Below are positions 1 through 64,000 of a stretch of DNA of 64,000 nt, one piece after another. The translations under genes were made by a program, and so were the position numbers. The first letter of the stretch is position 1, and each line of letters opens with the position of its first letter. Source of the stretch: Pedobacter sp. KBS0701 (GTDB lineage Bacteria > Bacteroidota > Bacteroidia > Sphingobacteriales > Sphingobacteriaceae); NCBI RefSeq assembly GCF_005938645.2, contig NZ_CP042171.1, positions 992,001 to 1,056,000 of the forward strand, read 5' to 3'. The notes under the pieces were generated by a model. That model had not been told where the DNA came from and made no database searches. It saw nothing but the letters and a program-made list of their open reading frames with translations.

Positions 1-1484
1 GAGTTCCAGAATTCTTGTGTATTGGCTTGATAGGCAGCATCTTTAAACATGCCTACAATTTTGCCATCCTTAATTTCATAGGCCAACTGTGCGCTGAACT
101 GGAAATTATAACGCTGTTGATCGATAGAATAAGAGTTACGTCCAAACATATAGATCCCTTTCTCTACATTTTTAACCATATCGGCAGCACTCAGGGCTGC
201 ATTTCCAGGGGCTAATGAAACGTTTGGCATCCTTTGGAACTGAATACTGTCCCAGCTATCTGCATAGCAACAACCCTGTGATTCTTTTAAGCCTAAGATA
301 TGTGCCTGATCGCGGATGGTCTGATAATTCACCAAAATCCCATCTTTAATAATATCCCATTGGCCACATTTTACGCCTTCATCATCATAACCTACGGCAC
401 CTAAAGAACCTGTTTCCAGTTTATCTGCAATAATGTTTACTTCTTTACTCCCGAAATTGAATTTTTTGCTTTCCCATTTATCCAGCGTTAAGAAACTGGT
501 TCCTGCATAATTGGCTTCATAACCCAAAACACGGTCGAGTTCTGTAGGATGACCAACCGATTCATGTATGGTTAAAAACAGGTGTGAAGGATCTAAAACC
601 AGGTCGTATTTACCAGGGGCAGCAGGTTTGGCTTTTAGTTTTTCATCAACATGTACCGCGGCTTCACTGACATCTTCCAGAATATCGTAGCGCTTTTTGT
701 ACATCGTAACCGGACCACCTTTAATTTTTTCTTCGTCTTTTGGTTTCAGGTATTCAAAGCCCATCCCCATTGGTGCACTTAAGGCATTTCTGGTTTCGAA
801 CTTACCACTGCCCGCATCCGTTTTAGTTAGGGTAAAGGTTGGCCATATCCTGTGGATATCCTGATCGATATAAGAACCATCGGTTGATGCAAAATATTTC
901 TGCTCATTGATCATAAACAAATTGGAACTGATGTATTTTGCACCGCCCTTCATGGCCTCACTATTTACCTTTAAAAGCAGGTCAACTTTGTCGGCAATGG
1001 GTACCTCAAAGGTATTAATTTCGATCGGTGTTTTCCAGCTTACCTCTCCAAAACCCTTTTGCGGAGCCAGCTGAACAGGTTCTTCCATCAATTTGGCATT
1101 TCCTTTAGCAATGGCTACGGCAGCCTCTGCGGCTTTGGCAATACTGGCATCATCCATATTATTGGTGGCAGCAAAGCCCCAGCTCCCGTTGGCAATTACG
1201 CGTACACCCAAACCGTAAGATTCGGAATTGGAGATGTTTTCTACCCGTGTTTCCCTGGTTGCTACAACCTGGTTCAGGTACCGGCCTATACGCACATCGG
1301 CATAAGTTGCACCTTTGCTTTTTGCGGCGTTAAGGGCAATATCGGCCATTTTTTTCTTTAGAGCAAGATCAACAGGGGTTAAAGATTCTTCAACAGAGAT
1401 AATTTTGCCAAAGGCAGGCATATTGGGCACCATGCTGGCACCGAGGCCAACACCTGTCATGTATAGGAAATCTCTTCTTCTCAA
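1..1484 (-). CDS. tldD: TldD-like metallopeptidase, second paralogue (C-terminus cut by window edge)
   Basis: TldD family zinc metallopeptidase subunit, expected to act with a TldE/PmbA partner on peptides or modified proteins. About 494 residues are visible; compared with the paralogue at 2976-4610 roughly the last 50 are missing. The HESVGH zinc motif is present and the sequence follows the paralogue closely throughout. No ATG lies at the expected start: an in-frame stop precedes it, and a TTG at 1482-1484 gives LRRRDFLYMTG, which aligns with MKRKDFLYLSG of the paralogue. I therefore choose TTG; the internal ATG would lose the conserved lead. The RRRDFL segment before a hydrophobic stretch looks like a Tat signal, so export is possible. 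It lies 172 bp downstream of pmbA, separated by a palindromic repeat. Confidence 0.9.
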   Translation of the reverse strand, partial: MRRRDFLYMTGVGLGASMVPNMPAFGKIISVEESLTPVDLALKKKMADIALNAAKSKGATYADVRIGRYLNQVVATRETRVENISNSESYGLGVRVIANGSWGFAATNNMDDASIAKAAEAAVAIAKGNAKLMEEPVQLAPQKGFGEVSWKTPIEINTFEVPIADKVDLLLKVNSEAMKGGAKYISSNLFMINEQKYFASTDGSYIDQDIHRIWPTFTLTKTDAGSGKFETRNALSAPMGMGFEYLKPKDEEKIKGGPVTMYKKRYDILEDVSEAAVHVDEKLKAKPAAPGKYDLVLDPSHLFLTIHESVGHPTELDRVLGYEANYAGTSFLTLDKWESKKFNFGSKEVNIIADKLETGSLGAVGYDDEGVKCGQWDIIKDGILVNYQTIRDQAHILGLKESQGCCYADSWDSIQFQRMPNVSLAPGNAALSAADMVKNVEKGIYMFGRNSYSIDQQRYNFQFSAQLAYEIKDGKIVGMFKDAAYQANTQEFWN

Positions 1485-1551
1485 TTTTAAATGTTTTTAT
1501 AAGTTGTTTTCAGCCCTTCGACTTCGCTCAAGGTGACATTCCTAAAAAGGT

Positions 1552-1620
1552 CGTCATTCTCGCGCAGGCGGGAATCTTAAAGCGCTTGCATTACGATTCC
1601 CAATCAAGTTGGGAATGACG
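1552..1620. repeat. Palindromic intergenic repeat (GTCATTCTCGCGCAGGCGGG family)
   Basis: The ends GTCATTC and GAATGAC and the internal GGGAATC / GATTCCC segments are complementary, so the 69 bases can fold as a branched hairpin. A second, interrupted copy lies at 18607-18725. It sits between pmbA and the downstream tldD and may end or process the transcript. Confidence 0.8.
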
Positions 1621-1656
1621 AACCGCCTGAAATTGTATCTTAAAATGACAAATATG

Positions 1657-2973
1657 TTAAATCGCATCCGATAGTGAAGTAAACGTAAAATCGCGGATTT
1701 TCATTGGCGGGATCAATCCGCTGCCTGTTCTTACGGGTTTACCCAATGCTTCTACATTGTTCAACATAATTACCGGACTCTCATTAAATCTGAAATTCTT
1801 GATCGGGAATTTAATTTCGCCGTTTTCAATGTAGAAAGTGCCGTCACGTGTTAATCCGGTCAGTAATAAGGTTTGTGGATCTACCGAACGGATGTACCAG
1901 AAACGGGTAACCAATATGCCTTTTTCGGTACTTTTGATCAGATCTTCCAACGATTGTGTTCCGCCTTCGATGATCATGCTGCGGCTAAAAGGAAGCGGTT
2001 GAACATTTTTCTGTGCAGCCCAATATCTTGAATAAGAAAGGTTTTTAACTACCCCTTTTTCTACCCATTGCGTTCTTTTTACGGGTAAACCTTCGCTGGT
2101 AAAAGTTGAAGACGGGATTTCGGTATTCATGGGATCAGAATAGATATTTACGTTTTCTGAGAACAATTGCTCCCCTAAATGTGTACCACCTCCTTTTTTG
2201 CTCATAAAGCTCCGGCCTTCGTCGGCACTTCTGGCATCAAAACCCCTGAACATATTACCAATGATATCGCTGGCTGCAAGCGGTTCTAAAATGACAGTAT
2301 ATTTTCCGGGTTCAATGGCTTTTGCACCTGCAGAACCATTGGCTTTGCTTGCTGCAATTTTGCTAAGTGCCAGCGTATCCATTTTATCGAGGTCATTAAA
2401 ACCTTGTTCAACATAACCCGATCCTGTTCCTTGCTTGTTTCTAACGGTTACCGAAAAAGAAACATCAGTACCTTTATTGTAGGCAAATAAACCTTTGGAG
2501 TTCATGATCGCGTTAAAACGGGTTGAGTTTTCCAGGAAACCAGCCGCATCTAAACCAGCTGTCTTTGATACACTTAAACTTTTTCCTACCATTTCGGCCC
2601 TGGTATCGGGAGTCATGGCGGCAGTTTTAGCATTGTATGTATTCGATTCTGCAAAAGTCTGTGGACCCAATGGAGGCATAAACTCGGGGTTTTCTGGTGC
2701 CAGCATAGCCAGTTCTTCTGCTCTTTTTACCACTTTTTGCAAAGAGGCGTCATCAAATTCGTTGATGGTAGCAGCACCTGTTTTTTTACCAAAAGTTGAG
2801 CTTACCCCTAAACTCATGGTACTGATCTGTCCTGCGGTAGAAACGGCATTACGTGCATAACGGATATTTCCGCCGTCAGAACCGTTTAAACTCACTTCGC
2901 AGTGATCGGCTTTAGAAAAACCGATTACTTTTTTTAATATCGCCTGGGCTTCTTCCTTACTTAATATGGCCAT
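1657..2973 (-). CDS. pmbA: TldE/PmbA-like protein
   Basis: 438 residues of the TldD/PmbA superfamily without an HExxxH motif, which identifies it as the non-catalytic TldE/PmbA partner; the E. coli pair matures microcin B17 and degrades unfolded CcdA. The C-terminal third holds the conserved barrel segments (for example the RTGSGLIPPMKIRDF region). The start codon is 2 nt beyond the stop of the upstream tldD at 2976, which implies translational coupling and complex formation. No signal peptide is visible, unlike both flanking TldD proteins. Function as the partner subunit is inferred from family and position; the substrate is unknown. Confidence 0.92.
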   Translation of the reverse strand: MAILSKEEAQAILKKVIGFSKADHCEVSLNGSDGGNIRYARNAVSTAGQISTMSLGVSSTFGKKTGAATINEFDDASLQKVVKRAEELAMLAPENPEFMPPLGPQTFAESNTYNAKTAAMTPDTRAEMVGKSLSVSKTAGLDAAGFLENSTRFNAIMNSKGLFAYNKGTDVSFSVTVRNKQGTGSGYVEQGFNDLDKMDTLALSKIAASKANGSAGAKAIEPGKYTVILEPLAASDIIGNMFRGFDARSADEGRSFMSKKGGGTHLGEQLFSENVNIYSDPMNTEIPSSTFTSEGLPVKRTQWVEKGVVKNLSYSRYWAAQKNVQPLPFSRSMIIEGGTQSLEDLIKSTEKGILVTRFWYIRSVDPQTLLLTGLTRDGTFYIENGEIKFPIKNFRFNESPVIMLNNVEALGKPVRTGSGLIPPMKIRDFTFTSLSDAI

Positions 2974-2975
2974 AA

Positions 2976-4610
2976 TTATATTTTTCTTGCTGTATTGATA
3001 ACATTAACTCCATTAAACCGCGCAGTAGAACTGCCATGAGAAACGGCACTGCTTTGAGAAGGCTGACCTTTTCCATCATTAAACGAGCCACCTAAGCGGT
3101 AATCGCTTTGATCGCAGATGGCGTTGCAGGAGTTCCAGAATTCTTGTGTATTGGCCTGGTAAGCCACATCGTTAAGCATACCAACGATTTTACCTTCTTT
3201 AATTTCGTAGAAAATCTGTCCGCCGAACTGGAAATTATAGCGTTGTTGGTCGATAGAAAAACTGCCATCGCCGATGATGTAAATGCCTTTTTCTACATTT
3301 TTGATCATGTCATCAACACTTAGTTTTTCTTTGCCAGGTTGAAGTGAAACATTCGGCATACGCTGGAACTGTACATCATCCCAGCCCTGCGAGTAGCAGC
3401 AACCGTTCGATTCTGTTAAGCCGATAATGTGTGCCTGATCGCGGATGGCCTGATAACTTACCAGAATCCCGTCTTTGATCAGATCCCATTTTTTGCATTT
3501 TACGCCTTCATCATCATAACCCACAGCGCCTAAAGAACCAACCTGGGTTTTATCGGCCACAATGTTTACTTTATCACTTCCGAATTTGAATTTTTTTGAT
3601 TCCCATTTGTCTAAAGTAAGGAAACTGGTACCTGCATAATTGGCCTCATAACCTAAAACACGGTCGAGCTCGGTTGGGTGACCAACAGATTCGTGGATGG
3701 TTAACCAAAGGTGTGAAGGATCTAATACTAAATCATATTTACCTGGCTCAACCGATTTTGCCTTTACTTTTTCGTTGGCTACACGGGCAGCCTCCTTCAC
3801 ATCTTCGAGCATGTCATATCGGTCTTTATAACGGGTTACAATGCCGGTAACTTTATCTTCCGGACGGGCATGCATGTACTCGTAACCCTTTCCGCTTGGT
3901 GCGCTTAGGGCATTACGGGTTTTAAATTTACCCGATTCGCGGTCGACCTTGGTGACATTAAAAGTAGGATAAATGCGGTGAACATCCTGATCGATATAAG
4001 AACCATCAGTAGAAGCAAAATATTTTTGCTCATTAACGGCGAAAATAACGGAGTTTACAAAGTTGGCCCCGTTCTGCATCGCTATATCATTCACATTTAA
4101 AAGCAGGTCTACTTTCTCTTTTACCGGAACTTCAAAGGCATTGATTTCGATCGGTGTTTTCCAGCTTACCTCGCCATAACCTTTTTGAGGAGCGAGCTGA
4201 ACAGGCTCTCCCTGGATCTTCGCATTGGCTTTTGCCACAGCAACTGCTTGTTCGGCTGCTTTGGCAATGGCATCTTTGGTTACATTGTTTGTGGCAGCGA
4301 AGCCCCAGCAGCCATTGGCCAAAACACGGATACCTACACCATACGATTCGGTATTGGCAACACCTTGAACACGTTTTTCGCGGGTGGCCACGAATTGGTT
4401 TAAATAACGCCCGATGCGGATATCAGCATAAGTTGCACCTTTCGATTTTGCCGCATTAAGGGCGACGTCGGCCAGTTCCTTTTTAATTTTTACATCTACT
4501 CCGTCTAAAGCCTGTAAGGGATCTATTGGAGTTCCGAATGCAGAAAGGTCGGGAAGGAGTAAGGCACCCATACCCATTCCGGATAAGTAGAGGAAATCTT
4601 TTCTTTTCAA
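2976..4610 (-). CDS. tldD: TldD-like zinc metallopeptidase, first paralogue
   Basis: 544 residues with HESVGH at 306-311, the zinc-binding HExxxH of the TldD family. The N-terminus MKRKDFLYLSGMGMGALLLP resembles a Tat signal in which one arginine of the pair is lysine (KRKDFL); cleavage or anchoring is not certain. It is the first gene of the tldD-pmbA-tldD set. Lengths of about 480 are usual for cytoplasmic TldD, and the extra residues are the N-terminal lead. The two TldD copies are clearly homologous over their full visible length, suggesting a local duplication around pmbA. Confidence 0.92.
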   Translation of the reverse strand: MKRKDFLYLSGMGMGALLLPDLSAFGTPIDPLQALDGVDVKIKKELADVALNAAKSKGATYADIRIGRYLNQFVATREKRVQGVANTESYGVGIRVLANGCWGFAATNNVTKDAIAKAAEQAVAVAKANAKIQGEPVQLAPQKGYGEVSWKTPIEINAFEVPVKEKVDLLLNVNDIAMQNGANFVNSVIFAVNEQKYFASTDGSYIDQDVHRIYPTFNVTKVDRESGKFKTRNALSAPSGKGYEYMHARPEDKVTGIVTRYKDRYDMLEDVKEAARVANEKVKAKSVEPGKYDLVLDPSHLWLTIHESVGHPTELDRVLGYEANYAGTSFLTLDKWESKKFKFGSDKVNIVADKTQVGSLGAVGYDDEGVKCKKWDLIKDGILVSYQAIRDQAHIIGLTESNGCCYSQGWDDVQFQRMPNVSLQPGKEKLSVDDMIKNVEKGIYIIGDGSFSIDQQRYNFQFGGQIFYEIKEGKIVGMLNDVAYQANTQEFWNSCNAICDQSDYRLGGSFNDGKGQPSQSSAVSHGSSTARFNGVNVINTARKI

Positions 4611-5086
4611 TTGGTTCAGTTTAGTTAGTTTACGTTCTCAATATAGCCAATTTTGGGGCTAAAAAGGCCAAGTTTATTATAACATTTTAGTTTCAAAGCT
4701 GAAAAAAGAGTTGTTTTTTCTATTGAGGTTTTTTTAGCCACAGATGAACACAGATTTTTTGCGTGTATTCTTTTTTGTCATTCTGAACGTAGTGAAGAAT
4801 CTTTTAATGATATATTATTTATTAAGCTGTTCTCCATTCGCTTTATTTTTCATCCTAAACGAAGTCGAAGGATAATTTAACCACATAAGGCATTTAAGTT
4901 ACATATAAGTCCAAAAGTACTTTCATTAGAAACAAATGTTAGTGTGATTTCTAACACACCTGACTTCGTCATTTCGGCTGAAGCTGCTGGTTTTTCATCA
5001 GTAGTGGAATTGAGAATCTGTTTTAAGAGGTTTTATTGTTAGATCTCTCCATTTCGCTTTGCTTCAGTCGAGATGACGAATCGATT
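4611..5086. repeat. Repeat-bearing intergenic region
   Basis: No convincing gene. It contains a GTCATTCTGAACGTAGTGAAG repeat near 4778-4800, an AACGAAGTCGAAGGATAATT variant near 4857-4877 and a GATCTCTCCATTTCGC...CAGTCGAGATGACGA element near 5042-5080 just past the stop of the 5087 gene. It must carry the promoter of the tldD operon (minus strand, near 4611-4700), which I could not place with confidence. Confidence 0.6.
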
Positions 5087-6871
5087 TTAAAAAGCCAAAA
5101 TCCTCGCTTCATACCATAGGAAGGCAGCAGCGAATAAGAATGCGGCAAAGAACCACCAGATTGATACTTCTTCTGTTAATACAATATCCGCTAACTGTGT
5201 TTTAGTGTCGATCTGGCTTAAATTCTGGATAAACTGATGCGTATCGTTTAAAGTTTGCTGGTATTTCAGCGCTTGCCAGTCGTTTTTTCGATAAATATAG
5301 ATCGGCTCGATCGTTTGATTTACCTGTAGGTTAGTCCAGCCCGACTTTTGGGGCCAATAAAGCGCATCCCATTGGAAAGGAAGTTCCATATTTTGTCTCG
5401 GGCTAAGTTGAACGTCATCGACCTTCAAGATTGGTAATTTGCCCGCTGCTGATAAATCTGTAATAATCCTCGTTTTTTGATTCACAACAGGGAATTGGGG
5501 GATGATGTTAACCGATTGGATATCGTTTCTTTTTCTTGCTGCACTGGCCAAAAGTTTAGACCAATAGGCGGCATAATCTGTTTTTTCTCCTGAAAGTATC
5601 CAGTTGTATGTGGAAGAAAGTGCAGAGACTAATATTTTGCCATAACCGTTGATGGTGCTAGTTACCAACGTTTTTCCGCTTACATCAGCAATAACCGGCT
5701 GCTCATTTTGGTTTGTCTTTAAAAATAATCCTTGTTCGATCTGCAATGGACTAAACTTGAAATGATCCTCTGCAAGCATTAAATTAAGTTTTTTTCCTTT
5801 TAAAGGAGGAATTTCAAACCTGTTGGATTTACCACTTAGCGTTGTTAAAGCTTTTGAGTCTGTTACCCTGATTAATAAGCCCATTCCGTTATTAATGGCA
5901 ATATTTATCGAAGACCTTTCGCCGGAACTTAAGGCGGCCAATTCTTCTTCGTCAATAATAAGGATGTCAAATTTTTTTAAAGCTGAAGTACTGATCTGGT
6001 TGAGATTCACGCTATCCAGGTTCAGGAAATCGGATGCATATTTATTCTTACTGATCTGACTTCTGAAAGCCAGCGGATATTGATTTTCATACAGCCAGTT
6101 TTTTAAGAATTTATATTCAAAATCGGGAAAAGAGGCTAAAATCAGTACTTTCATCGGTGTCTGATCACCAACCTGTACCGGCAAAGGTTCTTTGGCCAGG
6201 GTATCGTTTTTTTGTAAAGCAATTATTTCGTAAACAGCTTTGCCTAATTGTTTTGGATGGGTTTTAAGTGAAAAGGATTTACTCGATTCCGCTTCAACAG
6301 TCGTAGAATCTACCGCTTTGCCTAAACCTTTGAGCACGAGTTTAACCGCTTGATTGCTGGTATTTTGATAGGTTCCCTGAACATTCAGCACCTCGCTTGT
6401 TTTTAATTTTGCTGGCCAAGTGGCCACAACAATACCATTTGGGCTTATTGATGGGTGGAAATTAACCTGATAGTCTTTTAGATTTTCCAGTTCAACCTTA
6501 CTTAAACCATAACCGTAAATGTTCAGTTTCCGGATATTTGGTTTCGATTTCAAGAAATAGGAGAGGTCGGAAAGGATTATGGCTTTCTCATTTTTTAAAT
6601 CTACCGATGGAAGTGCATATTTTTTTTCCTTTAGTTTTGCTACAGAATCGGGATTTGTGCCGTCGGTGAGTAAAATAATTTCATCAGGATTTTGTTTTAG
6701 GTGTGTTTCGTATCTGATCGGTACAATTAACAGGACAAAACAGCCCATGGCAACGATATTCGCTAAAATTCGCCATATTAATCTGGCCCGGTTTGCCCTG
6801 CGCACCTCTTTGTAAAGTAAAAAGGCCATTAATAATAAACCAGCCAGTATAGCGATGTATTTAAATTCCAT
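5087..6871 (-). CDS. Membrane protein of unknown function, last gene of the MoxR/Bat-type operon
   Basis: 594 residues. Two hydrophobic segments lie near residues 5-20 and 33-52 and a C-terminal one near 570-590, with a large extracytoplasmic-looking middle. The middle region around residues 240-350 (MKVLILASFPDFEYKF, then DILIIDEEELAAL) resembles a glutamine-amidotransferase-like fold as often seen in Bat-associated proteins, but no catalytic triad is evident. It begins 2 nt after the stop of the DUF4175 gene, so it is co-translated with the MoxR operon. I do not recognise a named family; a role in envelope stress or complex assembly with MoxR is only inferred from context. Confidence 0.8.
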   Translation of the reverse strand: MEFKYIAILAGLLLMAFLLYKEVRRANRARLIWRILANIVAMGCFVLLIVPIRYETHLKQNPDEIILLTDGTNPDSVAKLKEKKYALPSVDLKNEKAIILSDLSYFLKSKPNIRKLNIYGYGLSKVELENLKDYQVNFHPSISPNGIVVATWPAKLKTSEVLNVQGTYQNTSNQAVKLVLKGLGKAVDSTTVEAESSKSFSLKTHPKQLGKAVYEIIALQKNDTLAKEPLPVQVGDQTPMKVLILASFPDFEYKFLKNWLYENQYPLAFRSQISKNKYASDFLNLDSVNLNQISTSALKKFDILIIDEEELAALSSGERSSINIAINNGMGLLIRVTDSKALTTLSGKSNRFEIPPLKGKKLNLMLAEDHFKFSPLQIEQGLFLKTNQNEQPVIADVSGKTLVTSTINGYGKILVSALSSTYNWILSGEKTDYAAYWSKLLASAARKRNDIQSVNIIPQFPVVNQKTRIITDLSAAGKLPILKVDDVQLSPRQNMELPFQWDALYWPQKSGWTNLQVNQTIEPIYIYRKNDWQALKYQQTLNDTHQFIQNLSQIDTKTQLADIVLTEEVSIWWFFAAFLFAAAFLWYEARILAF

Positions 6872-6873
6872 AT

Positions 6874-9006
6874 CTATCTGCCTGCTTTATTGAGGTTATT
6901 AAAATAGTCCTGGTACAATGCCGAAGCTGGGCCAGCACTTTGTGTTTGCGGTTTGGCCGGTTCGACATTGATCATTTTCTGTATGGCCTGCTGCACCACA
7001 TCGATATCTTTAAGCATTGGTTTATTTGCTGCGCCTAACCTCCTTAAACTTGTTAGGGCATTTAAATAGGTTGAGGGATGATCTGCAGCAGCACCGATCA
7101 TGTATTTTTCTGTTTCGCCAAGCAAGAACCGATCTTGATCATTAAAATTTTTACCAGTTTTTCTGTTTTCTAATAAGGCAAGCACCGTTTTTAAATAAAC
7201 CGTTCGTTTTTCTTTTTGCTCGAAAGTCATTTTCTGCACGGGTTGTGTAATTTTATCCAGCTCACCACTTAAACGTTTCTCCGGTTTTAAAGCTGAAACT
7301 TTAACTGTGGTTTTAGCTACATAGGCCCGCGATTTCTGTTGCAGGTCTTTGAGCAATCTCAATGCTTTATATTCGTAAGGTAATGCTTCCTGTGGTTTGT
7401 AAGTCCGTAAACGCAACTCAGCATTCCACATTTCGGTTAAAACGGCTTTTAATTGCACTTTCATTTCGGGTTCGAAAAAAGTGGCATCTTCAGCGATATC
7501 ATGTTTATGGGCATATTTGTCCATAATTGTACTTACATCACCAAATTTTTCACCTTCAGCTTTGTGTTCAGTAAGTTCATCATGGTCGTCGTGATCACCG
7601 CCGATTTCAGTTTCGTTCTCTTCACCTAAAAACTGCCCGTAACGCAACCTTAATAACTTTTGATCAATACCCAGGTCGTTACTTCTGGTTTTAAAAGTTG
7701 CAGCAGGCAATGTTGATTGTTCTTTTAATAATTTTTCGGTATCAATAATGATCTGTCTTTCGCTCCTGAAATATTCGGGAACGAGGTTAACGCCATTGGT
7801 CATGCCTGCCAAACTCATTAGCTCAGTAGTATCTACGATCGAAACAAAGTAAACATCTGAACGGCTCGATTGACCATGGTTATCCATCGCTTTGATGAAA
7901 AAATAAAGCTCATTACCCGGTTTCATGCCAAGGCTTTTTAAATCAATCAGTTTGCTAAGCGCAATGCTTTTTTTGTTGTCGAAATTGGTGTTAAAAGAGA
8001 GTTTTTTCTCGGTAAAACTTACGCCTTCCCCTTTTCCACTGGCCATGGTTGCGGAGATAAAAGCATCGTTAATGCCATAGTCATCTGTAAGTGATACGTT
8101 TAGGTTAATCCTTTGCGGCTGACCGATATCGATGATGGTGTGCTGTTTGGGATGCGTGATTTTAATGGCAACCGGCAGATCGGGAATCACTTCAATCTGG
8201 TAGAGATCTGATTTTTTGCCATCAAGATCCAGCTGGTAGAAGCCAGGTTTGTTGATGATCTTGCTATAAGTCCATTGCGTATGCGCTGCATTTAAAGCTT
8301 TTAAGGGCGCAATTTCATTATCGCTAAAAATAAGTTTTAACTTTTTAATGCCAGTGTTCGTCTCAATTTTCCAATTCACTGTAGCGCCTGTTTCGGCAGC
8401 AATGCTAAATTGCTTTTGTTTTCGTTCTGCTTTTCTGGTATAGGCCGGCGGAATGATGGTGGCGCTAAAAGTGGAAATCTCTGCAGGTATATTTTCTTTT
8501 ATCGCAGGAACCGGCTTTTGAATTTCCTCCGTAGTGGAATCTGTTTTGCTGATTTGAGGAATTTTTGTAATCCCAAAGCTGATGATCAATGCCACAACGA
8601 GTATCCCTAAACCAGAATATAACCTTTTAACGGGTTCTTTCGGCTGCGCCAAATTTGGAATGATGTTTTCTATTTTGTTGCGCTGCAGCTGTTGCAGCAT
8701 GGATAATTCTGTTTCGTTCTGAAGTAGTAAATCGGCACTTTCTTCCAGCTCGGGATAACGGTTATTAAGAAACCTCGAAACATCAAAGTCAGTAGTTCTC
8801 CAAACCGGTTTGCTGGATAATAAAATGGCGGCAACAATAGTGAAAATAACAGCAAAAATCCAGGCAGGTAAATGCAGCAGATAAAAACCTGTAACCGATA
8901 AAAGTAAAGCAATGCCTAACGCAATGGCAAGGGTGCCGGTCAGGTAAAAACTGATCCACCTTGTTTTCAGGTTACGTATCCAATTTTGTCCTTCAGTTTT
9001 TAACAT
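6874..9006 (-). CDS. DUF4175-like membrane protein
   Basis: About 710 residues from the ATG at 9004-9006 (MLKTEGQNWIRNLKTRW). A longer reading from 9042 would extend the overlap with the upstream gene to 50 bases, so I prefer the shorter one, which overlaps by 14. Two N-terminal hydrophobic segments (about residues 20-65) and a third near 140-155 are followed by a long soluble region with a His/Asp/Glu-rich patch (GGDHDDHDELTEH). The layout matches the large DUF4175 proteins encoded with MoxR, DUF58 and BatA-type genes in Bacteroidota. Biochemical function unknown. Confidence 0.8.
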   Translation of the reverse strand: MLKTEGQNWIRNLKTRWISFYLTGTLAIALGIALLLSVTGFYLLHLPAWIFAVIFTIVAAILLSSKPVWRTTDFDVSRFLNNRYPELEESADLLLQNETELSMLQQLQRNKIENIIPNLAQPKEPVKRLYSGLGILVVALIISFGITKIPQISKTDSTTEEIQKPVPAIKENIPAEISTFSATIIPPAYTRKAERKQKQFSIAAETGATVNWKIETNTGIKKLKLIFSDNEIAPLKALNAAHTQWTYSKIINKPGFYQLDLDGKKSDLYQIEVIPDLPVAIKITHPKQHTIIDIGQPQRINLNVSLTDDYGINDAFISATMASGKGEGVSFTEKKLSFNTNFDNKKSIALSKLIDLKSLGMKPGNELYFFIKAMDNHGQSSRSDVYFVSIVDTTELMSLAGMTNGVNLVPEYFRSERQIIIDTEKLLKEQSTLPAATFKTRSNDLGIDQKLLRLRYGQFLGEENETEIGGDHDDHDELTEHKAEGEKFGDVSTIMDKYAHKHDIAEDATFFEPEMKVQLKAVLTEMWNAELRLRTYKPQEALPYEYKALRLLKDLQQKSRAYVAKTTVKVSALKPEKRLSGELDKITQPVQKMTFEQKEKRTVYLKTVLALLENRKTGKNFNDQDRFLLGETEKYMIGAAADHPSTYLNALTSLRRLGAANKPMLKDIDVVQQAIQKMINVEPAKPQTQSAGPASALYQDYFNNLNKAGR

Positions 9007-10357
9007 CGTTTGGTTTTTTTCTGAATGATAAAATACGTTCACCTGTAAAAATCAGAAATGCTGCTACCCAAAATAGGTTTTCCAAAGGTTCGTTTTTGAT
9101 CGTTTTAGCTTCAATCTCTGTTTTATTTTGCTCAATTAATCCATTTTGTGATACCAAACGCTGATCAGCAGGATGGTCTTCAAAGCCAAAATCATTCGAT
9201 TTTTTGTCCTGGATAACTATTGGCATTAGTGCCTTCACAAATAATCCATCCCAAACCAAATCATTCCATTGCGGGATGAAGCGGCTGTAAAAATGAAAAA
9301 TGTTTAAATTATTGGTCTTGTTCTTTGTTAAAATCGCGTTTCCAAAACCATCGGTCCATATTTTTTCTGCCTGCTGATCTAACTCAATTCTTTTGCTCAG
9401 TTTAATCTGACGGCCTTCCAGGTTAATAAAGGATGCTGAAGCCACCAATTTACCTTTTTCGTATCGAAATAATGTTCCATCTGGTGCAATTGATGATCTG
9501 AAATCTGTTGAAACCGGATTATCCGATAACCAAAAACCAATGGATGCTTTTTCTGCAGCTGCATTGATGATAATTTTTCGCTTAGTGAAACTTTCAATGG
9601 CTTTTAAGGCTGCAATTAAATATTTACGGTCTGTAGTGCCCGAATTTTCATGTATAGCTACTCTTATCGGTTCTTCATCTGACGAATTCAAGGCTTGGTA
9701 GGTTGTATTGGAAGGGTTGGATTTCGCTTCATACTTTTTCCCTGCATAAGTGGCAATCCAATTGCTTAATGTATCGCTTTGCTTTAAAGGAACCCTGTTC
9801 AGTTTATAATTTACAGCAGGCAGTTCATTCCCAAAACGGTTTAAGTGGTGGTCGGCAAAAAAATAAACTTTAGCTCCCGGTGGAACAAATTGATTGGCTG
9901 CACTAAATAATGCGGTATAACTTAAGGTATTAACCTGTTTTGTTTCATCAAGAACAGTATCTTTTAAGTTTAATGGTTTAAAACCTACATTAAAATCGTG
10001 GATTTCATAACCTTTTTTTAATAATGAATCGACTGTTTTTTGATGCGTTTTAAAAACCCGGGGAAAATTGTTTTTCTCTACTAAAATCCATCCGTTCTTA
10101 CTACGTGCAGATACTATTTTTTTAAGATAAGGATGCGCCAAAACGAATGCCAGCAGTACCAAAAGTAAACAGCGCAGCACAAATAAAAGCCAGTCGTTAA
10201 TTTTGAAGCTTTTCGAACTGGCGCTAGAACTTTCGCCCAGCAAAGCAATGCTGCCGATTTTAAGGATTTTACCTTGTTTAACATTCCACAGGTGTATAAT
10301 GAGCGGCACAATGATACCAGCAAGCGCAAATAAACCTATGGAATATAAAAAATGCAA
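8993..10357 (-). CDS. BatA-like protein with N-terminal double-transmembrane domain
   Basis: 454 residues. The N-terminus (FLYSIGLFALAGIIVPLIIH, then a second membrane segment near 57-78) is the BatA/aerotolerance-regulator N-terminal domain. The rest is soluble with a last membrane segment near 425-440 (NLFWVAAFLIFTGERIL). Unlike full Bat proteins no von Willebrand A metal site is apparent here; that domain sits in the upstream DUF58 protein. It starts 2 nt after the DUF58 stop and overlaps the DUF4175 gene. Likely part of a MoxR-linked membrane complex; the exact role is unproven. Confidence 0.85.
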   Translation of the reverse strand: MHFLYSIGLFALAGIIVPLIIHLWNVKQGKILKIGSIALLGESSSASSKSFKINDWLLFVLRCLLLVLLAFVLAHPYLKKIVSARSKNGWILVEKNNFPRVFKTHQKTVDSLLKKGYEIHDFNVGFKPLNLKDTVLDETKQVNTLSYTALFSAANQFVPPGAKVYFFADHHLNRFGNELPAVNYKLNRVPLKQSDTLSNWIATYAGKKYEAKSNPSNTTYQALNSSDEEPIRVAIHENSGTTDRKYLIAALKAIESFTKRKIIINAAAEKASIGFWLSDNPVSTDFRSSIAPDGTLFRYEKGKLVASASFINLEGRQIKLSKRIELDQQAEKIWTDGFGNAILTKNKTNNLNIFHFYSRFIPQWNDLVWDGLFVKALMPIVIQDKKSNDFGFEDHPADQRLVSQNGLIEQNKTEIEAKTIKNEPLENLFWVAAFLIFTGERILSFRKKPNDVKN

Positions 10358-10359
10358 TG

Positions 10360-11247
10360 TTAAATTTTGAGTTTACTTCTTTGTTTTAAAAAATCCCTTA
10401 ATGCCTGGTCTAAAGGTTCGTCGGTTATAATTGTCCGGTAAAAAATCCTTCTATCCAGCAGTTTTATCCTGGCTTCTTCCAGGTAAGCATTAAGTTTGTT
10501 TTGATAGTTGGTTCTTGCTTTGGTTTGATCAATCTGAATGGTTTCTCCTGTTTCCAGGTCTTCGAAAGTCGTATAACCTTTAAAATCCAGGTTCAGTTCA
10601 TTTCTTGATAACAGATGGAAAACCACGATTTCGTGCCTTAAAGTATTCAACATATCTAATAATTTAATGATTTCATCGTCTTTTTGGTAAAGATCGGTAA
10701 TGAAAATCAGCAATTCGCGTTTTTGGGCTCCGGCAAACAATTCTTTATAATGAATGGGTTTGGTAAATGTTCCATCGGGATGAATCTGCTCCAATTGGTA
10801 AAACAACCGGGCCAAATGCTGGTAATCCTGCTTGGGGGTCATGGAGAAAATGCCCGAGTTTTTCAGTACATACAAGCCAATCGCATCACCCTGCAAATTG
10901 GCAAGGTAAGCTAAAGAGGCACTGAGGTACCTTGCATAATCAATTTTGGTAAAATCGCCATCGCTATGGTTCATCGAAGCACTGGCATCAATTAAAATGC
11001 GCACGGCAATATTGGTTTCTACTTCCGATTCCCGGATATAATAACGGTCGGAGCGGGCAAACATTTTCCAGTCGAGCGAGCGCAGATCGTCACCGGGCTG
11101 ATAACTTCTATATTGGCTAAACTCCAATCCCGGTCCTTTTACGGTACTTTTATTAATGCCGTTCATAAAACCATCGACCGTCATTTTAGCCGATAATGAA
11201 AGGTCTTTAATGGCCATCAATATTTTAGGATCGAGCAGTTTACTCAT
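10360..11247 (-). CDS. DUF58 domain protein
   Basis: 295 residues. The hallmark DUF58 segment GDDLRSLDWKMFARSDRYYI is at about 52-71, followed by a von Willebrand A-like domain with a DASASMN metal-site motif near 88-94. DUF58 proteins are standard partners of MoxR ATPases. The start codon overlaps the moxR stop by one base, and the BatA-like gene follows after 2 nt, so these three are translationally coupled. Cytosolic; no membrane segment seen. Confidence 0.93.
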   Translation of the reverse strand: MSKLLDPKILMAIKDLSLSAKMTVDGFMNGINKSTVKGPGLEFSQYRSYQPGDDLRSLDWKMFARSDRYYIRESEVETNIAVRILIDASASMNHSDGDFTKIDYARYLSASLAYLANLQGDAIGLYVLKNSGIFSMTPKQDYQHLARLFYQLEQIHPDGTFTKPIHYKELFAGAQKRELLIFITDLYQKDDEIIKLLDMLNTLRHEIVVFHLLSRNELNLDFKGYTTFEDLETGETIQIDQTKARTNYQNKLNAYLEEARIKLLDRRIFYRTIITDEPLDQALRDFLKQRSKLKI

Positions 11248-12293
11248 TAAATATTGGCTTTTGGTTTCGAAATGGCTTTGATCAGTTCATCGGTAACTTT
11301 GTCGGATGAAACATTTTCAGCTTCTGCCTTAAAATTCATCAATACCCTGTGGCGCAATACCGGATAAGCCATGGTCTGTAGATCTTCTGAAATTACGGCG
11401 TATCTGCCTTTAAATAAGGCTCTTGCTTTGGCTGTTAAAATCAGTGCCTGTCCTGCCCGCGGACCAGCACCCCAACGTACCCATTCTTTTACAAAATTTA
11501 CCGTGGTGGTATCAGGCCGGGTGGCACGTATAAGCTCGCTTACATAAGTAATTAAATCATCGCTGATGCTTACTTCGCGGGTAATGGCCTGAAGTTCTTT
11601 GATTTCTTCTGCACCGATAATCGGGTTGATCACTGCTTTTTTACTGCCTGTGGTACTGCTTAAAATCTGTGTTTCCTCGGCTGCGGTAGGATAACCGATT
11701 TTGATGTATAACAGAAAACGGTCTAATTGTGCTTCGGGTAGTGGATAGGTTCCGGCTTGTTCAATCGGATTTTGCGTGGCCAGGATAAAAAATGGGCGGT
11801 CTAAAGGATAGGTTTGTCCGCCGTAGGTTACTTCAAACTCTTGCATAGCCTCCAATAATGCCGATTGTGTTTTAGGCGGAGTCCGGTTTACTTCATCTGC
11901 CAGAATAATGTTGGCGAATAAAGGTCCTTTATTAAATTTAAAAAAACGTTTTCCCGTTACATGGTCTTCTTCCAGTATTTCAGTGCCCACAATATCGGTA
12001 GGCATTAAATCAGGCGTGAACTGAATCCTTCTGAAAGAAAGATCTAAAGCCTGCGACATTGTCCTTACCATTAAAGTTTTTGCCAAACCCGGTACACCTT
12101 CCAGTAAACAATGTCCGCCGGCCATTAATGCAATCAGCATTTCTTCAATAATTACATCCTGACCAACAATTACCTTCTGTATTTCGCTTTTTAACAGGGA
12201 GATCTTATCGATCAATATTTTTAAGTGGCTTTCTGAACGCTCCAAAACGGTTGATTTTTTAGTATAATGATATGGTGCTTCAATATAGTGCAT
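11247..12293 (-). CDS. MoxR family AAA+ ATPase
   Basis: 348 residues. Walker A GVPGLAKT at about 65-72, Walker B IILADEVNRTPP near 128-139, and the MoxR-typical FILATQNPIEQAGTYPLPEAQLDRF block follow in order. MoxR ATPases act as chaperones that remodel or load cofactors into partner complexes, commonly with DUF58/vWA proteins. It is the first gene of a five-gene minus-strand operon (11247 to 5087) and is divergent from a DUF4159 gene with 101 bp between them. The precise client here is unknown. Confidence 0.95.
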   Translation of the reverse strand: MHYIEAPYHYTKKSTVLERSESHLKILIDKISLLKSEIQKVIVGQDVIIEEMLIALMAGGHCLLEGVPGLAKTLMVRTMSQALDLSFRRIQFTPDLMPTDIVGTEILEEDHVTGKRFFKFNKGPLFANIILADEVNRTPPKTQSALLEAMQEFEVTYGGQTYPLDRPFFILATQNPIEQAGTYPLPEAQLDRFLLYIKIGYPTAAEETQILSSTTGSKKAVINPIIGAEEIKELQAITREVSISDDLITYVSELIRATRPDTTTVNFVKEWVRWGAGPRAGQALILTAKARALFKGRYAVISEDLQTMAYPVLRHRVLMNFKAEAENVSSDKVTDELIKAISKPKANI

Positions 12294-12394
12294 ATTGGTA
12301 GATAGTTTTAATCCCCGGAAAAGAATATCAAAAAATTTACAAGATAATTTGGATAAAAAACTCGAATAATAAAAAATGAAGGTAATTTTAGGCT

Positions 12395-13024
12395 GTGCGA
12401 AGAGCTAAATTTACATTTGCGAGGTTAAAATATAATTCGGGCGACTGGGATACGGATCAACGTATGCCTTCTAATCTCTTAAATTCTCTGCTGGAGTATA
12501 CCACCATTCCTTTAGACGAAGAAGAGAAAATTGTAGAATTGAGCAGTCGGGACTTATTTAAATATCCTTTCTGTTATTTAAGCGGACATAAACTGGTACA
12601 GTTTAGCCAGCAGGAAGCTGTAAATTTTAAAACTTATGTGCACAACGGAGGCTTCGTTTTTGTGGATGATTGTAACCACGATATTGATGGTTTGTTTGCC
12701 CGCTCGTTCGAAACACAAATGAGTAATCTTTTTGGCCCTCAGGCTTTAAAGAAAATCCCAAATAACCATGGTATCTACAATGCTTTCTTCAGGTTTGAGA
12801 AAGGCCCGCCAACAACTTCTTTTGAACTAAATGGCTGGGGTGATGATCTGGTGCACGATTACCTGAAAGCCATTACCATTAATAATAGGATAGGGGTACT
12901 CTACAGCAATAAAGATTATGGCTGCGAATGGGATTACGATTTCAGGAACAAACGTTTTTTGGCAGAGGATAACACCAGGTTTGGGGTGAATATTATCCTG
13001 TACGCCATGGGGATTAACAGTTAG
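12395..13024 (+). CDS. DUF4159 domain protein
   Basis: 209 residues starting at a GTG; an in-frame TAG two codons earlier rules out a longer reading. The N-terminus KFTFARLKYNSGDWDTDQRM and the VFVDDCNHDIDGLF and RFGVNIILYAMG segments are DUF4159 hallmarks. No signal peptide or membrane segment. DUF4159 genes often accompany MoxR/DUF58 loci in Bacteroidota, and here it is divergent from moxR, consistent with shared control. Function unknown. Confidence 0.88.
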   Translation: MRRAKFTFARLKYNSGDWDTDQRMPSNLLNSLLEYTTIPLDEEEKIVELSSRDLFKYPFCYLSGHKLVQFSQQEAVNFKTYVHNGGFVFVDDCNHDIDGLFARSFETQMSNLFGPQALKKIPNNHGIYNAFFRFEKGPPTTSFELNGWGDDLVHDYLKAITINNRIGVLYSNKDYGCEWDYDFRNKRFLAEDNTRFGVNIILYAMGINS

Positions 13025-13664
13025 CGGTTGAATTTCCAAAGTTTGAATAACCCATAATATCCATGCGCATCCTTTCCATAAAGAATACATCCCTGTTGTC
13101 ATTCTGAACGCAGTGAAGAATCTTTTAAAAGGTAGTCATTACAATAAAAGATCCTTCGTTGCACTACCATTGACGTTATTTTGTAATTGCTTATTAATGA
13201 ATGGATTGTGATATCATGCATTTCCGTATAGCTAGGCCATAGCACAGTATCACCGTTCTACTTAAAACCGGCCTAATAAATTTTTCGGACTGCACTGTTC
13301 CAGCCATAACACTGGCTTCAAAAGAAAACGGCGAAGCCCTCATGAATGCAGCTAAAAGTTATAAACAACAAATGAATAAATTTTCAGCCGGCATTTTTTG
13401 TTACTTTTTGATGCCAAAAATTAATAGCCCTTCGGCGGCGGCGAGCCGAGGCAAGAATTGTGCAAAGGAAAAAACGTCGATCATATTGATTTTTATACAA
13501 TAAATTATCCTTCAGGATGACAATTCAGAAACAGTGTTGGATTCCAAGTTCGCTGTTTTTTGTTGCTGTCAGCTGTTATCATCTGACAGGTTTAGCGCAT
13601 TCATTAAGCCCGGGAAGCAGCAAATGCTAACATCTGCCATCACGCTTACTGCTGATTAGCCAAG
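13025..13664. repeat. 640-bp intergenic region with repeat fragments
   Basis: No gene supported. It holds an inverted repeat at about 13098-13170 (GTCATTCTGAACGCAGTGAAG against AAAAGATCCTTCGTTGC), a GTTACTTTTTGATGCCAAAAA fragment near 13410-13430 next to a GC-rich CTTCGGCGGCGGCGAGCCG stretch, and an AATTATCCTTCAGGATGACA unit near 13502-13521 that recurs near 18782-18801. These look like remains of intergenic repeat elements. Confidence 0.6.
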
Positions 13665-14132
13665 CTACAACGCATAAGCCGTTTCGGCCTTTGATTGATT
13701 CAGTACTAAAAAGCTCTGGATATTTCCTACATAAGCCAGTGCACCTATATTGTCTCTGAGGAAATTGTTATAAGAAACCATATCGGGCATGGCCACTTTA
13801 AGCATAAAATCAAAATGACCAGTAAGGTGGTAACATTCCATCACTTCCGGGTATTTCTCCATTTCAGTCTTGAATGCTTTTACAATATCTTCCGAATGCA
13901 TGGTAAGTTGAATATGTGGAAAAGCAATAAAATGCGATCTCAGTTTATCAATATCTACAATGGCAACTGTTGATTTAATGTAGCCATTTGCCCGCAGTTT
14001 TTTAATACGTTCTACAATATGGGTCATGCTTTTCCTAAGCTTGCCTGAAACTTCTTTGTAAGTTAATAATCCGTCACGTTGTAAAAGATTTAGGATTTCG
14101 ATATCAGTCTGATCAACTTTTTGAGGTTGCAT
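13665..14132 (-). CDS. Lrp/AsnC family transcriptional regulator
   Basis: 155 residues. N-terminal winged HTH (about 8-60: DIEILNLLQRDGLLTYKEV, then a recognition helix around SMTHIVERIKKL), followed by an RAM/ligand-binding domain with the usual VMECYHLTGHFDFMLKV segment at about 95-111. It is divergent from serC. A 15-bp perfect palindrome and a degenerate copy lie in the shared upstream region, one touching the start codon, which suggests autoregulation and possibly control of serC. The effector cannot be read from sequence. Confidence 0.95.
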   Translation of the reverse strand: MQPQKVDQTDIEILNLLQRDGLLTYKEVSGKLRKSMTHIVERIKKLRANGYIKSTVAIVDIDKLRSHFIAFPHIQLTMHSEDIVKAFKTEMEKYPEVMECYHLTGHFDFMLKVAMPDMVSYNNFLRDNIGALAYVGNIQSFLVLNQSKAETAYAL

Positions 14133-14134
14133 GT

Positions 14135-14149
14135 AAATACTTAGTGTAT
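14135..14149. promoter_or_regulatory. Degenerate Lrp-type operator half of a pair
   Basis: AAATACT-T-AGTGTAT, two mismatches from the perfect palindrome at 14236-14250; it begins 2 bp upstream of the regulator's start codon. The shared core ACTTAGTGTATAA is identical in both. Centres are 101 bp apart, close to a whole number of helical turns, as expected for Lrp octamer wrapping. Confidence 0.55.
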
Positions 14150-14235
14150 AATCGTTTCTATTTTGTTAACTTTTGTGAAGCTTAAAAATAGTTAAAATAA
14201 GATGTATTTATTTAATTTATTGTGTTTTTTTAAAA

Positions 14236-14250
14236 ATACACTTAGTGTAT
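14236..14250. promoter_or_regulatory. Palindromic Lrp-type operator
   Basis: ATACACT-T-AGTGTAT is a perfect 7-1-7 palindrome in the divergent region between the AsnC-family gene and serC. Lrp-family proteins commonly bind 15-bp palindromes of this shape near their own genes. Binding by the neighbouring regulator is inferred. Confidence 0.6.
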
Positions 14251-14453
14251 AAATTACAATAATGAGGGGGATTTCAGGGTGTCAATAAAAATTATATTCT
14301 GTTATCTTATTTTCCTGATAGGCTAAACCAAATTTTAGGATGTTAAGGGTTTAGTAAAAAATAATTTTTACCAAAAAAACAGCTTGTTGCGGTATAATAT
14401 GCTTAACTACTGATCTTTATGCTGTAATTAATCTAACCAAATATTATTTTCTC

Positions 14454-15551
14454 ATGCATAAAAAACACAACTTCGGTGCCGGTCCTTGTATATTGCCGTC
14501 ATCTGTAATGGAACAAGCTGCGCAGGCCGTAATTAATTGGCGAGGGATAGGTTTATCTATTCTGGAAATCTCTCATCGGTCGCCGGAATTTGAAGATGTG
14601 GTACTTAAAACCCAGCTTTTGGTTCGCGAGTTATTGTCTGTTCCTGATCACTACTCCGTACTTTTTTTACAGGGCGGGGCCAGTACACAATTTGCTATGG
14701 TTCCGATGAATTTTTTAGACGCAGAAAAAAAAGCTGCTTATCTTGATACCGGGTATTTTGCACAGAAAGCCATTAAAGAGGCCAGTTTATTTGGTGAAGT
14801 GGAGGTTGTAGCCTCTTCTAAGGATAAAGATTATGCATATATTCCAGCAGAGTTTAATAATGATAAGCAAGCTGCATACCTGCACTATACTTCGAATAAC
14901 ACGATTGAGGGGACAGAAATCTTTGATTTTTCGACCGGAGGTGCACCATTGATATGCGATATGTCATCAGATATTTTTTCGAGGAAAATTAATGTAGCTG
15001 ATTTTGATCTTATTTACGCAGGTGCCCAAAAGAATATGGGCCCCGCTGGAATGACGCTGGTTATTGCTAAAAACGAATTTCTTAACCAGGCAAAAAAAGA
15101 AATTCCCTCAATGATGGATTACCGGATATTCCGCGATAATATGAGCATGTACAATACACCACCGGTTTTTTCTATTTATGTAGCCATGCTTAATTTATTG
15201 TGGCTTAAAGATCAGGGCGGCGTAAGTGGAATAGAGCAAAAAAATATAGCAAAGGCAGAATTATTATATGCCGAAATAGACCGGAATCCGCTATTCTATG
15301 GTACGGCAGATGTTGAGCATCGCTCCCGAATGAATGTTACTTTCTTAGCTGTTAATAAAGAGGTAGAGACCGGATTCTTAAAATATGCAGCAAACCAGGG
15401 GATTGTTGGCATAAAAGGTTATAGAACAGTTGGCGGATTCAGGGCTTCGCTTTACAATGCACTTCCATTATCGAGTGTTGAGGTGCTGGTAAATGCCATG
15501 GTCAGTTTTGAAAAAATATACAGCGATAAAACAGTTCTTGAACTAGAATAA
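14454..15551 (+). CDS. serC: Phosphoserine aminotransferase
   Basis: 365 residues, full length for the family. PLP enzyme converting 3-phosphohydroxypyruvate plus glutamate to O-phosphoserine in serine biosynthesis. N-terminus HNFGAGPCILP, the LFLQGGASTQF segment (about 70-80) and the PLP lysine in YAGAQKNMGPAG (K193) are all seen. It is followed 11 bp later by the DUF1015 gene, a frequent neighbour in Bacteroidota; serA is not adjacent here. The upstream region with the AsnC-type operators may tie it to amino-acid status. Confidence 0.95.
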   Translation: MHKKHNFGAGPCILPSSVMEQAAQAVINWRGIGLSILEISHRSPEFEDVVLKTQLLVRELLSVPDHYSVLFLQGGASTQFAMVPMNFLDAEKKAAYLDTGYFAQKAIKEASLFGEVEVVASSKDKDYAYIPAEFNNDKQAAYLHYTSNNTIEGTEIFDFSTGGAPLICDMSSDIFSRKINVADFDLIYAGAQKNMGPAGMTLVIAKNEFLNQAKKEIPSMMDYRIFRDNMSMYNTPPVFSIYVAMLNLLWLKDQGGVSGIEQKNIAKAELLYAEIDRNPLFYGTADVEHRSRMNVTFLAVNKEVETGFLKYAANQGIVGIKGYRTVGGFRASLYNALPLSSVEVLVNAMVSFEKIYSDKTVLELE

Positions 15552-15562
15552 TCCGTTAAACG

Positions 15563-16684
15563 ATGATAAAAATCTCACCATTAAAGGCATTACAGCCGGG
15601 CAAAGAAATATTTGAGCTGATGATTTCTGATCAGGTAAACGGTAAAGCGCATAAAAATGAGGAACTTTCTTTTGAAGACCTGCTCAACCTGTTTGGATGT
15701 CCTTTAGATAATCGGCCTGCTATTTATGTTTATGCGTTCCGTAGCGAATCTGGTATAATGAGGGGAATTTGGGCGGATATCGATCTCTCTCAAACACCAG
15801 TAGATGCAATTAAAAGGCACGAAGAAACGGTATCATCGAAAGTAGAATCGCTTAAAATAGAACGGAAAAGTAAGGCAATACAAAAATCGCCGATCTTACT
15901 GGTCCACAAAAAAGATAAAACCTTAGATGCGCTTATTGATTTTGTAGTGCGTACGCGTAAGCCTTTAGTGAATGAATGGTCACAAATGGACCATTTTCTT
16001 TACCAGGTATTGGAAGAAGAGGTGATTGAAAAATTTGTTGAAGAATTTATGAAGCTTAACGCAGTTTACCTTGCCGATGGCCATCACCGTTTAGAAGCAG
16101 CGTATTCACTACAGGAAAGCAGGCCTCAGCAGATCAGTTCGCTACTCGTTTCTGCCGATGTAATTTCTATAGGTGCCTTTCATAGAATGGTTTCAGGTAT
16201 AGATATTTCTTATTCTTTATTGATGGAAAAACTAAAACAGTATTATTATATCTCAAAAATTCCCAATAACAAGGCTTATAAACCTGATCAGAAGAATAGA
16301 TTGGGCTTTTATTTTAAAGGTGAATGGTATCAGCTGGATTTAAATAACGCTTCTTTTGCATTGTCAGTAATACCTGATACAGTGATTTTACAAGATCAAA
16401 TCCTTTCAGCTGTGCTGGGTATTCATAAACCGAAGGAAGATGAAAGGCTGATCTGCTTTCCGGATTGCGAATGGACTCAATTTCTTACTGAGTTGGATCG
16501 TGATGAAACTTCGATTGGCTTTTCGCTCTTTCCAATGACAGCCGATGCATTTATAACAGTTGCAGAAAAGGGCGAATTTTTGCCACCCAAATCTACCTGG
16601 ATAGCGCCGAAGGTTCCTAAAGGGCTTATGGCAAGTAGCCCGGAAGCCATATTGGCGAAAGGTGAACAAGTAAGAATAAATTAA
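15563..16684 (+). CDS. DUF1015 family protein
   Basis: 373 residues. The family signature YLADGHHRLEAAY is near 169-181, with VKALQPGKEIF-like start and a C-terminal PKVPKGLMASSPE region. DUF1015 (SerC-associated) proteins are commonly encoded with serine biosynthesis genes; the biochemical role is not established. The 11-bp spacing to serC indicates one transcript. Confidence 0.9.
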   Translation: MIKISPLKALQPGKEIFELMISDQVNGKAHKNEELSFEDLLNLFGCPLDNRPAIYVYAFRSESGIMRGIWADIDLSQTPVDAIKRHEETVSSKVESLKIERKSKAIQKSPILLVHKKDKTLDALIDFVVRTRKPLVNEWSQMDHFLYQVLEEEVIEKFVEEFMKLNAVYLADGHHRLEAAYSLQESRPQQISSLLVSADVISIGAFHRMVSGIDISYSLLMEKLKQYYYISKIPNNKAYKPDQKNRLGFYFKGEWYQLDLNNASFALSVIPDTVILQDQILSAVLGIHKPKEDERLICFPDCEWTQFLTELDRDETSIGFSLFPMTADAFITVAEKGEFLPPKSTWIAPKVPKGLMASSPEAILAKGEQVRIN

Positions 16685-16710
16685 TGGTTTAAACCTATAA
16701 AATAAACGAT

Positions 16711-16857
16711 ATGTTCGATCTCGACTTAGAAAATATAGCGCAGATAGGCACCACCTTCCTGATAGTTGCGTTCTTTTTAGTGGCTTTGTACAAAAAGCGA
16801 CTGAAGGTAAATAAGAGAAAAAATGATGCCGGGCAGGATTATATGCATTGGCTATAA
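16711..16857 (+). CDS. Possible 48-residue membrane peptide
   Basis: Short ORF starting MFDLDLENIAQIGTTFLIVA, continuing through FFLVALY into a basic KKRLKVNKRK tail and ending YMHWL. One transmembrane segment with an acidic N-terminus and positive inside flank is a coherent membrane peptide. It begins 26 bp after the DUF1015 stop on the same strand. No family recognised; codon use and topology are plausible but it could be spurious. Confidence 0.45.
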   Translation: MFDLDLENIAQIGTTFLIVAFFLVALYKKRLKVNKRKNDAGQDYMHWL

Positions 16858-16991
16858 TGCTGTTATATTGATTTCAACCATGGCGGTATTTTTTATTCTG
16901 GCCAATCAATTTAGCTTGATGTAGCGTAAGTTTTATCTTTGATGATGTCTTTGTGGGGTGATTATAACAATTTCATTATAGTTAAATTTCA

Positions 16992-16999
16992 TACTTTTG
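16992..16999 (+). promoter_or_regulatory. Candidate -7 promoter box (TACTTTTG)
   Basis: Matches the Bacteroidota TANNTTTG -7 consensus, 24 bp upstream of the DUF4350-like gene. The -33 element is weak (TTTC at 16971-16974). Confidence 0.45.
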
Positions 17000-17023
17000 G
17001 GTGATTAACCAATTACACCCGAT

Positions 17024-17821
17024 ATGTTTATGAAAATGCTTTTTAAAGCTTGCATACTTTCTGTTTTAATCTGTTCATCTATCCTGGTAAGTGCACAAAC
17101 TGTTACTTTAGATTATTTTTTTAATCACGAAACCCGAAAAAATAAAGCGGGAGAGGTAGAGCGTTTTCATTACCTGTGGAATGAACAGGCCATGAGTGGT
17201 TTTTCCATTTTTGGTAATGTATTTAAAAAAGAAGGATTTAAATTGGATTCGCTTGAAACAGCACCAACAATAGCTAATTTAAAAGGAAGTGATATCTACT
17301 TAATTGTAGATCCCGATCGTCCGAAAGAAAACCCTAGGCCGAATTACATAGAGGCTGACCACATTACTGCAATTTCTGCCTGGGTAAAGCAGGGTGGGGT
17401 ATTGGTAATGTTTGCCAACGACAGCGCAAATGTAGAATTACCGCATTTTAATAAACTGGCTAATGTATTCGGTATGCATTTTACCAACGAAATGCAGAAC
17501 CATGTAATTGATGATGCACATTTTGAAGATGGCGGTATCGTGATCAAAAATAATCCGGTGTTTAAAACGGCCAAAAAAATCTTCATGAAAGATGTATGCG
17601 CTATCGACACCAAAAATGGTGCAAAACCGGTTTTGAAAAATGCAGCTGGTGCAACGGTTATTGCCGCTACCAGATTTGGTAAAGGAAATGTAATTGCCAT
17701 TGCCGACCCCTGGTTGTACGATGAATATGTAAATGGCCGTTTGCCAAAAGAGATGGGCTTCGAAAACGATAAAGCTGCCTACGATCTGGTGGTTTGGTTA
17801 AAAAGCCTCGTTAAAAAATAA
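17024..17821 (+). CDS. Secreted DUF4350-like protein
   Basis: 265 residues. The N-terminus has a basic start, a hydrophobic core (ACILSVLICSSILV) and a SAQ cleavage-like site at about 24-26, so it is probably exported. The rest looks like a GATase1/DUF4350-type fold: IYLIVDPDRP, ISAWVKQGGVLVMFAND, GNVIAIADPWLYDEY. Such domains occur alone or fused to glycosidases in Bacteroidota, but no catalytic domain is present. Function not known. Confidence 0.75.
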   Translation: MFMKMLFKACILSVLICSSILVSAQTVTLDYFFNHETRKNKAGEVERFHYLWNEQAMSGFSIFGNVFKKEGFKLDSLETAPTIANLKGSDIYLIVDPDRPKENPRPNYIEADHITAISAWVKQGGVLVMFANDSANVELPHFNKLANVFGMHFTNEMQNHVIDDAHFEDGGIVIKNNPVFKTAKKIFMKDVCAIDTKNGAKPVLKNAAGATVIAATRFGKGNVIAIADPWLYDEYVNGRLPKEMGFENDKAAYDLVVWLKSLVKK

Positions 17822-17825
17822 TCGC

Positions 17826-18386
17826 TTAAAGTTTATCCAACTTAAAATAGCCCAAATGAATCTCATCTTCAGCTAATCCTGAAGATGGTTTTATTTCGAT
17901 GTGGTATTTCTGTTTGGCCTCTTCACTTAAAATATCCTCAATTTTATAAATATCATCTACATCGATGCCATATTTTTCGTCGATATGAGAATTGGCACCT
18001 TTTATCGAATTGGTTTTAAAAAATACCGTTTTCTTGGCATCCTGTATAGCTTTGGCCCTTTCATCATGAACCGATAGGACTATATGGTGCTGTTCATATA
18101 ATTTGTTGGATAAATAGCCCCCAAGGTTGATAAAGAACAATTTATGTAGCGATGGCGATGTATGCTCATCCCTTAATTTAATACTGATTCCATAATCATC
18201 AACTTTGGTTACTTCGCGCCAGCCATCAATATGCAGGCTTGTACCTGTTCCCGGCCAAAATGCCTTAATTTCGGGCACGAGATCTTTTAGCGAATGGGCG
18301 ATGCCGAAGAAATAGTCATGCTGCTCTACGTTTCTTTTTGGGGCTTTCGAGCCCAGTAAAATCATATATAGTTTTAAATCGTTCAT
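17826..18386 (-). CDS. DUF1543 domain protein
   Basis: 186 residues, convergent with the preceding gene (4 bp between stops). The LYMILLGSKAPKRNVEQHD N-terminus, with HDYFFGIAHSLKDLVP, is the DUF1543 signature, and a second similar half follows (HHIVLSVHDERAKAIQDAKK). No signal or membrane segment. Unknown role. Confidence 0.8.
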   Translation of the reverse strand: MNDLKLYMILLGSKAPKRNVEQHDYFFGIAHSLKDLVPEIKAFWPGTGTSLHIDGWREVTKVDDYGISIKLRDEHTSPSLHKLFFINLGGYLSNKLYEQHHIVLSVHDERAKAIQDAKKTVFFKTNSIKGANSHIDEKYGIDVDDIYKIEDILSEEAKQKYHIEIKPSSGLAEDEIHLGYFKLDKL

Positions 18387-18957
18387 AAGTTTAATTGTTC
18401 ACTGGTACATTAGCTCATTGGTCGTTCGTTCATTTAACATTGGTTGATTGACGCCAAACGCTCAACTCCTAACTCACTCATCTGTTAACAGCATTAATCA
18501 AAATAGGTTCTTGGAGTTTTGAGATTTTCTTTGTTTTTTTAACCACCGAGATCACAAAGAATAGCACAGAGGGCAAAGAGTTGAAGACAGACTCCAATAG
18601 AATGGTCGTCATTCTCGCGCAGGCGGGAATCTTAAAGCGCTTGCATTACGATTATTCATAAGTTTCCCTTGTTTCAAAGGCATTCATGAGCACTCCGTGG
18701 TTCCCAATCGAGTTGCGGATGACGATCTCTCACCGTCCACGATTCGCAAAAAAAACTGTCATTATATTGATTTTATAAAACAAATTATCCCTCAGGATGA
18801 CAACCACGAAAGAGTTTTACCCCATTACACAACTCCATGGCAATAAATTCCATCATCCCTCTTACATTTTCCATCATCATCGTACTTCTTCCGATTTTCT
18901 ACTTTATTAACAAACAAACAAAACAATTTTCCTTTTTTAAGATTGTATGAATTATAA
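18387..18957. repeat. 571-bp repeat-rich intergenic region
   Basis: No gene. It contains an operon-spacer-like stretch (about 18390-18480, CATTGGTCGTTCGTTCATTT-type words followed by CAACTCCTAACTCACTCATC), an interrupted copy of the 1552-1620 repeat (18607-18652 and 18699-18725) and an AATTATCCCTCAGGATGACA unit at about 18782-18801. The promoter of the downstream FAD protein must lie in its last 100 bp. Confidence 0.65.
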
Positions 18958-20661
18958 ATGGATACGAAAACAGCAAAAAAAAAAATTGCCATCATTGGTG
19001 GCGGCCCGAGTGGTCTGTTCATGTATAAAAGATTAGTTGAATCTAAAGCTCCCAACTTCGAAATAGAGATATTCGAACGTAAAGATTATTTAGGGGCGGG
19101 CATGCCTTATAGTGCTGAAGGGGCAAATGTAGAACACATTACTAATGTGTCTGACAATGAAATTCCAATCATATATAACTCCATTGAAGAGTGGGTGAAA
19201 ATTGCGCCAAAAGAGATTTTAAAAAAATTCGATATTGATGCCGATAAATTTAATGAGTATAAGGTATTACCCAGATTGTTTTTTGGCGAATATCTTTCCG
19301 CTCAGTTTAAGTTATTAAAAGATGTTGCTGAAAATAAAGGGATTAAGACCAATGTGCATTTAAATTGTGTAGTGGAGGATATTACCGATTTACCTGCCGA
19401 TAATCAGGTTGAGGTAAGTGTTAAAGGACAAGATAAAGCCCTTTTCGACCAGGTAATCATTTGTACCGGTCATAACTGGCCAAAAAAATATGAAGGTAAA
19501 ATCCCTCATTATTTCGATTCGCCATACCCGCCCAAAAAAATTGCGTTAGAACTAAACCACACCGTTGGCATTATGGGCTCTTCGTTAACTGCCATTGATG
19601 CATTAAGAACCCTGGCACGACAGAATGGAAAGTTTGCCGACAATGAAGATGGTACCTATTCTTACCAGTTAGCGAATAAAGGTTTTAAAATCGTTATGCA
19701 CTCCCGAAGTGGTTTATTGCCGGCCATCAGGTTTCATTTGGAAGATTCGCACCTTGGTAAAGATGAAACGTTAAGCAAGGCAGAAATTCATAAGAGTATA
19801 GCTCAAAATGGAGGTTTTTTACCCTTAGATTTTGTATTTGAAAAGAATTTTAAAGAGATGTTCATTGAAAAAGATCCTGTTTTTTATAAAAAGATCAAAA
19901 ACATGAATCTAGAGGAGTTCGTTACCGCAATGATGGACTACCGCGAAAAAATGGAACCATTTGATCTTTTCAAAAAGGAATATGAAGAGGCAGAAAAATC
20001 GATCGAGAAGAGGAAATCAATCTATTGGAAAGAGGCACTTGCCATTTTAAGTTTTGCGATGAACTACCCGGCAAAATACCTTTCAGCAGAGGATATGGAA
20101 CGTTTGCAAAAAGTATTAATGCCACTCATTTCCATTGTAATTGCATTTGTACCCCAAAGTTCGTGCAGGGAATTGTTGGCCCTGCATGATGCTGGTGTGT
20201 TAAGTATTGTAGCTGTTGGCGATGATGCCAAAGTAGAACCCTTAAAAACCGGAGGTGCAGATTACCATTACAAGGTGGATGATAAAAAGGTTACTGTCCA
20301 TTTCGATACCTTTATTGATTGCATCGGCCAACCGCATCTTTCTTTTGATGATTTTCCTTTTAAAAGCTTAATTACAGATAAGACCATAAGTCCGGCAAGA
20401 TTAAAATTCAAGTCTGCTGCCATCGGAAAGGAAAAAATGAAGCGTAATGATTTAGTGACCAAAAAAGGCAATGATTACCTTTTAACTGTTCCTGGTATTA
20501 CCATCAATGATCATTTCCAGGTAGTTGATGAGGCTGGGCAGGCGAATAATAGAATCTATATCATGGCCGTTCCGTACATTGGTGGTTATAATCCCGATTA
20601 TTCCGGAATCGATTTCTCTGAAGCCGCATCAGGAGCGGTGTTGGACCGTATTTTGAAATAA
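18958..20661 (+). CDS. FAD/NAD(P)-binding protein
   Basis: 567 residues. Dinucleotide-binding GGGPSG at about 14-19 within IAIIGGGPSGLFMYKRL, a second nucleotide motif at VGIMGSSLTAIDALRTL (about 201-217), and VIICTGHNWP near 165. The arrangement matches the FAD-NAD(P)-binding (NAD_binding_9) family often annotated as hydroxyacylglutathione-like or uncharacterised flavoproteins. Substrate unknown. It stands alone between a repeat region and a minus-strand peptidase. Confidence 0.85.
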   Translation: MDTKTAKKKIAIIGGGPSGLFMYKRLVESKAPNFEIEIFERKDYLGAGMPYSAEGANVEHITNVSDNEIPIIYNSIEEWVKIAPKEILKKFDIDADKFNEYKVLPRLFFGEYLSAQFKLLKDVAENKGIKTNVHLNCVVEDITDLPADNQVEVSVKGQDKALFDQVIICTGHNWPKKYEGKIPHYFDSPYPPKKIALELNHTVGIMGSSLTAIDALRTLARQNGKFADNEDGTYSYQLANKGFKIVMHSRSGLLPAIRFHLEDSHLGKDETLSKAEIHKSIAQNGGFLPLDFVFEKNFKEMFIEKDPVFYKKIKNMNLEEFVTAMMDYREKMEPFDLFKKEYEEAEKSIEKRKSIYWKEALAILSFAMNYPAKYLSAEDMERLQKVLMPLISIVIAFVPQSSCRELLALHDAGVLSIVAVGDDAKVEPLKTGGADYHYKVDDKKVTVHFDTFIDCIGQPHLSFDDFPFKSLITDKTISPARLKFKSAAIGKEKMKRNDLVTKKGNDYLLTVPGITINDHFQVVDEAGQANNRIYIMAVPYIGGYNPDYSGIDFSEAASGAVLDRILK

Positions 20662-20768
20662 AAATTCTTATTATTTTTGGTTAAAGCGTATAGATAGTAG
20701 CTAATTTTAGGGACTATCTGTACAAGTTCCTCAATACATTCGGTAAAGGCCGTGTTTTTAATTTACAG

Positions 20769-21395
20769 CTATTTGATGTGTTCCTTTATAAATACCTGAG
20801 GATTATAAAACCGTTCATTCAGTTGCGTATTATTAAAAGTTAACCAGCTTGCACAGCCATAATCATCAAATTTTTTCCTGATTTCCAAATGAAGATGGTG
20901 GTAATCGCCACCATACTTTTTACTTTCCTGCGGTGTAAATAACCTGGCTAGTTTCGTGTTTTGATCCACTTGCTGACCATTGCTTACATAAACTTCTTTC
21001 AGGTGTTTGTAGGAGGTAAACATCGTTTGGCCGTTAGGGAGTTTATGCTTAACCACCACAGTACGTTGATTTTCACCCAAATGTACAGAGCAAACTATTC
21101 CATTCGCCATGGCATAAACGCCAACGAGTTTGGTTTTGGGTTGGGTAGGATTGATATCAATGGCCGTATGGATATGGCCTTTAACGTAACTGTTGCGGTG
21201 ATCGCCAAAAATGCTGATGATCCTGATGTTATTTACTTTTTTTCGGTTAACCACATCAAAGGGTAGAAACCATTGATTGGCTGTTTTTGCAGGAGATGCA
21301 TCCGTGTAATAAGGTTTCCAACGATCACGGTCTTTTTCAATGGTTGGCGTTTCGAATAATAGCGTCGATAAAAAGATAAATAATAATGTTTTCAT
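20769..21395 (-). CDS. M23 family metallopeptidase (LytM-type)
   Basis: 208 residues with a short hydrophobic N-terminus (MKTLLFIFLSTLLF) suggesting export. The M23 zinc site is visible as HIHTAIDI (H...D) near 79-86 and HHLHLEIR (HxH) near 167-174. Such enzymes cleave peptidoglycan cross-links or regulate amidases. Monocistronic; a long inverted repeat (21468-21568) lies upstream between it and the siderophore genes. Confidence 0.88.
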   Translation of the reverse strand: MKTLLFIFLSTLLFETPTIEKDRDRWKPYYTDASPAKTANQWFLPFDVVNRKKVNNIRIISIFGDHRNSYVKGHIHTAIDINPTQPKTKLVGVYAMANGIVCSVHLGENQRTVVVKHKLPNGQTMFTSYKHLKEVYVSNGQQVDQNTKLARLFTPQESKKYGGDYHHLHLEIRKKFDDYGCASWLTFNNTQLNERFYNPQVFIKEHIK

Positions 21396-21467
21396 GCCGG
21401 GAGTAATTTAAGGCAAGATAATGTTTTTATTAATATAAACTATTTTTATAGTTTAAAAAAGTTAGAC

Positions 21468-21568
21468 CGTCATTGCGAGGAGGAACGACGAAGCAATCTT
21501 AATGCGGTCGCTAGTAGCGATATTTGTAAGATTGCTTCGTCGGCTGAAAAAGCCTTCTCGCAATGACG
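21468..21568. repeat. Long inverted repeat (CGTCATTGCGAG family)
   Basis: Outer arms CGTCATTGCGAG and CTCGCAATGACG and inner arms ACGAAGCAATCTTA and TAAGATTGCTTCGT pair over most of the 101 bp. It lies downstream of the last siderophore gene and upstream of the M23 gene, both on the minus strand, and could end the siderophore transcript. Confidence 0.8.
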
Positions 21569-21679
21569 ATCTTTTGTAATGGTGGCAGATGTTGCCATTT
21601 ACCACGGAGAGGAATTTATTTGATTTTTATAAAATCGTCTGGATTTACTCAAAGTCAGATGGTAACATCTGACTTCACA

Positions 21680-23491
21680 TTACACCAAAACATCTTCTTT
21701 CAAAGCCTCTGCCGCAGGATTAACCAAAGTGCCAATCAATTCCGGAACCGGAACATCGGTACTTTCGCTGTAACCATGCGTCAACAACCTTACCCTATTA
21801 ATGCAAACCCTGATAAATTCAGGTACAAAAAGGTCAAATTTTTCGAATTTTGAGGCTAATTCCTTGTTTTCCTGTTGAAATTCTAAAATTACATCAGCAA
21901 CCTGACGCCAGAACTGTTTTTCATCCATTCCAATATAACTGTGGAAAATATTGCCCAGATACCTGAAAACAGCGTCGAATATGCCCGAAAGGATGAATAA
22001 AGGCGCCAATTCGTCGTTAATTTCCCTCAAAACATCAACAAGGTCATTAGGTAATTTCGCTTTCGATTCTTCGGTTAATACAATTTCTTCTACAAAATCT
22101 TTAATGATAATCCGTTCGGGAACACCATTCTTCATTACCAGAATCGTGTTTTCACCATGAGGACTAAAGAAAAAGGCATGTTTATAGAAAATTCTTAATA
22201 CCGGTTTCAAATAAGCCGATAAATAAGCATTTAGCCAGGTTGAAGCATCTAATCCCGATTTTTCGATCAGGGCCTGTACCATGCTTTTACCATTGTCATC
22301 TACATAAAGTAAACTGGCCATCGTCATGATGTTTTCCCCTTCTAACAAGTAGTTTTCTGCACTTTCGCGCCAAATGGCACCTAAAAACTCCTGGTATTGA
22401 TACGGTGATCCCGGTATTTTACTATATTGGGGGTGCGTATAAGCTACGGTTGCCACTTCACCTAAAAGGACAACGCATGTTTGTTTCAGGTATTCATCAC
22501 CCTGTAGCATATCTTTTGCCCATTGGGTAACTTTTGGCGCAATGGCCAGTTTTTTTGGTGATAATCCCCTGAAAATGGAGGTGTTTAAAATAGAAATAGC
22601 CGTTTTTACATAATGTTTTTTAGGCTCACTTACATTAAAGAAGGTACGGATGCTGTTTTGGCACATGTATTCGTCGTTTCCAATGCCAACCGGAATAATC
22701 AGCTGATGGGCAATGTCATGCGCCAATTGTAATACAATTTTATTGTTCCACTGCCATTCATGAACGGGGACAAAGAAATAATCTTCAGGATTTAATTCCT
22801 GCCGGATCAAGACCTGGTTAAAATCGTGGACTTGTTTCAGGCAAAGCTCCTCATTGTAAAAAGAAAACGGAGAAATGCTTTCGATGCTTTTAAACTGTGC
22901 CCTTGATTTGTGGACGGCCAGCCAGGCCAATTGTGTTTTCTGCGCCGCTTCTGGTGCATATTTGCCCTGATCGCTGTGGTTAAAACCGATACGCCCTTTG
23001 TTTATAGTAGCCCATGGGTGACCGTCCATCTGGTGTTCGATGGTTTGGTAATCAGCATTGGCCAGTTCATCAGCGGTTAACCGGCCTTTTTCGTGGATAT
23101 AAGCATCAGCATATAAAGTATTTAACGTTTCTTCAATGAAATGGGCGAGTGTAAAGGGTTTAATGCCAAAAGTTTGCTGTAATTCGGTATAAAAGGCCGG
23201 CGCATTATTTACCGCTACACGCTCGCCGTTCACAAACTTTTTAATACTCTGTTTATCGATGTGCAGGTAATCCAAAGCACGCTGCTGACCCGAGAAAGTA
23301 TAATAAATAGTCTCAGTATCGGTAGCTAAATGGAAATTCAAAATGCCCTGCTCATTAGTATTTACAAGAGTTGGTTCTGCCAATTTTTCGTGCATCAGTT
23401 CCACGATTGATTTTGCAATATAGTTTAGGTTTACCTTGTCCCAAACTTCTTTTTTTAAAGGTTTTATATGATTGAAATTGTTGTAACTCAT
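21680..23491 (-). CDS. NRPS-independent siderophore synthetase (IucA/IucC family)
   Basis: 603 residues of the aerobactin-synthetase family, which joins a carboxylate to a hydroxamate amine using ATP. Seen in order: GHPWATINKGRIGFNHSDQG (ATP site, about 168-187), PVHEWQWNNKI (about 244), the SIFRGLSP motif, HGENT (about 457) and a C-terminal FhuF-like segment. Closest in layout to DesD/AlcC-type enzymes that finish hydroxamate siderophores. It is the last gene of the cluster, 79 bp after the N-monooxygenase, with an intervening repeat. Most likely catalyses the final condensation or cyclisation. Confidence 0.9.
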   Translation of the reverse strand: MSYNNFNHIKPLKKEVWDKVNLNYIAKSIVELMHEKLAEPTLVNTNEQGILNFHLATDTETIYYTFSGQQRALDYLHIDKQSIKKFVNGERVAVNNAPAFYTELQQTFGIKPFTLAHFIEETLNTLYADAYIHEKGRLTADELANADYQTIEHQMDGHPWATINKGRIGFNHSDQGKYAPEAAQKTQLAWLAVHKSRAQFKSIESISPFSFYNEELCLKQVHDFNQVLIRQELNPEDYFFVPVHEWQWNNKIVLQLAHDIAHQLIIPVGIGNDEYMCQNSIRTFFNVSEPKKHYVKTAISILNTSIFRGLSPKKLAIAPKVTQWAKDMLQGDEYLKQTCVVLLGEVATVAYTHPQYSKIPGSPYQYQEFLGAIWRESAENYLLEGENIMTMASLLYVDDNGKSMVQALIEKSGLDASTWLNAYLSAYLKPVLRIFYKHAFFFSPHGENTILVMKNGVPERIIIKDFVEEIVLTEESKAKLPNDLVDVLREINDELAPLFILSGIFDAVFRYLGNIFHSYIGMDEKQFWRQVADVILEFQQENKELASKFEKFDLFVPEFIRVCINRVRLLTHGYSESTDVPVPELIGTLVNPAAEALKEDVLV

Positions 23492-23570
23492 GGTATTAAT
23501 TTTTTATTATTGAGGAATGTTATAAATATAGATTTGTCATCCTGAGCTTGTCGAAGGACCAACCTAATGT

Positions 23571-24929
23571 TTAAGGCGTTTCGACAGGTTCAACGTGACA
23601 GTCCCGGATGAAACCCTGAGACTGTTTCGTAACCTCTCGCTCGCCATTTACGCTAAACTGCTGGAAAGCAATCCGTTTTTCTACCGGATAGATTTCGAAA
23701 CCTAAAATGGCGTTGACAATAGATGCATTGCGATATGCCCCCATACCCAGATCTGGTGTTACAAATCCATGCGTGTGTAATTCGGCATTTTGAACAAAGA
23801 TTTCGTTACCGTTTACATCAATGGCATAATTACGATGTACCTGAAAAAGTCCGTCTGCATTGCGTGCAATGCGGTCTATAATGGCTGATAAAAAGCCCGG
23901 TTCGTTATATTTGTATCCTGTAGCCAATACCACAGCATCTGTATCAACCGTAAAATCTTTTTCGCTTTCGGTGTGATAAAAATCAAGCTGATAGCTGCCA
24001 TCATTATTTAAGCTTAGGTTATTCAACTGGCAATTCGGCATGAGTTCGGCATTGATTTTTTCGCCGTCAACACTCAATTCGTAAAGTTTATCGAAAATCT
24101 GGTTAATCAGTTCGAAATTGATGCCTTTAAACAACGAATTCTGTTTGCTTAAAAGTTGTTTACGTTTTGCATCGCTTAAATTGTAAAAATGATCTACATA
24201 TTCTGGCGAGGTCAGCTCTAAAGTTAATTTCGAATATTCCATGGGGAAAAATCGGTCTGGACGGGTAAACCACTTCAGATTTAAACCATTCTCAGTTTCA
24301 GGCAAAAGATCGTAGAAAATTTCAGCGGCACTTTGTCCTGAGCCGATAATCGTTACGGTTTTTTGCTCCAATAAGGTCTGTTTAAACTTTAAATACTCTG
24401 AAGAATGTATCGCATGTTGATGAATAGTAGGATTAATAAAATCCGGTACTTTAGGTGCTGTGCCCGTTCCGAGTACGATTTTTTTAGCCAAAATGGTTTC
24501 AGTAGTACCATTTGCCTGATCTAACTTTTCGATCTGATAAATTCCATCAACATAATTTATGGTGGTCACTTTTTGCCCGAACTGGCAGTTTTGCAGGTGC
24601 GTAATGGCCCATTTACAATAGGCATTATATTCTTTGCGCAATACAAAAAAGTCTTCCCTGATGTAGAATTTATAAAGGCGATCGGTTTGCTTTAAGTAGT
24701 TTAAAAAACTGTATGGACTGGTCGGATCGGCCATGGTAACCAGATCGGCCATAAAAGGGACTTGTAAAGTAGCATCGCTCAACATCATGCCAGGATGCCA
24801 GTTAAATTCGTTCGCCTGATCTAAAAACAAAGTAGATAAACTGTTGATTGGGGCACATAAAGCGGCCAAACCTAAATTGAAAGGACCAATTCCAATCCCA
24901 ACAATGTCATATATTTTCTGTTCCTGCAT
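23571..24929 (-). CDS. Lysine/diamine N-monooxygenase (IucD/SidA/PvdA family)
   Basis: 452 residues. FAD motif GIGIGPFNLGLAAL at about 11-24, NADPH motif IGSGQSAAEIFYDLLPE near 195-211, and the C-terminal VVLATGYKY segment near 317. It N-hydroxylates a primary amine, here probably the diamine made by the upstream decarboxylase. The start overlaps the stop of the NIS-GNAT gene by one base. The last 14 residues (GFIRDCHVEPVETP) come from an intergenic repeat: the DNA 23571-23610 is the GTTTCGACAGGTTCAACGTGACA unit, so the original stop seems to have been lost into it. Confidence 0.9.
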   Translation of the reverse strand: MQEQKIYDIVGIGIGPFNLGLAALCAPINSLSTLFLDQANEFNWHPGMMLSDATLQVPFMADLVTMADPTSPYSFLNYLKQTDRLYKFYIREDFFVLRKEYNAYCKWAITHLQNCQFGQKVTTINYVDGIYQIEKLDQANGTTETILAKKIVLGTGTAPKVPDFINPTIHQHAIHSSEYLKFKQTLLEQKTVTIIGSGQSAAEIFYDLLPETENGLNLKWFTRPDRFFPMEYSKLTLELTSPEYVDHFYNLSDAKRKQLLSKQNSLFKGINFELINQIFDKLYELSVDGEKINAELMPNCQLNNLSLNNDGSYQLDFYHTESEKDFTVDTDAVVLATGYKYNEPGFLSAIIDRIARNADGLFQVHRNYAIDVNGNEIFVQNAELHTHGFVTPDLGMGAYRNASIVNAILGFEIYPVEKRIAFQQFSVNGEREVTKQSQGFIRDCHVEPVETP

Positions 24930-27388
24930 TATATTTCCTCCGTTTCAAATTGAGCTGTTTTCATCATGGCATAAGCTTTGGCTTCAGGAAATTTATCCCA
25001 GTACCAATCGCGGTAGCAGAAAGTTAAATTGGCCATTTTATAAGGCATTTGGATTACTTTCTCTAATTTGAAACCCAATCTGGTTACAAAAATGTGCATC
25101 GCACGGCTTTCCACTGCGGCTTCACCGATACATTTGCCTACTTCTGGCTGTTCGAAAATGAAATCCATCAAGGCCTGGCCGGTTTCAAAACTGAATTTTT
25201 TGTCCTTATCGGTAGGGGCAATCAATAAATGTGCTCCATAATCGGTAGTTAACGCTTCGTAGCAAGCCCCCACACCATCACGCATTGGCCAGTAAGGCTC
25301 TATGGTAAAAGTAGGTTCGCCATTGATTTCGCCGATAAAACTGTGAGAGGCATCATTCGGCAATAGAGTTCTGTAAAATAATTCCAGGCCTTTAATAGGG
25401 CCATCCATTTTCCAGATTGGTTTGGCATGTTCCTGGTTAAACCAGTCATGAACCATTTCCAGATCGCGGTCGATATTAAAAGGCCGGATGTTGATCGTTA
25501 CATTTTCCTTCGGGAAAAACCTGCTGTATAATACCTCATTGGTTTGAGGTTTGATCAGGTTTTCGGAGAAAAAATATTTAGACAGCGGATTTGGAAACTC
25601 ACGGTAAATGGCCGGATTATCAATGGGCGCACTAGCTTCATCAATGTTGCAAAGATTGGTTAATAAATTACCTTTTACTTCCCAGCTGCGGCGGTTGATG
25701 ATATAATCGACCAGTCCAGTGGTATCACTGTTTTCGAATTGTTTAAATTCAAGGTAAACCAGATCAATCAACGTTTTTTCATCAGCTAAACCATTACTCG
25801 CAATGGCATTTACTACACCTAAAATGTTGTTGATGAGTAGGTAATAGGTCAATTTAGGGATAATGTATTCGTTCGGTACAATCGAACCGCTTTCTGCTGC
25901 TATACCTGGATAAACTGCTTTTAGTTCCTCAGCTTTAGCGTCACTAAAGAAATAACCCTGGTTATCCCTGAAATAAAGTTTGGCAGGATAATAATCTTTA
26001 TCCAGTTCTACCATCACATTTTGTTGGTGGAACTCAAAAGCCATCCCAAAATTATTGTAAAGGCCCACAACCGGAGCTACACAAAGGTGGAGGTATTGTT
26101 TAAACCAGTTTACGGCCGTATGGGCAAGTGCTTTATTTTTACTGATGGATGCCTCCTCGATTACATGGACAATCCTTGGTTTTTGGCCCAATAAACCATC
26201 CTGACAAAGCGCCGCCAATAAACTTACATTTTTGCCAGCATCTTCCCCTTTGAAAGGATTATGTCTGATACTGATGTTAAATCCATCAATCGTTTCGCCC
26301 TGATAATTTACGGTAATAAACGCCGGGTCGGTAATAAATTCAATTTCAGGGAATTCTGCTTTGGCTGCCTTACCGTATGCTGTTTTTAACAATTTGCTTA
26401 CATCGTAACCCCGGTGAAGTTCCCTGACCAGGTTAACCCTTTCCGAGTTGGTTATTTTTACATGTAGCGAAAATTTTAGCATCCAATCACTCGATGCATT
26501 GTAAACCGTTCTTACGGAAGATGTTGGTGTGTACAATTCTCCGAAGTGCCCCAAAAAGAATAGCAGGTTTTCTTGCTGCATCGCTTTTACAGTAGGAAGG
26601 GCAAGCAGGTGTTGGGCCTCCCGGGGGTGCATGGGTACCACTTTATAATCCGGATATTGATCGAGCAAACTAATGATTTCTGCATGATTGCTCTCTAGCA
26701 ATTCCATTCTGAAAAGATCCGTCATATCGAAACCTTCTGCATTTTTCTCACTAATGTTATCTGCTGCGATTAAAAAATACGCCAGCTGAAACTTTCCCTG
26801 TGTTTCCGGTGAATATTTAAAAAGTTCATCTTTAGTGTTAAAACCAGATCTCCCTTTGGGTAGGGGATGGGCATTATGACCTAAAATTAAAGATTGCTCA
26901 GCCTCAATAAAGCTCATTTTTGCAAAATTTACAGGTTTTCCATTTTTTTTAAAAAACGATAAAAATGCTTCAAGGTTTTCTATGCTATTGGCCAAACGTT
27001 GTTTTACCAGACCGGCATCAACAGCAGTGAACTCCTGAGCACTAAATTGGGTGGCCATTTCCATAAACCTGTAAATAGTGATTGGATTAATGGCATCTGT
27101 ATCAACGTTCCTTTCAATTACAGGGAAATTAAATACGTGGCGGCCACTATCGGCATAAAATTTTAAAGGTGCGTATACTTCGAAACCAATGGCTGTAAAG
27201 TCAAACCTGATGTGCAAACGATCGCTTGTTGTAACCAGGTAATTGGCTAAAGATTCGTCATATTTAGGGATACCTGTATAACGGCTCCAGTTGGTAAATT
27301 CTCTACAATAACTGTTTAGAAGCGCATTGAAATTAGTTTCTTCTGAAATCTGCTGAAGCTTGATTGAGTCTAACGTATTCGTTTCCAT
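24929..27388 (-). CDS. Siderophore synthetase (IucA/IucC) fused to a GNAT acyltransferase
   Basis: About 819 residues from METNTLDSIKL; an ATG at 27416-27418 would add 10 residues. The first ~630 are an IucA/IucC domain: GHNAHPLPKGRSGF (about 171-184), VPMHPREAQHL, the TSSVRTVYNASSDWML segment and FEFHQQN. The last ~180 (from NVTINIRPF) are an IucB/RhbD-type acetyltransferase with HDWFNQEHAKPIW and FVTRLGFKLEKVIQMPYKMA. The fusion would couple N-acylation of the hydroxylamine with its ligation. It overlaps the decarboxylase by 56 bp and the hydroxylase by 1. A GNAT/NIS fusion (BibC) is known from the bisucaberin pathway, though the domain order may differ. Confidence 0.9.
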   Translation of the reverse strand: METNTLDSIKLQQISEETNFNALLNSYCREFTNWSRYTGIPKYDESLANYLVTTSDRLHIRFDFTAIGFEVYAPLKFYADSGRHVFNFPVIERNVDTDAINPITIYRFMEMATQFSAQEFTAVDAGLVKQRLANSIENLEAFLSFFKKNGKPVNFAKMSFIEAEQSLILGHNAHPLPKGRSGFNTKDELFKYSPETQGKFQLAYFLIAADNISEKNAEGFDMTDLFRMELLESNHAEIISLLDQYPDYKVVPMHPREAQHLLALPTVKAMQQENLLFFLGHFGELYTPTSSVRTVYNASSDWMLKFSLHVKITNSERVNLVRELHRGYDVSKLLKTAYGKAAKAEFPEIEFITDPAFITVNYQGETIDGFNISIRHNPFKGEDAGKNVSLLAALCQDGLLGQKPRIVHVIEEASISKNKALAHTAVNWFKQYLHLCVAPVVGLYNNFGMAFEFHQQNVMVELDKDYYPAKLYFRDNQGYFFSDAKAEELKAVYPGIAAESGSIVPNEYIIPKLTYYLLINNILGVVNAIASNGLADEKTLIDLVYLEFKQFENSDTTGLVDYIINRRSWEVKGNLLTNLCNIDEASAPIDNPAIYREFPNPLSKYFFSENLIKPQTNEVLYSRFFPKENVTINIRPFNIDRDLEMVHDWFNQEHAKPIWKMDGPIKGLELFYRTLLPNDASHSFIGEINGEPTFTIEPYWPMRDGVGACYEALTTDYGAHLLIAPTDKDKKFSFETGQALMDFIFEQPEVGKCIGEAAVESRAMHIFVTRLGFKLEKVIQMPYKMANLTFCYRDWYWDKFPEAKAYAMMKTAQFETEEI

Positions 27389-28874
27389 GTTTTTTAATGA
27401 TTTTAATAATGTTTTCAATATCGCTGATGGTAGTTAGCGGGTTAAGTAGTGTAAATTTGAGGTAGAACTGTTGGTTAATCTTGGTACCGGCAACTAAAGC
27501 TTTTCCTTGATTGAACATTGCTTTTTTGATATATTGATTCATGGCGCAAACATCTAAGCGCAAGTTTTTTGGGCGGTAACGGAACACCAATGCACTGATG
27601 TCCGATTCGTTCATCAGCTCGAAATCGCTATCTGAATGTAACAGTCCGGCAATTTTGGCTGCGGTTTCGATAATCGTATCAAAATAGCCACCCAGTTTGT
27701 TTCTGCCCATCATTCTGAGTGTAAACCAAAGTTTTAAGGCATCAAATCTGCGGGTAGTCTGTATCGATTTGTTCACCTGGTTCGGTAAACCATCCTCATC
27801 ATGGTCTTTTGGGTTTAAGTAATCAGCATGGTGCGTAATCAGGTTGAAAAAGTTTTTATCGCATACCAGAAAACCGCTGCTGCTTACCGGCTGGAAGAAC
27901 GATTTATGATAATCAACTGTAACCGAATGTGCGAGTTCGATACCATTAAGTAAGCCTCTATATTTATCTGTTAACAATAATCCACAGCCATAAGCCGCAT
28001 CGATATGGAACCAGGTATTGTATTTTAGACTTATAGATGCAAGTTCTTTAAGCGGATCAATATTTCCGAAGTCGGTGGTGCCTGCCGTTCCTACAATGGC
28101 AATAGGAATATTGCCCTGAGCAATTTCCCGCTTAATGGCATCTTCCAGTAAAATGGTATTCATCCTGAAACTGCGGTCGGTTTTGATTTTGATTACCGAT
28201 TTTTCGCCCAAACCCAATAGTGAAGCATTTTTTTGGATACTAAAATGCGCTTTTTCAGAAACAAATATTCTGAAACGGGAAGCTTCCCGGGGTAATCCAT
28301 CAACTTTAATATTGTGGTTTAATGCGGTAATGGAATAGTGATCGCGGGCCAGTAAAATGCCCATTAAATTGCTTTGGGTGCCGCCACTGGTAAATATGCC
28401 ATCTGCTTTTTTGCTGAAACCGATCTGATCGCAGGTCCATTCGATCAGTTTTTGTTCAATTAAGGTACCGCCGGCACTTTGGTCCCAGGTATCGATTGAC
28501 GAATTGATGGCCGAAATCATCACTTCAGCAGCTACGGCGGGAATTACAATCGGACAGTTTAAATGTGCAATATAAGCAGGGTGGTGAAAGGCAACCGCAT
28601 GGCTGGTATAAAGTTGTTCAACTTCTTTAAGTAAAGCATCGTAGTTGTCGTGTGTTTTTTCAAATTCAATCGAATCAAACAGCGGTCTTAATTTCGACGG
28701 CGATACGCCACTGAAAGGTTGTTGATTGTTGTTGAGAAATTTTTTTACCGCCTGGGTAACTTTTCCCATTGCATGCAGGTATTCTGCTTCATTTTCATGG
28801 TGAAAGATTTCCTTCGTCGGACTTTCCGTGAGGAAATCAATAAGTTCATGTTTTTCGAGGTTTGATGTAAACAT
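27333..28874 (-). CDS. PLP-dependent decarboxylase (lysine / 2,4-diaminobutyrate / glutamate type)
   Basis: 513 residues, group II PLP decarboxylase. GIFTSGGTQSN at about 159-169, FHIDAAYGCG near 289-298 and the PLP lysine in SVTVDYHKSFFQP (K324). In siderophore loci this family supplies cadaverine or 1,3-diaminopropane. No diaminobutyrate aminotransferase (RhbA/DatA) is next to it, which favours lysine as substrate; that is an inference. First gene of the siderophore operon, with a hairpin-bearing leader of at least 70 nt. Confidence 0.9.
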   Translation of the reverse strand: MFTSNLEKHELIDFLTESPTKEIFHHENEAEYLHAMGKVTQAVKKFLNNNQQPFSGVSPSKLRPLFDSIEFEKTHDNYDALLKEVEQLYTSHAVAFHHPAYIAHLNCPIVIPAVAAEVMISAINSSIDTWDQSAGGTLIEQKLIEWTCDQIGFSKKADGIFTSGGTQSNLMGILLARDHYSITALNHNIKVDGLPREASRFRIFVSEKAHFSIQKNASLLGLGEKSVIKIKTDRSFRMNTILLEDAIKREIAQGNIPIAIVGTAGTTDFGNIDPLKELASISLKYNTWFHIDAAYGCGLLLTDKYRGLLNGIELAHSVTVDYHKSFFQPVSSSGFLVCDKNFFNLITHHADYLNPKDHDEDGLPNQVNKSIQTTRRFDALKLWFTLRMMGRNKLGGYFDTIIETAAKIAGLLHSDSDFELMNESDISALVFRYRPKNLRLDVCAMNQYIKKAMFNQGKALVAGTKINQQFYLKFTLLNPLTTISDIENIIKIIKKHGNEYVRLNQASADFRRN

Positions 28875-28916
28875 TTTTTTTCAGTTTTTCAAAAAGTTTA
28901 TTGGTAAAGGCAATAA

Positions 28917-28946
28917 AATACAGGCACATTAATGCCTGTATTTTTT
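28917..28946. terminator. Terminator-like hairpin in the siderophore operon leader
   Basis: AATACAGGCA / TGCCTGTATT is a perfect 10-bp stem with a 6-nt loop, flanked by T-runs on both strands. On the minus strand it lies 43-72 nt before the decarboxylase start, inside the probable leader, so it could attenuate or protect the mRNA. No plus-strand gene ends before it. Confidence 0.55.
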
Positions 28947-29141
28947 ATTCATCATCTGGTTAGCTGAGATATTTAAACTCGAACGATATATATCGATAAT
29001 TCTTGTTGCTAAGTTATGTGTTTATTTAGATTGATTAAAAATAATATTTTAAATTATTTTTAACATATTGTTAGTAAGTACTTTGTTAAGTATTACTTAA
29101 CCGTTTTAGTTCCTGAACAAATAAAAATTTTAATAATTTTA

Positions 29142-29173
29142 TTTGGATTTGATCTAAATAAATGATTGCTTTG
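29142..29173 (+). promoter_or_regulatory. Candidate promoter of the TonB receptor
   Basis: TTTG at 29142-29145, a 20-bp spacer and TTGCTTTG at 29166-29173 fit the Bacteroidota -33 TTTG / -7 TANNTTTG pattern with one mismatch. It would give a leader of about 15 nt. Confidence 0.45.
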
Positions 29174-29193
29174 CGCAAAAAAAATAATCATTA

Positions 29194-31614
29194 ATGAAGA
29201 ATCTATACTTAATTGCAATCTTTATCTGTGGATTTATCCTTACAGGTAAAGCACAAACCGTAGCCGGAAAGGTAATAGGCGAAACAGCTCCGCTTGCCGG
29301 AGCAAATATTAAAGTTGATGGTAAAAATACTTCGGCAACCACCAAAGCAGATGGCAGCTTCGAACTAAAGCTATCCGAAGGTGCCTACCAATTACAGGTA
29401 AGTTATGTGGGTTATACTACTGTTTCACAAAAAGTGAATCTGGCTAAAGATCAAACGGTTAATTTAACCATTAACCTGAGTCCAACCTCGAATATGCAGG
29501 AGGTGGTAGTGGTATCATCACGGAAACCGACTAAAATCAGCGAGATACCAGGTACCGTTTGGGTAGTAGATGGTGCAAAAATTCAGGAACAGGCGAGGGC
29601 AGGCATTCCTTTAAAACAAACATTGGCGCAATTGATCCCGAGTTTGGATGCCGGTCCGGAAGGGCGTACCAATTACGGACAGAACCAACGTGGCAGAGAT
29701 GCATTGGTGATGATTGATGGGGTATCTTTAAACAGTACGCGTGGTGTTAGCCGTCAGTTCGAATCAATCGATCCGTTTAATATCGAAAGAATTGAAGTTT
29801 TATCTGGTGCAAGCGCCGTTTATGGCGGTGGTGCAACAGGAGGGATCATCAACATCATCACTAAAAAAGGTCAGGACAGTCAGCCAAGTTTTACTACTCA
29901 GGTTGGTGTGCGCAGTGGATTAAAGGAAAAAAGCGATCATGATATACGCGTGGCACAGGCTATTTCTGGCGGTAATAAAGATTGGAACGGGCGCATCGGT
30001 ATGGCTTTTCAAAAAAACAATGCAGCTTATGGCGCAGATGGAAAGCAGATTTTTACTGACATTACCCAAACTGATTTACAATATAACCAATCGTTCGATT
30101 TTTTCGGAAGCACCGAATTTAAATTGACCGATTACCAAAAAATATCTGTGAATGCCCAATATTACAATTCGGGTTACCGTGGTGATAAAGACCTTTTCCT
30201 GGGTGCAAATTATGGTGGATTATTATCCAACCCAGCGCTCTTAGAGATGAGAAATGGCTATTCATCAGATGTTGACCCAAAAACAAGTAGAGCCAATATC
30301 AATGCGAATTATCAGGCAAGCGAAATTTTAGGCGGACAAACCTTGTATGTACAGGCAGCTGCCAGAAGTGAGCAGTTCAGCTTTCACCCATTCCCGGGGC
30401 AGGCAGCTATACCACAGCGACTTTACAGTGGTTCATCCATCCAAAATACTAATTATAGTGCTTTAAAACTGGTATTGAACAAAGACTGGAACAGACTTAA
30501 TCTTACTTACGGTATTGATGCAGATAACGAGAATTTTAACGCGCAGCAAGCTTTGTTCGATAGAGCAAAAGCCTTTGCATCTGGTGGTTTAAATAATACT
30601 ACTATAGCCACTATTGCACGTTACCCAAACTTTAGGGTAAATGGTTTATCTGGTTTTTTACAGGCGCAGGTTAAAGTGACCGACTTCTTAAGCCTGTCGG
30701 GAGGTGTGCGTCAGCAACGTATGTTTGTTAAAGTTGGCGATTTTGTAGGTACCACTGCTTCCGTACCTTTGGCTTATGGTGTTGGCAGAACGGCTGCGGC
30801 CATTGCTGGTGGTGAAAACCATTACGATGTAAACTTATTAAATGGTGGTTTAGTATTTAAAATTAACACGGCTCAACAGGCATGGGTTAATTTCTCACAG
30901 GGTTTTAACCTCGCAGATCCGGCTAAATATTACGGACAGGGGACTTATACCTTGGTAGGTACCAACTATAATTTAGGCAACTCCATTAATGTTGGAAGTT
31001 CTCCCTTAACAGGTATTAAAACAGAACAGTACGAAGCAGGTTACCGTTACCGCACAGGTGTATTTAATGCACAGGTAGCTGGTTTTTATGCTTTATCTGA
31101 TAAAAATGTAAAAACCAACAGCACATTCAATATTGAAGTTTTTGACGAAAAAGTAAGAAATATTGGTTTGGAAGGTTCATTATCTTTAAGCCTGAAAAAT
31201 GGTTTTGAAGTAGGTGCAAACGGTTTATACATTAAAACACAGAAACAGAATACCGATGGTACCTGGGCTTTACAGGATATAACTGTTTCAAGTCCGTCAA
31301 AATTGGCAGGCTACTTAGGTTATAATGGTAAAGTATTTGGTTTAAAGGCACAAATTTTTCATTCGTTCGATTCAAAAGATGATATTGGAACCGGTAGGGA
31401 ATTAAAAGGTTATACGACTGTTGATTTATTGGGATCGGTTAAAATATTTACCGGAAGTTTATCAGTAGGTGTACAAAACCTGTTGAACAAAAACTATCAG
31501 ACGATTTGGAGCCAACGTTCACAGTATCTGTATTCGGCATTAGCCAAACCAGAAACGTTTTACTATGCAGGCCGCGGCCGTACGTATAATTTAACTTATA
31601 CGCTTAATTACTAG
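29194..31614 (+). CDS. TonB-dependent siderophore receptor
   Basis: 806 residues. Signal peptide (LYLIAIFICGFILTGKAQ), a CarboxypepD_reg-like beta domain at about 22-95 (TVAGKVIGETAPLAGANIKV, SYVGYTTV), a plug domain from about 105 (DALVMIDGVSLNS, IDPFNIERIEVLSGASAVYG, GGIINIITKKG), then the 22-strand barrel ending TYNLTYTLNY with a terminal aromatic-rich strand. The position divergent from the hydroxamate genes makes the cognate ferric siderophore the likely ligand. No TonB-interacting signalling extension is seen. Confidence 0.95.
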   Translation: MKNLYLIAIFICGFILTGKAQTVAGKVIGETAPLAGANIKVDGKNTSATTKADGSFELKLSEGAYQLQVSYVGYTTVSQKVNLAKDQTVNLTINLSPTSNMQEVVVVSSRKPTKISEIPGTVWVVDGAKIQEQARAGIPLKQTLAQLIPSLDAGPEGRTNYGQNQRGRDALVMIDGVSLNSTRGVSRQFESIDPFNIERIEVLSGASAVYGGGATGGIINIITKKGQDSQPSFTTQVGVRSGLKEKSDHDIRVAQAISGGNKDWNGRIGMAFQKNNAAYGADGKQIFTDITQTDLQYNQSFDFFGSTEFKLTDYQKISVNAQYYNSGYRGDKDLFLGANYGGLLSNPALLEMRNGYSSDVDPKTSRANINANYQASEILGGQTLYVQAAARSEQFSFHPFPGQAAIPQRLYSGSSIQNTNYSALKLVLNKDWNRLNLTYGIDADNENFNAQQALFDRAKAFASGGLNNTTIATIARYPNFRVNGLSGFLQAQVKVTDFLSLSGGVRQQRMFVKVGDFVGTTASVPLAYGVGRTAAAIAGGENHYDVNLLNGGLVFKINTAQQAWVNFSQGFNLADPAKYYGQGTYTLVGTNYNLGNSINVGSSPLTGIKTEQYEAGYRYRTGVFNAQVAGFYALSDKNVKTNSTFNIEVFDEKVRNIGLEGSLSLSLKNGFEVGANGLYIKTQKQNTDGTWALQDITVSSPSKLAGYLGYNGKVFGLKAQIFHSFDSKDDIGTGRELKGYTTVDLLGSVKIFTGSLSVGVQNLLNKNYQTIWSQRSQYLYSALAKPETFYYAGRGRTYNLTYTLNY

Positions 31615-31629
31615 ATTCGATTTTTTTCG

Positions 31630-31717
31630 GTCGTCATCTCGACTGGAGCGCAGCGGAATGGAGAGATCTATCTAGGCAGATTTCTCGGCTTCGTTGCACT
31701 TCGCTAGAAATGACGAC
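31630..31717. terminator. Inverted repeat between convergent genes, probable bidirectional terminator
   Basis: GTCGTCAT at 31630-31637 and ATGACGAC at 31710-31717 close a repeat of the GTCATCTCGACTGGAGCGCAG family with T-runs outside both arms. It separates the TonB receptor from the convergent phosphoesterase gene. Confidence 0.6.
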
Positions 31718-31723
31718 CTTTTT

Positions 31724-32944
31724 TTACTTCCTTTTCAACTCAATCACCGTAATTTCAGGCCAGATACCAATCCGGCCCGAAAAACCCAGAAAACCAAAAC
31801 CTCTGTTTACATTCAAGTACCGCCCATTTTCGGTTTTAATGCCTGCCCAATGTTTATAACGGTATTTTACCGGGCTCCATTTAATACCAAAAGCTTCTAT
31901 ACCGAATTGCATACCATGTGTATGTCCGGCTAAAGAAAGCTGGATTTTAGAGGGATAATTTTTTACTTGTGCATCCCAATGAGAAGGATCGTGTGATAAA
32001 AGAATTTTAAAATCATCTTTACCTGTATTTTGAAGGGCTTTATTCAGATCGCCTCGCTCCCCAAAACCGATGCCCCAGTTTTCTATTCCGGCTAAAATAA
32101 TCTTCTCTCCGTTTTTGTGCAGTTCTACATGTTCATCCAGCAAAAGTTTAAAGCCCAGTTCTTTATGGTAAGCTTTTAATAAGTTTAAGTTCTTGATCTT
32201 ATCAGTTTCACTTGGCCATTTGATATAATCTCCATAATCGTGGTTCCCTAAAACAGAAAACTGTCCGAAAGGCGCTTTAATCTGCGAAAAATGACCGATA
32301 TAAGGCACAATTTCTGATGAGGCATTATTAACCAGATCGCCCGTAAAAACAAACAGGTCGCTTTTTTGGGCATTGATCATATCGATGCCTTTTTGAACGG
32401 CTTTTGGGTTGGTAAAACTTCCCGCATGTATATCCGAAATTTGGGTCAGCGTAAAACCATCAAAACTTTCAGGCAGATCATCAAAATACAAAGTGTGTTT
32501 AATTACACGATAGGCATATTTCCCCTGGGTAATGCCGTAAGCAAACAGGGCAATGGTTAAGCAGAACATCACAAAGGCAAAATCTACCCAATAGCTGCTG
32601 CGGCCGGCAACATGAAATCCGCCAGGTTCAAAATTGGTGGATAAGCCGATTAATAAGCGGTAAACATCGCCAAGCAACAGAAAAAAAGCGAAAACAATTT
32701 CTGAAGCAAAAACAATCAGAAAAGCGTGACTGACGATTTGGAAAAACTTATTGATGCCCTGAATCCGCATGTGCTGAATGCCGAAAAATAAGGCAAAAGT
32801 TAAGCCGATAATAAACACCCAAAAAATCGGACTGAGTAAACCGGATTGATTGATGGTGCCCAAGCCCGATAATACGTATGCATTTAGGGCAAAGAATATA
32901 ATTGCAACTATGATGAGCGGCAATAGATTGAGTTTTCTTTTCAT
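31724..32944 (-). CDS. Membrane-anchored metallophosphoesterase (YkuE-like)
   Basis: 406 residues. Four hydrophobic segments in the first ~150 residues, then a calcineurin-like phosphoesterase domain: QISDIHAGSF (about 160), FTGDLVNN, SVLGNHDYGDY, LLSHDPSHWD and LSLAGHTHGMQFG supply the metal ligands in the usual order. Enzymes of this build hydrolyse UDP-diacylglucosamine-like lipids or other phosphoesters; the substrate is not deducible. Convergent with the receptor gene. Confidence 0.9.
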   Translation of the reverse strand: MKRKLNLLPLIIVAIIFFALNAYVLSGLGTINQSGLLSPIFWVFIIGLTFALFFGIQHMRIQGINKFFQIVSHAFLIVFASEIVFAFFLLLGDVYRLLIGLSTNFEPGGFHVAGRSSYWVDFAFVMFCLTIALFAYGITQGKYAYRVIKHTLYFDDLPESFDGFTLTQISDIHAGSFTNPKAVQKGIDMINAQKSDLFVFTGDLVNNASSEIVPYIGHFSQIKAPFGQFSVLGNHDYGDYIKWPSETDKIKNLNLLKAYHKELGFKLLLDEHVELHKNGEKIILAGIENWGIGFGERGDLNKALQNTGKDDFKILLSHDPSHWDAQVKNYPSKIQLSLAGHTHGMQFGIEAFGIKWSPVKYRYKHWAGIKTENGRYLNVNRGFGFLGFSGRIGIWPEITVIELKRK

Positions 32945-33145
32945 TATTAAAAATCTGTAAATCAGAATAGCGGGTAAAAATAGAATTTAAACGCCCATAA
33001 TTACCTACTGTTAAGGCTGGCGGTTATTTTTACGTTTGTTTGATTAAAGGAATTTCTGTTATTATGCATTATATTTATGAATATGATAGTATGATGAATT
33101 AAAATCAACTTTCCGTTGCATATTTTATAATTTACTTTCTTTTAT

Positions 33146-33153
33146 TAGCTTTG
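33146..33153 (+). promoter_or_regulatory. -7 box of the Rrf2 gene (TAGCTTTG)
   Basis: Exact TANNTTTG match ending 7 bp before the start codon, so the message would be leaderless or nearly so. The -33 region lacks a good TTTG. Confidence 0.5.
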
Positions 33154-33160
33154 TACAAAT

Positions 33161-33607
33161 ATGCTATCCAAAAAAACAAAATATGCCATTAAAGCGCTTG
33201 TTGCGCTGGGTAAAAATTTAGATAAACCACCTATGCAGATTTCGAAAATTGCAGAGGAGGAGCATATCCCGAAAAAATTCTTAGAACAAATTCTGCTCGA
33301 TCTTCGTAATGCAGGTTTCTTGTACAGTAAAAAAGGTGCCGGAGGCGGTTATAGCCTGAATAAAAAACCAGAAGAGATTTTATTGGTACATGTAATGCGT
33401 GTAACCGACGGACCGATTGCGATGGTTCCATGTGCAAGTTTAAACTTTTACCACAAATGTGATGAGTGTGTAGATGAGAAAACCTGCGGAATTAGAAGTG
33501 CCTTTATCGATGTAAGGGATGCTACGCTTAAGGTTTTAACCGAAACCAGCATTGCCGATGTAATCGGCCGCGAGGATAACCTGAAGATCGGTATCGTTAA
33601 TTTATAA
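33161..33607 (+). CDS. Rrf2 family transcriptional regulator (CymR/IscR type)
   Basis: 148 residues. Winged HTH (KTKYAIKALVALGKNL, then KIAEEEHIPKKFLEQIL) and the wing GAGGGYSL at about 59-66. Four cysteines at 91, 100, 103 and 109 (PCASLNFYHKC, DEC, KTC) sit where IscR-like members bind an Fe-S cluster, so redox or iron-sulfur sensing is possible. It lies 0.7 kb upstream of the sulfite reductase on the same strand and is the best local candidate to control the sulfur genes through the conserved block at 34144-34181 and 43131-43168; this is an inference. Confidence 0.92.
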   Translation: MLSKKTKYAIKALVALGKNLDKPPMQISKIAEEEHIPKKFLEQILLDLRNAGFLYSKKGAGGGYSLNKKPEEILLVHVMRVTDGPIAMVPCASLNFYHKCDECVDEKTCGIRSAFIDVRDATLKVLTETSIADVIGREDNLKIGIVNL

Positions 33608-34143
33608 TTTTTTTAAAACTTTCTGCTAACGATCCGTCACCCTGACCTGTAGCGTAGCGCAAAGCTACGAAGTAAATTTATTTCAGGGTCTTTGTTGTTA
33701 TAATCAAACCTGCGAGGTCTTAAATAAATAATGTTTTTGGAAAGCAGTGTTTAATGCGTGTCGGTTACGATAGTACTGCTATCGCTGCAAGTCCTCGCTC
33801 ACTGTAGGCTTTCCGTTATATCAGGTTTAATCGGCAAAGAATTCCGAAGTTTCCAAGGAGTGGAGTGCAGGCAACTTCTGAAGTTTGGTCACTTTTTGCG
33901 ATAATTCTGCGTTAGGGATTGTAAGGGTTCAGTACCGATCCTTCATCGGTACCGGAGCGAAGCGCAGCCCTGCAAAAGCCCGACCCTTGCGAAGCTTGGG
34001 GAACGCCCAAATCAGTTGGCAGTTATCAATTTGCAGTTTTCAGTTACTCTTATTTAAGAATTTAATACCCAGATTTCTCACCTGATTAACTTCGGGACTG
34101 CGTTTTAGTCGAAATGACATTTCTTTAATGTAATTTTTTTCAC
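33608..34143. repeat. Intergenic region carrying a composite repeat element (inverted copy)
   Basis: No gene. A GTAGCGTAGC/GCTACG...TTTCAGGGTCT unit lies near 33635-33693. A composite element follows: part C at 33748-33829 (complement of the 47875-47955 unit, containing CGATAG...CTATCG hairpin arms) and part B at 33911-34020, whose GTTAGGGATTGTAAGGGTTC and GGTACCGGAGCGAAGCGCAG segments reappear reverse-complemented at 47656-47808. Confidence 0.7.
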
Positions 34144-34181
34144 AATAAATTACGACTATTCCTATATACTTTATATATTTG
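34144..34181 (+). promoter_or_regulatory. Promoter of the sulfur-assimilation operon with conserved upstream block
   Basis: The -7 box TATATTTG (34174-34181) fits TANNTTTG. The 38-bp block matches 43131-43168 at 34 positions, including AATAAATTAC and CTTTATATATTTG. There is no TTTG -33 element in either copy, so the conserved upstream part is likely a regulator site. The start of transcription should fall near 34186-34190. Confidence 0.7.
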
Positions 34182-34227
34182 GCGTATGAACTTCAATTTT
34201 ATACCTAACCAGTTAACCGCTAAGCAA

Positions 34228-34257
34228 ATGATGTGCTGTTGTTGTAAAACGCATTAA
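34228..34257 (+). CDS. Cysteine-rich leader peptide MMCCCCKTH
   Basis: ATG ATG, then four consecutive Cys codons (one TGC, three TGT), then Lys-Thr-His-stop. It lies about 40 nt into the predicted transcript of the sulfite-reductase operon and 36 nt before a Rho-independent terminator. An in-frame ATG at 34186 would give a 23-residue version but falls at the predicted transcription start, so I prefer the short form. A run of Cys codons in front of a cysteine-supply operon is the classical layout of ribosome-mediated attenuation. The peptide itself probably has no other function. Confidence 0.75.
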   Translation: MMCCCCKTH

Positions 34258-34293
34258 CAGGAGCCTACAGATAATTTTATGTGTAAAATATGG

Positions 34294-34324
34294 AATGCTT
34301 CTCGGTAACAGGGAGGCATTTTTT
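34294..34324 (+). terminator. Attenuator terminator in the sulfur operon leader
   Basis: AATGCTTCTC (34294-34303), loop GGTAACA, GGGAGGCATT (34311-34320), with six T at 34319-34324: a 10-bp stem including two G-U pairs and a U-run, ending 20 bp before the reductase start. The stop-codon region of the leader peptide contains GCATT (34251-34255), complementary to AATGC of the ascending arm, so an alternative antiterminator pairing is possible. A small ATTTTA/TAAAAT hairpin (34274-34289) lies between. Confidence 0.75.
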
Positions 34325-34344
34325 GAATAAAGCTAACAACATAT

Positions 34345-36435
34345 ATGCAAAGTTTCAGAACAGAACTCGAAAATCCGATCGTCGAGCAGGACATCATCGA
34401 TTTAGAGAATAAGATTAAAGCTTTTAGAGATGGAACCATCCACGACGAAAAGTTTAGGAGCCTTCGTTTGGCCCGCGGTGTTTACGGACAAAGGCAGCCT
34501 GGCGTGCAGATGGTGCGTATTAAACTGCCGTTTGGTAAGGTAACTTTTAAGCAGTTATTACGTATTGCCGATATTGCTGATGAGTACGGAAGTGGCAATC
34601 TGCACTTAACCACGCGTCAGGATATTCAGATCCATTATGTGAGTTTAGATAGAACCCCCGAGCTTTGGGCCAAACTGGAGCAGGATGATATTACTTTGCG
34701 CGAAGCCTGCGGAAACACGGTGCGTAATGTAACCGCATCTCCAAATTCGGGCATCGATGCGGAAGAGCCTTTTGATGTTTCTCCTTACGCACAAGCGGTA
34801 TTTGCGTACTTTTTGCGTAACCCAATCTGTCAGGAAATGGGGCGTAAGATTAAAATTTCTTTTTCTTCCAGCGATAGGGATACCGCTTTCAGCTATATTC
34901 ACGATTTAGGTTTTATTCCGAAAATTAATGAAAATGGCGAACGTGGGTTTAAAGTTTTATTTGCAGGTGGTTTAGGTGCACAGCCTTTCCTGGCAAATGC
35001 CGTTCACGAATTTTTGCCTGAAGATCAGTTAATTCCTTTTACCGAATCTGTGCTTCGTGTATTTGATCGTTATGGCGAACGTACCAACCGTAACAAAGCA
35101 CGGTTAAAATACCTGGTTCAGAAATTAGGTTTAGAAGAGGTATTGCGTCTGGTTGCCGAAGAGCGTATTGCCAATAAAGTAAAAACTTTTAAAATAGATA
35201 TTAATACGGTACCTCAGCCAACTTTGCCTTTAGAGCAGGAATACCCTGCGGTAGAAATATTAAACGAAGCCCATTACAAACACTGGTTAACCACCAATGT
35301 AATGGAGCAGAAACAGGCCGGATTTTATGGTGTGTATGTGAAAGTTCAGGTGGGCGATATCAAAACAGATAAGGCAAGGGCTTTTGTTGATGCCATCAGG
35401 TTATATGTTGCTGATGAAATCAGGATTACCCAAAACCAGGGACTATTATTGAAGTTTGTACGTAAGGAAGCACTACCTTCATTATATGCGGCTTTAAATA
35501 AAATTGGTTTTACAACAGCGGGCTTTGATAGTTTGGCCGATATTACCACATGTCCGGGTACAGATACCTGTAACCTGGGTATTTCGAACTCAATGACATT
35601 AGCTGAAGTTTTGGAAGAGGTGATTTATACCGATTTCCCTGAGTTTATCTACGAGAAAAACATCAAGATCAAAATCAGTGGTTGTATGAATTCTTGCGGT
35701 CAGCACGGCTTGGCCGAAATCGGTTTCCACGGAAGCTCGGTAAAAGCTGAAGGAAAAGTGGTACCGGCTGTTCAGGTGATGTTAGGTGGCGGTACTGTTG
35801 GTAACGGCGTTGGCCGGGTGGCAGAACGTGTAATTAAAGTACCTTCTAAAAGAGCAACAAGTGTTTTACATTTCATTTTAAATGATTTTAAGGCGAATAA
35901 CCTCGAAGATGAAAACTTCCACCAATATTATGATAGAAAAGGGAAAGACCATTTTTATCAGTTATTAAAACCATTGGCCGATTTAACGAACCTGCAAACA
36001 GAAGAATTTGTAGACTGGGGACATGTTGAAGAATTTGTAACGGCCATTGGTGTTGGAGAATGTGCCGGTGTGGTGATTGATTTAGTGGCTACTTTATTAT
36101 TAGAGGCCGACGAAAAATTTGGTTGGGCAAAGCAAAACTTAGATAAGGGTGCTTATGCCGACGCCATTTATCATACCTATAGCACTTTTGTAAGTGCAGC
36201 AAAGTCTTTATTGTTGGATAAAGGCGTAAACAGCAGTACCCAGGTTGGCGTGATCCGCGAATTTGATAACCACTATGTAGAAACCGGCGAATTTAACTTA
36301 CCGACCAATTTCTCAGACCTGGTTTTACAGATCAATAAAAACGAACCAACGGCAGAATTTGCCCAAAAATATTTCGATGAAGCCAGTCAATTTTTAAATC
36401 AGATTAAGGAAAAAAGAGCGGTATTAGCGAAATAG
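34345..36435 (+). CDS. Siroheme-dependent sulfite (nitrite/sulfite-type) reductase
   Basis: 696 residues. Two ferredoxin-like half domains (about 55-125 and 325-390) alternate with siroheme/4Fe-4S domains. The cluster ligands are C403 and C409 (TTCPGTDTC) and C447 and C451 (SGCMNSC). A helical extension of about 130 residues at the C-terminus resembles the HEPN-like tail known in Bacteroidota members. Context with cysH, cysD, cysN and siroheme genes makes sulfite rather than nitrite the substrate: sulfite + 6 e- to sulfide. Expression is probably gated by the attenuator just upstream. Confidence 0.92.
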   Translation: MQSFRTELENPIVEQDIIDLENKIKAFRDGTIHDEKFRSLRLARGVYGQRQPGVQMVRIKLPFGKVTFKQLLRIADIADEYGSGNLHLTTRQDIQIHYVSLDRTPELWAKLEQDDITLREACGNTVRNVTASPNSGIDAEEPFDVSPYAQAVFAYFLRNPICQEMGRKIKISFSSSDRDTAFSYIHDLGFIPKINENGERGFKVLFAGGLGAQPFLANAVHEFLPEDQLIPFTESVLRVFDRYGERTNRNKARLKYLVQKLGLEEVLRLVAEERIANKVKTFKIDINTVPQPTLPLEQEYPAVEILNEAHYKHWLTTNVMEQKQAGFYGVYVKVQVGDIKTDKARAFVDAIRLYVADEIRITQNQGLLLKFVRKEALPSLYAALNKIGFTTAGFDSLADITTCPGTDTCNLGISNSMTLAEVLEEVIYTDFPEFIYEKNIKIKISGCMNSCGQHGLAEIGFHGSSVKAEGKVVPAVQVMLGGGTVGNGVGRVAERVIKVPSKRATSVLHFILNDFKANNLEDENFHQYYDRKGKDHFYQLLKPLADLTNLQTEEFVDWGHVEEFVTAIGVGECAGVVIDLVATLLLEADEKFGWAKQNLDKGAYADAIYHTYSTFVSAAKSLLLDKGVNSSTQVGVIREFDNHYVETGEFNLPTNFSDLVLQINKNEPTAEFAQKYFDEASQFLNQIKEKRAVLAK

Positions 36436-36539
36436 AAGGAGTTAATAATTGAGTGATAGCATTAATGAATGATTACAAACACTCGCTGATAAAATATTCT
36501 CTCATTCAAACTTCAATCATTCAAAATTAAAATACAAAG
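36436..36539. repeat. Operon spacer of degenerate inverted words
   Basis: The first half has TTGAGTGATAGCATTAATGA-like words, the second CTCATTCAAACTTCAATCAT-like words, which are rough reverse complements, so the spacer can form an mRNA hairpin between the reductase and cobA. Confidence 0.6.
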
Positions 36540-37316
36540 ATGAGCGATCAGAAATTAAATATAGAATCAAAAATTACCCTTTTAGGTGCAGGTCCTGGAG
36601 ATCCGGATTTATTAACCTTAAAAGGGGTGAAGGCTTTGCAAACTGCTGATGTGGTATTGTACGATGCTTTAACCAACGAAGCTTTATTGGAGCATGCTCC
36701 GGCAGCCGCCATTAAAGTTTATGTAGGAAAACGTTCAGGTGAACATTCTTATCCGCAGGATACCATCAATAAACTGATGATTGATTATGCTTTAAATTAC
36801 GGACATGTGGTACGTTTAAAGGGCGGCGATCCGTTTGTTTTTGGCAGGGGATATGAGGAACTGGATTATGCCGCATCTTACAGCATTCCGGTAAGTGTTA
36901 TTCCGGGTATTTCGAGTTCTATCGGTGTACCAGGTTTGCAGCAGATTCCGGTTACGCACCGTGGCATGAGCGAAAGCTTTTGGGTAATCACCGGTACAAC
37001 CACATCCGGAGAAGTTTCAGCAGATATTTACCAGGCAGCACAATCAAAAGCTACGGTATTGGTACTGATGGGACTTAAAAAATTACCTAAAATTGTAGAG
37101 ATTTTTAAAGCGGCAGGCAAACATAATTTACCAACTGCTGTGGTGCAGAACGGATCGGCAGAGGATGAAAGATTGGTTGTTGGAGTAGTTGAAACCATAG
37201 AAAGTTTGGTTCAGCAAGAAAATATTAAAGCACCAGCTTTATTAATTTTTGGAGAAGTTGTATCATTACATCCATCATTTAAGAAATTAATTAAACAATA
37301 TGCAAGTATTGCCTAA
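36540..37316 (+). CDS. cobA: Uroporphyrinogen-III C-methyltransferase
   Basis: 258 residues, SUMT. It methylates uroporphyrinogen III twice with SAM to make precorrin-2, the precursor of siroheme. Motifs: LLGAGPGDPDLLTLKG (about 14-29), VYVGKRSGEHS, VRLKGGDPFVFGRGYEE (about 97-113), PGISSSIGVPGLQQIPVTHR (about 123-142). All expected SAM-site residues are present. It overlaps the next gene by 17 bp, which encodes the next enzyme of the pathway. Confidence 0.95.
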   Translation: MSDQKLNIESKITLLGAGPGDPDLLTLKGVKALQTADVVLYDALTNEALLEHAPAAAIKVYVGKRSGEHSYPQDTINKLMIDYALNYGHVVRLKGGDPFVFGRGYEELDYAASYSIPVSVIPGISSSIGVPGLQQIPVTHRGMSESFWVITGTTTSGEVSADIYQAAQSKATVLVLMGLKKLPKIVEIFKAAGKHNLPTAVVQNGSAEDERLVVGVVETIESLVQQENIKAPALLIFGEVVSLHPSFKKLIKQYASIA

Positions 37317-38811
37317 CCAACCTGATAATGCAATACCTTTTTCGGAAGAAGAAAAAGGTAACCAGCTCTTTCCAGTTTTTGTGAAGCTGAACAAGCTGCG
37401 TACATTATTAATTGGAGCAGGCAATATTGGGCTGGAGAAGTTAACGGCGATTGTAAATAACAGCCATAGTGCTACCATTACTATTGTGGCAGAAACGGTA
37501 TCGCCGGAGGTTTATGCACTTGTCGCAAATTACCCGCTCATAAAAGTTAAGCAGAAAAGTTTTGATATCGACGATTTAAACGATATTGATATCGTTTTTG
37601 CGGCAACCAATAACCATATTTTAAATGAAGAGATCAGAAAGGTAACGCACGAGCGTGGTCTGCTGATCAACGTGGCAGATAAGCCAGAACTATGCGATTT
37701 TTACTTAGGATCAATCGTTCAAAAAGGCGATTTAAAGATTGCCATTTCTACAAACGGTAAATCGCCAACCATTGCCAAACGTTTAAAGCAGATTTTAAAT
37801 GAGGGTTTACCCGCAGAACTGGATGAAACCCTACAGAATATGAGCGCTTTGCGCCAAACTTTAAACGGCGATTTTTCGGCAAAAGTTAAAAAACTCAATA
37901 AGGTTACCCAAAGCTTGATCAATCCTAAAAAAAGCTTCGCAGAGCGGAATATTAAATGGTTGATCTGGGTGGCATCAGTTTTATTGATAGGCGCAATCGG
38001 ACTTTCGCTTTGGAATACCGAACCCGAATTTCAGACGTTTTTGATCAACATCGATCCATTGTTTTATTGGTTTTTAGGTGCTGGATTTTTATTCGCCTTA
38101 ATTGATGGGGCAATCGGAATGTCTTATGGGGTAACAACAGCTTCCTTTTCACTAGCTATGGGTTTACCGCCTGCATCCGCAAGTATGGCCATCCATATTT
38201 CTGAGGTAATGAGTAATGGGATTGCAGGGTGGATGCATTACAGGATGGGGAATGTGAATTGGAAACTATTCAAAATTTTAATTCTTCCTGCCATAATCGG
38301 TGCAGTTTTAGGTGCCTATATCCTTTCCTCATTAGAACATTATAGTGCTTATGTTAAACCCATTGTGGCGGTTTACACCTTGTTTCTAGGAGGAGTTATT
38401 TTAATGAAAGCGTTTAATATCAAGCGTAAAAAAGCAGATCAAAAAATCAAAAAAATTGGACTATTGGGTTTTTTTGGTGGCTTTATCGATGCGGCTTTTG
38501 GCGGTGGATGGGGATCGATCGTTTTATCGAGTTTAATTGCGGGCGGCCGTCACCCTTTGTTCTCATTGGGTACGGTAAAAATCAGCCGTTTTTTTATTGC
38601 CACTTTAAGTTCGCTTACCTTTTTCACCATGTTGGGCGGCAAACACTGGGAAGCTGTTTTAGGCTTAATTATTGGTAGTGCAATCGCATCGCCAATTGCC
38701 GCAAAAGTATCGAACAAAATTTCTGCAAAAACCATTATGGTTGCTGTGGGGATTATTGTAATGATTGTGAGTTTGCGGAGTGTGATTATGTTTATTTTAA
38801 AATTAATTTAG
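37300..38811 (+). CDS. Fusion: siroheme synthase N-terminal domain plus TSUP (TauE/SafE) permease
   Basis: 503 residues. Residues about 20-210 are the CysG-B/Met8p-type domain (VFVKLNKLRTLLIGAGNIGL, VFAATNNHILNEEI, INVADKPELCDFYLGSIVQKG, IAISTNGKSPTIAKRLK), which oxidises precorrin-2 and inserts iron. Residues about 220-503 are a multi-span TSUP transporter with the two GGFIDAAFGGGWGS-type repeats (about 243-265 and 390-405). TSUP proteins export sulfite or other sulfur compounds, or import sulfate-like anions. The fusion places cofactor synthesis and sulfur-anion transport in one polypeptide. The ATG at 37300 overlaps cobA. Confidence 0.9.
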   Translation: MQVLPNQPDNAIPFSEEEKGNQLFPVFVKLNKLRTLLIGAGNIGLEKLTAIVNNSHSATITIVAETVSPEVYALVANYPLIKVKQKSFDIDDLNDIDIVFAATNNHILNEEIRKVTHERGLLINVADKPELCDFYLGSIVQKGDLKIAISTNGKSPTIAKRLKQILNEGLPAELDETLQNMSALRQTLNGDFSAKVKKLNKVTQSLINPKKSFAERNIKWLIWVASVLLIGAIGLSLWNTEPEFQTFLINIDPLFYWFLGAGFLFALIDGAIGMSYGVTTASFSLAMGLPPASASMAIHISEVMSNGIAGWMHYRMGNVNWKLFKILILPAIIGAVLGAYILSSLEHYSAYVKPIVAVYTLFLGGVILMKAFNIKRKKADQKIKKIGLLGFFGGFIDAAFGGGWGSIVLSSLIAGGRHPLFSLGTVKISRFFIATLSSLTFFTMLGGKHWEAVLGLIIGSAIASPIAAKVSNKISAKTIMVAVGIIVMIVSLRSVIMFILKLI

Positions 38812-38813
38812 TG

Positions 38814-39512
38814 ATGGAGAACCTAGAAGATATAAAAGCAGCACTGGCAGGTTTGAATACAATTGATAAACTGAAATTTTTGGCAGATCAATATGCCGGC
38901 CGTATTATATTTTCAACCAGTTTTGGTTGGGAAGACCAGGCGATTACACATTTGATCTTTGCCAATAATATACCGATTAAGGTTTTTACCTTAGAAACCG
39001 GACGCTTGTTTCCAGAAACTTATTACGTTTGGAACCGTACCTTAGAAATTTATAACAAGCCGATTCATGCCTACTATCCGCAAAATGAGCTGTTGCAGGA
39101 TATGGTGAATACCAAAGGCCCGAGCAGCTTTTACGAATCGGTAGAAAATAGAAAAGAATGCTGTTACATCCGTAAAATTGAACCATTAAAAAGAGCATTA
39201 AAAGGGAATGAAATCTGGATAACAGGCATCAGGGCTGATCAGAGTGCCAACCGTGAGGATATGCACGATTTAGAATGGGACGAAGGCAACCAGTTGGTTA
39301 AATTCCACCCAATATTCGATTGGACTTTAGAGGATGTGAAAGCATACATTAAAGAAAACAACATTGTTTACAATACGCTGCACGATAAAGGTTTTCCGAG
39401 TATAGGATGCGCCCCATGTACAAGAGCAGTACAGCCAGGCGAAGATTTTAGAGCCGGAAGATGGTGGTGGGAAGACCAGAGCAAAAAAGAATGTGGCTTA
39501 CACGCTACTTAA
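38814..39512 (+). CDS. cysH: Adenylyl-sulfate (APS-type) reductase
   Basis: 232 residues from MENLED; a GTG one codon earlier is an alternative. PAPS/APS reductase fold with FSTSFGWEDQ (about 33-42) and ETGRLFPETY. The cysteines C116-C117 and C199/C202 (SIGCAPC) form the four-cysteine set that binds a 4Fe-4S cluster and is typical of APS-specific enzymes; C227 in KKECGLH is the catalytic one. No APS kinase is encoded here and CysN lacks a kinase domain, which agrees with direct APS reduction to sulfite. Confidence 0.93.
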   Translation: MENLEDIKAALAGLNTIDKLKFLADQYAGRIIFSTSFGWEDQAITHLIFANNIPIKVFTLETGRLFPETYYVWNRTLEIYNKPIHAYYPQNELLQDMVNTKGPSSFYESVENRKECCYIRKIEPLKRALKGNEIWITGIRADQSANREDMHDLEWDEGNQLVKFHPIFDWTLEDVKAYIKENNIVYNTLHDKGFPSIGCAPCTRAVQPGEDFRAGRWWWEDQSKKECGLHAT

Positions 39513-39689
39513 GGTATAAGGCGGAAGGCTAAAAGATAGAAGGTTTATATTCCTTACTAATGGAACGTTGGAATATCCCAACATTCAAACCTTCCAAACA
39601 TTTTAAACAACAATAACAACAACAACAAGTTGAGTAATTGAGCGATTTAACATTCAATCATTCAACATTCAATCATTCAACATTTGATA
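39513..39689. repeat. Operon spacer of degenerate inverted words
   Basis: GGCGGAAGGCTAAAAGATAG then AACATTCAAACCTTCCAAAC, followed by AACAACAATAACAACAACAA and tandem CATTCAATCATTCAA words up to the cysD start. A start at TTG 39684 is in frame but the ATG at 39690 is preferred. Confidence 0.55.
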
Positions 39690-40595
39690 ATGAGTACATA
39701 TAATTTTGATTATTTAGATGAACTAGAGGCCGAGGCTATTCACATTTTGCGTGAAGTAGCAGGTCAGTTTGAAAAACCGGCCCTATTATTTTCGGGTGGA
39801 AAGGATTCAATTACTTTAGTTCGTTTGGCAGAAAAAGCTTTTCGTCCGGGGAAATTTCCTTTTCCTTTGGTACATATAGATACCGGCCATAATTTCGAAG
39901 AAACCATCACTTACCGTGACCAGATGGTAGCAAGAATTGGCGAAAAATTAATTATCGGTTCGGTGCAGGAATCTATCGATCAGGGTAAAGTAGTAGAGCA
40001 GACCGGTAAAAATGCCAGTAGAAATGCTTTGCAAACCGTAACCTTGCTTGATACCATTGCAAAATACCAGTTTGATGCCTGTATTGGTGGTGCCCGTAGG
40101 GATGAAGAAAAAGCAAGAGCAAAGGAACGTATTTTCTCTGTCCGTGACGAATTCGGTCAGTGGGATCCAAAACGCCAGCGTCCTGAACTTTGGAACATTT
40201 ATAACGGTAAAATCCATAAAGGTGAAAATATCCGCGTATTCCCGATCAGTAACTGGACAGAATTAGATGTTTGGAACTATATCCGTAGAGAGAAAATCGA
40301 TTTGCCAAGTATTTATTTCTCGCACGAACGTGATTGCATTACGCGTAATGGACAATTGATGGCTGCTTCTCCGTTTTTAAATATGGATGATGAGGATATA
40401 ATTGAGCGCAAGCAGGTTCGTTTTCGTACGGTAGGCGATATGTCGTGCACTGCTGCGGTAGAATCGGATGCCACTTTGATTGATGATATTATTTCAGAAA
40501 TCAGTGCCTCTAAAATTTCAGAACGTGGCGCCCGTATGGACGATAAAGTTTCGGAAGCCGCAATGGAAGATAGAAAAAAGGGAGGGTATTTTTAA
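39690..40595 (+). CDS. cysD: Sulfate adenylyltransferase subunit 2
   Basis: 301 residues from MSTYNFDYLDEL. ATP sulfurylase small subunit: the N-type ATP-pyrophosphatase loop LLFSGGKDSITLVRL (about 34-48), HIDTGHNFEET, ARRDEEKARAKERIFS and WDPKRQRPELWNIYNG are characteristic. With CysN it makes APS from sulfate and ATP, driven by GTP hydrolysis. Spacing to cysN is 155 bp of degenerate repeat, yet they surely share a transcript. Confidence 0.96.
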   Translation: MSTYNFDYLDELEAEAIHILREVAGQFEKPALLFSGGKDSITLVRLAEKAFRPGKFPFPLVHIDTGHNFEETITYRDQMVARIGEKLIIGSVQESIDQGKVVEQTGKNASRNALQTVTLLDTIAKYQFDACIGGARRDEEKARAKERIFSVRDEFGQWDPKRQRPELWNIYNGKIHKGENIRVFPISNWTELDVWNYIRREKIDLPSIYFSHERDCITRNGQLMAASPFLNMDDEDIIERKQVRFRTVGDMSCTAAVESDATLIDDIISEISASKISERGARMDDKVSEAAMEDRKKGGYF

Positions 40596-40750
40596 CAGAG
40601 AATCAAGTATATAGTATCAAGTATCAAGATTGAAAATTCTCTTGATACTAATGTCTTAATACTCAATACTAAATACTCTATACTTGATACTAAATACTTA
40701 ATACTAAAAAAGCCAACCCAATCATTAAACATTAAAACATTACAATAATC
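40596..40750. repeat. Operon spacer built of AGTATCAAG / CTTGATACT words
   Basis: AAGTATCAAGTATCAAG-type words fill the first third and CTTGATACT, AAATACT words the rest. The two sets are reverse complements and would form a long imperfect hairpin between cysD and cysN. Confidence 0.65.
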
Positions 40751-42001
40751 GTGAACATATTAAAATTTTTCACAGCAGGCAGCGTAGATGATGGTAAAAG
40801 TACCTTAATTGGCCGTTTGTTATATGATACAGATTCTATTTTGGCTGATCAGTTAGAAGCTTTACAGAGTTCGAACCGCAAAAATGACGATGGGTCAATA
40901 GATTTAGCCATTCTTACCGATGGTTTAAGGGCAGAGCGCGAGCAGGGCATCACCATTGATGTAGCTTACAAATACTTTCAGACAGAGAAACGTAAATTCA
41001 TTATAGCTGATACCCCGGGACACATTCAGTATACCAGAAATATGGTTACAGGCGCGTCTACTGCTAATTTGGCTATTATTTTAATCGATGCCCGCAACGG
41101 CGTGGTAGAACAGACCATCCGCCACTCCTATATTGTTTCCTTATTAGGCATTAAACATGTAGTGGTTTGTATCAACAAAATGGATATGGTTGGCTATAAC
41201 GAAACGGTTTACAGTTCAATCATTGAGAAATATAAAATCCTTGCTCAGCAATTAAAGCTTGCCGATGTAACCTATATTCCGGTAAGTGCATTAAAAGGTG
41301 ATAACATCGTACAAAATTCCGGCAACATGGATTGGTATGAAGGAGAAAGTCTGTTACATTTCTTAGAGAAAGTAGATACCGATAATTTAGATAAATCGCA
41401 ATTGGCGCGTATGCCCGTACAATGGGTGGTTCGTCCGCAAACAGCAGAACTGCATGATTACCGTGGTTATGCCGGGCGTGTATTGAGCGGAACCTTTAAT
41501 TTAAATGATAAAGTTACTGTTCTTCCTTCAGGAGCCGGCTCTATTGTAGAGAAAATAGAATTTTTTGATGAGGCACTTGATGCTGCACATGCTGGTCAGT
41601 CGGTTATTATCCATTTAAAAGATGATGTGGATATCAGCCGTGGCGATACCATTGTAAATGCATCGGCTTTGCCACAGGAAACAAAACTGATTGAGGCTGA
41701 TCTTTGCTGGATGGATACCCGTGCGCTAGATACTTCGATTATGTACAACATTCAGCATAACAGCAAGATTACTAAATGTAAAATCAGCGAAATTCTACAT
41801 AAGGTAGATATCAATACGCTTGAGAAACATGCTGCAGATGAATTTAAATTAAACGATATTGGCCGTGTGATTGTGAAAACCGCGGATGCCTTAGCTTTTG
41901 ATTTATACGACGATAACCGCGCAAATGGTTCTGCCATTTTGGTTGATACACGTACTAATTTAACTGTTGGTGCATTGATGTTCAGGGCGGCAGTGGAGTA
42001 A
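40751..42001 (+). CDS. cysN: Sulfate adenylyltransferase subunit 1 (GTPase)
   Basis: 416 residues, starting at GTG (MNILKFFTAGSVDDGKSTL). EF-Tu-like GTPase with the P-loop GSVDDGKS (about 10-17), DTPGH and NKMD motifs, followed by two beta-barrel domains. There is no C-terminal CysC kinase, so this is CysN rather than CysNC. It activates CysD in APS formation. Confidence 0.95.
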   Translation: MNILKFFTAGSVDDGKSTLIGRLLYDTDSILADQLEALQSSNRKNDDGSIDLAILTDGLRAEREQGITIDVAYKYFQTEKRKFIIADTPGHIQYTRNMVTGASTANLAIILIDARNGVVEQTIRHSYIVSLLGIKHVVVCINKMDMVGYNETVYSSIIEKYKILAQQLKLADVTYIPVSALKGDNIVQNSGNMDWYEGESLLHFLEKVDTDNLDKSQLARMPVQWVVRPQTAELHDYRGYAGRVLSGTFNLNDKVTVLPSGAGSIVEKIEFFDEALDAAHAGQSVIIHLKDDVDISRGDTIVNASALPQETKLIEADLCWMDTRALDTSIMYNIQHNSKITKCKISEILHKVDINTLEKHAADEFKLNDIGRVIVKTADALAFDLYDDNRANGSAILVDTRTNLTVGALMFRAAVE

Positions 42002-42421
42002 AATGTAAAATGGAATAATGTAAGATGGATGATGAGGGAATAACCAATTTTCAATGATCAATTAGCAAGTGTATTAAGAGTTGGCCACGAGGCTTGGTGA
42101 CACGGAAAATCTAAAGCGGTTTGTCATCCTGACCGTAGTAGAAGGATCTTTGAGTATGGAAAATGGAGGATGGAAAATAATCAGATTTGTATTTAACTCA
42201 TTAATCCTAAAATCATACAATCCTGAAAATCCTAATATAGAACCACAACCAAATATAATAATGAAAGCTTTAGATTGTTCTAAAGTGAAAGCAATTTCAG
42301 TGGGGTGCCAGACGGTATCCCATTTTCGTTGCAAGGTTTTTTGTATATTTAGATTATGGAAAAGGTTAAAATTTTTCATCTCCTTATTACATTACAAAAC
42401 TGAAGCCCTAATCCAAACCAC
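42002..42421. other. 420-bp intergenic region, no gene supported
   Basis: ORFs of about 100 codons exist on both strands but look random: low-complexity starts, no recognisable family. A GTCATCCTGACCGTAGTAGAAGG-type repeat unit is near 42123-42145. Confidence 0.5.
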
Positions 42422-42886
42422 ATGAAAAAAAATCTTATATACCTCGTATTTGCTACTGTTCCTTATGTTTTTGCTTGTAACCAATCAGAAAAGAAGACTG
42501 ATACTGCAAAAAAGGATTCCGTGATCAATCAAACCTGTTATGCGGCTTTCTTCGAAAAAGACAGCGCGGCCATGATTGTGAAAACGATGGCATCTGGTAA
42601 AGTGACAGGATCCTTATTGGTAAAATATGCTGATAAACCTGAAAATAATGGTAAAATCGACGGCAAGTTTAATGGTGATACCTTATTGGTTGATTATCGC
42701 TTTAATACCGGTAAAGATTCCACCAAAGCTTTTACCAATCCATTGGCATTTTTAAAGAAAGATGGTAAACTCATTATGGGCGTTGCGCAGATTGAAACTA
42801 CGCTGGGCAGGTCATACTTCGTTAAAGGCAAACCCATTAATTACGAAGCCGGTAAGTTTACTTTTGCAGAAGTGAATTGTAAATAA
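42422..42886 (+). CDS. Small lipoprotein of unknown function
   Basis: 154 residues. Basic start MKKN, hydrophobic core and the lipobox-like VFAC at about 16-19, then a Ser/Thr/Lys-rich linker. Typical for exported Bacteroidota lipoproteins. The body has beta-rich repeats (GSLLVKYADKPENNGKIDGK) and no known motif. It lies between cysN and the second SUMT gene but the link to sulfur metabolism is only positional. Confidence 0.8.
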   Translation: MKKNLIYLVFATVPYVFACNQSEKKTDTAKKDSVINQTCYAAFFEKDSAAMIVKTMASGKVTGSLLVKYADKPENNGKIDGKFNGDTLLVDYRFNTGKDSTKAFTNPLAFLKKDGKLIMGVAQIETTLGRSYFVKGKPINYEAGKFTFAEVNCK

Positions 42887-43130
42887 AATCTAATTTGTCA
42901 TCCTGAACGTAGTGAAGAATCTTTAAAGTCGAGATTTCCATAGCGAATTACCAAAATTTTGTCATTTCCAGCGGAGTGCAAAGCGGTCGAGAACCATGGA
43001 GTGCTCAGCGAAGCTAAATCTGTCTAATAGATCTCTCCATTTCACTGCGTTCCAGTCGAGATGATGACGCTTTAATTGAGATTTTTTCCACTAATAATAT
43101 GCTATAAGTGAGGCAATGAAATTATTTTGA
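42887..43130. repeat. Repeat-bearing intergenic region
   Basis: A GTCATCCTGAACGTAGTGAAG unit near 42897-42917 and, at about 42961-43067, GTCATTTCCAGCGGAGTGCA with an inverted partner GATCTCTCCATTTCACTGCG...CGAGATGATGACG. Probably separates the lipoprotein transcript from the SUMT promoter. Confidence 0.6.
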
Positions 43131-43168
43131 AATAAATTACTACAATTCCCATAGACTTTATATATTTG
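43131..43168 (+). promoter_or_regulatory. Promoter of the second SUMT gene, copy of the sulfur-operon block
   Basis: 34 of 38 bases equal 34144-34181, including the TATATTTG -7 box at 43161-43168. The predicted leader is about 35 nt with no Cys codons and no terminator, so the shared block can be separated from the attenuator function. Confidence 0.7.
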
Positions 43169-43207
43169 TATTATTAACAAACGTATAACAAGCATAAACT
43201 TTCTGTT

Positions 43208-44002
43208 ATGATTTTGAATAAGGTAGAAAAAAAGAACATTGAACCAAAAATTACTTTAATAGGTGCTGGTCCTGGCGACCCGGACTTATTTAGTTTAAAA
43301 GGTGTTAAGGTATTAAAAACAGCTGATGTTGTTTTGTATGATGCAAATGTGAACGAAGCCTTATTGTGTCATGCGCCAGATGGTATTCCTAAAGTTTATG
43401 TAGGCAAACGTTCTGATGATGAATCTTTTTCACAGGATGCAGTGAACAAGCTGATTATTGATTATGCTTTAAACTACGGTCATGTGGTACGTTTAAAAAG
43501 TGGTGATCCGTTTTTCTTTGCGAAAGGATATGAAGAAATTGATGCCGCAGAATCGTACAGTATTCCAACTGAGATTATTCCGGGCATTTCGAGCGCAACT
43601 GGTGCACCAAGTTTGCAGAAGATCCCGATGATTTATAAAGACCTGAGTGAAAGTTTCTGGGCAGTAACCGGAACAAATAGCAGAGGCGAAATATCAGAGG
43701 ATTTATATATCGCTGCAAAAACGAAAGCTACAATTGTTGTTTTGAACGGAATTGAAAAAGTAAAAGAAATTGCAGCAATTTTCCAGGCAGAAAATAAAAA
43801 CCTGTTGCCTGTAGCCGTCATCCAGAATGGATCTACTCCACAGGAAAAAATTGCGATTGGTATAGTAGATACCATTGCCGAAATTGTTGAAGATAAAAAA
43901 ATTGATGCGCCTGCGCTATTGGTTTTTGGCGACGTGGTTTCATTACACCCTCAATTTCAACCGATCCGCGATTTTTACGAAATCATCGCCGAAGAATACT
44001 AG
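43208..44002 (+). CDS. Divergent SUMT-like methyltransferase (second copy)
   Basis: 264 residues, colinear with the first SUMT (36540-37316). IGAGPGDPDLFSLKGVKVL is kept, but conserved positions differ: LKSGDPFFFAKGYEE instead of LKGGDPFVFGRGYEE, and PMIYKDLSESF instead of PVTHRGMSESF. The loss of the GGDP glycine, the FGRG arginine and the THR histidine suggests altered activity or a different substrate. It is preceded by the same promoter block as the sulfite-reductase operon and followed by a strong terminator, so it is an expressed, sulfur-linked single gene. Could be a degraded or specialised SUMT. Confidence 0.88.
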   Translation: MILNKVEKKNIEPKITLIGAGPGDPDLFSLKGVKVLKTADVVLYDANVNEALLCHAPDGIPKVYVGKRSDDESFSQDAVNKLIIDYALNYGHVVRLKSGDPFFFAKGYEEIDAAESYSIPTEIIPGISSATGAPSLQKIPMIYKDLSESFWAVTGTNSRGEISEDLYIAAKTKATIVVLNGIEKVKEIAAIFQAENKNLLPVAVIQNGSTPQEKIAIGIVDTIAEIVEDKKIDAPALLVFGDVVSLHPQFQPIRDFYEIIAEEY

Positions 44003-44040
44003 ATATTTTTAAACCAAAAAATATATTTGTTTTGTTGTGA

Positions 44041-44070
44041 AAAACCGCTTATGGATTTAAGCGGTTTTTT
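44041..44070 (+). terminator. Rho-independent terminator of the second SUMT gene
   Basis: AAAACCGCTT / AAGCGGTTTT stem with an 8-nt loop (44051-44058), followed by T-rich DNA; 38 bp past the stop codon. Confidence 0.85.
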
Positions 44071-44837
44071 CGTTTTTTTATGCCCCGTAGATTAATATCA
44101 TGTGGGGAATTACCCTGACTTGTTTCAGGGTCTACCTAGCAGGAAAGATGTTGTTTCTTTGCGTATATGTGCGCAATACCATTAATCGTTTGTTCCCGCA
44201 GATTTAAGATGATTACCGCAGAATAAATTTATGTTTTTGCATTTTGCAGAAACCAACTTTGTTTATAAGCCTGATTGAAACGTAAAGCCCACAGCATAGC
44301 GAGGACTTGTAGTGTAAAGCAGGGCTGCTAACTGCCACGAAGAACGAGACCTCTCACTTTCAAATAAGAGACCGTCTGTATATATCTGCAAAAAGCATGA
44401 AAGATGCTGAAATAAATTCAGCATGACGATATTGTTAGTAAAAAAATCTCCGTATATCTGTTCAATCAGCGGGGCATCATTAGCTGCTTTGTTCCCGTAG
44501 ATTTAAGATGATCATCGCTGAAATTTATGTTTCCTACTTTTGACAGGAACCAACTCTGTTTATAAGCCTGATTGCAGTGCAAAGCCCGGATTCCGATTTT
44601 CCATCGGGAGAGGACCTGCAACGGAAAGCAGGGCTACATACCGCCACGAAGAACCGGACATTCACTTTCTATAAAAAAAACTTAAGTAAATTTATATGAA
44701 TTGGATCTCCCCATTCCGATTTCCTCCAGTTGAGATGACGATTTTTCCTTTAATAATCAACTAAAAATATAATTTACATTATTTGCAAAGCTCAAAACAA
44801 TTAGTAACTTACTTGGGTTATCTACACCAAATAGTTG
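44071..44837. repeat. Intergenic region with a tandem pair of structured repeat units
   Basis: No gene. Two related units, roughly 44181-44352 and 44479-44655, each begin TTCCCG(C/T)AGATTTAAGATGA and continue to AAGCCTGATTG...AAAGCCC...GAGGAC(T/C)TG...AAAGCAGGGCT...GCCACGAAGAAC (cores 44267-44345 and 44574-44652). The cores resemble part C of the composite element at 33748-33829 and 47875-47955. A CTGAAATAAATTCAG hairpin lies near 44408-44422 and the glgA promoter should be in the last 80 bp. Confidence 0.65.
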
Positions 44838-46250
44838 ATGGAAATTATACATATAAGCGCCGAGTGTTACCCTGTTGCAAAAGTTGGCGGTTTGGCCGAT
44901 GTGGTAGGGGCTTTACCAAAATATCAGAATAAACTTGGCCATATAGCCAAAGTAGTTGTACCTGCTTATGATACCAAATTTATCCGCGAAAGCGAGTTCG
45001 AAGTAACTTACGATGCCTGGGCAAACTATGGCAATAATCACTTTCAGTACCGTATTTTAAAAGAAAAAACCAATAAACTAGGTTTCGATTTATACATTGT
45101 TCATATACAGGGTTTAACCGACCGCCCAAATGTATATGGTTATAACGACGATACAGAAAGATTTGTGGCTTTCCAGATTGCCACGTTGGATTGGATTGTA
45201 CAATGGGAGCACCGCCCGGATGTAATTCATTGTCACGATCACCATACCGGTTTAATTCCCTTTATGGTTTCAAATTGTGTAAAGTATAAGCCAATTAGTG
45301 GGGTGCCGACGGTTTTAACCATTCATAATGCGCAATATCAGGGACAGTTTGGATGGGAAAAACTTTATTATTTACCAGCATTCGATTTATGGAAGGGTGG
45401 TTTACTGGGCTGGGACGATGCCATTAACCCTTTAGCGTCGGCCATTAAATGTGCATGGAAAGTAACCACAGTATCGCCAAGTTACCTGGATGAGATGATG
45501 AGCAATGCCCGTGGCTTGGAAAGTTTGTTAAGGCAGGAACGTTGGAAATCGGTAGGCATCTTAAATGGAATTGATAGCGAGGTTTGGAATCCTGAAACTG
45601 ACCCGATGCTGAGCAAAGGTTATAATTTAAAAACGGTTGAAACTGGTAAACTGGCAAACAAAACAGCACTCTGTGATGTTTTTCAATTAGACCCCTCTAA
45701 ACCACTATTTACTTTTATTGGCAGATTGGTTGATGAAAAAGGTGCTGATTTACTACCCGATATTTTTTATACGGCTTTACAACAGCATGCAGATAATATA
45801 AATATTCTGGTTTTGGGATCAGGTGAGAATTGGGTGGAAGGCCGGTTAAATCAATTGAAAGACATTTTTACTGGTAAATATAATGCTTATATTGGGTATA
45901 ATGAGCAGGTTTCTCATGAGATGTATGCCGGAGCAGATTTTCTGATTATGCCATCAAGAGTAGAGCCTTGTGGTTTAAATCAGCTCTATGCATTAAGATA
46001 TGGAACTGTGCCTATTGTACGCCGGATTGGAGGATTGAAAGATACAGTAATTGATATTGGCGACAACGGTTTTGGGATTTGCCACGATCAAACAAGTATT
46101 TGGGATGTTACTCATGCTATTAACCGTGCTGTTGAATTATATCACAATAAAAAAGCTTTTAAAGCAGTTAGAAAAACGATGATGAAGATAGACCATTCGT
46201 GGGATAACGCAGCATTAAATTATATAGAATTATACCAAATATTAAAATAA
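44838..46250 (+). CDS. glgA: Glycogen synthase
   Basis: 470 residues from ATG 44838 (MEIIHISAECYPVAKVGGLAD); a TTG one codon earlier is less likely. GT5 fold: the KVGGLADVVGALPK nucleotide-sugar motif (about 15-28), VIHCHDHHTGLIPF, NGIDSEVWNPETD and the C-terminal SRVEPCGLNQLYALRYGTVP. It elongates alpha-1,4-glucan from ADP-glucose. glgC follows 8 bp later, so substrate supply and polymerisation are coupled. Confidence 0.94.
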   Translation: MEIIHISAECYPVAKVGGLADVVGALPKYQNKLGHIAKVVVPAYDTKFIRESEFEVTYDAWANYGNNHFQYRILKEKTNKLGFDLYIVHIQGLTDRPNVYGYNDDTERFVAFQIATLDWIVQWEHRPDVIHCHDHHTGLIPFMVSNCVKYKPISGVPTVLTIHNAQYQGQFGWEKLYYLPAFDLWKGGLLGWDDAINPLASAIKCAWKVTTVSPSYLDEMMSNARGLESLLRQERWKSVGILNGIDSEVWNPETDPMLSKGYNLKTVETGKLANKTALCDVFQLDPSKPLFTFIGRLVDEKGADLLPDIFYTALQQHADNINILVLGSGENWVEGRLNQLKDIFTGKYNAYIGYNEQVSHEMYAGADFLIMPSRVEPCGLNQLYALRYGTVPIVRRIGGLKDTVIDIGDNGFGICHDQTSIWDVTHAINRAVELYHNKKAFKAVRKTMMKIDHSWDNAALNYIELYQILK

Positions 46251-46258
46251 GCTTAAAC

Positions 46259-47527
46259 ATGACTGACAAAGTTTTAGGCGTTATCCTTGGCGGTGGCCAG
46301 GGCTCTAGATTATCGCCACTAACACAAACACGTTCTAAACCGGCAGTTCCAATTGCTGGTAAATACCGATTGGTAGATATTCCGATTTCAAATTGCCTGA
46401 ATTCTGGTATTCACAGAATGTTTGTGTTAACCCAGTTTAATTCAGCATCGCTAAACAAACACATTAAAAACACCTATCACTTTAGCCATTTTAGTACGGC
46501 CTTTGTTGATATTTTGGCAGCTGAACAAACTGTACAAAACTCAGGTTGGTTCCAGGGTACAGCAGATGCCGTTCGTCAGTGCATGCATCATATTGTTTCA
46601 CACGAATTCGATTATATTTTAATTTTATCCGGAGATCAATTGTACCAGATGGACTTTAAAAGTATGATTGAAAAACACATCGAAGCCAATGCTGAAGTTA
46701 CCATTGCTACTATTCCGGTAACGGCAAAAGATGCGACAGATTTTGGTATTCTAAAGGCCGACGATGAAAACATGATTACCTCTTTTATTGAAAAGCCTAA
46801 AACGGGTTTAGAGGACTGGGTTTCGGACACTGGAAAAGAAATGCAGGACGAGGGTCGTAATTTCTTAGCTTCGATGGGGATTTATGTCTTCAATCGCGAG
46901 TACCTGATTAATATATTAAATGAGAATGAAGAGGAAAAAGATTTTGGTAAAGAGATTTTGCCAAGAGCGATTTCTCAAAGCAGGGTTTTAAGCTATCAGT
47001 ACGAAGGTTATTGGACTGATATTGGAAATATTTCATCTTTCTTTGAGGCCAATTTAGGCTTGACAGATGAAATACCTAAATTTAATATGTTTGATAGTAA
47101 CCATGCTATTTTTACCAGAGCAAGGATGTTACCACCATCAAAAATTTCTGGAACTACTTTAGATAAAACCATTATCGCAGAAGGCTGCATTATTCAGGCC
47201 AGCAGAGTGGAGCATGCCGTTTTAGGGATCAGGTCGAGAATTGGAAAGGATACGATAGTTACCAATGCCTATATTATGGGCAGCGATCGGTACCAAACGC
47301 TTGAAGAAATTCAGGAAGAAACTAATAAAGGTAATTCATTAATTGGTATTGGAGATCGCTGTCATATTAATAACGCTATTATTGATAAAAACTGTCGCAT
47401 TGGAAATGATGTTAAGATTAATGGTGGCGACCATTTAGAAGACGGCGACTTTGAACTTTATGCTGTTAAAGATGGCATTGTTGTGATCAAGAAAGGCGCT
47501 GTCGTACCTAGTGGTACGGTAATTTAA
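46259..47527 (+). CDS. glgC: Glucose-1-phosphate adenylyltransferase
   Basis: 422 residues. Nucleotidyltransferase start GVILGGGQGSRLSPLTQTRS, KPAVPIAGKYRLVDIPISNC, the GTADAVRQ and LSGDQLYQMDF segments, SFIEKPK, YEGYWTDIG and a C-terminal left-handed beta-helix. It makes ADP-glucose, the rate-limiting step of glycogen synthesis. Followed by an intrinsic terminator. Confidence 0.95.
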   Translation: MTDKVLGVILGGGQGSRLSPLTQTRSKPAVPIAGKYRLVDIPISNCLNSGIHRMFVLTQFNSASLNKHIKNTYHFSHFSTAFVDILAAEQTVQNSGWFQGTADAVRQCMHHIVSHEFDYILILSGDQLYQMDFKSMIEKHIEANAEVTIATIPVTAKDATDFGILKADDENMITSFIEKPKTGLEDWVSDTGKEMQDEGRNFLASMGIYVFNREYLINILNENEEEKDFGKEILPRAISQSRVLSYQYEGYWTDIGNISSFFEANLGLTDEIPKFNMFDSNHAIFTRARMLPPSKISGTTLDKTIIAEGCIIQASRVEHAVLGIRSRIGKDTIVTNAYIMGSDRYQTLEEIQEETNKGNSLIGIGDRCHINNAIIDKNCRIGNDVKINGGDHLEDGDFELYAVKDGIVVIKKGAVVPSGTVI

Positions 47528-47553
47528 GATAATTATAATTCATTAACTAGAAG

Positions 47554-47584
47554 CCAGTCGCGATTTTTCGTGACTGGTTTTTTT
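47554..47584 (+). terminator. Rho-independent terminator after glgC
   Basis: CCAGTCGCG / CGTGACTGG stem with a 6-nt loop and a run of seven T, 27 bp after the glgC stop. Confidence 0.85.
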
Positions 47585-47655
47585 GTTACCCTGATTGTCA
47601 TTCTGAAGTGGTTAAAAGAAGAGATTAGGATTAACTGCCAGCTGAAAATTGTGAA

Positions 47656-47955
47656 CTGATTTGGGCGTTCCCAAGCTGCGCAAGGGGCAGGCTTTGCAGG
47701 GCTGCGCTTCGCTCCGGTACCGATGAAGACCTGTGAAACAAGCAAGCATACCGTAATTAAATAAAAAAACAGATGCTTAATCGGCACTGAACCCTTACAA
47801 TCCCTAACGCAAGAGAGAAACCGTTTCCAAATAGATTTATTCTTTGATGAACTTGGGCAGAACCTTTGTTAATAAACCTGATAAAGCGGAAAGCCCGGAA
47901 CGAGGTACGAGTGAGGACTTGAAGCGATAGCAGGACTATTGGCCGACATTAACAC
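47656..47955. repeat. Composite intergenic repeat element
   Basis: Part B (47656-47808) is the reverse complement of 33911-34020 with an extra ~58 bp around 47728-47785. Part C (47875-47955, AACCTGATAAAGCGGAAAGC...GAGGACTTGAAGCGATAGCA) is the reverse complement of 33748-33829. The whole is thus an inverted copy, 14 kb from the first. Confidence 0.75.
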
Positions 47956-47997
47956 AGAACCCTACATTTTCAAAAAGCAAACTCAATTTTCTTTCCA

Positions 47998-48034
47998 GAC
48001 CTCGCAGGTTTTCAAAGCCTGCGAGGTCTTTTTT
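47998..48034 (+). terminator. Strong hairpin terminator before the GH15 gene
   Basis: GACCTCGCAGG / CCTGCGAGGTC, an 11-bp perfect stem with a 9-nt loop, followed by six T. The half sequence CCTGCGAGGTCTTA also occurs near 33706-33719 as part of the repeat region. Confidence 0.8.
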
Positions 48035-48093
48035 GTTTTCTACCCAACATTTTCCCCATAAGCTTGTTAGTAAATAAACAAAAAATATAGTCT

Positions 48094-49878
48094 ATGGCCG
48101 AACAGCACCTTTATCAAACAGGAATTATAGGAAATTGCGCTTTCATTGCACACGTAAATAAAAATACTGATATCTCATGGCTCTGCTGGCCACGTTTCGA
48201 TAGTCCGTTTGTTTTTGGGAGTTTATTAGACGAGAAAAAAGGAGGGGAGTTTTCTATTTTACCACAAGGTGAATTTACATCTAACCAATATTACATCGAA
48301 AATACCAATGTTTTACGAACAGAAATCACAGCTGAAGATGGAAAATACCGCATTACCGATTTTGCGCCACGTTTTCGCCTATACGATCGCTATTTTAAAC
48401 CACTAATGTTGATCAGAAAGATCGAACCTCTGGAGGGTAATCCACGGATTACCATTAAATGCGAGCCGGTTTGTGACTACGGAAAAGGTAAAATGAAATC
48501 GAGCCGGGGCAGTAACCACATCGATTATTTAGGCTGTGATGAAAATATCCGTTTAAGCACCAATGTGTCGCTTACCTATATTATCGATGAAAAAGCATTT
48601 GTACTGAATGAGGCTAAATATCTTGTGATGACTTATGGCCAAAATTTAGAGGCCCCTTTAGTGAGTACAGCCGAAAATTTTTTACGGGAAACCATTGCTT
48701 ATTGGCGCTTATGGATTAAACATTCCTCTATTGCTGGTTTTTACCAACCTTTTGTAATCCGCTCGGCTTTGGTTTTAAAAATCCATCAGTATGAAGACAC
48801 CGGAGCGATAATTGCCGCCAGCACCACCAGTTTACCAGAATCACCAAGCAGTACCCGAAACTGGGATTACCGCTATTGCTGGTTAAGAGATTCACATTAT
48901 GTATTAACTTCACTTAACCATATCGGTCATTTTGAAGAAATGGAGAAGTATTTCAATTACCTTTCTGATATTTCTCACGCGGAAGATACACGCTACCAAC
49001 CTTTATACGGTATTGCAGGAGAAAGGCAAATTACCGAACATACGCTAAGTCATTTAAAAGGCTACAAAGGCGAGCAACCCATAAGGATAGGAAACCAGGC
49101 TTACGAACATATTCAAAATGATATTTATGGACAGGTTTTAATTTCAATGTTGCCGCTTTATACCGATCACCGTTTTGTTTTTTCTGAACGCAGCGATTCG
49201 GTAAAGTGGATCGAAAGTGTACTTTCTAAAATTGAACGCACTATTGACGAAAAGGATGCCGGAATTTGGGAATTCAGGAATATTGCCAATGTACATTGTT
49301 ACAGTAACTTATTTCAATGGGCAGGAGCGCAGGCGGCTTTAAAAATGGCTAAAACTATTGGTAATGAAGATTTTGAAAAGCGGGCAAAGATTTTAATCGA
49401 CAAAGCTGCGGCACACATTGAAGCTTGTTATGATCCGGAAAGAAAAGTTTATACCAATGCCGTTGGAAGTCCGCATCTAGATGCGAGTACTTTACAATTG
49501 ATTATGATGAATTATCTGGATCCGGCTTCTGATCGGGCAAAGGACCATTTAATTGCATTAGAAAAAGAATTGAAAACCGAAGATGGTCTTTTTTACCGCT
49601 ACCTGCATGCTGATGATTTCGGCAAACCAAAAACCACATTTTTAATCTGTGCTTTTTGGTATGTAGAGGCTTTAGCCTGCGTAGGACGTACTGATGAAGC
49701 AATAAAAGAATTTGAAAACATTATTAAGTATTGCAACCATCTGCTGTTATTTAGCGAAGATGTTGATGCTAAAACAGGGAGCCAGTGGGGGAATTTTCCG
49801 CAAGCTTATAGCCATGTGGGTTTAATGAATGCGGCTTACCGTATTGCGATTAAATTGGATAGACCGATATTTTTGTAA
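48094..49878 (+). CDS. GH15 glycoside hydrolase (glucoamylase or trehalase type)
   Basis: 594 residues. An N-terminal beta-sandwich (about 1-220, with NTDISWLCWPRFDSPFVFGS) and a C-terminal (alpha/alpha)6 barrel containing TRNWDYRYCWLRDSHYVL (about 263-280) and the late ASTLQLIMMNYLDP, TKTGSQWGNFPQAYSHVGL-type segments with the catalytic Glu region. No signal peptide, so it works in the cytoplasm. Actinobacterial GH15 members include trehalases; the convergent otsAB neighbour makes trehalase plausible, while glgA/glgC upstream suggests an alpha-glucan. Not decidable from sequence alone. Confidence 0.88.
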   Translation: MAEQHLYQTGIIGNCAFIAHVNKNTDISWLCWPRFDSPFVFGSLLDEKKGGEFSILPQGEFTSNQYYIENTNVLRTEITAEDGKYRITDFAPRFRLYDRYFKPLMLIRKIEPLEGNPRITIKCEPVCDYGKGKMKSSRGSNHIDYLGCDENIRLSTNVSLTYIIDEKAFVLNEAKYLVMTYGQNLEAPLVSTAENFLRETIAYWRLWIKHSSIAGFYQPFVIRSALVLKIHQYEDTGAIIAASTTSLPESPSSTRNWDYRYCWLRDSHYVLTSLNHIGHFEEMEKYFNYLSDISHAEDTRYQPLYGIAGERQITEHTLSHLKGYKGEQPIRIGNQAYEHIQNDIYGQVLISMLPLYTDHRFVFSERSDSVKWIESVLSKIERTIDEKDAGIWEFRNIANVHCYSNLFQWAGAQAALKMAKTIGNEDFEKRAKILIDKAAAHIEACYDPERKVYTNAVGSPHLDASTLQLIMMNYLDPASDRAKDHLIALEKELKTEDGLFYRYLHADDFGKPKTTFLICAFWYVEALACVGRTDEAIKEFENIIKYCNHLLLFSEDVDAKTGSQWGNFPQAYSHVGLMNAAYRIAIKLDRPIFL

Positions 49879-49934
49879 GATCGTAGATTAAAAGCGCTGT
49901 GGAAACACAGGCCTTGCTTTTCCGATAAAAAAGT

Positions 49935-50309
49935 CGTCATCCCGACTGGAACGCAGTGGAATGGAGAGATCTATCTGGAAAGATTTCTCCATATAGATTT
50001 CCCGACTACGTTGCACTTGTTAGAAATGATTATTTATTTCGTAAAAAAGCTTTGACAACTTTGACACGCAAAAGGCATATTAAAGTTGTCAAAGCTATTA
50101 TAAAAAATAGGTTTCTGGGAACAAAGACCTTGGGTTTGGATTTTCAATAAAAATTTCGTCATCTCGACTGGAACACAGTGGATAGAAAGATTTCTCCATA
50201 TAGATTTCCCGACTACGTTGCACTTTGGTAGAAATGATTATTTATTTCGTAAAAAAAGCTTTGACAACTTTGACACGCACAAGGCATATTAAGGTTGTCA
50301 AAGCTATTA
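49935..50309. repeat. Tandem ~160-bp duplication with terminator-like hairpins
   Basis: Two direct copies (49935-50099 and 50157-50309) share GTCAT(C/T)(C/T)CGACTGGAACnCAG at the start and end in an AGCTTTGACAACTTT ... AAAGTTGTCAAAGCT hairpin (50048-50096, perfect 15-bp stem; 50257-50305, one G-T change). The last arm abuts the otsAB stop codon. It separates two convergent genes, so two bidirectional terminators are likely. Confidence 0.85.
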
Positions 50310-52496
50310 ATCCCGTCCTACAAACTCTTCCTTCACCAAACTCCAAAGCAGCTTTCTTACCTCTCTAAAATCATTTAGGTAGTACTTTGCTTCCGAAATG
50401 TTATTGCCAACTTTGATGGTAAAAGCATTATCTGGCAATACCCTAAAAATATCTTCATCAGTATGGTCATCGCCAAGCGCCAAAATAAAATCTGGTTTCT
50501 TATCGTAAAGCCAATTTAAGGCCGCTTTGCCTTTGTTAACCTCCATGTTTTTAAACTCAATTACCTTATTGCCCGGCATCAATTGTAAGCCTTTATCTGC
50601 AGCAAGTATCTTCATGTGGCTGATAATTTCATTGGCCCTTAAATCGCCTAATCCTTCTTCTGCTTTTCGGTAGTGCCAAACTAAGGAGTAGCTTTTTTCT
50701 TCAATAAACGATCCTGGAGTGCGGTCGGTATAAGTATCTAACAAGGTTTTTATTTCCTGTTTCCATTGATCGGTGAGTAGTGGCAGGCTGTTCCATTTAT
50801 CTCCGTACGATTTTTGCCAGGCTCCATGCTCTGCAATCAGGTCTACCTTTAAATGTCCAAACCACTGTTCTAAAGTTTCATGTCTTCTTCCGCTGATAAT
50901 TACCACTTTATTGGCGTTATCAATGGTCAGGTTTTCTATTAAATCATAAAGTTCATCATCTGGAGAGGCATCATCAATATTTCCGGTAAAATCTACCAGG
51001 GTACCATCATAATCCAAAAACAGTACCCGATCGGTTGTTTTGGCATATTTTGCAGCAATTACTTCATTAATGGTATTTACCGCATGTTTCGTTAGTAACG
51101 ATTTTTGAGAATCTTTCACTTCGTTTAATCTTAAAATAAAATTGTTTACCCAATGTTTCACATTGAATTTTTCTACAATTGCCCGCATGGCTGTCATACG
51201 TTGCTGTTGCTCATCCAAGGGCATTTTTAATGCAGTTACAATGGCTTCCATAATGTCGCCAAGGTTGTTCGGATTAACTATTACGGCATCGGTTAATTCT
51301 TTAGAAGCACCGGCCATTTCGCTTAATATGAGCACGCCATCATTATTATTCCTGCTGGCAATGTATTCCTTGCTAACCAGGTTCATGCCATCACGCATAG
51401 GTGTAACCAAACAGATGTCGGCTGAGGCATAAAGTGCCGATAACACCTCAATAGGGAAAGAACGGTAAAAATAATTTACAGGAATCCAGTTAATAGAGCG
51501 GTAACGCGCATTTAAATTACCTACAAACTGATCAATCTGATCCCTTAGCTCACTATATTGTGGTACCGTATCGCGAGAGGGTACGACAATCATAAAAAGT
51601 TCTATTTTTCCTATATACTCCGGATGGACCTGAAGCAAAAGTTCTAAAGCCTTTAACCTTTCCAAAATACCTTTGCTATAATCCAGGCGGTCGATAGAAA
51701 GGATTACTTTCATCTCTTCTTTTCCGGTCCTGAAATAATCAATTTCTTTTTTTACCTTTTCGGTAGCAGTTAAGTCTGAAAATTTATCATAATCAATTCC
51801 CATAGGGAAAGCTTCTACCACAATCTGTCTTTCGTTACTATTAAGTACGTTTGATGATGAATTTACGGGGAGTAGGCGTGTTGCCGTGCTGATGAAATGG
51901 CGTACGTCATCAAAAGTATGGAAACCGATTAAATCAGCGCCTATAAGTCCATTTAAAAGTTCTTCCCGCCAGGGGATTAACCTGAATATTTCGTAAGAAG
52001 GAAAGGGGATATGTTGAAAAAAACCGATGGTAGCATTAGGGAGTTTTTCTCTTAAAATACCCGGTAGAAGGAGCAATTGGTAGTCTTGAATCCAGATTTT
52101 ATCTCTTCTGCCCAATACCTGCATGGCACTTTTTGCAAATTTCTCATTAACAGATCGGTAACAATCCCAATAACTTTGTTCGTAATGTGCGTATGTAACC
52201 AGATAATGAAATACTGGCCACAATACTTCATTTGAAAAGCCTTCGTAATATAAATTGATTTCGTTTTGGGTGAGGAAAACCGGATAGAGGTTTAATGCAG
52301 CGAGTTTTTGTGTAACTTCTTCCTGACGTTCTTCTGGAACCTCTATTCCTGGCCATCCTATCCAGATGGAATTGCCTGATTTGTACACGTCGCCAAGGCC
52401 GGTAGCAAGACCGCCCTCGCTGGGAATAAACGTGTATTCGTCGTTCTCTTCGATGATTTTAACGGGTAGTCTGTTCGATATTATAACTGTCTTCAT
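50307..52496 (-). CDS. Bifunctional trehalose-6-phosphate synthase / trehalose-phosphatase
   Basis: 729 residues. Residues about 1-460 are an OtsA GT20 domain (VIISNRLPV, SEGGLATGLG, IQDYQLLLLPGILREKLP, LSIDRLDYSKGILERL, MRDGMNLVSKEYIA); 485-729 are an OtsB HAD domain (LFLDYDGTLVDF, then ALGDDHTDEDIF). It makes trehalose from UDP- or ADP-glucose and glucose-6-phosphate through T6P. The OtsA-OtsB fusion is common in Bacteroidota. Divergent genes are absent: it is convergent with the GH15 gene and shares no obvious operon with the sensor kinase 84 bp upstream. Confidence 0.94.
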   Translation of the reverse strand: MKTVIISNRLPVKIIEENDEYTFIPSEGGLATGLGDVYKSGNSIWIGWPGIEVPEERQEEVTQKLAALNLYPVFLTQNEINLYYEGFSNEVLWPVFHYLVTYAHYEQSYWDCYRSVNEKFAKSAMQVLGRRDKIWIQDYQLLLLPGILREKLPNATIGFFQHIPFPSYEIFRLIPWREELLNGLIGADLIGFHTFDDVRHFISTATRLLPVNSSSNVLNSNERQIVVEAFPMGIDYDKFSDLTATEKVKKEIDYFRTGKEEMKVILSIDRLDYSKGILERLKALELLLQVHPEYIGKIELFMIVVPSRDTVPQYSELRDQIDQFVGNLNARYRSINWIPVNYFYRSFPIEVLSALYASADICLVTPMRDGMNLVSKEYIASRNNNDGVLILSEMAGASKELTDAVIVNPNNLGDIMEAIVTALKMPLDEQQQRMTAMRAIVEKFNVKHWVNNFILRLNEVKDSQKSLLTKHAVNTINEVIAAKYAKTTDRVLFLDYDGTLVDFTGNIDDASPDDELYDLIENLTIDNANKVVIISGRRHETLEQWFGHLKVDLIAEHGAWQKSYGDKWNSLPLLTDQWKQEIKTLLDTYTDRTPGSFIEEKSYSLVWHYRKAEEGLGDLRANEIISHMKILAADKGLQLMPGNKVIEFKNMEVNKGKAALNWLYDKKPDFILALGDDHTDEDIFRVLPDNAFTIKVGNNISEAKYYLNDFREVRKLLWSLVKEEFVGRD

Positions 52497-52580
52497 GCTT
52501 GTATTTGATGTATCTATATCTTTAAAAGCATATCAAATTGGTTTTGTTTGAAATTTTAGGTCAAAAAAACATTCAAATGA

Positions 52581-53936
52581 TTAAACGTAGTTAAATACCA
52601 ATGAAAAAGTGGTACCACTTTCAGGAGTAGAAATTACTTCAATACTGCCTCTGTGCATCTTCATAATGTTGCGACTGATTGTTAATCCAATGCCCGATCC
52701 ATTTTTCCTGGTGGTGTAAAACGGAACGAAAATTTTCTCTAAATCTCCCGCATCAATTCCTTTTCCGTTATCGGTAACATCGATATACAGTTTAGTATTT
52801 TCTAAACGGTAATTTACATTAATATAGGGCATTTCCTTATTTTCGACCGCATAAATGCTGTTGGTAATCAGGTTGATCAATACTTGCTCTACTAATTTCA
52901 GATCCAGCTGAACGGTGATTTTTGAAGAAGTTTGTTCTACATCCAGCACCACATTTTTAACTTTTGCAAATGGCTGCATTAAAACTTTAATGTGCTTTAA
53001 TATTTCACCAATGGTGTGCGATTCGAGGTTTGGAGTAGGCAGTTCGGCAATTAAGCGGTAATCTTTTACGAAATCCAATAAACCTGAGGAACGCCTTTGG
53101 ATGGTCTGTAGCGCTGTTTTAAGGTCGTCCATTTCATCCTCAGTCAAGTCCTTTTTATCGGTTACCATTTTATTGATCGTATCCGATAATGAGCTGATAG
53201 GGGTGATGGAATTTAAAATTTCATGCGAAATAACACCGATTAATCTGTTCCACGCTTCAGTTTCTTTTTGCTCAATTTCATCTTTAATGTTCTGGAAACT
53301 GATGATGGTATAGTTTTTTCCGTAAAGGTTTAAGGGAATTACCTCTGTCGATAACTGAATCAGTTTATCCTGGATTTTTAACTCCAGAAACCGCTTTCCG
53401 CCCGTTAAGATCTGTTCTATTTCTGTTCCAAATGCCGGAAGATGTTGTTTTAACCGATGCCAGTACTTGTAAGCGGGTACACCCAAAAGGTTTGACGCAG
53501 CCTGGTTGAAAAACGCAATTTCCTCATCTTTCTTCTCCTTTGTATTGTTCACCACGATTACACCAACCGGAACCTGTTCTAAAATGGTTTTGATCAGCTG
53601 AAACATGGCTTCCTGTTCTAACCTAATCTGTTTATGCACCTGTAAAATATCACTAAACGATTCATATAATTCAGGAAAACTGCCTTTAGTTACCTTGTTT
53701 TTGAAATTTAAAGTATGATCGCGGGTTTTTACTGCCAAAATGAAACGGTTAATATCCGACCGGATTTGATTGATGTAATAGTAAAGCGAAATAATAGAAC
53801 CCGATAAAATCAATGCAACACCGATAATAGTGAACCAGAGCTGAGTATTTTTGATGAGGTAAAACAGGAGGTAGCCCAGCAGATTGATGATCAGCAGGCG
53901 GAATATTAAACGGAAGGTAAAGCGTTGGTAGAACAT
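52581..53936 (-). CDS. Membrane sensor histidine kinase
   Basis: 451 residues. Two membrane segments at about 8-28 and 33-54 with only a short loop between, suggesting membrane or intracellular sensing. A PAS-like domain (about 115-220, QVPVGVIVVNN, AFFNQAASNLLG), H-box with H238 (GVISHEILNSITPISSL), N-box LITNSIYAVEN, G1 VTDNGKGID and G2 GSGIGLTISRNIM. It is 97 bp downstream of the sigma-54 regulator gene, its probable partner; together they form an NtrC-type pair governing the divergent efflux genes. Confidence 0.93.
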   Translation of the reverse strand: MFYQRFTFRLIFRLLIINLLGYLLFYLIKNTQLWFTIIGVALILSGSIISLYYYINQIRSDINRFILAVKTRDHTLNFKNKVTKGSFPELYESFSDILQVHKQIRLEQEAMFQLIKTILEQVPVGVIVVNNTKEKKDEEIAFFNQAASNLLGVPAYKYWHRLKQHLPAFGTEIEQILTGGKRFLELKIQDKLIQLSTEVIPLNLYGKNYTIISFQNIKDEIEQKETEAWNRLIGVISHEILNSITPISSLSDTINKMVTDKKDLTEDEMDDLKTALQTIQRRSSGLLDFVKDYRLIAELPTPNLESHTIGEILKHIKVLMQPFAKVKNVVLDVEQTSSKITVQLDLKLVEQVLINLITNSIYAVENKEMPYINVNYRLENTKLYIDVTDNGKGIDAGDLEKIFVPFYTTRKNGSGIGLTISRNIMKMHRGSIEVISTPESGTTFSLVFNYV

Positions 53937-54033
53937 GTTTTAAGGTTGAAGGTAGAGGGTTATAAGGTATAGGGACTAAGGTTTAAGCTGGAATTTAATC
54001 TTCCGCCTTCAACCTTCCTGCCTTCGACCTTTC
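53937..54033. repeat. Operon spacer of degenerate inverted words
   Basis: AAGGTTGAAGGTAGAGGGTT in the first half and CCGCCTTCAACCTTCCTGCC in the second are rough reverse complements; lies between the kinase and regulator genes. Confidence 0.6.
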
Positions 54034-55404
54034 TCAGATTCCAAATTTCTCAATTCTTCTATAAAGTGCTGCACGGGTTAAACCCAGTTCGGCAGCGGCT
54101 TTTGATATGTTTCCTTTATGTTTGTCTATGGCTTTTTGCACCATCATTTTTTCCATATCCTCGAGCGCCATTTCGTCGGGCATTGAATTGTTCTGTGCAA
54201 AACGCTGCGGACTCAACTGTAAATCATCTTCCAAAATTTCGTTTCCGTCGCTCATAATCACCGCACGTTCTAAAACATGCTGCAATTCGCGCACATTGCC
54301 GGGCCATTTATAATTTAAAAGCACATCTTCTGCTTTATGACTTAATTTACGAATTTCTTTGTGATATTTTGAACTGAAAACCTGCATAAAATGATTCGCC
54401 AGCAATAAAATGTCGGTTCCGCGTTTGCGTAGTGGTGGTAATAGGAGTTCAACAGTATTGATACGAAAAAGTAAATCCTGCCGAAACGTGTTTTTTGCTA
54501 CCATTTCGTTTAAGGGCATATTGGTCGCACTGATTAAGCGCACATTTACTTTACGTTCTTTGCTTTCGCCCAAACGGGTAACCGTACGGTTCTGTAAAAC
54601 GCTTAATAATTTGGCCTGAAGTGGTAGCGTTAAATTTCCAATCTCATCTAAAAAAATCGTTCCTCCATCTGCCAGTTCGAAACGTCCGGGTTTATCCTCT
54701 TTTGCATCTGTAAAAGCACCTTTTGCATAACCAAAAAGCTCACTTTCGAATAAGTTTTCGTTCAACGAACCTAAATCAACATGCATAAAAACCTGGTTTT
54801 TGCGCTGCGAGTTTCCGTGGATTTCATAAGCGAAAACCTGTTTTCCGGTACCATTTTCTCCTAAAATTAACACATTTGCATCTGTAGGTGCAACTTTAAC
54901 CAAAGTGGCCTGTAAGTGTTTTATACCATCAGCCTGACCAACGATATTCTCAAAACCACGGGTAAGGTCTTTTTGTAGGGAAGAATGTATTTTCTCGAGT
55001 TTTTTAACTTTTCTGGTCGATTCGCGGAGTTTTGAGGCCGCAGAAATGGTGGCGAAAAGTTTTTCATTTTCCCATGGTTTTAAAATGAAATCTGTTGCAC
55101 CCTTTTTAATTGCTTTAACCGCCAATTCCACATTTCCAAAGGCTGTCATTAAAATGACTACATAATCTTTATCGATCGATAAAATGTGTTCAAGCCAGTA
55201 TAATCCCTCACGGCCATCACTTGCACCTTTTTGATAGTTCATATCAAGCAGGATGATATCTACTTCATTTTTACTTAGTAAAACATTAATTTCTTTAGGC
55301 GATTTACAGGTAATTACCTGCTTAACCTGCTGTTTTAAAAACAAACGGGCACTAAGAAGGATATCGTCGTCGTCATCGATAATTAAAACTGTGGCGTCTA
55401 ACAT
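54034..55404 (-). CDS. NtrC-type sigma-54-dependent response regulator
   Basis: 456 residues. Receiver domain with acidic pocket D10-D12 and phosphoacceptor D54 (ILLDMNYQK), AAA+ domain with Walker A LGENGTGK (181-188), a GAFTDA loop at 229-234 in place of GAFTGA, Walker B TIFLDEIGN (about 249), and a Fis-type HTH at the C-terminus (NISKAAAELGLTRAALYRRI). The GAFTDA variant is seen in other members but is worth noting since this loop contacts sigma-54. A dyad and a sigma-54 promoter lie in the divergent region, so the HlyD operon is its likely target. Confidence 0.94.
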   Translation of the reverse strand: MLDATVLIIDDDDDILLSARLFLKQQVKQVITCKSPKEINVLLSKNEVDIILLDMNYQKGASDGREGLYWLEHILSIDKDYVVILMTAFGNVELAVKAIKKGATDFILKPWENEKLFATISAASKLRESTRKVKKLEKIHSSLQKDLTRGFENIVGQADGIKHLQATLVKVAPTDANVLILGENGTGKQVFAYEIHGNSQRKNQVFMHVDLGSLNENLFESELFGYAKGAFTDAKEDKPGRFELADGGTIFLDEIGNLTLPLQAKLLSVLQNRTVTRLGESKERKVNVRLISATNMPLNEMVAKNTFRQDLLFRINTVELLLPPLRKRGTDILLLANHFMQVFSSKYHKEIRKLSHKAEDVLLNYKWPGNVRELQHVLERAVIMSDGNEILEDDLQLSPQRFAQNNSMPDEMALEDMEKMMVQKAIDKHKGNISKAAAELGLTRAALYRRIEKFGI

Positions 55405-55447
55405 AAATTTAAATTTGATGTGCTAAAGTAACAAAACTGTCCGCTCC

Positions 55448-55464
55448 CGCACATCAACTGTGCG
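55448..55464. promoter_or_regulatory. Dyad, probable enhancer site for the NtrC-type regulator
   Basis: CGCACA-TCAAC-TGTGCG, a 6-5-6 palindrome, with a further symmetric pair CTGT (55437-55440) and ACAG (55472-55475). Its centre lies about 90 bp upstream of the sigma-54 promoter, a normal enhancer distance, and 52 bp from the regulator's own start codon. Confidence 0.6.
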
Positions 55465-55537
55465 ATAATGAACAGGTAAAAATAATGAAATTTATTAATT
55501 AACTGATTTATAGTGTCTTAATTATGATTTTGGCTTT

Positions 55538-55553
55538 TGGCACAAGCTTGGCA
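55538..55553 (+). promoter_or_regulatory. Sigma-54 (-24/-12) promoter of the efflux operon
   Basis: TGGCACAAGCTTGGCA fits TGGCACG-N4-TTGCW apart from the non-critical base after TGGCAC and one T to G in the -12 element; the GG and GC doublets are spaced correctly (12 bp between first bases). Transcription would start near 55564, 20 bp before the adaptor gene. Confidence 0.75.
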
Positions 55554-55583
55554 TAAGGGAAATCGAACAGTACAACCGAACAG

Positions 55584-56828
55584 ATGGATAAGAAAATAGA
55601 GAAAAAAAGATTTAGCACTAAAAGCCTGTTAATAATAGGTGGAGCAATTGCTTTTGTAGCAGTAGTAATTTATGGCTATACTTTGTCCCTCAAAAAAGTT
55701 TACAGTGCCGATGCCGATAAATTAACCATCAGTAAAGTAGAATATGGCGATTTTGAAGATGTGGTGCTATTAAATGCCAGTGTAGTTCCATTAACTTCGG
55801 TAATTGTAAGTTCATCAGAAGGTGGTACGGTAGCCGAAATTTTTACCGAAAACGGGGCTTCAGTTGTGAAAGGAACGCCATTGTTAAGAATCTCCAATTC
55901 AAATGCGATGTTGAGTTATACCTCTAGTCAAACTGCTGCTACAGAACAGATTAATCAGTTGCGCAAATCGAGATTGGATCTGGAGCAAAATCAAAGGGTA
56001 TTAAACCAGGATGTTTTGGATGTAGAAAATAGCTTGAGAACAGCAACACGTCAATATAGATTAGACAGTTCACTTTTCGCCAAAAAAGTAATTACGCTAC
56101 AGGAATTTAACAAATCAAGTCAGGATTTTGAATATTACCAGGGCAAACTGAAAATTGTGCGTCAGGCAGTTAAACAGGAAAACCAGAGTAGAAAAATGCA
56201 GCTGGCACAAATCGATCAATCGATGGGGCAGATGAACGAAAGCTTAGAAATGATCCGAAAAAATATTGAAAATATGACCATCAAAGCCCCGGTATCTGGT
56301 AAACTATCATCGTACGATCCGGTAATTGGTAAATCATATAATTCTAACGAAATGATTGGTAAAATTGATGTTTTACAGGGTTATAAGCTTCAGGCAGGAG
56401 TTGATGAATATTACATCAACAGGGTTAAAGAGGGACAAACAGCCAATTGCGAATTTAACGGCAAAACCTATAACTTAACGGTGAGCAAAGTAATTCCGGA
56501 GGTTACTGCGGGTCAATTTCAGGTAGAAATGGTTTTTAAAGGCGCTGCACCTGAAGGTTTACGCCGTGGTTTATCGTTACAGACCAAATTGACCTTATCG
56601 GATAACAGCAAATCGTTGCTTTTGGCACAGGGACAGTTTTTTCAAAGTACTGGTGGCTCTTGGGTTTTTGTGGTAAATAATGGCAAGGCACTTAAGAAAA
56701 ACGTAAAAATTGGCAGAAAAAATTACCTCTACTACGAAATATTAGACGGTTTGCAAAAAGGCGACGAAGTAATTACCTCATCTTACGATCAGTTTAACCA
56801 ATATGATCAGGTGGAGATTAATAAGTAA
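55584..56828 (+). CDS. HlyD/MFP-type efflux adaptor
   Basis: 414 residues. One N-terminal membrane segment (about 14-30), then a biotinyl-lipoyl half (GGTVAEIFTENGASVVKGTPL), a long coiled coil (about 105-215, rich in Gln/Lys/Glu), the second lipoyl half (NMTIKAPVSGKLSSYDPVIG) and beta-barrel domains. Periplasmic adaptor of an ABC efflux system; an outer-membrane TolC partner is not in the window. First gene of the sigma-54-driven operon. Confidence 0.92.
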   Translation: MDKKIEKKRFSTKSLLIIGGAIAFVAVVIYGYTLSLKKVYSADADKLTISKVEYGDFEDVVLLNASVVPLTSVIVSSSEGGTVAEIFTENGASVVKGTPLLRISNSNAMLSYTSSQTAATEQINQLRKSRLDLEQNQRVLNQDVLDVENSLRTATRQYRLDSSLFAKKVITLQEFNKSSQDFEYYQGKLKIVRQAVKQENQSRKMQLAQIDQSMGQMNESLEMIRKNIENMTIKAPVSGKLSSYDPVIGKSYNSNEMIGKIDVLQGYKLQAGVDEYYINRVKEGQTANCEFNGKTYNLTVSKVIPEVTAGQFQVEMVFKGAAPEGLRRGLSLQTKLTLSDNSKSLLLAQGQFFQSTGGSWVFVVNNGKALKKNVKIGRKNYLYYEILDGLQKGDEVITSSYDQFNQYDQVEINK

Positions 56829-57072
56829 AGCGGATGGCGTTTGGCGGTTAACGATATGCAATAATTAATGATCAATAAATTAAAAATAATCAATAACCAA
56901 TTTACGATTTTTAAAATAGAGAATAAAGTTAACTGATAATATACTCCGGTCTTGATACTTCATACTCATTACTTGTACAAGTCTTGATACCTGAAACTAA
57001 ATACCTGAAACTAAATACCTGAAACTAAATACTTGATACTAAATACCTGATACTAGAACAACACTTGATACG
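56829..57072. repeat. Spacer with 14-bp tandem repeats
   Basis: ACCTGAAACTAAAT recurs at 56989, 57003 and 57017, followed by ACTTGATACTAAAT (57031) and a partial copy; earlier CTTGATACTTCATACT words. The same word family fills the cysD-cysN spacer. No gene. Confidence 0.75.
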
Positions 57073-57771
57073 ATGATTAAAATAGAAAATCTGGAAAAAG
57101 TTTACAAAACTGAAGAAGTAGAAACAACGGCCCTAAACGGAATAAACCTTCATGTTGCTGCAGGTGAATTTGTTTCCATCATGGGACCATCAGGCTGCGG
57201 AAAATCTACCCTGTTAAATGTGATGGGTTTATTGGATAAGCCTGAAAGCGGAAGTTATAAGTTTATCGATACGGAGCTTTTAACACTTAATGATAGAGAA
57301 CGTTCAAATTTCCGTAAAAGAAATATGGGATTCGTTTTCCAGAATTTTAATTTGATCGATGAGTTAACAGTTTTCGAAAACATCGAACTACCATTGATCT
57401 ACAATAAAATTGCAGCTGGCGAACGTAAAAAACTGGTAAATGAAATCATCGAAAGGATGAACATCGTAAACCGTAGCGGCCATTTTCCTCAACAATTATC
57501 GGGTGGACAGCAGCAGCGTGTAGCCGTGGCGAGGGCTTTGGTAACTAAACCAAAACTGGTTCTGGCCGATGAGCCAACAGGAAACCTGGATAGCTCGCAT
57601 GGTAACGAAGTAATGGAGTTGCTTTGCGAACTGAATGAAACCGGTACTACCATTGTAATGGTTACCCACTCTAGTCACGATGCCAGTTTCTCCAACCGGA
57701 TTATTAACCTGAAAGATGGTCATGTGATCTCCGAAAAAATAAACAAAAGCCGTAACGAAGAGCTGATATAA
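57073..57771 (+). CDS. ABC transporter ATPase (MacB/LolD type)
   Basis: 232 residues. Walker A GPSGCGKST at about 41-49, Q-loop FVFQNFNLIDEL, signature LSGGQQQRVAVARAL at about 143-157, Walker B LVLADEPTGNLDS and the H-loop VTHSSHD. The length and FQNFNLI/ADEPTGNLDS motifs place it in the MacB-FtsE-LolD group, which works with FtsX-type permeases encoded directly after it. One ATPase serves three permeases here. Confidence 0.95.
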   Translation: MIKIENLEKVYKTEEVETTALNGINLHVAAGEFVSIMGPSGCGKSTLLNVMGLLDKPESGSYKFIDTELLTLNDRERSNFRKRNMGFVFQNFNLIDELTVFENIELPLIYNKIAAGERKKLVNEIIERMNIVNRSGHFPQQLSGGQQQRVAVARALVTKPKLVLADEPTGNLDSSHGNEVMELLCELNETGTTIVMVTHSSHDASFSNRIINLKDGHVISEKINKSRNEELI

Positions 57772-58004
57772 GGGGTGAAGGCAGAAGTTTTAAGGTAGAA
57801 GTTAGAGTTGTATCAATCTTTAACCCTCCACCTTCCTACCTTCAAACCCAAAATAGATTTTAGTTTAGTTAATAATAGCCGCCAACAATCTTCCCCGGAT
57901 GGGGAGATTTTGGATCGGCGCTGGTAAGGTGAAAGTTTTAAACTATAGGGCTAATGCGCTAGAACCTTCAACCTTTTAACCTTCCAACCCTCAACCTCAA
58001 TAAT
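57772..58004. repeat. Operon spacer of degenerate inverted words
   Basis: GTGAAGGCAGAAGTTTTAAG then AACCCTCCACCTTCCTACCT, and again GGTGAAAGTTTTAAACTATA then CCTTCAACCTTTTAACCTTC: two word-and-complement pairs between the ATPase and first permease. Confidence 0.6.
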
Positions 58005-60377
58005 ATGTTCAAATTAAACCTTAAAATAGCTTTACGTAACCTTTGGAAAAACAAGGGTTTCTCACTAATCAACATTGGTGGATTGGCCATTGGCCTGGCC
58101 AGTTGCATGGTTTTATTACTATATGTTGCTTATGAGTGGAGTTATGATAAACAGTTCTCCAATCATGATAAAACTTATGTAGTTTATCAAAACATGGAGG
58201 CAAGTGGTAAAACTTTTAGCTGGGCGTGGACACCAAATGTGATGGCTAAAGAGGTGCAGGAAAAAATCCCTGGCGTTAAATATGCCTCTCACACTACTTA
58301 TCCGAGAAAACAACTCATTACCGTTGGCGATAACAAGATAAATAGCAGTGCCATATTTGCCGACCAAAATTTTATTAAAATATTGGACTATAAATTTCTT
58401 GAAGGTAATTCAGCGCAGGTTTTAAAAGATGTAAATACCATCATCCTCACCAAATCTTTTGCAACTAAATTATTTGGAAATGAAGATCCTATTAATAAGA
58501 CTGTAAAGCTTGAAAACGAGGAAGTATTAAAAGTAGAAGCTGTAATAGAAGATGCTCCTGCAAATAGTAGCTTAACTTTTGAGTGCATAATGCCCTGGGC
58601 ATTGTTCGAAAAACGTGAAACCTGGGTGAAGGAAGGCAATTGGGGCAACAACATGTGTTTAACACTTGTTCAGTTAAAAGATAATAACTTTTTCACTACT
58701 GCAAATGATTTGATGCATGGTATTTACAAGCGAAATCAAAAAGATAATACATCATTAGCTTTATTACATCCTTTAAACAAATGGCATTTGTACGATGAGT
58801 TTGCAAACGGTAAATCGGTAGGTGGAAAAATAGATCAGCTTAAAATATTCTTATTGCTGGCCTTTTGCATCTTGCTGATTGCCTGTGTAAATTTTATGAA
58901 TTTATCTACAGCACGCTCAGAGCGCAGGGCAAAAGAAGTTGGCGTTCGTAAAGCAATCGGATCAACACGTAAATCTTTAATTAACCAGTTTTTTTTAGAA
59001 TCCCTGCTTATCACATTTATTGCCACAGTTTTAGCTTTTATCTTAATTGAGGTGAGTTTGCCATATTTTAATAGTTTATTGGATATCAAATTAACAATTG
59101 ATTATCATAACGGTCTGTTTTGGTTAACACTAGTGGGGCTAATGATTTTAACCGGATTAATTGCGGGTAGTTATCCGGCGCTCTATTTATCTTCTTTCGA
59201 GCCGATAAAAGTGTTAAAAGGTTTCACCCTTAAATCAGATTCATCCACTTCGGTGAGGAAAGTATTAGTGGTTGGCCAATTCGTTTTTGCTGCAAGTTTA
59301 ATTATCTGCACAGCAGTAATTTATCAGCAACTTAATTATGTTAAAAACAAGCCTATTGGTTATGATCAATCCAATTTAATTCAGATAGCAGTAGTTGGCA
59401 AAATGAATGATGCAGCTAAGTTGGAATTACTTAAAACACAACTAATAGCAGCTGGTGCAACAACTCATGTTACTTCTTTTAGTACAGATTTTACTGAAGG
59501 AGGAGATAATACAACGGGTGTAGAATGGGAAGGTAAAGATCCGAATGAGAAAATTTCTTTTAACCATAGGGCAATAGGATATGATTTTGTTGAAACTATT
59601 GGCACTAAAATGATTAGTGGCAGGGAGTTTTCTGCGAAATTTCCTAACGATACCGCTAGCGTATTATTAAATGAGGCGGCTGTGCGAATGATGCAATTAA
59701 AAAATCCGATAGGCAAAGTAATTACTTTCTGGGGTGATAAAAAGCTAACTATAGTTGGTGTTGTAAAAGATTTTGTGGTAGAAAGTGTTTACCAAAGAGT
59801 GGCCCCAATGATTTTTAGGGCAAATGGAAAGTACGATGCGAGGGTTATCATTGCGCGTTTAAATCCAAATCAAAACATCAGTTCATCGCTGGCTAAAATT
59901 GATGATTTGGTAAAACAGATGGAACCTAATTATCCTGTTAACCGCAAATTTGTGAATGAATCTTTTGAAGTGAAATTTAAAAATGAAAAACTCTTAGGCT
60001 CACTTTCAAACTGGTTTGGCGGTTTCGCAATTTTCATTTCTTGCTTAGGATTATTAGGTCTGGCGCTTTTTATGGCAGAGCAACGCAAAAAAGAAATCAG
60101 TATCCGTAAGGTTTTAGGTGCCAGCACTGGTAATATCCTCATGTTGCTGAATAAAGATTTTATAAAGTTGGTGGCCATTGCAAATATGATTGCATTTCCT
60201 TTAGCCTATATTATTATCAATAAATGGCTTTCGGCTTTTGAGTACCGTGTTTCCATCTCATTTTTACCCTTTCTGCTGGCTATCCTGATTTCCGTTATAA
60301 TTGCAGTTTTAACAGTCAGTTTGCAATCTGTTAAAGTGGCCAAGGCTAACCCGATTGATGCTTTGAAATACGAATAA
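58005..60377 (+). CDS. FtsX/MacB-type ABC permease, first copy
   Basis: 790 residues. N-terminal membrane segment (INIGGLAIGLASCMVLLLYV), a MacB_PCD periplasmic domain (about 40-270), FtsX membrane block 1 (FLLLAFCILLIACVNFMNLSTARSERRAKEVGVRKAIGS, about 285-420), a second periplasmic region and FtsX block 2 near the end (WFGGFAIFISCLGLLGLALF, EISIRKVLGAST). This doubled layout is characteristic of Bacteroidota MacB-like permeases. Substrates of such systems range from peptides to antibiotics. Confidence 0.93.
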   Translation: MFKLNLKIALRNLWKNKGFSLINIGGLAIGLASCMVLLLYVAYEWSYDKQFSNHDKTYVVYQNMEASGKTFSWAWTPNVMAKEVQEKIPGVKYASHTTYPRKQLITVGDNKINSSAIFADQNFIKILDYKFLEGNSAQVLKDVNTIILTKSFATKLFGNEDPINKTVKLENEEVLKVEAVIEDAPANSSLTFECIMPWALFEKRETWVKEGNWGNNMCLTLVQLKDNNFFTTANDLMHGIYKRNQKDNTSLALLHPLNKWHLYDEFANGKSVGGKIDQLKIFLLLAFCILLIACVNFMNLSTARSERRAKEVGVRKAIGSTRKSLINQFFLESLLITFIATVLAFILIEVSLPYFNSLLDIKLTIDYHNGLFWLTLVGLMILTGLIAGSYPALYLSSFEPIKVLKGFTLKSDSSTSVRKVLVVGQFVFAASLIICTAVIYQQLNYVKNKPIGYDQSNLIQIAVVGKMNDAAKLELLKTQLIAAGATTHVTSFSTDFTEGGDNTTGVEWEGKDPNEKISFNHRAIGYDFVETIGTKMISGREFSAKFPNDTASVLLNEAAVRMMQLKNPIGKVITFWGDKKLTIVGVVKDFVVESVYQRVAPMIFRANGKYDARVIIARLNPNQNISSSLAKIDDLVKQMEPNYPVNRKFVNESFEVKFKNEKLLGSLSNWFGGFAIFISCLGLLGLALFMAEQRKKEISIRKVLGASTGNILMLLNKDFIKLVAIANMIAFPLAYIIINKWLSAFEYRVSISFLPFLLAILISVIIAVLTVSLQSVKVAKANPIDALKYE

Positions 60378-60453
60378 CTAATACGTGTAGCGTTTGGCGA
60401 TCAGCGTGGATTTATCGCTAACCGCAAAACGCTTTACGCTAAACCTCACAAAT
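60378..60453. repeat. Operon spacer of inverted GCGTTTGGCG / CGCTAAACC words
   Basis: GCGTTTGGCGATCAGCG and CGCTAACCGCAAAACGC are complementary. The possible upstream start at 60394 for the next gene would lie inside this spacer, so ATG 60454 is chosen. Confidence 0.65.
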
Positions 60454-62823
60454 ATGTTTAAACTCAACCTAAAAATTGCATTACGCAACCTCTGGAGGAA
60501 TAAAGGATTTACCCTGATTAATCTGGGTGGATTGGCCATTGGCCTGGCCAGCTGCATGGTTTTGTTGTTGTATGTAGCTTATGAATATGGTTACGATAAA
60601 CAATTTACAGATTATGATAAAACTTATGTTGTTTATAATAACTCGATTGCAAATGGTAAAACTTTTAGTTGGGCCTGGACACCAGGAAAAATGGCTGAGC
60701 AAGCGAAAGAGAAAATACCTGGAGTTGTTTATGCTGCGCAATCAAGTTATCCTCATCCACTATTACTTGAACATGATGCCACGAAGCTAAAGGCTAAGGG
60801 TGTTTTTGTAGGTGCCGATTTTCTGAAAATTCTTGACTATAAATTTATAAGTGGCCAACCTAAACACCCTTTAGAAGGACTCAATACTGTTATTTTGACT
60901 AAAACACTGGCAGAAAAATTATTTGGCAAAGAAGATCCTGTAAATAAAATGCTAAAGCTAAATAATAAAGATCTTTTAAGAGTAGAAGCGGTAATTGAAG
61001 ATGTCCCGGCAAACAGCAGTGTCAAATTTGATTATTTAATGTCATGGGCTTTGTACGAAAAAAGAGAACCCTGGGTGAAAAATTCTCCTTTTGGAAATAA
61101 CATTTGTTTAACCCTGGTACAATTACAGAACCCGGACCAATTAGCTGAAGCCAATGCCGCCATAAAATATATTTATCAACAAAATGATAAAGATGTAACC
61201 AATGTGGCACTGTTGCATCCTTTGGCTAAATGGCATTTATATGGGGAATTTGAAAATGGTAAATCGATAGGCGGGAAGATAGATCAGTTAAAAATATTCT
61301 TAATGCTGGCATTTTGTATCTTATTGATCGCCTGTGTAAATTTTATGAACCTGTCAACTGCACGTTCAGAGAAAAGAGCAAAGGAAGTAGGTGTGCGCAA
61401 AGCGATCGGCTCATCCAGAAAATCATTAATTGGCCAGTTTATGCTCGAGTCGGTGTTGCTTACGTTGGTAGGTACCATACTTGCATTTGTACTTGCTGAA
61501 ATAAGCTTACCTTATTTTAACAATTTATTACGTATAAATCTGGTTATAGAATACCAGAACTGGAAGTTTTGGTTTGGGCTTTTGGTGTTAATTGCTTTTA
61601 CGGGATTATTGGCTGGCAGCTACCCCGCAATTTATCTATCATCTTTTGAACCGGTAAAAGTAATTAAAGGGTTTAGTGTAAAATCGGGCTCATCTGTTTC
61701 TATCCGTAAAATATTGGTTGTTTCTCAGTTTGTTTTTGCTGTATGCCTGATTATTTGCACCATAGTCATTTATCAACAATTAAGCTATATTAAAAATAAG
61801 CCAATCGGATACGATAAAGGAAACCTTATACAGATAGCTGTACAAGGAAATTTAAAAGACCCCAAAAAAGCAGCATTGCTTAAAGAACAGTTACTAAAAT
61901 CCGGAGCTGCAGCAAGTGTCTCTACGTTTAGCATGGACATTAGTGAGGGAGGAAATAATACATCAGATATTAACTGGCAAGGTAAAAATCCAAAAGAAAA
62001 TGCCCTGTTTAATTTTAGGGCTATAGGAACTGATTTTATTAAAACCATTGGAACGGAATTGATAGCCGGTAGAGAATTTTCTGCCCAATTCCCTAATGAT
62101 ACAAATAGTGTGTTGCTTAATGAAGCTGCAGTAAAAATGATGGGGTTTAAAGATCCTGTTGGAAAAATAGTTAAATGGGGTACAACTGATAATACTATAG
62201 TTGGAGTGGTAAAAGATTTTGTCGTAGAATCAGCGTATCAGAAAGTAGCACCAATGATTTTCTATGCTGGTAGTAAAGATGGATTAGAAATGATTCTGGT
62301 TAGATTAAACACCACAAAAAATATTAGTTCATCACTTTCTGATATAGATAACTTAGTTAAACGCATTGAACCTAATTTTCCTGTCGACAGAAAGTTTGTT
62401 GATGAATCTTTTGAAGAAAAGTTCAAAAATGAAAAACTTTTGGGTACACTCTCCAACTGGTTCGGTGGTTTTGCCATTTTCATTTCTTGCTTAGGCTTGT
62501 TGGGATTAGCGCTTTTCATGGCCGAGCAACGCAAAAAAGAAATCAGCATCCGTAAAGTTTTAGGCGCAAGCACGGCAAATATTCTCACGTTATTGAACAA
62601 AGATTTTATCAAACTGGTTGCCATTGCAAACCTGATCGCATTTCCGTTAGCTTATATTATTATCAATAAATGGCTTTCGGGCTACGAATACCGCATTTCG
62701 GTTTCTGCTTTGCCATTTATTGTGGCCATAAGTCTATCAGTGATTATAGCAATACTTACCGTAAGTGTGCAATCGGTTAAAGTAGCGAAAGCAAACCCGG
62801 TAGATGCATTAAAATATGAATAA
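60454..62823 (+). CDS. FtsX/MacB-type ABC permease, second copy
   Basis: 789 residues from MFKLNLKIALRNLW, which aligns with the start of the first copy. Same domain order as the first copy with blocks shared almost verbatim (WFGGFAIFISCLGLLGLALF and the following FMAEQRKKEISIRKVLGAST), and more divergence in the periplasmic domains. A tandem duplicate with likely distinct substrate contacts. Confidence 0.93.
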   Translation: MFKLNLKIALRNLWRNKGFTLINLGGLAIGLASCMVLLLYVAYEYGYDKQFTDYDKTYVVYNNSIANGKTFSWAWTPGKMAEQAKEKIPGVVYAAQSSYPHPLLLEHDATKLKAKGVFVGADFLKILDYKFISGQPKHPLEGLNTVILTKTLAEKLFGKEDPVNKMLKLNNKDLLRVEAVIEDVPANSSVKFDYLMSWALYEKREPWVKNSPFGNNICLTLVQLQNPDQLAEANAAIKYIYQQNDKDVTNVALLHPLAKWHLYGEFENGKSIGGKIDQLKIFLMLAFCILLIACVNFMNLSTARSEKRAKEVGVRKAIGSSRKSLIGQFMLESVLLTLVGTILAFVLAEISLPYFNNLLRINLVIEYQNWKFWFGLLVLIAFTGLLAGSYPAIYLSSFEPVKVIKGFSVKSGSSVSIRKILVVSQFVFAVCLIICTIVIYQQLSYIKNKPIGYDKGNLIQIAVQGNLKDPKKAALLKEQLLKSGAAASVSTFSMDISEGGNNTSDINWQGKNPKENALFNFRAIGTDFIKTIGTELIAGREFSAQFPNDTNSVLLNEAAVKMMGFKDPVGKIVKWGTTDNTIVGVVKDFVVESAYQKVAPMIFYAGSKDGLEMILVRLNTTKNISSSLSDIDNLVKRIEPNFPVDRKFVDESFEEKFKNEKLLGTLSNWFGGFAIFISCLGLLGLALFMAEQRKKEISIRKVLGASTANILTLLNKDFIKLVAIANLIAFPLAYIIINKWLSGYEYRISVSALPFIVAISLSVIIAILTVSVQSVKVAKANPVDALKYE

Positions 62824-62897
62824 GACATGCGTATAGCGTCTGGCGTAAAGCGTTTAAACCGCCGAACGCTAAATGCTCTACACTAAACAAAAAAAAA
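62824..62897. repeat. Operon spacer of inverted GCGT...GGCG / CGCTAAA words
   Basis: GCGTATAGCGTCTGGCGTAA, then CGCCGAACGCTAAATGCT; same family as 60378-60453. Confidence 0.65.
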
Positions 62898-64000
62898 ATG
62901 TTCAGATTAAACTTAAAAATCGCTTTGCGGAACCTTTGGAGAAACAAGGGATTTTCCTTAATAAATATTGGTGGCTTGGCTTTAGGGTTAGCCAGTTGTA
63001 TGCTTCTATTATTATATATATCCTACGAGTTTGGATTTGACAAGCAATTCAAGAATTACAGCACAACCTATGTTGCCCATACCAATATGAAAGCCAATAG
63101 TAAAGTGCACAGCTGGGCCTGGACCCCTGGCTTACTGGCGCCAGAGCTTAAAGAAAAATATGCAGGTATTGTAAACGCAGCCAGATCTACTTACCCATTT
63201 GAGCAGTTAATCAGCTATAAAGATATAAAGATCAAAAACAGAGGATTGTTTGCCGATCCCTCTTTCCTTAAAATATTGGATTATAAATTTTTAAGTGGTA
63301 ATGCTGCATCATCACTTAAAGATATTAACAGCGTTATTTTAACTCAATCATTATCCAGAAAATTATTTGCAAACGAAAATCCTGTAGGTAAAATTGTAAA
63401 GCTGGATAATAAAGACGGATTAAAAGTGGAAGCAGTAATTGCTGATTTACCTGCGAATAGCAGCATCAGATTCGATTATATAATGCCTTGGAAATTAAAT
63501 GAAAAATTGAACGGATGGGTAACGAAACAAGGATGGGGGAGTAATTTCTGTTTAACCCTCGTTCAACTTCAAAATAGTAATTTATTGGATAAGGTAAATG
63601 CCGAGGTTAAAAATATTTATAAAACCCATGATAATAAATCGAATACTAACGAATTGTTTTTACATCCTTTATCGAAATGGCACTTGTACGATGAATTTGA
63701 AAATGGTGTAACTGTAGGTGGAAAAATAGGACAGCTGAAGATTTTCTTTATGCTGGCTATTTGTATTCTCCTCATTGCTTGTGTAAACTTTATGAATCTT
63801 TCTACCGCCCGATCAGAGAAAAGAGCAAAAGAAGTTGGCGTTCGCAAAGCGATTGGATCCAGTAGAAAATCATTAATAGCTCAGTTTATCTTCGAAAGTA
63901 CTTTACTCGCTTTAATTGGAACTGTTGTTGCCTTTACTCTGGTTGAAATTAGTCTGCCTTACTTTAACAACTTGTTAAATATTAATCTGATTATTCAATA
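62898..64000 (+). CDS. FtsX/MacB-type ABC permease, third copy (C-terminus cut by window edge)
   Basis: About 367 residues visible, starting MFRLNLKIALRNLWRNKGFS and continuing through the periplasmic domain to FtsX block 1 (FFMLAICILLIACVNFMNLS, then EKRAKEVGVRKAIGSSRKSL). Colinear with the two upstream permeases; roughly the second half lies outside the window. More copies may follow. Confidence 0.92.
   Translation, partial: MFRLNLKIALRNLWRNKGFSLINIGGLALGLASCMLLLLYISYEFGFDKQFKNYSTTYVAHTNMKANSKVHSWAWTPGLLAPELKEKYAGIVNAARSTYPFEQLISYKDIKIKNRGLFADPSFLKILDYKFLSGNAASSLKDINSVILTQSLSRKLFANENPVGKIVKLDNKDGLKVEAVIADLPANSSIRFDYIMPWKLNEKLNGWVTKQGWGSNFCLTLVQLQNSNLLDKVNAEVKNIYKTHDNKSNTNELFLHPLSKWHLYDEFENGVTVGGKIGQLKIFFMLAICILLIACVNFMNLSTARSEKRAKEVGVRKAIGSSRKSLIAQFIFESTLLALIGTVVAFTLVEISLPYFNNLLNINLIIQ

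Follow-up and report, generated by a model that had tools for sequence, protein, structure and literature searches.

A probable cysteine-codon transcription attenuator in front of the sulfite reductase gene cluster of Pedobacter sp. KBS0701 and its relatives

The window analyzed here, a stretch of 64,000 nucleotides from the 6.33 Mb genome of Pedobacter sp. KBS0701, carries a gene for a sulfite reductase that is 99% identical to the protein of P. psychrodurus and 98% identical to that of P. jeongneungensis (both among the best 80 of 571 matches). The gene and its surroundings present the following features, in the order in which they are encountered.

33161..33607, plus strand: gene for an Rrf2-family regulator, directly 5' of the leader region (Pfam PF02082, E 7.2e-36)
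34152..34181, plus strand: putative promoter/operator box ACTACTANNNCTATATACTTTATATATTTG, with 1 mismatch here, recognized by its conservation
34174..34181, plus strand: -7 promoter element TATATTTG (TAnnTTTG), within the box, recognized from the sequence
34186..34257, plus strand: leader peptide ORF MNFNFIPNQLTAKQMMCCCCKTH, 23 codons with a TAA stop, probably leaderless, conserved in relatives
34234..34245, plus strand: four Cys codons TGC TGT TGT TGT, the putative sensor, read from the sequence; Cys pairs and runs recur in relatives
34259..34264, plus strand: predicted 5' strand of the antiterminator, AGGAGC, from comparison with relatives
34294..34324, plus strand: intrinsic terminator, stem 34294-34303/34311-34320 and T run 34319-34324, from the sequence and from alignment A1 (described below)
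34345..36435, plus strand: gene for a sulfite/nitrite reductase family protein, the first of the cluster (Pfam NIR_SIR, NIR_SIR_ferr)
36540..42001, plus strand: co-directional genes 3' of the sulfite reductase gene (Pfam), presumably co-transcribed

The genes at 36540..42001 encode a tetrapyrrole methylase, a siroheme-synthesis/TauE fusion protein, a CysH-like protein, a CysD-like protein and a CysN-like GTPase; the CysH-like and CysD-like proteins both represent the PAPS_reduct domain of Pfam. The fusion protein is encoded by one ORF (37300-38811), in which a siroheme-synthesis NAD-binding domain is joined to a TauE/SafE sulfite exporter domain. A further peculiarity of the cluster is found in the C-terminal residues 584-649 of the sulfite reductase, which match the HEPN family (E 1.3e-4, 22.6 bits against a Pfam cut-off of 22), an odd segment for an enzyme of this type.

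A previous sequence-only reading of this region had pointed to an ORF with four Cys codons in a row, MMCCCCKTH, followed by a stem of 10 bp that ends in six T. These elements and their spacings can be read directly from the DNA: positions 34228-34257 run ATG ATG TGC TGT TGT TGT AAA ACG CAT TAA, 36 nt separate the leader stop codon from the terminator stem, the stem arms AATGCTTCTC and GGGAGGCATT form 10 bp (-13.4 kcal/mol for 34293-34324), and the ATG of the sulfite reductase gene at 34345 lies 20 nt beyond the six T at 34319-34324. The start of the leader needs correction; 34228 is an in-frame ATG, yet the conserved ORF begins at 34186, and that reading had thus captured its last nine codons. 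A run of Cys codons is by itself not rare, as CCC is found in 12 of the window's stop-to-stop frames (leader included) and TGYTGYTGYTGY matches 95 places in the genome, some of them overlapping. The weight of our argument rests on the combination of the Cys run with promoter, terminator and operon, and on the conservation of this combination. As in trp-type attenuators, the leader ORF is short and contains consecutive codons for the amino acid made by the pathway that follows, and an intrinsic terminator is situated between this ORF and the first structural gene.

At up to 3 mismatches, the promoter/operator box has 2 sites in the 6.33 Mb genome, and its reversed control has 0; the second site (43139-43168) lies 5' of a second tetrapyrrole methylase gene (43208-44002), where no Cys leader is visible. 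Across the family, 46 of 201 genomes contain at least one match to the box, a count of matches whose positions were checked in part, and inspection by eye places the box upstream of the sulfite reductase gene in many Pedobacter loci. It is probably an operator that overlaps the promoter, and probably serves a sulfur regulator, with the protein encoded by the adjoining Rrf2 gene as a candidate for its binding. If the Rrf2 protein does bind there, the cluster would be under double control together with the attenuator. Rrf2-like frames were also seen by eye near the box or the cluster in loci L113-L115, L235 and L253.

A study on Flavobacterium psychrophilum places the motif TAnnTTTG at -12 to -5 and counts only 5.5% of the examined mRNAs as leaderless (PMC9723704). 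The leader ATG at 34186 starts exactly 4 nt past the -7 box, so that its A would be the +1 position if the spacing from this other species applies, and the leader mRNA is probably leaderless by this analogy. We defined leaders with a rule that is blind to Cys, namely the first ATG at most 18 nt past the -7 box with 12-35 codons; the gap between box and ATG is 4 nt in all 60 Pedobacter leaders defined in this way, a fixed spacing that is notable because leaderless mRNAs are so infrequent in F. psychrophilum. For the 26 leaders from other genera of the family, it is 4 nt in 11 cases and 1-14 nt in the rest. At least one Cys is found in 59 of the 60 Pedobacter leaders (at least two in 56) and in each of the 26 leaders from other genera (at least two in 21), and 217 of 1762 leader residues are Cys. 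No leader was found by the rule in 30 of 90 Pedobacter loci and in 44 of 70 loci from other genera, among them four from the window's clade (L029, L036, L037, L049). Of these, L036 is without the first ATG, and in L049 the long ORF is cut off by a stop codon behind its eighth codon. The Cys run is lost in the close relatives L037 and L056, and a single Cys is left in its place in L046.

The distribution of the complete element was assessed with a fixed definition that combines an ATG-initiated ORF of 5-50 codons containing CC or CxC with an intrinsic terminator 25-100 nt past the last Cys. The locus described here is its sole match on both strands of the 64 kb window. Upstream of sulfite reductase genes, the definition is fitted by 54 of 90 Pedobacter loci, by 20 of 70 loci from other genera of the family and by 24 of 74 loci outside the family, the latter distributed over 14 of 24 families. 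Dinucleotide shuffles of the upstream regions gave 0 matches in 800 for the home family and 1 in 1220 for the class set (61 loci). Among the best 80 of 571 named loci, which overlap with the main set and are not independent of it, 50 fit the definition; Mucilaginibacter pedocola, M. gilvus and M. oryzae are examples. The conservation of the Cys run in relatives, which the sequence-only reading had proposed as a check, did not refute its idea; recurrence in genus, family and class lends strong support to a Cys-codon attenuator of sulfur assimilation.

These numbers rest on the following samples. A sulfite reductase is encoded in 96 of 99 Pedobacter genomes, from which 90 loci of 90 genomes were examined; of the six genomes left out, two had partial matches only and four were not fetched. 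For the other genera, 80 genomes were picked from 165, 78 had a match, and 70 loci were examined with 8 left out. The class set derives from 95 of 396 genomes with a match at E <=1e-30 (18 from the home family and 77 from others); 74 of the 77 non-home genomes were examined (G360, G465 and G542 were left out). It was scanned as 61 + 14 loci, includes one home-family locus (L217, negative), and contains some gene starts that were extrapolated where the query match did not begin at residue 1. The element is missing from many genomes of the class, with 0 of 12 loci in family f52, 0 of 8 in f12 and 0 of 5 in f15, and among 30 CysD loci (29 genomes) of families without the element there was one match, located on the opposite strand and taken as chance.

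Nineteen loci without a match in the 450 nt 5' of the sulfite reductase gene were scanned as a whole, and five of them (L239, L245, L246, L247, L253) carry a match further upstream on the strand of the gene; L239 has an additional match downstream that we take as chance. Judging from the translations, an aldo/keto-reductase-like gene precedes the sulfite reductase gene in L239, L245 and L253, and a peroxiredoxin-like gene does so in L247. In these four loci the Cys leader or leaders lie 5' of the apparent first gene, with sulfite reductase apparently second. It is possible that these aldo/keto reductase-like and peroxiredoxin-like genes behind Cys attenuators are unrecognised parts of sulfur assimilation.

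The sequence-only reading had envisaged pairing between GCATT at the leader stop codon and AATGC in the ascending terminator arm; GCATT is indeed present at 34251-34255, but the pairing is not conserved, as 57.6% of cells are paired in alignment A1 (37 leaders) versus up to 67.1% when the structure is slid. Comparison with relatives points to a different duplex, in which AGGAGC would pair with GCTTCT at 34297-34302, a segment common to the 5' arm of the terminator. Numbered from the first base of the last Cys codon, AGGAGC begins at nt 17. Taken from the window alone, this 6-bp duplex (-7.2 kcal/mol) does not exceed shuffled sequences, 115 of 200 letter shuffles being as good. From 160 home-family sequences, 83 passed a filter for a rule-defined leader with Cys and a terminator of -8 kcal/mol or better; their duplexes have a median rank of 51 of 200, with a rank of at most 10 in 18 of the 83, and are singly mostly non-significant.

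For the comparative analysis, 75 of these 83 sequences were aligned in three groups: A1 with 37 leaders of the window's clade, A2 with 22 leaders of a second clade of the same genus, and A3 with 16 leaders of genus g14. The terminator is nearly invariant in its pairing in A1 (99.7% of cells paired), with 5 cells changed on both sides, a covariation that none of 500 shuffles reaches. In the same alignment, AGGAGC:GCTTCT is paired in 84.2% of cells versus 50-67% for slid versions; it covaries weakly, with 2 both-sided cells and a score that 22 of 500 shuffles attain, and its sixth pair is broken in 19 of 34 rows. The antiterminators of A2 (93.9% paired) and A3 (90.0% paired) each show 5 both-sided cells, reached by 0 of 500 shuffles. 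Each antiterminator structure was drawn from one row of its alignment and is therefore favoured over its slid versions.

A view that extends beyond the family is provided by 35 outgroup attenuators from 14 families, for which the region past the Cys cluster pairs with the terminator arm at a mean z of -2.99 relative to dinucleotide shuffles. When the search was opened to 45 nt 5' of the last Cys codon, the best antiterminator of 31 of the 35 started within nt 8-26 (observed 10-25), against 21.6% for letter shuffles; the other four best duplexes start at -31, -9, -8 and 0, upstream of the expected place. Within these 31, the start position is fixed most tightly relative to the last Cys codon (sd 3.1 nt), followed by the last Cys or Met (4.4), the first Cys (6.2) and the stop codon (15.3). 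Its median is 15 nt from the last Cys codon, compared with 17 in the window. The distance from the codon in the A site to the leading edge of the ribosome is about 15 nt. This placement is the strongest evidence that a ribosome would wait at the Cys codons. The second attenuator of L215 gave no antiterminator signal (z +0.3). No excess pairing was found between the Cys-codon region and the antiterminator in the 35 outgroup attenuators (mean z -0.02), and a classical protector hairpin is thus not supported. A mutually exclusive antiterminator positioned just past the stalled ribosome, as in trp-type systems, hence emerges from the comparison of relatives, whereas the window alone does not rise above shuffles.

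Our computations establish the leader ORF, its promoter spacing, the terminator and their conservation, and, for relatives, where the antiterminator lies and that it covaries. In our judgement the element is, with high probability, a ribosome-mediated transcription attenuator that reads the supply of cysteinyl-tRNA. In this model, transcription would start at or next to the leader ATG, and a ribosome would load at the 5' end of the transcript. When charged tRNA-Cys is scarce, the translating ribosome would pause while a Cys codon occupies the A site, leaving AGGAGC free to pair with GCTTCT in the 5' arm of the terminator. With this duplex formed, the terminator could not arise, and RNA polymerase would enter the sulfite reductase gene and the genes behind it. 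When cysteine is plentiful, the ribosome would move on to the stop codon and thereby cover AGGAGC; the terminator would form, and transcription would end 20 nt 5' of the sulfite reductase gene. The charging of Cys-tRNA would in this way control the whole operon, and most likely sulfite reductase would be made only when cysteine runs short.

A wider form of the cysteine attenuator, compatible with this explanation, would sense both sulfur amino acids through Met and Cys codons and open the operon when either charged tRNA is short; we regard it as a tentative proposal that is rather less likely to hold than to fail. Met is interleaved with Cys in leaders outside the window's clade, such as ...HMCMCMCMCCCM... 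(L283) and MMCCMMCI (L281). Outside the family, in 35 peptides that come from related genomes, 78 of 195 residues lying no more than two positions from a Cys are Met, versus 36 of 562 elsewhere, and 48 of 131 when only residues past the first Cys are counted, neither value being reached in 5000 permutations. Past the first Cys, a Met lies within two residues of a Cys in 13 of the 14 outside families (the exception is f2), and the enrichment near Cys extends to clade 2 of genus g1 (17 of 63) and to the family's other genera (20 of 72; 0 of 2000 permutations each). In the window's own clade, by contrast, Met accounts for 3 of 101 near-Cys residues past the first Cys, fewer than in nearly all permutations, and some of the Met codons could be alternative starts. 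The position of the antiterminator moreover varies less relative to the last Cys (sd 3.1) than to the last Cys or Met (sd 4.4), so that Cys looks like the main sensor.

Among the 24 outgroup loci that fit the fixed definition, 11, from six families, have one attenuator behind another (L215, L221, L226, L228, L237, L240, L260, L261, L281, L283, L292), with leaders taken from the first in-frame ATG that may be too long in L215 and L228. For mgtCBR of Salmonella, a tandem arrangement of attenuators that has two leader ORFs is known (PMC3641672). Two attenuators in series might multiply the response.

Alternatively, the terminator could be a plain terminator or insulator that happens to follow a chance Cys run, with regulation exerted by Rrf2 at the promoter box alone. 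The Rrf2 gene does adjoin, and the Pedobacter loci L062, L065, L068 and L097 keep the box without a leader or a strong terminator; the terminator, though, sits between the promoter box and the gene, Cys leaders are found again in 14 outside families, well beyond what shuffles give, and antiterminators covary in A2 and A3. Taken together, we consider this explanation very unlikely. Still less can be said for a nascent-peptide metal sensor, in which a Cys/Met-rich peptide would bind Cu(I) or another metal and stall the ribosome in a CruR/CutF-like manner; Cys/Met clusters could bind metal, and control of copper genes by upstream ORFs that carry Cys motifs has been described (PMC9973294). Yet the genes at stake serve sulfur assimilation and not metal handling, and the antiterminator starts at a distance from the last Cys codon (about 15 nt) that fits a wait with this codon in the A site. 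Some whole leaders have 7-8 residues (MCCMIIP, MMCCMMCI), and the ribosome tunnel is long enough to still hold their Cys residues, which makes a metal-binding nascent peptide highly improbable. A metabolite-binding riboswitch or T-box type RNA would agree with a structured 5' region that contains a terminator, yet it is scarcely credible, given that Rfam covariance models have 0 matches at E <=1 within 33600-34400, that the fold of the whole leader (34187-34330) is unexceptional (z -1.48), and that the feature recurring across families is coding content.

In the enterobacterial trp, his and leu attenuators, the leader contains codons for the end product, a stalled ribosome exposes the antiterminator, and the terminator ends in a U run. 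The element proposed here shares the end-product codons and the U-run terminator and would likewise have its antiterminator exposed by a stalled ribosome; it differs in responding, as we propose, to cysteine, in its probable leaderless start in Pedobacter, in that no protector hairpin was found, and in the frequent pairing of two consecutive attenuators in other families. Work by Canestrari in 2020 reportedly dealt with leaderless polycysteine attenuators of mycobacteria. Leaderless polycysteine short ORFs have been described in front of mycobacterial cys operons (PMC4633059), and Cys-run leaders at cys operons of mycobacteria and Propionibacterium and at cbs in Bifidobacterium (PMC1262725). 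The latter, a 2005 study of Actinobacteria, found no conserved terminator hairpin for the mycobacterial case, which is cited as translation attenuation in a 2026 paper (PMC13236596). Our element resembles these sORFs in having a Cys-run leader in front of sulfur/cysteine genes, a probable 5'-terminal ATG and cysteine as the presumed signal. In contrast to the mycobacterial trait of lacking a conserved intrinsic terminator, a terminator is present here and covaries in A1, the antiterminator covaries in relatives, and the phylum is a different one.

Another counterpart is the uORFC-8-2 motif of Rhodobacterales, with Cys codons in a short ORF in front of cysS, followed, as here, by an intrinsic terminator (PMC8632094). 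It is set apart from our element by its two tandem Cys codons, its position before a cysteinyl-tRNA synthetase gene, its alphaproteobacterial hosts, and its description by two prominent stems, the first of which holds the Cys codons (PMC8632094). Among the matches listed in open-access full texts, there was no earlier description of a cysteine attenuator in Bacteroidota, and on leader-peptide control in this phylum we found only general remarks. Leader-peptide attenuators have been noted for amino acid biosynthesis operons of F. psychrophilum (PMC9723704), and sORFs in 5' UTRs of Bacteroides thetaiotaomicron (PMC7366714). These remarks likewise suggest leader-peptide attenuation in Bacteroidota, in general terms and with no cysteine attenuator among them.

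Collectively, our findings would bring a major phylum into the range of cysteine-directed, ribosome-mediated attenuation that works through an intrinsic terminator and an antiterminator, with tandem and mixed Met/Cys versions suggested by the outgroup loci. It is conceivable, though we hold it to be doubtful in this full form, that sulfur amino acid attenuators exist class-wide in Bacteroidota, reading both Met and Cys, often arranged in tandem, with a 5'-terminal ATG in Pedobacter and an Rrf2-type operator layered on top. An antiterminator that starts about 15 nt away from the final regulatory codon, irrespective of where the stop codon lies, would be a precise and testable signature of the stalled ribosome, and this placement rule may help to locate attenuators that lack sequence conservation. 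The logic by which members of the Bacteroidota control sulfur assimilation would thereby become open to a direct reporter test.
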